This document shows, piece by piece, positions 1 to 21,953 of a stretch of 21,953 nt of DNA. Below the pieces are notes generated by a model. The model worked only from the letters and a program-made list of their open reading frames with translations, had not been told where the DNA came from and did not search any database. Origin of the DNA: a virus. The stretch lies in IMG/VR virus record IMGVR_UViG_3300035698_000065, positions 1 through 21,953 of that record. One strand, 5' to 3'. Position 1 is the first letter of the stretch. The number at the start of each line of letters is the position of its first letter. The position numbers were made by a program, and so were the translations under genes.

Positions 1-139
1 ATTCAATGTCTAGCGCGTCACTAAGGTACTCAAGGCCGTCCATTGGGATTTGACCCTCATCCTCGCGCTCGATGGAATCCAAGCCGCCCTCAAGTGTTGC
101 GACAATGTGTTTAACGTGGTTTTTGATGTCTGCACTCAT
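1..139 (-). CDS. Partial leftward hypothetical protein (N-terminal 46 residues)
   Basis: Reading leftward, an ATG at 139-137 opens a frame that stays open to the window edge and begins MSADIKNHVKHIVATLEGGL, then an acidic stretch ending YLSDALDIE. A strong Shine-Dalgarno (AAAGGGG on the minus strand, 153-147) sits 7 nt before the ATG, and a good promoter lies further upstream (195-222), so the gene looks real. It is transcribed away from everything else in the window, which makes 140-301 a divergent control region. I do not recognise a domain with certainty. The 'D-G-L-x-Y-L-S-D-A-L-D-I-E' pattern reminds me of small hypothetical proteins in phage early regions. The rest of the gene lies outside the window. 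Confidence 0.7.
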   Translation of the reverse strand, partial: MSADIKNHVKHIVATLEGGLDSIEREDEGQIPMDGLEYLSDALDIE

Positions 140-194
140 GATTAATCCCCTTTCGGTGGTTAACGCGGTATCAAAGTGATATCGCATAAGTAGA

Positions 195-222
195 ATTCTA
201 CAGGTCAGTTGCAATCGTGCAA
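195..222 (-). promoter_or_regulatory. Candidate sigma70 promoter for the leftward gene
   Basis: On the minus strand, TTGCAC (222-217) and TAGAAT (200-195) are separated by 16 nt, a good sigma70 pair. The predicted start near 188 leaves a leader of about 50 nt before the ATG at 139. The -10 lies inside a perfect 12-bp palindrome, GTAGAATTCTAC (190-201). The -35 overlaps an inverted repeat, TTGCA-atcg-TGCAA (209-222). Both dyads are well placed for a repressor. The promoter is inferred from motif matching only. Confidence 0.5.
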
Positions 223-245
223 GTGTTTTTTTAACTTTGTGTGTA

Positions 246-274
246 TTGCGCAACGATATCGGTCATGGTATGAC
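246..274 (+). promoter_or_regulatory. Candidate rightward promoter with overlapping dyads
   Basis: TTGCGC (246-251) and TATGAC (269-274) are spaced by 17 nt and lie just upstream of the ribbon-helix-helix gene at 302. The -35 is part of the palindrome TTGCGCAA (246-253), and the -10 is part of the inverted repeat GTCAT-ggt-ATGAC (262-274). Ribbon-helix-helix proteins commonly repress their own promoter through short dyads, so these are reasonable operator candidates. The hexamers are imperfect and the call is tentative. Confidence 0.35.
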
Positions 275-301
275 AGTACAATAGGACAACAAAGGAAAGC
301 C

Positions 302-487
302 ATGAGTGACAATCAAGAGACTAGAGCGTTTTTAATACGCTTGCGGCCGGATGCCAGGAATTTGCTCGATCAGGCAAGCAATGATCAGCGTAGATCGCGG
401 GCAAGCATCATAGAATCCCTTATCCGTGAGCATTTAGCAGGGTATGAGCGTGCGGAATCGCGCCTAAACAGGATGCTATCGCCATGA
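302..487 (+). CDS. Ribbon-helix-helix (Arc/CopG-like) transcriptional regulator
   Basis: This 61-residue protein begins MSDNQETRAF. A short N-terminal strand (about residues 7-14, TRAFLIRL) is followed by helix 1 (about 16-28) and helix 2 (about 32-46, SRASIIESLIREHL), the ribbon-helix-helix layout in which paired strands of a dimer read the DNA major groove. A basic C-terminal tail follows. The ATG at 302 is chosen because GGA lies 5-7 nt upstream; an upstream TTG at 209 would add 31 residues unlike the family and cover the control region. It is the first rightward gene beside a divergent promoter region rich in dyads, so it probably regulates itself and possibly the leftward gene. Its stop overlaps the next start (ATGA), implying translational coupling. 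Family call fairly sure; role inferred. Confidence 0.72.
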   Translation: MSDNQETRAFLIRLRPDARNLLDQASNDQRRSRASIIESLIREHLAGYERAESRLNRMLSP

Positions 488-807
488 GCGGGCGCATGGC
501 TCGCAACAAGGGCGCAGCAGCAGAGCGCGAACTGGCCACCATATTGACCGATCGGCTCGGTTTTGTAGTACAGCGTAAACTGGGCCAAGCCAGAGACGGT
601 GGCGACGATATCCAGATCGGCAAGTATAGGATTGAGGTTAAAAGACGCGAAGCCTTAAGGCTTGACGAATGGTGTAAACAAGTACAAGAGGCTTGCAGTG
701 AAATAGATGTGCCGGTGGTGGCCTATAGGCGAAATGGCCAGCCTTGGCGCGTGGTGGTGCCGTTGGAGTGGTTTATACAGCAGGTGCGGGAAACAGTAGA
801 TGATTGA
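484..807 (+). CDS. PD-(D/E)XK superfamily nuclease (Holliday-junction-resolvase-like)
   Basis: This 107-residue protein has the core of a PD-(D/E)XK nuclease: Glu14 in helix 1 (GAAAEREL), the conserved RKLGQARDGGDD segment with Asp38, Asp41 and Asp42, and the E-x-K pair Glu51-Lys53 in IEVKRRE. A late strand (PVVAYRR, about residues 76-82) and a basic NGQPWRVVV segment follow. Small phage proteins with the pattern 'G-Q-A-R-D-G-G-x-D-I ... I-E-x-K-R' are usually annotated as putative PDDEXK endonucleases and are thought to cut branched DNA, which would suit recombination or clearing junctions before packaging. The gene overlaps its neighbours on both sides (ATGA at 484, and 800-807), so the four genes from 302 to 1941 form one coupled operon. 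Metal-dependent catalysis is expected from the family. The exact substrate is inference. Confidence 0.75.
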   Translation: MSGRMARNKGAAAERELATILTDRLGFVVQRKLGQARDGGDDIQIGKYRIEVKRREALRLDEWCKQVQEACSEIDVPVVAYRRNGQPWRVVVPLEWFIQQVRETVDD

Positions 808-1000
808 CACTTACTCTGAAGAATGGCGCCATGAGTGTGAAGCACGGTTTGCTTTGACATTGCCTGACAAATCAGACGGCCGAAAGAAAGGTTGGAAAGC
901 CATTGGCAAACGGGAGTACTTGAGCAGGGTGAGAGAGAAAAGAGGTGACGCTGGATATGACAGACTACGCAAAGGGATGGTAGAGCAGTGGAAAAAATGA
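800..1000 (+). CDS. Small conserved phage protein, DUF7696-like
   Basis: This 66-residue, highly charged protein contains EEWRHECEAR near the start and REYLSRVREKRG in the middle, and ends EQWKK. The combination 'EWRxECEAR ... REKRG ... W' matches, from memory, a small family of phage proteins of unknown function (DUF7696 type); this needs a profile search. No catalytic motif, membrane segment or zinc site is visible, and it is probably all helical. It starts 8 nt before the nuclease stop and its TGA overlaps the ATG of the next gene, so it is translated with them. That context suggests an accessory role in replication or recombination, but nothing in the sequence proves this. Confidence 0.62.
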   Translation: MIDTYSEEWRHECEARFALTLPDKSDGRKKGWKAIGKREYLSRVREKRGDAGYDRLRKGMVEQWKK

Positions 1001-1941
1001 TCTTGCCTGAGCCGCCCGACATCCAGCAAGCAGAGCAAAGCGATAAGCGTAAATTTGCCGTGTTGCCTTTTAACGCTATTTGGGATCGCTCTATAAATCC
1101 GTTCAGGTTTAGAGTGTTGGCCGCGTTGGCAGGGTTTGCAAACAGAGCGGGCGTTTGCTATGTAAGCAATCAAAGGCTAGCAGAGCAATTGCAAACAACA
1201 CGGCCACGTGTAAACGTTGCGGTCAATGCCTTAAAGCGTGCTGGATGGATTAGACAGATAAGCAAGCCGGTTGTTGGATTAAGAGGTGCAACAATCCAAA
1301 TCATGTTTGAAGCCGGCATGCGTGTAGATGATGCGGTGGCCATCGCTAGCCGTGGCACATCAGACGACCTGAGAACGGAAGAGCAAAGAGAAAAGGAGTT
1401 GGTTGACATGATTGCAGACGGTGGCAAGCAATGGACAGAGCAGGAACTGAAGGACAATAAAGAGCGGCTTGCAGCATTGCTGATTACAGCATTTAAGACG
1501 CCATCTGATAAGCCAAAGATGTACGAACCTGAACAAAGCGACACAATGGGCGTGAAGAAAATCAAACAAGAGATAAGATCAAGGATGAGACAGATCAAAG
1601 CAGAGACAACAACAGCAACAGAGACAAAAGTAGACGTTCTTAAACAGGAACATAAACATAAGAAACTATGTTTGGGTTCCGAAACAGGAACGGGTAAGAA
1701 CAGGGAAAAGGAACAGGTTGTAAAGAAACAGGAACATAAACAGCAGGAACAGGTGGACTATATAGCTATAGTTGTTTTGTTTCAGAATGAATTGTTTAAT
1801 GGTGTGAAGACTGAAAACGATTTGCATATGTGTATGCGATTATCGGAACATGGTGTGACACGTAGTGAGATCATGCGGCACATAACAGACGTAGCAACTG
1901 ACACTGTAGGCATAGTCAGCAGTCGCATGCTTGGTACATAG
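997..1941 (+). CDS. Winged-helix replication-initiator-like protein
   Basis: This 314-residue protein has an N-terminal winged helix-turn-helix at about residues 20-105. FRFRVLAALAGFAN is the first helix, YVSNQRLAEQLQTTRPRVN looks like the helix-turn-recognition helix, and ALKRAGWI leads into the wing. The layout is common in phage and plasmid replication initiators that bind origin iterons. The middle (about 150-250) is low-complexity and rich in Lys, Gln and Glu. The C-terminus (about 252-314) looks folded and could contact a helicase or loader. I chose ATG 997 because it overlaps the previous stop as ATGA; GTG at 988 would add three residues. The middle carries direct repeats that may be origin iterons. 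Regulator or primosome protein are alternatives. The HTH is clear; 'initiator' is inferred from context and architecture. Confidence 0.6.
   Translation: MILPEPPDIQQAEQSDKRKFAVLPFNAIWDRSINPFRFRVLAALAGFANRAGVCYVSNQRLAEQLQTTRPRVNVAVNALKRAGWIRQISKPVVGLRGATIQIMFEAGMRVDDAVAIASRGTSDDLRTEEQREKELVDMIADGGKQWTEQELKDNKERLAALLITAFKTPSDKPKMYEPEQSDTMGVKKIKQEIRSRMRQIKAETTTATETKVDVLKQEHKHKKLCLGSETGTGKNREKEQVVKKQEHKQQEQVDYIAIVVLFQNELFNGVKTENDLHMCMRLSEHGVTRSEIMRHITDVATDTVGIVSSRMLGT
1642..1750 (+). repeat. Iteron-like repeats inside the initiator gene; candidate replication origin
   Basis: A 17-bp sequence, AAACAGGAACATAAACA, occurs twice exactly (1642-1658 and 1726-1742). Its core CAGGAAC recurs at 1645, 1685, 1729 and 1744, with near matches (CAGGGAA at 1701, GAACAGG at 1711 and 1748). 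The copies fall in more than one reading frame: two encode Lys-Gln-Glu-His-Lys, while the 1685 copy reads differently. A purely protein-level repeat is therefore not the whole explanation. An A+T-rich stretch with palindrome TATAGCTATA (1761-1770) follows. Iterons within the initiator gene next to an A+T-rich segment are the layout of the lambda O/ori region. The function is inference; simple low-complexity drift is the alternative. Confidence 0.45.
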
Positions 1942-2156
1942 TACATACGTGCGTATGTGTGTAGGACCGAGGGGGGGGGTAAGGTGTTTGCAGGTAGCGC
2001 GCTATAGAATGCACGGGGTATTGGCTACTGTAGGGAACGGCTGGAGGTAGCACAATAAAATGGCACTATATGCCCCCCCCACCCCACGGCGCTATAGGTG
2101 GGGCACACACCAAAATTTTAGTCACTTATTTTGTAGTATGACTTTAGGAGAGCAAG
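1942..2156. other. Noncoding tract with G9/C8 runs and inverted repeats
   Basis: I see no gene in these 215 bp. Directly after the initiator stop is ACATACG-tg-CGTATGT (1943-1958), a near-perfect 16-bp dyad. A run of nine G (1971-1979) and a run of eight C (2073-2080) could pair, extended by T-G and A-T to about 10 bp, enclosing roughly 90 nt. Inside are the palindrome TAGCGCGCTA (1995-2004) and GCTAC/GTAGC (2024-2028 with 2047-2051). CCCCAC/GTGGGG (2082-2087 with 2098-2103) forms a further stem outside. GCGCTATAG occurs twice (1999-2007, 2089-2097). No T-run follows a stem, so a standard intrinsic terminator is not apparent. The 3' end is A+T-rich and could hold a weak promoter (TAGTAT at 2134-2139, no good -35). 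Confidence 0.5.
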
Positions 2157-2444
2157 ATGGCATATGAGATGAGAGCAGGTCAGGGTAGTGCGTTTGGTAA
2201 TCGGGATAGGAAGGAGGACTGGCATGCAGACTTTAGAGGCAAGGTGATGCTGCCTGATGGTGCGGTGCATTATTTGGATGTGTGGGTTAAGAAGACTAAG
2301 AATGGTGATGACTGGGTGAGTGTGAAGGTGGGCAATCAGACACAAGCTGATGCGCCTAGGCAGGATAGTCATAACCAGGCTAAGTCAGATGGGTATCAGC
2401 CGCAGGGTGTTGCTGATATGAAAGACGACATACCTTTTAATTAG
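2157..2444 (+). CDS. Small SSB-like protein with acidic DDIPF tail
   Basis: This 95-residue protein has an N-terminal charged segment (NRDRKEDWHADFRGKV, about residues 15-30) and a strand-rich middle (GAVHYLDVWVKK ... DDWVSVKVG, about 35-60). A Gln/Asp-rich disordered linker follows, and the last residues are DDIPFN (90-95). A strand-rich domain, flexible linker and terminal D-D-I-P-F is the plan of single-stranded-DNA-binding proteins, whose tip recruits host repair and replication proteins. Phages commonly carry short proteins of this 'D-W-H-x-D-F-x-G ... G' type. The ATG at 2157 follows an AGGAGAG Shine-Dalgarno (2146-2152). It sits between the initiator and packaging genes, fitting a replication role. 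I cannot confirm an OB fold by eye; the tail is the strongest evidence. Confidence 0.55.
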   Translation: MAYEMRAGQGSAFGNRDRKEDWHADFRGKVMLPDGAVHYLDVWVKKTKNGDDWVSVKVGNQTQADAPRQDSHNQAKSDGYQPQGVADMKDDIPFN

Positions 2445-2486
2445 AACGGGTCCATAATGGTGGTATCCACAGCACAGGGGTACAAC

Positions 2487-2921
2487 ATGATTCGTTCTAA
2501 AGAGTGTTTTAAGTGCAACGCCGTCAAGCCTTTTGAGGAGTTTTACAAGCACTCCCAAATGGCTGATGGCCACGTAAACAAATGCAAGGAGTGCAACAAA
2601 TTAGATGTTCGCACTAACAGGGGCAACAAGATTGATTACTACCGTGAATACGACCGAACAAGGGCCAAACTGCCTGAGCGTGTCAAACTAAGCCTAGAAC
2701 AGACAAAGAAATGGCGCGCTGAAGATACGAGGCGAGCGTCTTGCCATAATGCGGTAGCAAGGGCGGTAAGGAAAGGCACGTTGTTGCCACAGCCTTGTGT
2801 TCGGTGCGGTTGCGAACAAAGCCTTGCCCACCATGAAGATTACGACATGCCATTAGCTGTAATGTGGTTGTGTCAGCCCTGCCATAAGCAGAGGCATAAG
2901 GAGTTATTAGATGGCAACTAG
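2487..2921 (+). CDS. Zinc-finger HNH-like protein upstream of terminase
   Basis: This 144-residue protein starts MIRSKECFKC. It has two cysteine clusters: C7-x2-C10 with C33-x2-C36 (first zinc knuckle), and C104-x2-C107 with C129-x2-C132 plus H133 and H137. The tandem H115-H116 with D118-Y119 lies between the second pair. The C-terminal layout 'CxxC ... AHHxDY ... WLCxxCHxxxH' resembles the beta-beta-alpha-metal HNH nuclease fold, with His115/116 as possible catalytic residues; the usual central Asn is not obvious. I chose ATG 2487 because AGGGG lies upstream with proper spacing and the zinc domain starts there; an ATG at 2457 would add ten residues with a poor ribosome site. It overlaps terS by 11 nt. 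In several phages an HNH enzyme beside the terminase helps DNA cleavage during packaging; here that is inference. Confidence 0.62.
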   Translation: MIRSKECFKCNAVKPFEEFYKHSQMADGHVNKCKECNKLDVRTNRGNKIDYYREYDRTRAKLPERVKLSLEQTKKWRAEDTRRASCHNAVARAVRKGTLLPQPCVRCGCEQSLAHHEDYDMPLAVMWLCQPCHKQRHKELLDGN

Positions 2922-3351
2922 GCAGAGGCAATCAAGGGTTGTGCCACAGTTAGATGGCTGGGGTGGTGTTAGAGCTGTGCAGAACAAGTTAAGGCGTTCA
3001 GACACGATTATTCAGAACCGTGAGGCTGTTGCGTATACCTTGTTGTGCATGGCCAACACCAAGTTAACGGATATTATGAAGTGGGATGACCAAGGCAATG
3101 TACAGGTCAAGGCCAGTGATGATATCCCTGAACACGCACTACAGGCTATTAAGAATATAAAGGTAAGAAAGGACAAGGACGGGGCGCAGACGCTTGAGAT
3201 AGAGTTGTATGACAAGGTGGGTGTGCTTAGGTTGCTTGCTAAGGCTAGTGGGTTGCTAGACAACCCTGATGATGGGTCTGATAAGCCCAGTGTGATAGGC
3301 ATTAATGTGCAAGCACCTGAAGACATAGAGGTCAAAGATGGCACGGACTAA
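2911..3351 (+). CDS. terS: Terminase small subunit
   Basis: This 146-residue protein immediately precedes and overlaps terL. Residues about 49-117 (NTKLTDIMKWDDQGNVQVK, then SDDIPEHALQAIKNIKV, then a strand and YDKVGVLRLLAKASGLLD) match the central and C-terminal part of Terminase_2-type small subunits as I know them: 'D-I/V-x-W', 'S-D-D-L/I-P', 'K-L-x-A-L-x-x-L-x-x-x-x-G-L'. That part oligomerises and contacts the large subunit. The N-terminal DNA-binding segment is short (about 48 residues, basic, with PQLDGWGGVRAVQNKL) and not an obvious helix-turn-helix, which is somewhat unusual. AAGGAG 5 bp upstream supports the ATG at 2911. The frame overlaps the HNH-like gene at its start and terL by 14 nt at its end, so all three should be co-translated. 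Confidence 0.75.
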   Translation: MATRQRQSRVVPQLDGWGGVRAVQNKLRRSDTIIQNREAVAYTLLCMANTKLTDIMKWDDQGNVQVKASDDIPEHALQAIKNIKVRKDKDGAQTLEIELYDKVGVLRLLAKASGLLDNPDDGSDKPSVIGINVQAPEDIEVKDGTD

Positions 3352-4894
3352 AGAGCGGTCTACTAAAGAGTTGCCAGCAGTCGGGCTAAACCTGAACTTC
3401 AGAAAAAGCCCAGTGGTATATAAGTTCTTGCAGTCCAATGCCTTTGTGCGTGGCTTATTGGGTCCTGTGGGGTCTGGCAAGTCATATGGATGCGCGGCTG
3501 AGATCATGTTGCGAGCAGTCAAGCAAAAGCCTAGTCCTATAGACGGCATACGCTATACGCGCTTTGCTATCGTCAGGAACAGTTACCCGATGCTTAAGAC
3601 CACGACTATTAAGACTTGGTTGGATTTGTTCCCTGAGAACACGTTTGGCTCTATGTTGTGGACGCCCCCGATCACTCACCACATTAGACTGCCTGCTCGC
3701 GGTGATGCAGCAGGAATTGACTGTGAAGTTATATTCTTAGCCCTAGACCAGCCTAAAGACGTCAGGAAACTGCTGTCATTAGAGCTAACAGGTGCTTGGG
3801 TTAACGAGGCACGGGAGCTACCAAAGGCGGTGATTGACGGCTTAACGCACAGGGTGGGGCGATATCCTACTAAGCGCGACGGTGGCGCTACGTGGTGCGG
3901 GGTGTGGATGGACACTAACCCAATGGATGACGACCATTGGTGGTACAAGATTGCAGAAAAAGACAAGTTAACAGGGCTATACGCTTGGGAGTTCTTCAAG
4001 CAAGCTGGTGGAGTGGTAGAGGTAGATTCTGAAGACTTACCGGAAAACCCAGAGGCTAATGACCACATCTATGCCAATGGCAGATGGTGGAAGATTAACC
4101 CCAAGGCTGAAAACTTAGACAATCTGCCGCCTGGTTACTACATGCAGATGCTAGGAGGCAAGAACTTAGACTGGATACGGTGCTATGCCGAGGGTAAGTA
4201 CACCTATGTGCAAGAGGGTAGACCCGTTTGGCCAGAGTATGACGACAATGCCATGGCTGGGGAAGTGGAATATGACCCATCGGTGCCGTTGCAAGTGGGT
4301 TTGGACTTTGGTCTGACCCCAGCGGCTGTCATTGGACAGCGTCTAAACAACGGTCGTTGGATAATATTGCATGAGATTGTTACTTTTGACATGGGATTGG
4401 AGCGTTTTGGTCAACAATTGCTAGCAGAGTTGAACGCCAGATACCCTAAAGCACAGATGATGATCTGGGGTGACCCTGCTGGTATGCAACGAGATGCCAT
4501 TTATGAGGTCACAGCCTTTGATTACTTGCGTACATTGGGTCTAAGAGCGCAACCCGCACCTAGTAATAACTTTCAAGTACGGCGTGAAGGCTCTGCATTA
4601 CCCATGCAACGCCTGATTATGGGCAAGCCTGGCCTGATTGTCAGCAAAGACTGCAAGTTATTACGCAAGTCTCTAGCTGGTGGCTACCATTTCAAGCGGG
4701 TATCGGTAGGTGCAGGCCAAGAACGGTTTAAAGACACGCCAAATAAGAACGAACACTCCCACGTTGGTGACGCATTTGGCTATTTGCTAACTGGTGGGGG
4801 CGAGCATAGGCGCATGACCAAGACTCCGCTGTTGTCTCAAAGCAACTTTGTAGGACAATTAAATGCAAATACTGATTTTAATGTGTTTGATTAG
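3338..4894 (+). CDS. terL: Terminase large subunit (packaging ATPase-nuclease)
   Basis: At 518 residues it has the normal length and both domains of a large terminase. The ATPase half shows a Walker A motif GPVGSGKS (42-49), a Walker B/catalytic-glutamate segment GAWVNEARE (152-160, Glu157) and a coupling segment MDTNP (191-195). The RNase H-like nuclease half shows LDFGLTP with Asp323, WGDPAG with Asp379, and EHSHVGDAF with Asp477, the usual acidic triad. The enzyme drives DNA into the prohead through the portal and cuts the concatemer. It overlaps terS by 14 nt. The next gene does not follow directly: 428 bp of noncoding, strongly structured sequence separates terL from the virion genes. 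No frameshift or missing key residue is seen. Confidence 0.97.
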   Translation: MARTKERSTKELPAVGLNLNFRKSPVVYKFLQSNAFVRGLLGPVGSGKSYGCAAEIMLRAVKQKPSPIDGIRYTRFAIVRNSYPMLKTTTIKTWLDLFPENTFGSMLWTPPITHHIRLPARGDAAGIDCEVIFLALDQPKDVRKLLSLELTGAWVNEARELPKAVIDGLTHRVGRYPTKRDGGATWCGVWMDTNPMDDDHWWYKIAEKDKLTGLYAWEFFKQAGGVVEVDSEDLPENPEANDHIYANGRWWKINPKAENLDNLPPGYYMQMLGGKNLDWIRCYAEGKYTYVQEGRPVWPEYDDNAMAGEVEYDPSVPLQVGLDFGLTPAAVIGQRLNNGRWIILHEIVTFDMGLERFGQQLLAELNARYPKAQMMIWGDPAGMQRDAIYEVTAFDYLRTLGLRAQPAPSNNFQVRREGSALPMQRLIMGKPGLIVSKDCKLLRKSLAGGYHFKRVSVGAGQERFKDTPNKNEHSHVGDAFGYLLTGGGEHRRMTKTPLLSQSNFVGQLNANTDFNVFD

Positions 4895-5210
4895 TGTGAT
4901 ACAGTAGAGCTGTTGCTAGCAGAGGCGACAGAGACCGTTTAGGTCTGTTTCTTACCACAGGGCGCCAATCCTGTGGCTCTGCTAAGGAACAGAACCTAAG
5001 CGGTTTTGTTTTGCAACCGCCAGTACCGTCGGGAGAGATAACGGCAGGGTCTGGGGATAGTCGCTACTGTGGGATCAGGTGTGAGACAGCGACAAGGGTG
5101 GCGAAGTTAGCGCCCTTCACCGAACGGCTGACGGGTTCCGTGGCTCCAGAGAGCAGGATGAAGGACTTAGTCTTCCACTAGGATAGGCTAGGTTCGTCCA
5201 CCAAAGAGCA
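4895..5210 (+). ncRNA. Candidate structured noncoding RNA downstream of terL
   Basis: No credible reading frame exists here on either strand. The sequence is full of self-complementary segments read as RNA. TAGCAGAG (4917-4924) pairs with CTCTGCTA (4977-4984). Inside, CCACAGG (4955-4961) pairs with CCTGTGG (4970-4976). TCTGTTTC (4944-4951) pairs with GGAACAGA (4986-4993, one G-U). Together these make a tight H-type pseudoknot in which helices abut with 0-1 nt gaps. Then come GCGGTT/AACCGC (5000-5005, 5015-5020), CCGT/ACGG (5026-5029, 5041-5044), GTCG..CTGT/ACAGCGAC (5060-5070, 5086-5093), GGCG/CGCC (5100-5103, 5111-5114), ACGG/CCGT (5124-5127, 5138-5141), GCTC/GAGC (5143-5146, 5151-5154) and GAAG/CTTC (5160-5163, 5172-5175). 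ACAGTAG (4901-4907) can also pair with CTACTGT (5064-5070), competing with one hairpin. Strand and ends are inferred from terL direction and helix extent. No tRNA, tmRNA or group I intron core is recognised. Confidence 0.55.
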
Positions 5211-5322
5211 GATCTTACTACTACAAACTAAATATCTAATAGATACCGTAGTGCTATAAGCTATATCAAATATTATTAATATGCTTTAGAATTTGCATAG
5301 GATAACTACGTCGGAGTCGACA
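5211..5322. promoter_or_regulatory. A+T-rich dyad-containing segment before the virion genes
   Basis: This 112-bp stretch changes sharply to A+T-rich sequence after the structured region. It contains the odd palindromes TATCTA-A-TAGATA (5233-5245) and TATTA-T-TAATA (5271-5281). TATAAG (5255-5260) and TAGAAT (5287-5292) are possible -10 elements, but neither has a convincing -35 at 16-18 nt. It may hold a promoter or operator for the genes starting at 5323. I see no coding potential. Confidence 0.3.
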
Positions 5323-5754
5323 ATGCCTTTTATTACTGGTGCTTTAATTATTGGTGGTATGGCTTTAGCTGGTTCTTTTTACACGGCAGATCAAGCAAGA
5401 CGCCAAGCGGGTGCTGCAAGAGACCAAGCACAAAAGCAATCTGCTGCTACTTCTCAACGTGCGGCTCAACAGTTGTCTGTCCAGCGTGAGCAAGCCAAGA
5501 CAGCAAGAGAGCGATTGAACTTTGAAGTAGGCCAATCTGCTGAACAAAGGCAATTGCTTGATACGCAAGCCAAACAAGCTGCGGAATCACTGCAAACCCA
5601 GCAACGCGAGATGGCAGAGGAAGAATCTAATCGAATGCGTCAACTGCGTCGCGGTGGTAGGCGATCTTTATTGTCTCAAGAAAGATTAAACCCTGAAGCC
5701 GGTTTAGGCGATTTTGGTTCTGTTCAATTGGGCGCTGGTAACGGTCTAGGATAA
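5323..5754 (+). CDS. Small virion-type protein: hydrophobic N-terminus and coiled coil
   Basis: This 143-residue protein begins MPFITGALIIGGMALAGSFY, a hydrophobic glycine-rich segment (about residues 3-20) that could span or insert into a membrane. A long Gln/Ala/Arg-rich helix follows (about 21-108), probably coiled coil. The C-terminus is Gly-rich with the motif GGRRSLLSQ (111-119). I do not recognise a named family. Short proteins with hydrophobic N-termini and a 'GRRSLL'-type C-terminus occur near terminase and portal genes of podoviruses and are often minor virion or ejection proteins. ATG 5323 is chosen because GGAG lies 6 nt upstream; a TTG at 5293 in the same frame would place that Shine-Dalgarno inside the gene. 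The next gene starts 9 nt after the stop. Function is unknown. Confidence 0.7.
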   Translation: MPFITGALIIGGMALAGSFYTADQARRQAGAARDQAQKQSAATSQRAAQQLSVQREQAKTARERLNFEVGQSAEQRQLLDTQAKQAAESLQTQQREMAEEESNRMRQLRRGGRRSLLSQERLNPEAGLGDFGSVQLGAGNGLG

Positions 5755-5763
5755 GGAGCGGTT

Positions 5764-6369
5764 ATGCCTTTTGCACAAGTATCTAAAACAATGGCAGCAC
5801 GCAGGCAGGCTCGCAGACGTCCTCGCGGGTTAGCTGAAATACAAGCCATCCAATCCCAGTATCAAGAAGATGTGATGGGCGCGCAATCTAGGTTGACCGG
5901 TGCACAAACAGCGGCAACACAAGAGTTTTCTGATCTTAGTAGTCAATACGAGTCACAATTGACTTCATACCAAGATGAATTAACTAACTACAACAAGCGA
6001 GCAGACCAGTTTGCTAGCAGGGTTGATAGTTATATTGGCACGCTTGATGAAATCAAACGTGTTAAAGACCAAAATATGATTAACTTATACGTTAACTGGA
6101 CCGGTTTAGCCCGTATGTTTGGTGGTGAAGACCGGCCAATGGAACAAGTGCCCGCAACACCAGCAGATCCAGGTTCTTTTACAGAATCATTTGATCGTCC
6201 TGTGCCTAAAGCGCCACAAGCGCCATCGTTTCAAGAAGATGTTTCAAGGTTTCAAAAAGAAACGCAAGAGGCCAAGGTTGGCATGGAGCGTGAAATAGGT
6301 GAGCGTCGTGCAGCAACGCAACGCGCTCGCTTTCGTATGCGTGATCGTCCCTTAATGACAGGAGCTTAA
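5764..6369 (+). CDS. Coiled-coil virion-type hypothetical protein
   Basis: This 201-residue protein has a basic N-terminus (AARRQARRRPRG, about residues 11-22). A long Gln-rich, probably coiled-coil region runs from about 24 to 105, followed by YVNWTGLARMFGG (about 109-121) and a Pro-rich linker (about 125-155). A second helix with many Glu, Arg and Lys ends in RMRDRPLMTGA. AAGGAG lies 5 nt before the ATG. The C-terminal 'R-x-R-x-x-P-L-M-T-G' resembles the 'RRSLLS' end of the upstream protein, so the two may share a binding partner. I do not recognise a family. Position between terL and portal suggests a minor structural or DNA-ejection component, which is inference. Confidence 0.7.
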   Translation: MPFAQVSKTMAARRQARRRPRGLAEIQAIQSQYQEDVMGAQSRLTGAQTAATQEFSDLSSQYESQLTSYQDELTNYNKRADQFASRVDSYIGTLDEIKRVKDQNMINLYVNWTGLARMFGGEDRPMEQVPATPADPGSFTESFDRPVPKAPQAPSFQEDVSRFQKETQEAKVGMEREIGERRAATQRARFRMRDRPLMTGA

Positions 6370-6370
6370 G

Positions 6371-6523
6371 ATGAAAGATGGTTTGTACAAAAACATGAAC
6401 GACAAGCGCAAGCGCATAGAAGCTGGGTCTGGAGAAAAGATGCGCAACAAGGGCGACAAGGGTGCGCCTACTGATGCAGCGTTTCGCAAAGCAGCTAAGA
6501 CGGCAATGCGGAAGAAGAAGTGA
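6371..6523 (+). CDS. 50-residue basic protein of the conserved MKDGLY...GSGEKMR type
   Basis: This short frame encodes MKDGLYKNMNDKRKRIEAGS, then GEKMRNKGDKGAPTDAAFRK and a basic end ATKK-like tail (AKTAMRKKK). I recognise the pattern 'M-K-x-G-L-Y ... K-R-x-R-I-x-A-G-S-G-E-K-M-R-x-x-G-x-K-G-A-P-T' from small proteins encoded beside head genes in many phages; function unknown. It is very basic (many Lys and Arg), so nucleic-acid or capsid-interior binding is possible. GGAG lies 7 nt before the ATG. The TGA overlaps a GTG start of the next gene (GTGA at 6520-6523), indicating coupling. It is easily missed because of its length, but start, ribosome site and sequence pattern all support it. Confidence 0.8.
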   Translation: MKDGLYKNMNDKRKRIEAGSGEKMRNKGDKGAPTDAAFRKAAKTAMRKKK

Positions 6524-7107
6524 GCATTAACGTAAAGTTAGAATCCCTTGATACCAAGTCTAGGTTTGTCACCAAAGCGTATCTTGATGAGAACAACAAT
6601 CCTCAGCTAGTCGGCTCGGAGTTGCCGTTGCCTGTTGCTGACATTGTCGCATTGCGCACGTTTGAGGGCAGAACTTTTGGTATCGGTGCAGTAAAGAATT
6701 TTGAAAACAAGCTGGCAGCCGGTGCAAGTCTTGATTTAGCTATCGCTTGGGCAACTGGTGTCTCACCAAGAATTACATTAACGGGGTTGGTTGGTGGCAA
6801 TGCTATTGCTTATTTGTATGAGGGCGCCACTGTGTCTGGTGGCACAACTGTCGCGGCAGTTAATTTAAAAAGAACATCTACAAGAACAAGCGAATCTGCG
6901 GCTTTACTGCAACCAACAGTCTCAAGCACCGGTACTCTGGTGTTAGAGCAGTTGCTTCTTGGGGGCATTGGTAAAAAAGCAGGTGGTGGTGGGGATAATT
7001 CAGGTCGTTTGTATTTGAAACCGCTAACCACCTACTTATTCAGGGTAACTAACAAAGATTCCGGTACCCCGCATGTAGCAGAAATATTGTTGGAGTGGTA
7101 TGAGTAA
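6520..7107 (+). CDS. Beta-rich virion-type protein (possible head decoration/fibre)
   Basis: This 195-residue protein starts at a GTG that overlaps the preceding stop (GTGA); no better start with a ribosome site is seen. It is rich in Gly, Thr, Val and Leu in alternating strand-like patterns: PQLVGSELPLPVADIVALRT (about residues 29-48), GNAIAYLYEGATVSGGTTV (about 93-111), SSTGTLVLEQLLLGG (about 135-149). The end, YLFRVTNKDSGTPHVAEILLEWYE, is strand-like. There is no signal peptide or enzyme motif. A beta-sandwich fold and position just before the portal suggest a capsid decoration or head-fibre protein. I know similar hypothetical proteins from phage structural modules but cannot name a family. 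Structural role is inferred. Confidence 0.68.
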   Translation: MSINVKLESLDTKSRFVTKAYLDENNNPQLVGSELPLPVADIVALRTFEGRTFGIGAVKNFENKLAAGASLDLAIAWATGVSPRITLTGLVGGNAIAYLYEGATVSGGTTVAAVNLKRTSTRTSESAALLQPTVSSTGTLVLEQLLLGGIGKKAGGGGDNSGRLYLKPLTTYLFRVTNKDSGTPHVAEILLEWYE

Positions 7108-7136
7108 ACTTACAAAACCGTCAAGGGTGAAAGACA

Positions 7137-8747
7137 ATGGCTAAGATGAAGTACGAAGGCAAAAAGTTGCCGGTTGGTGAAATCATCAAACGAGCCGACC
7201 TCGCCCAGCGCAAAAAAGATTTATTCGAGGACTTGTACCGCGATTGCTATGAGTTTGCCCTGCCTCAGCGTCAGCTTTATGGCCACTGGGAAGGCAACAG
7301 CGTTGGCAACAAAAAGATGACCCGTGTGTTTGACTCTACAGCGATCAACTCCACGCAGCGTTTTGCGAACCGCTTACAGTCCGGTATCTTCCCGCCTCAG
7401 CGCAACTGGTGTCGTCTAGATCCTGGGCAAGACATCCCTGAAGACCGCCGAGTTGAGGCGCAAGCTGTGCTTGATTTTTATAACAACAAGATGTTTGCCC
7501 TTATTAAGCAGTCAAACTTTGACATTGCCATTGGCGAGTTCTTGCTAGACCTGTGCGTTGGTACGGCTGCTATGCTGGTGTTGCCTGGTGACGACGTCAA
7601 GCCAATTAACTTTATTCCTGTGCCAATGTTTTTGGTGGCATACGAGGAAGGCGCAAACGGTAAGGTCGACAAGGTTTACCGTAAGATTCGCATGAAGGCT
7701 GAGGCTGTTTCGCAGCAATGGCGTGATGCAGAACTGTCAGAGTCGGTCAAGCAACGCTACGAAGAAAAGCCAACAGACGATGTTGACCTGTTGGAAGCGA
7801 CTATTCACGACTCGGAGCGTGGCGATTGGTGCTATCACGTAATTGACCAAGCCAGTAAAGAAGAAATTGTGTACCGCCGCATGGACTCATCGCCTTGGGT
7901 TGTGAGCCGTTACATGAAAGTAGCCGGTGAGATCTATGGCCGTGGCCCGTTGGTCACTGCCTTGCCTGATATTAAGACGCTTAACAAGACGCTTGAGCTA
8001 GTGCTAAAGAATGCCTCGCTTGCGGTGTCTGGTGCTTATACTGCGGCTGATGATGGGGTGCTAAACCCACAGACTGTCAAGATTGTGCCAGGTGCGATCA
8101 TCCCAGTGGCCAGAAACGGTGGGCCACAAGGCGAATCACTGCGCCCACTCGCTAGGGCGGGTGACTTTAACGTGTCTCAGATCGTGGTCAATGACTTGCG
8201 CATGAGCATTAAGCGTGTGTTGCTAGACGAGTCGCTGCCGCCAGACAACATGTCTGCGCGTTCTGCCACAGAGGTGGTCGAGCGTATGCGTGAGTTGGCT
8301 CAGAACCTAGGATCAGCCTTTGGTCGCTTGATTGACGAGACAATGATCCCGTTGGTTACGCGCATTCTGTCTGTAATGAACGAGCGCGGTCTGATTGACT
8401 TGCCGTTGCGGGTCAATGGCCTTGAGGTCAAAGTGTCACCAGTTTCCCCGCTAGCTATGGCGCAGAACATGGAGGAGATCAACAGCATTGTGCAGTTTAT
8501 GCAGCTAACAAGCGCTCTAGGCAACGAAGGCGCGTTGGCAGTTAAGACTGGCGACCTGATTGACTACTTAGGCGAAAAGCTAGGCGTGCCCGCTAAGCTG
8601 AGAACATCTGCGGCCGAGCGCGCTTACCTGATTGAGGAGCAAAGGAAGCTGGCTCAAGAAGACCAAGCTATGATGGCGATGGCGGGTCAGCAACAAGCCG
8701 TTGCTCAAAACCAAATGGACGCTCAAGCGGCGCCACCTATGGAGTAA
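7137..8747 (+). CDS. Portal protein (T7-like head-tail connector)
   Basis: At 536 residues this has the size of T7-type portals. The N-terminus carries DCYEFALPQRQLY (about residues 36-48) and VFDSTAINSTQRFANRLQSG (64-83) followed by IFPPQRNW, the hallmark of the Head-tail connector family. SRYMKVAGEIYGRGP (about 259-273) and PDNMSARSATEVVERMREL (about 368-386) are also typical portal segments. The last ~50 residues are Gln/Ala/Met-rich and flexible, as in other portals. Twelve copies form the ring through which TerL pumps DNA and to which the tail tubular proteins attach. The Shine-Dalgarno region AAGGGTGAAAG lies just upstream of ATG 7137. The cupin gene starts 6 nt after the stop. Confidence 0.93.
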   Translation: MAKMKYEGKKLPVGEIIKRADLAQRKKDLFEDLYRDCYEFALPQRQLYGHWEGNSVGNKKMTRVFDSTAINSTQRFANRLQSGIFPPQRNWCRLDPGQDIPEDRRVEAQAVLDFYNNKMFALIKQSNFDIAIGEFLLDLCVGTAAMLVLPGDDVKPINFIPVPMFLVAYEEGANGKVDKVYRKIRMKAEAVSQQWRDAELSESVKQRYEEKPTDDVDLLEATIHDSERGDWCYHVIDQASKEEIVYRRMDSSPWVVSRYMKVAGEIYGRGPLVTALPDIKTLNKTLELVLKNASLAVSGAYTAADDGVLNPQTVKIVPGAIIPVARNGGPQGESLRPLARAGDFNVSQIVVNDLRMSIKRVLLDESLPPDNMSARSATEVVERMRELAQNLGSAFGRLIDETMIPLVTRILSVMNERGLIDLPLRVNGLEVKVSPVSPLAMAQNMEEINSIVQFMQLTSALGNEGALAVKTGDLIDYLGEKLGVPAKLRTSAAERAYLIEEQRKLAQEDQAMMAMAGQQQAVAQNQMDAQAAPPME

Positions 8748-8753
8748 AACCGC

Positions 8754-9065
8754 ATGGAACCTGACATCACGCATTTTTTCGGAGACGGTTTATATGCAAA
8801 AGAAGCTAGAATTCCTGCTGGCATGTTGTTACAAAAGCACCAACACACCTTTACTCATTTCTCTATCCTCGCCAGAGGCAAGGTTGGGGTTGTGGTCGAC
8901 GGCGCAGAAACAAAATTCTACGAGGCGCCGGCTTGCGTCGTTATCAAGGCTAACGTGCTCCACGAAATTTATGCAGTAGAAAACAGCACTTGGTATTGTG
9001 TACACGCTACTGACGAAAAAGACGAAGACAAGATTGACGAGGTTTTAATCTTAAAGGATTTATAA
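8754..9065 (+). CDS. Small cupin-fold protein in the head module
   Basis: This 103-residue protein has the cupin motif 1 pattern G-x5-H-x-H-x3-(E/H)-x6-G: Gly23, His29, His31, His35, Gly42, with His in place of the usual Glu. A motif-2-like part (EAPACVVIKANVLHEI, about residues 57-72) supplies His70, and a final strand carries His84. Together these could bind a metal ion in a single beta-barrel. The protein is acidic at its C-terminus (TDEKDEDKIDEV). It lies between portal and Bbp19-like/scaffold genes and abuts its neighbours, so it is expressed with head proteins. Its substrate, if any, is unknown. It may be a virion or assembly protein rather than an enzyme. Cupin call is fairly sure; role is not. 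Confidence 0.8.
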   Translation: MEPDITHFFGDGLYAKEARIPAGMLLQKHQHTFTHFSILARGKVGVVVDGAETKFYEAPACVVIKANVLHEIYAVENSTWYCVHATDEKDEDKIDEVLILKDL

Positions 9066-9317
9066 ATGGGATGGGACGAACTAGATGCGGTTCAACAAGC
9101 GTTGACACCGCCGCCAGCTAACGACATTGATTTACTGTGCCTCAGAGTGTTTGGCACAGAAGAGGGGCAGAAACTGTTTAAGTGGTTGCGAGAGCAGACA
9201 GTTGAGCAGGCTGCATGGACGCCTGGGACAGATCCGTCCTACGGCTATTTTTTAGAGGGCAGATGCGCCTTAGTCAAGGAGCTTGAAGCCCGACTCAACC
9301 GAGCAAGGAAACTGTAA
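9066..9317 (+). CDS. Bbp19-like small phage protein
   Basis: This 83-residue, mostly helical protein contains LRVFGTEEGQKLFKWLREQT (about residues 26-45) and YFLEGRCALVKELEARL (about 62-78). The 'F-G-T-x-x-G-x-x-x-L ... Y-x-x-G-R/Q-x-x-L-V' pattern is that of the Bbp19 family, named from Bordetella podophage BPP-1 and found beside portal and scaffold genes of podoviruses. Biochemical function is unknown; assembly or minor virion roles are usually assumed. The ATG follows the cupin stop with no gap, and the scaffold ATG follows its own stop directly, so the cupin-Bbp19-scaffold genes are tightly coupled. Family assignment is from memory of the motif. Confidence 0.72.
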   Translation: MGWDELDAVQQALTPPPANDIDLLCLRVFGTEEGQKLFKWLREQTVEQAAWTPGTDPSYGYFLEGRCALVKELEARLNRARKL

Positions 9318-10124
9318 ATGAGCGAAGATACCGCAGTTCAGCCCGAAGAAGGACAAGAAGCACCCATCCAAGAAACCGGCCTACTGGACTCAGTTGAAGC
9401 AAATGATGACAGCCAGAAGGATATTAAACCAGAGGACACTGCGGTAGAGCACCGCTCTGATGAATCAATACCAGAAGACGAAGCAGTAGACAGGCCTGAC
9501 TGGTGGCCAGAAAATTTTTGGAAGAAAGACAGCTCTGAGCCTGATCTAGAGGGGATCGCAAAGTCGTGGATGGATTTGCGCAAGCAGATCAGCCAAGGCA
9601 AGCATAAGGCGCCCCCAGAAGGTAAGTACGACTTAAGCGCATTTGGTGATGACGCAGAAAACAAGCCAATGGTTCCCGTTTTTAAAAAGTGGGCGGCAGA
9701 AAATGGCGTGTCACAGACGGCTTTTGACTCGCTTGCTAGTGACCTAACAGCCATGGCAGCCGAAGCTGTTGCGTCACAACAACAACAGTTTGACCCAGCA
9801 GCAGAGAAAAAGTCGCTTGGCCCAAATGCTGATGCGGTAATTAACGGCATGGTTAGCTGGGCAAGAGGTCTAGTCAACAAGGGTATCTGGTCATCTGAGG
9901 ACTTTGACGAGTTCAAAGTGATGGGCGGTACAGCCAAAGGTATCAAAGCCCTGATGAAATTACGTGAAACTTACGAGGGCAACTCGATTCCTACTGAGTC
10001 AATGCCTATTGAGGGTATGCCAACTGACCAAGAGCTGCAACAAATGGTTGGTGACCCAAAATATAAATCTGATGCGGCTTATCGACAAAAGGTTGAGAAG
10101 TTATTTAATGCCAGATATAATTAA
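9318..10124 (+). CDS. Capsid scaffolding (assembly) protein
   Basis: This 268-residue protein has a strongly acidic, Glu/Asp/Gln-rich disordered N-terminus (about residues 1-58). WWPENFWKK (about 62-70) and a helix with WMDLRKQIS follow. A 'PPEGKYDLSAFG' segment (about 98-110) is seen in many phage scaffold or minor head proteins. The remainder is mainly helical, and the C-terminus is basic (YRQKVEKLFNARYN), fitting the helical tail by which scaffolds bind coat protein. Position just before the major capsid gene, length near the T7 scaffold and composition all support the call. AGGA lies ~8 nt before the ATG. An intrinsic terminator follows 31 nt after the stop, ending this transcription unit. 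Confidence 0.85.
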   Translation: MSEDTAVQPEEGQEAPIQETGLLDSVEANDDSQKDIKPEDTAVEHRSDESIPEDEAVDRPDWWPENFWKKDSSEPDLEGIAKSWMDLRKQISQGKHKAPPEGKYDLSAFGDDAENKPMVPVFKKWAAENGVSQTAFDSLASDLTAMAAEAVASQQQQFDPAAEKKSLGPNADAVINGMVSWARGLVNKGIWSSEDFDEFKVMGGTAKGIKALMKLRETYEGNSIPTESMPIEGMPTDQELQQMVGDPKYKSDAAYRQKVEKLFNARYN

Positions 10125-10154
10125 TTTGTCTCCTTTCTGTTAGTTCAGAACTCG

Positions 10155-10182
10155 CCCCAGTCTCTTGGCTGGGGTTTTTTTT
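10155..10182 (+). terminator. Intrinsic terminator after the scaffold gene
   Basis: CCCCAG (10155-10160) and CTGGGG (10169-10174) form a 6-bp G+C-rich stem with an 8-nt loop, followed immediately by eight T (10175-10182). This is a textbook Rho-independent terminator and separates the portal-scaffold unit from the capsid unit. Confidence 0.88.
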
Positions 10183-10187
10183 GAAAG

Positions 10188-10218
10188 TTATACACAGGGC
10201 ACTTGCAAGTTATCCACA
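10188..10218 (+). promoter_or_regulatory. Two tandem DnaA boxes in the capsid control region
   Basis: TTATACACA (10188-10196) and TTATCCACA (10210-10218) both fit the strict DnaA box consensus TTATNCACA. They are in the same orientation, 22 bp apart start to start (about two helical turns). The repeat extends to 12 bp as AAGTTATNCACA. The first box lies just upstream of the -35 hexamer; the second fills the spacer between -35 and -10 of the capsid promoter. Bound DnaA would be expected to affect transcription, or the site could be part of an origin, with A+T-rich sequence (10223-10233) beside it. I saw no other consensus box in the window. Confidence 0.7.
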
Positions 10219-10231
10219 AGCGGTATATTAT
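10203..10231 (+). promoter_or_regulatory. Strong sigma70-like promoter for the major capsid gene
   Basis: TTGCAA (10203-10208) and TATTAT (10226-10231) are separated by exactly 17 nt, the best promoter match I found in the window. The predicted start near 10238 gives a leader of about 130 nt before the capsid ATG. It lies between a terminator and the capsid gene and drives the most abundant virion protein. A DnaA box occupies the spacer. Confidence 0.72.
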
Positions 10232-10246
10232 TTGCCCAAAGGCCAA

Positions 10247-10325
10247 TCATATTCATATGACCCTTGTGATTGCGGTAGTCCGCAGGCTGGCACCCTAATG
10301 CAAGCGTAGGCCCATCACCAGATGG
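10247..10325 (+). promoter_or_regulatory. Structured leader of the capsid mRNA
   Basis: The ~130-nt untranslated leader holds a dyad TCATAT-tc-ATATGA (10247-10260), a hairpin TGCGG-tagt-CCGCA (10271-10284) and a hairpin CCATC-acca-GATGG (10312-10325). An unpaired A+T-rich stretch then leads to AAAGGA ahead of the ATG at 10368. Such stems can stabilise abundant late mRNAs; the DNA dyad near the start site could instead be an operator. Function is inferred. Confidence 0.4.
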
Positions 10326-10367
10326 CACACCGATAGCGATTAAACTTAACTTTTCAAAGGAAATGAC

Positions 10368-11210
10368 ATGGCTATTAATTTATCTACTGCCTTCGTCACC
10401 CTGTTTGATGCAGAAGTTAAACAAGCGTATCAGGCTCAGGCCATTTTACGCGGTGCTGTCCGTCTGCGTTCAGGTGTTGAAGGTGCTACCTATAAGTTCC
10501 CCAAGATTGGTCGTGGTGTTGCGCAGGTTCGCGTACCCCAGACTGATGTAACCCCACTTAATGTGGAATATGGTCAAGTGACTGTTACGCTTGCTGACTA
10601 CATCGCTGCTGAATACAGCGACATTTTCATGCAGCAGAAAGTCAACTTTGACGAGCGTACCGAGTTGGTGCAGGTTGTCTCAAACGCAATTGGCCGTCGT
10701 CAAGACCAGTTGATCTTGGACGCATTGACCGCATCGAGCACCAGCTTGACTGTTGCAAATGACATTGGTGGTACTGACAGCAACCTTAACGTGGCTAAGC
10801 TACGTGAGGCCAAGCGCTTATTGGACGCCAAAAACGTTCCTATGCGTGACCGTCACATCATCATCCATGCCGATTCTTTGGCTTCGTTATTGGGCGAGAC
10901 GTCTGTTACTAGCTCGGACTTCAACACCGTTAAGGCGTTGGTTCAGGGCGACATCAACACGTTCTTGGGCTTTACGTTCCACACACTCGGTGATCGTGAT
11001 GAGGGTGGCTTGCCTATTGATGGCTCTAGCGACCGTACTGTTTTCGCTTTTCATCGTGAGTCGCTCGGTATGGCTGAGGGCATTTCCCCCAAAACCGAGA
11101 TCAACTATGTTCCTGAGAAGACGTCTTTCTTGGTTGCATCCATGTTCTCGGCCGGCGCAGTTGCGATTGACGATGAAGGTATCGTCAAAATCACCTGCCG
11201 TGAAGCGTAA
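10368..11210 (+). CDS. Major capsid protein
   Basis: This 280-residue protein has its own promoter and leader and follows the scaffold gene, the standard place for the major capsid gene. The N-terminus (AFVTLFDAEVKQAYQ, about residues 8-22) is a helix like the N-arm of HK97-fold coat proteins. YKFPKIGRG (about 42-50), EYGQVTVTLADYIAAEYSDI (about 67-86) and NAIGRRQDQLILDAL (about 107-121, spine helix) are typical, as are RHIIIHADSLASLL (about 162-175) and FLGFTFHT near the P-domain and A-domain segments. AAAGGA precedes the ATG by 6-7 nt. It forms the icosahedral shell on the scaffold. Sequence similarity to T7 gp10 is not obvious, so the fold call rests on pattern and position. A decoration-like gene follows in the same unit. 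Confidence 0.92.
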   Translation: MAINLSTAFVTLFDAEVKQAYQAQAILRGAVRLRSGVEGATYKFPKIGRGVAQVRVPQTDVTPLNVEYGQVTVTLADYIAAEYSDIFMQQKVNFDERTELVQVVSNAIGRRQDQLILDALTASSTSLTVANDIGGTDSNLNVAKLREAKRLLDAKNVPMRDRHIIIHADSLASLLGETSVTSSDFNTVKALVQGDINTFLGFTFHTLGDRDEGGLPIDGSSDRTVFAFHRESLGMAEGISPKTEINYVPEKTSFLVASMFSAGAVAIDDEGIVKITCREA

Positions 11211-11226
11211 CTAGGAGGAATGACAA

Positions 11227-11505
11227 ATGGCTTTCTCATTATCAGGCTGGACCGTAGCAACTGCCGCTAAGCGTGGCAATGCTCCTTCCGTATACGCCTA
11301 CAAAACCACCGACGCCATTGCGGCTGTCAACACGGCTGGGTACTTTAATGACCTGTCCGACACGTTGGCTGTTGGCGATTTGATCTACTGCGTGACAAGC
11401 ACCGGCACAACTGCTGTTGCCACGCTTGTATATGTGTTGTCTAATGCATCAGGAGTAGTTGATGTAAATGATGGCACAACGCTTGCCGCTACCGATACTG
11501 ACTAA
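11227..11505 (+). CDS. Small decoration-like protein co-transcribed with capsid
   Basis: This 92-residue protein, starting MAFSLSGWTVATAAKRGNAP, is Ala/Thr/Val/Asp-rich with strand patterns: YAYKTTDAIAAVNTAGYFND (about residues 23-42), VGDLIYCVTSTGT (about 47-59), TLVYVLSNASGVVDV (about 65-79). Proteins with 'Y-x-T-x-D-x-x-x-x-V-x-x-x-G-Y-F-N ... G-D-x-I' occur directly behind capsid genes in many phages and are taken as head decoration or fibre proteins. It lies 16 nt after the capsid stop behind a very strong Shine-Dalgarno (AGGAGGA), predicting high expression. A terminator follows 20 nt after the stop. Decoration role is inferred from location and fold pattern. Confidence 0.72.
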   Translation: MAFSLSGWTVATAAKRGNAPSVYAYKTTDAIAAVNTAGYFNDLSDTLAVGDLIYCVTSTGTTAVATLVYVLSNASGVVDVNDGTTLAATDTD

Positions 11506-11525
11506 CGGTAGGCGCTAGTGAACCG

Positions 11526-11561
11526 AGGCCAGCTACTTAACCCAGGTGGCTGGCCTTTTTT
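11526..11561 (+). terminator. Intrinsic terminator ending the capsid unit
   Basis: AGGCCAGC (11526-11533) pairs perfectly with GCTGGCCT (11549-11556), an 8-bp stem with a 15-nt loop. Its 3' arm runs straight into a T-tract (11556-11561). It closes the capsid-decoration transcription unit shortly before the tail genes. Confidence 0.88.
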
Positions 11562-11577
11562 ATATTGAGAGGTTGCT

Positions 11578-12180
11578 ATGGCAGCAGGTGATTCCGCAGT
11601 ATCCATTTGTTCAGACGCCTTGCTCCTATTGGGCGCAAAGCCTATTTCATCGTTTACTGACGGCACAGACGAGTCCAATACTTGCGACCGGCTGTACCCT
11701 AATGTGCGGGACATGACTTTGTCTATGTACCCTTGGTCGTTTTCATACAAGAAGCTCAAGCTCGCTCGGCTGCTTACCACGCCCGTTAACGAATGGAACT
11801 ACGAGTATCAGTTGCCAGGCGACAAACTAGCTGGCCCGCGTGCTGTGTTCTCTAGCGAAAGCGTTAGCGCTCGACCATTTAAAGAGTGGGAGATACTGGG
11901 CGACAAGTTGTTGACTAATGAGAAGACCATTGTCATTGACTACCCGTACAGCACGCCAGAGTTTTCTATGCCACCGTACTTTGTGCAGCTAATAAAGTAC
12001 ATGATGGCTTGGCATTTGGCGTATCCTATTACTGAGCAAGAAGCAAAAACCACCTATTGGCAAGCTGTTGCAGTTGGACCAGGGCGCGGTGGGTACTTTA
12101 GACAAGCGGCTAACATTGACGGCCAGAGCCAGCCACCACAAGTAATTGAAGATTTCTCTTTGATTGAGGCGCGATACTAA
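11578..12180 (+). CDS. Tail tubular protein A (T7 gp11-like)
   Basis: At 200 residues it is close to T7 gp11 (196). Residues about 8-22 (VSICSDALLLLGAKP), CDRLYPNVRDMTLSMYPWSF (about 36-55) and AWHLAYPIT (about 140-148) follow the gatekeeper/tail tubular A pattern 'C-N-x-A-L-x-x-x-G ... Y ... R-x-x-x-L ... Y-P-W-x-F'. The protein forms the ring under the portal that starts the tail tube. GAGAGG precedes the ATG by 5 nt. Its TAA overlaps the ATG of tail tubular B (TAATG), so the two partners are translationally coupled. No promoter is obvious between the capsid terminator and this gene, so read-through or a weak promoter must supply the tail genes. Confidence 0.88.
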   Translation: MAAGDSAVSICSDALLLLGAKPISSFTDGTDESNTCDRLYPNVRDMTLSMYPWSFSYKKLKLARLLTTPVNEWNYEYQLPGDKLAGPRAVFSSESVSARPFKEWEILGDKLLTNEKTIVIDYPYSTPEFSMPPYFVQLIKYMMAWHLAYPITEQEAKTTYWQAVAVGPGRGGYFRQAANIDGQSQPPQVIEDFSLIEARY

Positions 12181-14150
12181 TGGCACGTTTCGTTCAGTTG
12201 CAAACGAATTTTACAACGGGTGAATTAGACCCGCTGTTGCGTGCCCGCGTCGATTTAGAGCAGTACAACAACGCGCTCGCTAAAGCAACAAACGTGGTTG
12301 TGCAGCCACAAGGCGGCATAAAGCGCAGGCCAGGCACCAGACATTTGTTTGAGTTGCCGGCCAGTGCGGCTGATGGCGTGCGGTTGGTGCCGTTTGAGTT
12401 CTCAGTTGATGACAGCTATATGTTGGTGTTTGTTAACCTGCGCATGTATGTGTTCAAAGACGGGGTTCTCATTACCGACATAAACGGCACGGGTGACGAC
12501 TTCCTTGTGACCACTATTACGTCTGCAATGCTTAACGAGATTAACTGGACGCAGTCGGCAGACACGATGATTGTGTGCCACCCAGACTTGCAAACTATCC
12601 GGTTATTGCGCGGTGCAACAGACGCATCATGGACGTACACGACGGTTACATTTGACAGTATTCCAAAGTATGCGTTTACGTTGACGATCACAAACCCAGC
12701 GGCAGATATCACGCCGTCCGCTGTTGCTGGTAACGTCACTATTACCGCGTCTGCCGCCGTTTTCTCGGCCGGCAATGTTGGTCAGTACATCAACGCTCAA
12801 CCGCAGGGTCGGGCTAGGATTGTGGCATTTACCTCGACAACGAGCGTAGACGCAATCATGGAGTTCCCGTTCTTTAACACCACGGCCATTGCAAGCGGCG
12901 ATTGGGACTTGGAATCGGGATACGAGGATGTGTGGTCGGCTACCCGTGGGTGGCCGAGATCGGTGACGTTCCATGAGGGGCGGCTGTATTTTGGCGGGAG
13001 CAAGTCTAGACCATCTACGGTGTGGGGCAGTAAGATTGGCCTGTACTTTAGCTTCAAGGTAGACGAGGCGCTTGATGATGACTCGGTTGAGGCTATCCTA
13101 GACACGAACCAATTGAACGTGATTGTCGACCTAATCAGTGGACGGGACTTACAGGTGTTTACCACTGGGGGCGAGTTCTACGTGCCTCAAGCAGGTACTG
13201 ATCCGATCACACCCGCCACGTTTGTATTTAAGGCGATCAGCCGAAATGGCATGAAGCCTGGCACGCTAGTCGAGCCGCTTGAATCTGGCACGCTGTTTAT
13301 CCAAAGGCAGGGCAAGGCGCTTAATGAGTTCCTGTTTTCTGATGCGCAGCTGACTTATGTTACTCAGCGTATCTCACTGCTATGCGGGCATTTGCTCAAA
13401 GGGCCAACTAGGATTGCTTTGCGTCGGGCTACTAGCACCGATGAGGGCGACTTGATGTTTATCGTCAACTCCGACGATGGGGGCATGGCCGTGTTCTCGC
13501 TACTGCGTAGCCAGCAGGTTGTGGCACCTAGCGAGTATTTGACTGACGGCGAATACGTAGACGTAGGCGTGGACGTCACTGATATTTATTCGGTGGTCAA
13601 GCGCACATTTGACGCCACAGATCATTACTTCCTAGAGCGGTTTGAGGACGGCTTGTTTACTGACTGCGCGTTTACGGGCACAGCGGCGTCTGGTGCTACG
13701 GGTTTGCCCCATGAGGGCAAGACCCTAGACGTTATATGCGACGGTGCCGTGCAAAGCCAAGAGGTTGTGGCGTCTGGTGCTATCACTTTTCAGCGCCCAA
13801 GTACGGCTACCTACGAGGTCGGCCTGCCTATTGTGGTGTTGGCAAGAACCATGCCTATTGAGCTGCGGTTGCAGACAGGTACTAGGATTTCATTTAAGAA
13901 GCGTTTGGTGCAGATCAACGCTGTTGTAAGCGATAGCCAGCATTTGAATATGAACGGCAATGCAGTTCCATTTAGGAACTTTGACAACCCATTGCTTGAT
14001 GAGCCGGTTCCAGAGTTTTCTGGTCTTAAGCGGCTAGATGGGGTTCGCGGCTACAGCAGAGAAATAAGCGTGGAAGTGACTCAGACATTACCGTTAAAGA
14101 TGACTTTGCTAGGGTTAGAATATAAACTAGCTGTGCATCAAGGGACGTAG
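12180..14150 (+). CDS. Tail tubular protein B (T7 gp12-like nozzle)
   Basis: This 656-residue protein starts ARFVQLQTNFTTGELDPLLR and continues with RVDLEQY and PQGGIKRRPGTRH (about residues 43-55), the signature N-terminus of tail tubular B/nozzle proteins. The rest is strand-rich, including WPRSVTFHEGRLYFGGSKSR (about 259-278), GLYFSF, and a long run typical of the beta-propeller-like nozzle. T7 gp12 is 794 residues; this version is shorter but the frame is intact. It builds the tip of the short tail below gp11 and anchors fibres. It overlaps gp11 by 1 nt and ends 2 nt before the next ATG. Confidence 0.9.
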   Translation: MARFVQLQTNFTTGELDPLLRARVDLEQYNNALAKATNVVVQPQGGIKRRPGTRHLFELPASAADGVRLVPFEFSVDDSYMLVFVNLRMYVFKDGVLITDINGTGDDFLVTTITSAMLNEINWTQSADTMIVCHPDLQTIRLLRGATDASWTYTTVTFDSIPKYAFTLTITNPAADITPSAVAGNVTITASAAVFSAGNVGQYINAQPQGRARIVAFTSTTSVDAIMEFPFFNTTAIASGDWDLESGYEDVWSATRGWPRSVTFHEGRLYFGGSKSRPSTVWGSKIGLYFSFKVDEALDDDSVEAILDTNQLNVIVDLISGRDLQVFTTGGEFYVPQAGTDPITPATFVFKAISRNGMKPGTLVEPLESGTLFIQRQGKALNEFLFSDAQLTYVTQRISLLCGHLLKGPTRIALRRATSTDEGDLMFIVNSDDGGMAVFSLLRSQQVVAPSEYLTDGEYVDVGVDVTDIYSVVKRTFDATDHYFLERFEDGLFTDCAFTGTAASGATGLPHEGKTLDVICDGAVQSQEVVASGAITFQRPSTATYEVGLPIVVLARTMPIELRLQTGTRISFKKRLVQINAVVSDSQHLNMNGNAVPFRNFDNPLLDEPVPEFSGLKRLDGVRGYSREISVEVTQTLPLKMTLLGLEYKLAVHQGT

Positions 14151-14152
14151 AG

Positions 14153-14797
14153 ATGGCAATATCAGTAGCGGCAGTTACAGGGGGGTTTAACGCAGCGGCT
14201 GGCTTGTTTGGCAGCATTGCGCAGTCTTACTCTCAGCAAGCGCAAGGCTATATCCAGCAAGCCGGTTACGCGGCTCAGGCAAACGCTAACTTGCAATTGG
14301 CGGGTCTGCGTGCGGACAAGCAAATAGAATACGCAGAGCTGAGTTTTGCCCGACGCAAGTATCAAAACCAGATTGAGCAATTAAATTACAAAGTACAAGC
14401 CAACGGCCTGCTTGACAACCTGCGCCGCAGTAATGCCTCTGTAAGGGCCAGAGCGGCCGCCAGTGGGCTTGATCTTGGTAGCGGGTCTGCTTATGCCATC
14501 CAGAGAGAAAACGTGCGTCAGACGTATCAGGACGTCGGTATGGTCGAGTTAAGCGCTTTGGCCGCTAGAGTGTTCGGCATGGACGACGCGACAAACATAC
14601 TGCGCGCTGGGTATGACAATGCGTTCTATGCCCGCGAAGAAGCCTTGGTCGGCGCAAACACGGCGCTGCAAGCCGGTGGGTACGCGCAACAGACGTCTGG
14701 TTTACTGGCCAATGCTACGTTGCTTCAGGGTGCGGTGCAGTTTGGACGAACCGTGCCAACCAGCTTTACTACTCGCTCAGACATGACGGACGCTTAA
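14153..14797 (+). CDS. Internal virion protein B (T7 gp14-like)
   Basis: This 214-residue protein (T7 gp14 is 196) has an Ala/Gly-rich hydrophobic start (VAAVTGGFNAAAGLFGSIAQ, about residues 5-24). A long Gln/Ala-rich helix follows. The pattern RRSNASVRARAAASGLDLGSG (about 90-110) then QRENVRQTYQD is the 'R-A-x-x-A-A-S-G-V/L-x-x-x-S-G-S' hallmark of gp14-like ejection proteins. A hydrophobic C-terminal half has further Ala-rich helices. On infection it is expected to leave the head and form the outer-membrane part of the DNA channel. Position after tail tubular B and before gp15-like matches T7. Confidence 0.82.
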   Translation: MAISVAAVTGGFNAAAGLFGSIAQSYSQQAQGYIQQAGYAAQANANLQLAGLRADKQIEYAELSFARRKYQNQIEQLNYKVQANGLLDNLRRSNASVRARAAASGLDLGSGSAYAIQRENVRQTYQDVGMVELSALAARVFGMDDATNILRAGYDNAFYAREEALVGANTALQAGGYAQQTSGLLANATLLQGAVQFGRTVPTSFTTRSDMTDA

Positions 14798-14853
14798 GCA
14801 AGCGCGTTTATGAACTCATAACCGTTGTTCGGATAAGGGCAATAGGAACAAAA

Positions 14854-16578
14854 ATGGCAACAAGATTACCGCAGATTACCAGCCGAGGCGTCCAAGTACA
14901 GGCTCCACCTAACGCTGTGTTGCCAGAGGTTCGCTTTGGCCAGCGCGATGTTAGTTCCGCTAGCCGCGAGCAAGCACGCTATCAGGGCGCAGTAAGCGAC
15001 GTAATTGGCAGAATGACGCAAGCAGTGTTTGGCCTTGCTGAAAGTTCTAGCCAGCGGGCGGGTGCGCAATTTGCCGCAGAGAACCCGTTGACCGTTGAGC
15101 AAATGCAGGCTATGTCTAGAGGCGACATGAGCGATGTCAACCTAGGCTCGCCACTAAATGTGTTTAACGCCGCTGTGCGAAAGGCCAGAGCTATTGAGGT
15201 GTCGGGTCACGCTGAGGCTGAAGCCACTCAAGAGATGCTGGGGCTGCTAGAAAAAGCCAACATGGGCGAGATGGACGCGGACCAAGTGTATGGCAGGATT
15301 ACTGCAATCACCAATGGCTACGCTGAGTCTTTGGCGGGCATTGACCCTGATGCGTCTTTTAAGTTCCGTGCGTCAGCTGCGGCTACCGGCAACAGGGTAT
15401 TGGAAAAGGTCGGTGAGTTAGATTCTCAGCGCCGCACCATTGCGAACACGGTGAAAGTGCAACGCATGTACTCAGATCTACAGCAAGAGATTGCCTTGGC
15501 CGCCACGACAAAGATGCCGCTTGACCAAGAAACCGGACAAGAGATTCCTGCCGACGTCTACATTGATGCACTTAAACAAAAATTCCTTAACAACACGCAA
15601 GCGATGATTGGTGTTACTGGGGCAACGCAGTACTTGGCCAACATTGATGATGACATTAACACGGCAAAAGTTAATGCCATTTCCCGGTATCTGACTACCG
15701 ATGCTAGGTTTGCCAATGACCCGAACGCTGTCTTGCGGTTGTCGCGTGGTGATGCGGGTAGTGCCAGCAACGCTTATCAAGCGCTGTTGCCACAGGACCA
15801 AGCAAGAGTGGTAGCCGCGTACATGACTGCTGACGGCCAGAATTATGCCTTGCAAAAGCGTCGTGCAGAGGAAGGCGCGGTAAGTAGCAAGCGGGAATTT
15901 ACGGATTTGTATGTGCAGTACGCTATGACAGATGACCCAGCGATGAAGCAAGAGCTGTTTACAGAGATGTTTAACCACCCTTCCCTAACTTTGGCAGAGG
16001 CCAAGTCGTTAATGTCTTTTGACTCATCTGTTGAGGGAGAGATCATTGTTGAGGGGTTAGTCCGCAACGGTCAGATTACCACCGAAGGGGATTTGCACGT
16101 GGCGGCAGAGAAGTACGGCGTAAGCGGCACGGGTCTTGGACAGATTTTTAATAAGTTTAGAGGCTTGTATTCGTCTGTAGACGGCACTTACATTAAGCGC
16201 AAGATCAAACAAGCTGCCAATGTGCCTGAGGGTTTGTTTACTATTGACCCTAAGTCTGACTATGCCCGCAAGATGGCTCAGTACGAAAACGAGTTTATGA
16301 CCGCGCAGAACGAGGCAATTAGAAGGGGTGAGTCGTTTGACCCTAAGGCCACGGTTGACCGGATTGCGGATAACGCCATAAAGGCTCGTGCCTCAGTTGA
16401 TGCAACGTCGGCAAAGAACCAGCTTGATGCGTACCAAGATCGTATAGGCGGTCGGGCTATCACGCTAGAAAACTTTGAGGCTTTAAGCTATCAGGTTAGG
16501 CAAGGCACCGAGACACGCATTAATAAAACAATGCTGCCTATTATTGAAGACCTGCTTAGACGAATTGAGGGCTTGTGA
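14854..16578 (+). CDS. Internal virion protein C (T7 gp15-like)
   Basis: This 574-residue protein is largely helical, starting MATRLPQITSRGVQVQAPPN. GRMTQAVFGLAESSSQRAGA (about residues 51-70) leads to a long series of helices with alternating charge. Length (T7 gp15 is 747), gene order and helical composition indicate the internal core protein that forms the periplasmic tube of the ejection channel. No enzymatic motif is visible. AGGAAC lies upstream of the ATG. It is preceded by a 56-bp gap with nothing recognisable. The end overlaps the next start (TGATG). The assignment relies more on position than on residue motifs. Confidence 0.75.
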   Translation: MATRLPQITSRGVQVQAPPNAVLPEVRFGQRDVSSASREQARYQGAVSDVIGRMTQAVFGLAESSSQRAGAQFAAENPLTVEQMQAMSRGDMSDVNLGSPLNVFNAAVRKARAIEVSGHAEAEATQEMLGLLEKANMGEMDADQVYGRITAITNGYAESLAGIDPDASFKFRASAAATGNRVLEKVGELDSQRRTIANTVKVQRMYSDLQQEIALAATTKMPLDQETGQEIPADVYIDALKQKFLNNTQAMIGVTGATQYLANIDDDINTAKVNAISRYLTTDARFANDPNAVLRLSRGDAGSASNAYQALLPQDQARVVAAYMTADGQNYALQKRRAEEGAVSSKREFTDLYVQYAMTDDPAMKQELFTEMFNHPSLTLAEAKSLMSFDSSVEGEIIVEGLVRNGQITTEGDLHVAAEKYGVSGTGLGQIFNKFRGLYSSVDGTYIKRKIKQAANVPEGLFTIDPKSDYARKMAQYENEFMTAQNEAIRRGESFDPKATVDRIADNAIKARASVDATSAKNQLDAYQDRIGGRAITLENFEALSYQVRQGTETRINKTMLPIIEDLLRRIEGL

Positions 16579-17177
16579 TGGAAGATTTTGAGAAAGCCTA
16601 TATGGATGAATACGCGGCGTCTTTTTTCCCGCCTGACACACCTACGCAAGACTTGCCTGAGGTGTTCCCTATGCGTGCTGGTGCGCTAGACGCGGAGATG
16701 AAAGCTATCCCGCAAAGCGATTTTCAGCGTTTGGCAGAAAAGGCCGGCATGACTCTAGAGGAGTTCGGCAACGCGGTGGAAAGCCTTGGCTCTGTGCGAC
16801 TAGGACAGTTCGAGATCAGCTTGCGAGACTTGTTGCCGTTTGTCGGTGACAGGGTAACGGAAACAGACCCTGCTACGGGCGAGCAAACAGAACGCACGAC
16901 CGGCACGCCTGCGGCATTGCAGCAGATGGGTCAGGGCGTGAGCGCCACAACTGGCACGGGGCAGGCTCGGCAGTTAAGACCTGACTTTAAAGAAGCCATG
17001 TTTGATTTGCTTGAGCTAGGCGGGATACTGAAGGCTGGCGCTGTTGCCGGCAAGGCTGGCGTTAAAGCGCTAGATGAGGCAATGGAGCCGATGGCGCAAG
17101 AGATCGGTAGAGACATTGGTGTTATGACCAAAGAGGTCGGTGAGGCCATGCAACGCAGAACACAAGGGGCTAATTGA
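16578..17177 (+). CDS. Acidic helical protein between gp15- and gp16-like genes
   Basis: This 199-residue protein starts MEDFEKAYMDEYAASFFPPD. It has an acidic N-terminus, a helical part (FQRLAEKAGMTLEEFGNAVE, about residues 49-68) and a short LRDLLPFVGDRV segment. A Thr/Glu/Gly-rich linker (about 93-130) leads to an amphipathic Ala/Gly/Lys C-terminal region (about 138-190: FDLLELGGILKAGAVAGKAG). ATG 16578 shares its A with the preceding TGA and has GAGG 7 nt upstream; a GTG at 16575 would add one residue. The stop overlaps the next ATG in the same TGATG manner, so it is expressed in fixed ratio with the internal virion proteins and is probably one itself. I do not recognise a family. It may represent a split-off N-terminal portion of a gp16-like protein. 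Confidence 0.7.
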   Translation: MEDFEKAYMDEYAASFFPPDTPTQDLPEVFPMRAGALDAEMKAIPQSDFQRLAEKAGMTLEEFGNAVESLGSVRLGQFEISLRDLLPFVGDRVTETDPATGEQTERTTGTPAALQQMGQGVSATTGTGQARQLRPDFKEAMFDLLELGGILKAGAVAGKAGVKALDEAMEPMAQEIGRDIGVMTKEVGEAMQRRTQGAN

Positions 17178-20100
17178 TGGCACTTAAATCCACAAAGCAG
17201 CGCATAGACAACATGACCCGCATTCGCCTAGAGGGTCCTGGCATGGATCTTGAGTGGCTAGAGCCGGATGTGCCTGTTAAGACGGCCGTGCCTCCTGTGA
17301 GCAGTGAGCAGATCACAGCAAAACCTGACCCAGGTCTCGGTGAGCAGGTTATTGAGGAGCCGCTTGAGGAAGATATTACCAAGCCTGCGTTTGATAGCGA
17401 GCCGGTTCTTGTTGCTGGCGCTGGGTCTGCCTTGCGCGGTATTGTGCGTGATGCTGAGCGCGGGTTTAAGCGTGCGCTTGACGAGAAGCCAGAGGCCACC
17501 CCTGCACCTGTAGAGCGAGTAGAGCCTACGCTTGGCGTGCCTGAGGCTGTACAAAAGAAAGACGAGTTGCTGATTCCTGAGGCAAGCGAAGACACGGTGC
17601 GAGCTGTTGAGCAAGCGACTACCGCTCGGCGTGAGGCTAGAGAGTTGGGTGCGCCTGCTGCTAAGCCACCAGAGGAAGCCTTTAACACCACCCGTATGGA
17701 GGGCAGTGTTGCTGACATGGTGCGCGGCACAGCTGATGCGCTAGGAATCAGAACGGATCGCGTCTCATTTGATGAGATTAAGTCAAAGGCCGCTGAGCTT
17801 GGCATTGATGACAAGTTTATTAACACCCTTATCACTAACAGCGGTTCGCTTGCAGGTAACGCGACCTCTGTCTACCGAGCTATGCAGGTGTTAGAGGACT
17901 CAGGCAAGGTGCTTGACGAGATGTTTACTAAGGTAAACGCTGGCTCGGCCACAGAGTCTGATTACCTCAAGTTGCGACAGCAGGTCACATTCCACGGACT
18001 GATCCAAAAGTCTGTTAAAGGCGTGCAGTCTGAAACAGCTAGAGCGCTGGCCATTATGCGGGTGCCGCGTGAGAGCAATGCTGCAGTGATTCGACAGATT
18101 CTAGATGACGGCGGTGGTATTAACAGCTTGCAAGACTTGTCTCGCGCCTACATGCGTAGCGGTTTGAGCACGGCTACCAAGAACCGTATGCTAGAAAAGT
18201 CCATGACCAGTTCAATCACGGACCTGTGGTTTGCTACTTGGATCAACGGCTTGCTTTCTAGCCCTACGACCCACGCCAAGAACATCATTGGTAACTCTGC
18301 GTTCGGTGTGTACCGTATGCCAGAGACAATGATTGCCTCCATGTTTAGCCGTATGCCAGACCGGTTGAGGCTTGGGCGAGAGTCAATCAACCCGTTTAGC
18401 CCCAACTTCTACAAGACAATCCCGTACTCTGCTGAGGAAATGATCGACTACGGGGATGTTATCTCTAGCATTGAGTCTACGTCATACACATTTAAGAACG
18501 CATTTAAGCGTGCGTCTAAGGCCTTTAAAGAAAACGCGCCTCAAGATGGCATGACCAAGGTCGAGCTAGAGGGCAGGTACGAGCGCGAGATTAGTGCTTC
18601 CATGTTTGGCATGAAGGAAGACACCTATCTTGCCAAGGCCGTGAACCTATATGGCAAAGTAATCACCGCGCCCGGTCGGATGCTGATGACTGAGGACGAG
18701 TGGTTTAAGTCTGTCTTCTTTGACAACTCATTCCGTATGCAAGTTAACTCCCGTGTCCGCAATGTGTACCGTCAGAGCATGGAGATGGGCGATACAGAGG
18801 CCAATGCCTTGGCCAAAGCTGAGCTTACCGCCCGTGATCTGTACTCAAGCCCACCAGAGGATATGGTTGAAACGGCACTGAACGCTGGTCGGCGCGGCAC
18901 GTTTACCATGGAGTTGCCGGCCGGTTGGAAAAAGCTAGAGCAAAACATACAAACGCCTTTGCTCAAAATGTTTATTCCGTTCTTTAGAACGCCTACAAAC
19001 ATTATGTTTGAGGTGATAGAGCGCACTCCGTTTGCCCCTCTTAGTAGCCGATTCCGTCAGGATGTGGGCACTGGTGGCCCTGCTAGGGATTTGGCTTTGG
19101 CTAAAGTCACAATGGGCAGTATGTTCTTGTACGGGGCAGCAGAGCTAGCGGCCAATGGCTACATTATCGGTAGTGGCCCAGGACGCCGTGCGGACAAAGA
19201 AGCATTCCGTCGCGGGGGCGGTCAGCCTTATAGTATTGTGCTGCCACGGGCTAAGTTTAACGACGACCAAATCCAGCGCCTAGCAGATACAGGCAAAATA
19301 TCTTTGTCTGATGACAAGATCTATGTGAGCTTTAACGGCTTAGAGCCGGTAGGTGCCCTGCTTGCCATCGGTTCTGACTACGCCAGTTTCGCTGCTTACT
19401 CGGAAAACGCTGAGGACACTAACGCAGTGTTCGGTGGGGCAGTATTTGGTATGTACAACTACATGCGGGATCAGCCTTTCTTACAAGGCGCCTCAGATAT
19501 TATGGCGTTAGTAGGCGGGGTATGGGATAACGAGGTAAACCCAGAAGACTTTATTAACGGACTAGCCGCGCAAGCCGGTGCGTTTGCTATTGGTGGCTCA
19601 CCGATTGGGGCATACAGCTCTGCCGTGGCCAGCATTGAGCGCTTCCTAGACCCTGAGATGACCGATACCAACATTAAGGGGCTGGACATAAACGCCGGAG
19701 TTGCTGGCTTTTATGAGTCTTTTCTGCGCTACCGTAGCCGTATCCCAGCATTTAATGACACGCTGCCACCAAGACTTAACCTGTGGGGCGGGGTAGATAT
19801 GTCTGGCCGTGGCTCACCTGACGAGCTTATCTTGCCTAGCCGTGTTTCACCAGGTCAGTTTAGCGAGATTGACGACGAGTTGTTCCAACTTGGCTCACCA
19901 ATCAATATGCCTGGTTATGCAGTAAATGGTGTTGAGATAACGGCTCAGCAACGCAATAGCCTGATTAGCATATATGCCAATGAGCTGAACGCCAAGCAAG
20001 AATTAACGAATCTCATTTACGCTCCAGGCTATGCGCTTTTGCGCAATGGCATTAAGCAGGCGCAGTTAAGCAAGACCCACGACAAGTTAATGTCAGTGGC

Positions 20101-20194
20101 TAGGGATATTCTGGTTTCTAGGGACCCTGAATTGCAGATGAAAATTCAGGAATTGAAGCAATTTAAGCTAGATAGCATGTTTGCCAAACCGTAG
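17177..20194 (+). CDS. Large internal virion / DNA-ejection protein (T7 gp16-like position)
   Basis: At 1005 residues this is the largest complete gene here. The first ~170 residues are rich in Pro, Glu, Val and Ala and look disordered. From about 175 on it is helical, with conserved-looking segments LWFATWINGLLSSPTTHAKN (about 350-369), LMTEDEWFKSVFFDNSFR (about 503-520), and PLLKMFIPFFRTPTNIMFE (about 593-611). Several hydrophobic stretches lie around 640-760. The 'PTTHAKN' and 'PFFRTPTN' patterns are shared by large phage ejection proteins and polyvalent proteins (LPD38-like, from memory). Position after gp15-like suggests the inner-membrane motor-channel component. Unlike T7 gp16 I see no lytic-transglycosylase motif at the N-terminus. 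The ATG shares its A with the preceding stop; GGGG lies upstream. Confidence 0.8.
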   Translation: MALKSTKQRIDNMTRIRLEGPGMDLEWLEPDVPVKTAVPPVSSEQITAKPDPGLGEQVIEEPLEEDITKPAFDSEPVLVAGAGSALRGIVRDAERGFKRALDEKPEATPAPVERVEPTLGVPEAVQKKDELLIPEASEDTVRAVEQATTARREARELGAPAAKPPEEAFNTTRMEGSVADMVRGTADALGIRTDRVSFDEIKSKAAELGIDDKFINTLITNSGSLAGNATSVYRAMQVLEDSGKVLDEMFTKVNAGSATESDYLKLRQQVTFHGLIQKSVKGVQSETARALAIMRVPRESNAAVIRQILDDGGGINSLQDLSRAYMRSGLSTATKNRMLEKSMTSSITDLWFATWINGLLSSPTTHAKNIIGNSAFGVYRMPETMIASMFSRMPDRLRLGRESINPFSPNFYKTIPYSAEEMIDYGDVISSIESTSYTFKNAFKRASKAFKENAPQDGMTKVELEGRYEREISASMFGMKEDTYLAKAVNLYGKVITAPGRMLMTEDEWFKSVFFDNSFRMQVNSRVRNVYRQSMEMGDTEANALAKAELTARDLYSSPPEDMVETALNAGRRGTFTMELPAGWKKLEQNIQTPLLKMFIPFFRTPTNIMFEVIERTPFAPLSSRFRQDVGTGGPARDLALAKVTMGSMFLYGAAELAANGYIIGSGPGRRADKEAFRRGGGQPYSIVLPRAKFNDDQIQRLADTGKISLSDDKIYVSFNGLEPVGALLAIGSDYASFAAYSENAEDTNAVFGGAVFGMYNYMRDQPFLQGASDIMALVGGVWDNEVNPEDFINGLAAQAGAFAIGGSPIGAYSSAVASIERFLDPEMTDTNIKGLDINAGVAGFYESFLRYRSRIPAFNDTLPPRLNLWGGVDMSGRGSPDELILPSRVSPGQFSEIDDELFQLGSPINMPGYAVNGVEITAQQRNSLISIYANELNAKQELTNLIYAPGYALLRNGIKQAQLSKTHDKLMSVARDILVSRDPELQMKIQELKQFKLDSMFAKP

Positions 20195-20208
20195 GTATAT
20201 CGTACAAT
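20181..20208 (+). promoter_or_regulatory. Candidate tail-fibre promoter inside the end of the gp16-like gene
   Basis: TTGCCA (20181-20186) and TACAAT (20203-20208) are 16 nt apart. A start near 20215 would give a leader of only ~14 nt that still includes the AGGAG ribosome site (20215-20219). An inverted repeat, GTAGG (20191-20195) and CCTAC (20210-20214), surrounds the -10 and could be an operator or a small RNA stem. Motif-based and tentative. Confidence 0.38.
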
Positions 20209-20228
20209 TCCTACAGGAGTGATTAATA

Positions 20229-21953
20229 ATGGCTGATTTTCCAATTTCGAACGTACCCAGACGGGTTGTATTTGTTGCTGACGGTGTAGGCCCATACTCA
20301 TTTACATTTGAGATTCTTGAGCAAACCGACATTGCGGTATATAAAGACGACACGTTACTGACGCTGACCACAGACTATACCGTCTCGATTAATGCCGACG
20401 GTACGGGTTCTATTACTTTGGTTGCCGTGCCTACTGGTGCCGATCAGATTGCTTTGGTGGGCGCTCGTGCCATTCAGCGGGTATCAGACTTTACCACTGG
20501 CGGGGACTTCTTTGCCAACACAATAAATGACGAGTTAGATTCGCTTACGATTTTTTCTCAGCAAAACGCTGAAGCCGTTGCTCGCGGTCTAGCCGCACCA
20601 CAAACTGACCCGACTACTATTGACATGACACTGCCTCGCGCAGCAGACCGCGCTGGCAAGTACTTGGTTTTTGACGTAAACGGCAACCCTGAGCCAGGGG
20701 ACACTGTGGTAGAAGTGGCGGCAGTGTTTGCCATTAAAGACGAGATTGAGGCAGTCGCTGCCATTGACACCGAAGTGGTGGCGGTCGCCGGCATCGCTGC
20801 CAATGTCACAACGGTTGCAGGTATTAGCGCAAATGTCACAACGGTCGCAGGGATTTCTGCCAGTGTGACAGCTGTGGCTGCTGATGAGACTGACATCGGA
20901 GTGGTGGCTACAAACCTATCTGGCACTGACACTATCGGCACAGTAGCGGGTGTGGCTACAGAGGTAGCAGCACTTGGACCTATATCTGCTGACATTACTG
21001 CTGTTGCTGCCGTGGACGCAGATGTGACTACAGTGGCGGGTATCTCTACCGAGGTGGGCGCTCTTAGTCCAATCTCCGCAGACATTACGACGGTGGCAGG
21101 AATCTCTGCGGATGTCACAGCAGTCGCAGCAGACGCAACAGACATCGGGACCGTCGCTACCAATATTGCGAATGTGAATGCGGTTGGCACCAATATTACA
21201 AACGTAAACACTGTCGCCGGTATTAGCGCTGATGTAACTGCCGTAGCAGGTGATGCCACAGATATTGGGACGGTGGCTACCAACATAGCTAACGTCAACA
21301 CCGTTGCGGGCATATCTGCAAACGTCACTACTGTGGCGGGGATTGGCACAAATGTGACTACGGTCGCAGGTATTAGTTCGGATGTCACTACGGTGGCTGC
21401 CAATGTCGCCGACATTACTAATTTTTCTGATGTGTATCAAGGCCCCAAAGCGGCTGACCCCACAACTCGCAATGACAGTTCCGCACTGCAAGCAGGTGAC
21501 TTGTACTTCAACACTGTAGACGGGGTAATCAAGGTGTACACGGGGTCGGTCTGGACGGTGGCTTATGTGCCGTCGGATGGTGTCTTAGTGCCTGCAAACA
21601 ACTTATCAGACTTAGCCTCTGCTACAACAGCTCGCACTAACTTAGGTCTAGGCACAATTGCCACGCAAGACGCTAACGCTGTAGCCATTACGGGTGGTGA
21701 TATTAATAGCACTCCTATTGGTTCTACAACACCGAGTACAGGAACATTTACAGACCTTACTGTTAATAACAATTTAATAGTTGACGGCTCTGCTGTTGTA
21801 GACATTACCGACATCGGCACAGACCCGAACCAGATCCCGCTGAATCAGTTTTTAGGTACGATGGCTTATCAGGATTCAATTGCTGTAAATATTGGTGGCG
21901 GTACGCTTATAAATGTTACGTCAAGTGGTTACTCAATTCAACCAGCTGTCACA
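20229..21953 (+). CDS. Tail fibre protein, N-terminal 575 residues (partial)
   Basis: The frame opens at ATG 20229, 9 nt after AGGAG, and remains open to the window edge. Residues 1-155 (ADFPISNVPRRVVFVADGVG, then YSFTFEI, DYTVSINADGTGSITL, and GDFFANTINDELDSLTIFSQ) are the T7-type tail-fibre N-terminal domain that attaches the fibre to the tail. A short helix (about 158-175) leads into about 220 residues of degenerate decapeptide repeats such as VAGISANVTT (to about residue 398), a shaft probably formed as a trimer. Then come an IYQG-like 'SDVYQGPKAADP' and 'GDLYFNTVDGVIKVYTGSVW' segment, common in phage fibres, and further Thr/Asn-rich repeats. The receptor-binding tip is outside the window. 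Confidence 0.88.
   Translation, partial: MADFPISNVPRRVVFVADGVGPYSFTFEILEQTDIAVYKDDTLLTLTTDYTVSINADGTGSITLVAVPTGADQIALVGARAIQRVSDFTTGGDFFANTINDELDSLTIFSQQNAEAVARGLAAPQTDPTTIDMTLPRAADRAGKYLVFDVNGNPEPGDTVVEVAAVFAIKDEIEAVAAIDTEVVAVAGIAANVTTVAGISANVTTVAGISASVTAVAADETDIGVVATNLSGTDTIGTVAGVATEVAALGPISADITAVAAVDADVTTVAGISTEVGALSPISADITTVAGISADVTAVAADATDIGTVATNIANVNAVGTNITNVNTVAGISADVTAVAGDATDIGTVATNIANVNTVAGISANVTTVAGIGTNVTTVAGISSDVTTVAANVADITNFSDVYQGPKAADPTTRNDSSALQAGDLYFNTVDGVIKVYTGSVWTVAYVPSDGVLVPANNLSDLASATTARTNLGLGTIATQDANAVAITGGDINSTPIGSTTPSTGTFTDLTVNNNLIVDGSAVVDITDIGTDPNQIPLNQFLGTMAYQDSIAVNIGGGTLINVTSSGYSIQPAVT
20740..21422 (+). repeat. Decapeptide-repeat shaft region of the tail fibre
   Basis: Approximately 220 codons encode imperfect tandem units of about ten residues, V-A-G-I-S-A-(N/D)-V-T-(T/A), interspersed with ATDIGTVATNIANVN-type units of heptad character. 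Neighbouring copies use different synonymous codons (for example serine as AGC then TCT, valine as GTT, GTC, GTG), so the protein repeat is conserved while the DNA repeat has decayed. The repeats also create a long spurious open frame on the minus strand (21415-20558). Confidence 0.8.

Follow-up and report, generated by a model that had tools for sequence, protein, structure and literature searches.

The window analyzed here is a 21,953-bp viral fragment (IMGVR_UViG_3300035698_000065, positions 1-21,953), and most of the viral contigs with which we compared it are fragments as well. Its large terminase gene, terL (3338..4894, plus strand; PHROG 2, E 2.5e-23), is followed by a gene-free gap of 428 bp that runs from the terL stop at 4894 to the next credible ATG at 5323, in agreement with the first-pass annotation of this DNA. 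That ATG starts a 143-aa gene of unknown function (5323..5754, plus strand; PHROG 9212), which is the first gene 3' of the RNA described below and opens a co-directional structural operon. Within the gap, the RNA has terL as its upstream neighbor, outside the RNA itself, and an AT-rich stretch on its 3' side. At 5265-5292, past the RNA and ahead of the 143-aa gene, is a second, weak promoter-like site (TAGAAT, 8/12), and similar TAGAAT sites are also found 3' of terL in relatives that do not have the RNA. Farther into the window, two strong intrinsic-terminator-like hairpins with long T-runs (10154-10183, -16.6 kcal/mol, and 11525-11563, -22.2 kcal/mol) flank the major head protein gene at 10368-11210.

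No Rfam family matched the 5' half of the RNA (4900-5012), which we refer to as the leader and whose elements all lie on the plus strand of the window. These elements follow one another in the order promoter, hairpin P1, a pseudoknot that joins the P1 loop to a bulge, P2, which is a long hairpin resembling a terminator, and a U-run. The candidate promoter (4876..4905) combines an extended -10 element, TGA-TACAGT (TG at 4897-4898, hexamer at 4900-4905), with a weak -35 element at 4876-4882 and is itself weak, with 7/12 matches; we infer that the RNA starts at about 4911-4913. P1 (4910..4931), as read from the sequence, pairs CUGUUGC (4910-4916) with GCGACAG (4925-4931), and its entire 8-nt loop (UAGCAGAG, 4917-4924) is the 5' strand of a conserved, covarying pseudoknot (4917..4984) whose 3' strand is CUCUGCUA at 4977-4984. 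Folding and covariation both point to P2 (4931..5007), a 17-bp, nearly perfect stem with an outer (4935-4943/4995-5003) and an inner helix (4944-4951/4986-4993, with one G-U pair), inside of which lies hairpin P3 (4955-4961/4970-4976). The pseudoknot, P3 and the inner P2 helix occur exactly where the first-pass annotation had placed them. Immediately 3' of P2 is the U-run UUUUGUUUU (5004..5012), in which the window's own runs are 4+4 and into which A-U and G-U pairs prolong the stem. Weak evidence also marks GCAAC at 5013..5017 as a possible partner (P0) of the RNA 5' end, GUUGC at 4912-4916: the P0 duplex has a mean energy of -7.68, compared to -6.61 when the partners are permuted (sd 0.28; lowest value in 100 permutations -7.33), and across 53 relatives the tendency is 3.8 sd above permuted partners by a statistic that ignores relatedness. 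Such a pairing could form only after read-through and would be a third and weaker signal.

Relative to shuffled sequences, the predicted excess of folding stability is large, with z = -5.2 for 4895-5215 and z = -6.0 for 4911-5017, and zero shuffles were as stable. The helices are also maintained by compensatory change in homologues. In an alignment of 53 diverse sequences, 91.9% of the cells in the pseudoknot, P2 and P3 were paired compared to 79.4% after shuffling, the covariation score was 0.365 versus 0.156, and 0 of 500 shuffles reached any of five measures, these statistics not being corrected for kinship as they are in R-scape. Sliding one partner by a single column reduced pairing to 52-54%. 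Changes on both sides were seen in 22 of 28 pairs, including 5 of the 6 pseudoknot pairs counted and 16 of 17 pairs in P2, where 93.5% of cells were paired. At least seven contiguous pseudoknot pairs could be formed by 96% of the 53 sequences, as opposed to 19% when the 5' strand was shuffled, and compensated variants include UAGCAGAG/CUCUGCUA, GUGGCAAC/GUUGCCAC, UAACGCG/CGCGUUA and GUCGAAA/UUUCGAC; P1 has at least four pairs in 44 of the 53 relatives. Together, fold stability, covariation and occurrence in relatives bear out the initial proposal that the gap encodes a real, conserved, pseudoknotted noncoding RNA.

The 3' half of this RNA is already known, and it is the leader, lying outside Rfam, that is new. 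A cmscan of the window against Rfam found a single family, Betaproteobacteria-1 RNA (RF02932), at 5018..5136 on the plus strand (full model 1-120, 93.7 bits, gathering threshold 49.4, E 1.1e-16), which overturns the earlier statement that no known core is present. The conserved loops of the family are likewise found in the window copy. All eight related records tested scored above the RF02932 cut-off with exactly one copy each, and for the helix at alignment columns 66-69/95-98, 8 to 14 sequences were changed on both sides per pair. On its own, the Rfam core (5012-5136) gave z = -0.2 and is therefore undetectable from energy alone, and RNAalifold returned only a weak partial structure for the whole core alignment because the 5' part of the core is poorly aligned. 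A candidate stem, GUGG/CCAC, that would enclose the core's 3' hairpin was no improvement on shuffled sequence and was rejected. The RNA extends past the Rfam model to at least about 5203, since a covarying hairpin (5163-5172/5186-5195) lies outside the model in a 3' extension (5137..5203, plus strand) that also contains a conserved CCACC(A); this hairpin has at least seven contiguous pairs in 72% of 43 sequences compared to 25% when shuffled, with many compensated variants.

Copies of RF02932 are present in Xenophilus, Variovorax, Ottowia and Thauera genomes and in Acidovorax phage AP1, and exceed the cut-off in 6 of 401 Xenophilus-family genomes, a sporadic presence in hosts that is the expectation for prophage cargo. 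After dereplication, phage and prophage copies have two main settings, behind a primase gene or behind the leader. Those of the primase setting begin 11-21 nt after the primase stop and do not have a promoter of their own, as in the Xenophilus and Variovorax genomes, and the AP1 copy is in a comparable setting at 39 nt; in four further contigs (L204, L212, L223 and L227), inspection by eye indicates that RF02932 is preceded by a different promoter and hairpin. In L223, an array of seven tRNA genes (6516-7229, minus strand) is found shortly behind the Betaproteobacteria-1 RNA, and in MW202545 (L003) two overlapping annotated 'hypothetical proteins' at 5804-6261 sit atop the RNA and are probably spurious. 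The sources consulted gave no stated function for Betaproteobacteria-1 RNA, and our literature search found no paper naming it, an absence of little weight. One conceivable function is replication, whereby the transcript and the AT-rich stretch behind it would serve as origin and primer near primase genes. The many core-only copies located 11-21 nt behind primase genes and the AT-rich stretch 3' of the window RNA fit this idea, but many other copies are far from replication genes, and cumulative GC skew over the first 50 kb turns near the RNA weakly in AP1 (9 kb versus 11.9 kb) and not in MW202545, a disagreement on which we rejected GC skew as a sign of an origin; overall, we regard an origin role as very improbable.

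We next turn to the leader in other phages. Searching with a leader pattern matched 114 stretches of viral contigs, and leader loci amounted to 135 (about 130 phage contigs) before and 90 after removal of near-duplicates and repeats, counts that are too low because the search pattern is a near-consensus sequence under which diverged leaders, for example that of the window itself, are under-counted. Another pattern, ACAAGGGTGGCGAAG, gave mostly chance matches in viral contigs and was discarded. A sigma70-like promoter with at least 9/12 matches is found in the 67 nt 5' of the leader at 62% of 89 dereplicated loci, compared to 2.4% of positions drawn at random from those contigs, and the -10 element in relatives typically ends 22-33 nt 5' of P2, i.e. 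just 5' of P1. Behind P2, 97% of the 89 loci have a T-run of at least five, as opposed to 3.8% of random 40-nt windows. The leader thus has the form of an intrinsic terminator or attenuator, namely a stem with G+C followed by a U-run in an operon leader. A model of the leader found no match in other viral and bacterial loci totaling 1.29 Mb, core-only Betaproteobacteria-1 loci included, or in 401 Xenophilus-family genomes, the latter being a weak negative obtained without a positive control genome. With the queries used, only OM049504 and MW202545 matched in INPHARED; leader-bearing phages are nearly missing from named phage genomes as searched with these queries, which may explain why the leader has been overlooked.

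While the leader is constant, the sequence that continues it is not: next comes one of at least eight structured 3' modules that are unrelated to each other, or else a start codon with nothing in between. Clustering the 350 nt behind the U-run gave groups of 40, 25, 20 (the Betaproteobacteria-1 group), 13, 6, 3 and 2 members and several singletons, a module count that varies with the clustering cut-off, and an Rfam scan of module representatives gave no match but Betaproteobacteria-1. A second sub-module, CCGTACTCCGCACGATAG...GCGCGGAAGG, is common to some of these groups, so exchange may be finer-grained and some groups may be partly related. Leaders without a 3' module are exemplified by L033 (407-521, minus strand; a diverged leader at E 8.7e-7 with the compensated pseudoknot TTCGCAC/GTGCGAA) and by L063 and L066 (3069-3188, minus strand; a diverged leader at E 0.005, the pseudoknot in L063 compensated as TTAGCGC/GCGCTAA), in all of which the U-run abuts the ATG of either a Lys-rich 74-aa ORF or an HNH endonuclease gene.

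Three contigs whose terL is 95% (L004), 91% (L005) and 76% (L340) identical to that of the window all have a leader behind terL. In L004, it comes after one small ORF and carries a Betaproteobacteria-1 RNA that is 92.5% identical to the window's, whereas the 3' modules of L005 and L340 are without significant similarity to Betaproteobacteria-1. L005 also encodes an ortholog of the window's 143-aa gene (68% identical), preceded there by another 3' module. Comparison of the window with L005 shows a 3' module exchanged between orthologous flanks.

These comparisons also bear on the packaging or virion-assembly role that the first-pass annotation had guessed at from the position beside terL. In the window, L005 and L340 the RNA immediately follows terL, and in L004 it lies close by, as might be expected of a terminase-linked RNA akin to the phi29 pRNA. 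Among 80 contigs with terL at least 79% identical, many of which are fragments, the RNA is behind terL in only two, L004 and L005; L033, L063 and L066 have the leader elsewhere, on the opposite strand, and by eye the relatives without the RNA often have a simple promoter-like sequence behind terL instead. In other phages the RNA adjoins genes for a helicase-primase, ParB, thyX or a T7-gp4-like primase-helicase, or precedes terL, and most carriers have it by unrelated genes. Because it is rare behind the terL of relatives, has modules swapped behind a 91%-identical terL and has other gene neighbors, a packaging role is not supported and an RNA tied to the terminase is scarcely credible. Rather than a packaging RNA, the leader looks like a mix-and-match element that controls phage operons.

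At 76 of 81 loci, the next gene 3' of the leader is read in the same direction, usually beginning 0.2-0.4 kb behind the U-run, and the gene 5' of the leader is divergent in 21 of 76, so the cassette often opens an operon; these directions come from our own simple codon-usage gene caller and are approximate. First downstream genes include structural genes and genes for a tail fibre, ParB, a primase-helicase, a helicase loader, an oxygenase and HNH, and this variety together with co-direction argues for a cis-acting, gene-independent role at operon starts. In L372, a 777-aa helicase ORF lies 5' of the leader and has an intein-like insertion inside its DEAH motif. Comparison across loci shows a cassette composed of a promoter-like start (in most relatives), P1, the covarying pseudoknot, P2, the U-run, an exchangeable module or a start codon, and co-directional genes.

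Two other readings have to be set against a cis-acting role in transcription. The first is a phage RNA 'moron', a stable small RNA of about 100 nt to the U-run, or longer, that would act in trans on host or rival functions and use the 3' modules as different effectors. An own promoter, a constant leader joined to highly diversified modules, varied genomic neighborhoods and the filing of RF02932 by Rfam as an sRNA gene are consistent with this reading, which we nonetheless consider improbable in view of the nearly invariable co-direction of the next gene, the module-less leaders directly ahead of a start codon and, by eye, no obvious intrinsic terminator behind the 3' modules. The second is that P2 and the modules shield the operon mRNA at its 5' end or mark sites at which RNase III would cut it away from the terL message. 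A long, nearly perfect double-stranded stem would suit this purpose, several modules would be equally suitable and the type of gene would be irrelevant, but the conserved U-run, the strictly kept pseudoknot and the fact that the 3' modules are conserved down to the detail of their sequence would all be left unexplained, and we judge it quite improbable.

We therefore put about even confidence in the view that the RNA acts in cis as a modular operon leader, with attenuation or antitermination as its means of controlling transcription. Under this proposal, host RNA polymerase would start at about 4911 and reach P2 and the U-run, where a fraction of complexes would stop, as they do at intrinsic terminators. 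The P1 loop could pair with the P2 bulge while the 3' strand of P2 is still to be transcribed, an order of events that is feasible because 4977-4984 leaves the polymerase ahead of that strand; this pairing would hinder or delay full closure of P2 and favor read-through into the 3' module and on into the operon, which here holds the structural genes. The balance could be tipped by a phage or host factor or by kinetics alone. The positions of modules inside and at the start of operons suggest that they too act in cis on transcription or the message. The general idea of alternative conformations, raised in the first-pass annotation, is a good reading of this arrangement; the specific long-range pairing put forward there (4901-4907/5064-5070) was not kept, as it overlies the -10 hexamer, lies 5' of the inferred RNA start and is absent in relatives. 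The switch itself is only a candidate mechanism, because the pseudoknot and full P2 may coexist: with a median of 11 nt, the linker might just span the about 18 bp required, and predicted median energies are comparable, at -9.0 kcal/mol for the pseudoknot and a stronger -12.4 kcal/mol for outer P2. It would also be odd for a terminator to hide a downstream RNA module unless read-through is common or regulated, and the window's own weak promoter (7/12 with an extended -10) likewise counts against the proposal.

An antitermination mechanism is exemplified by phage HK022, whose putL lies directly behind its promoter and makes polymerase ignore terminators far downstream (PMC9378689). A put-like processive antiterminator, in which the leader, either alone or together with the 3' module, attaches in cis to polymerase during elongation, would fit a compact, pseudoknotted RNA located right behind a promoter and ahead of a co-directional operon, a position in which HK022 put acts without protein factors (PMC9378689). 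The window operon has two strong terminators downstream, near 10175 and 11556, on which it could act, and core-only copies are found inside operons, directly behind primase genes. Against this, put has two stem-loops within about 70 nt and neither a terminator U-run of its own nor exchangeable modules (PMC9378689), whereas the leader has its own terminal U-run; the two are likened here by description, not sequence; and AP1, with a core and no leader, shows hardly any intrinsic terminator on the coding strand over 50 kb. On balance, we rate processive antitermination of this kind as unlikely, although it is the foremost alternative to our proposal.

Returning to the modular operon leader, a broader proposition, which we advance only tentatively, is that these phages share a combinatorial RNA control system. 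It would pair a constant promoter-pseudoknot-terminator leader, belonging to phages and not to hosts, with unrelated folded modules that are exchanged between orthologous operons and each act on polymerase or message in an undescribed way. The leader, its position at operon starts and the swapping of modules provide a testable context for Betaproteobacteria-1 RNA, and about a hundred environmental phage contigs with a constant leader and exchangeable modules would offer a new supply of natural RNAs that control transcription.

Among known systems, the phi29 packaging RNA is also a small phage RNA near packaging genes, a likeness that holds in this one window; it gave no match, and a constant tie to packaging genes of the phi29 type was not found for the RNA described here (2 of 80 close relatives). 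GOLLD and ROOL are likewise big folded RNAs of phage genomes, but the window RNA is smaller and matched neither of them at the Rfam gathering threshold or in a permissive scan of 4850-5330, and they are not known to have a leader and terminator architecture. Most other phage copies of Betaproteobacteria-1 RNA share the leader or sit directly behind primase genes; compared to the Rfam model, the window RNA is preceded by a non-Rfam leader, is about 60 nt longer at its 3' side and is located in phage late genes. Riboswitch and attenuator platforms have a terminator hairpin in the 5' leader that takes part in alternative pairings, as may also be the case here, but the genes downstream of the leader share no function, which makes a metabolite-sensing role unlikely. 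The lambda late leader (PR'-qut-tR', 6S RNA) consists of a promoter, a short leader and an intrinsic-terminator-like hairpin before an operon, an arrangement like that seen here, with the difference that the terminator stem of the present RNA contains a covarying pseudoknot and has more folded RNA behind it. HK022 put binds RNA polymerase at the beta' zinc-binding domain and suppresses termination at distal sites. Like put, the leader is a folded RNA with which a phage operon begins, behind a sigma70 promoter and probably cis-acting; it differs from put in its length of about 100 nt, its pseudoknot and the U-run directly behind its long stem.
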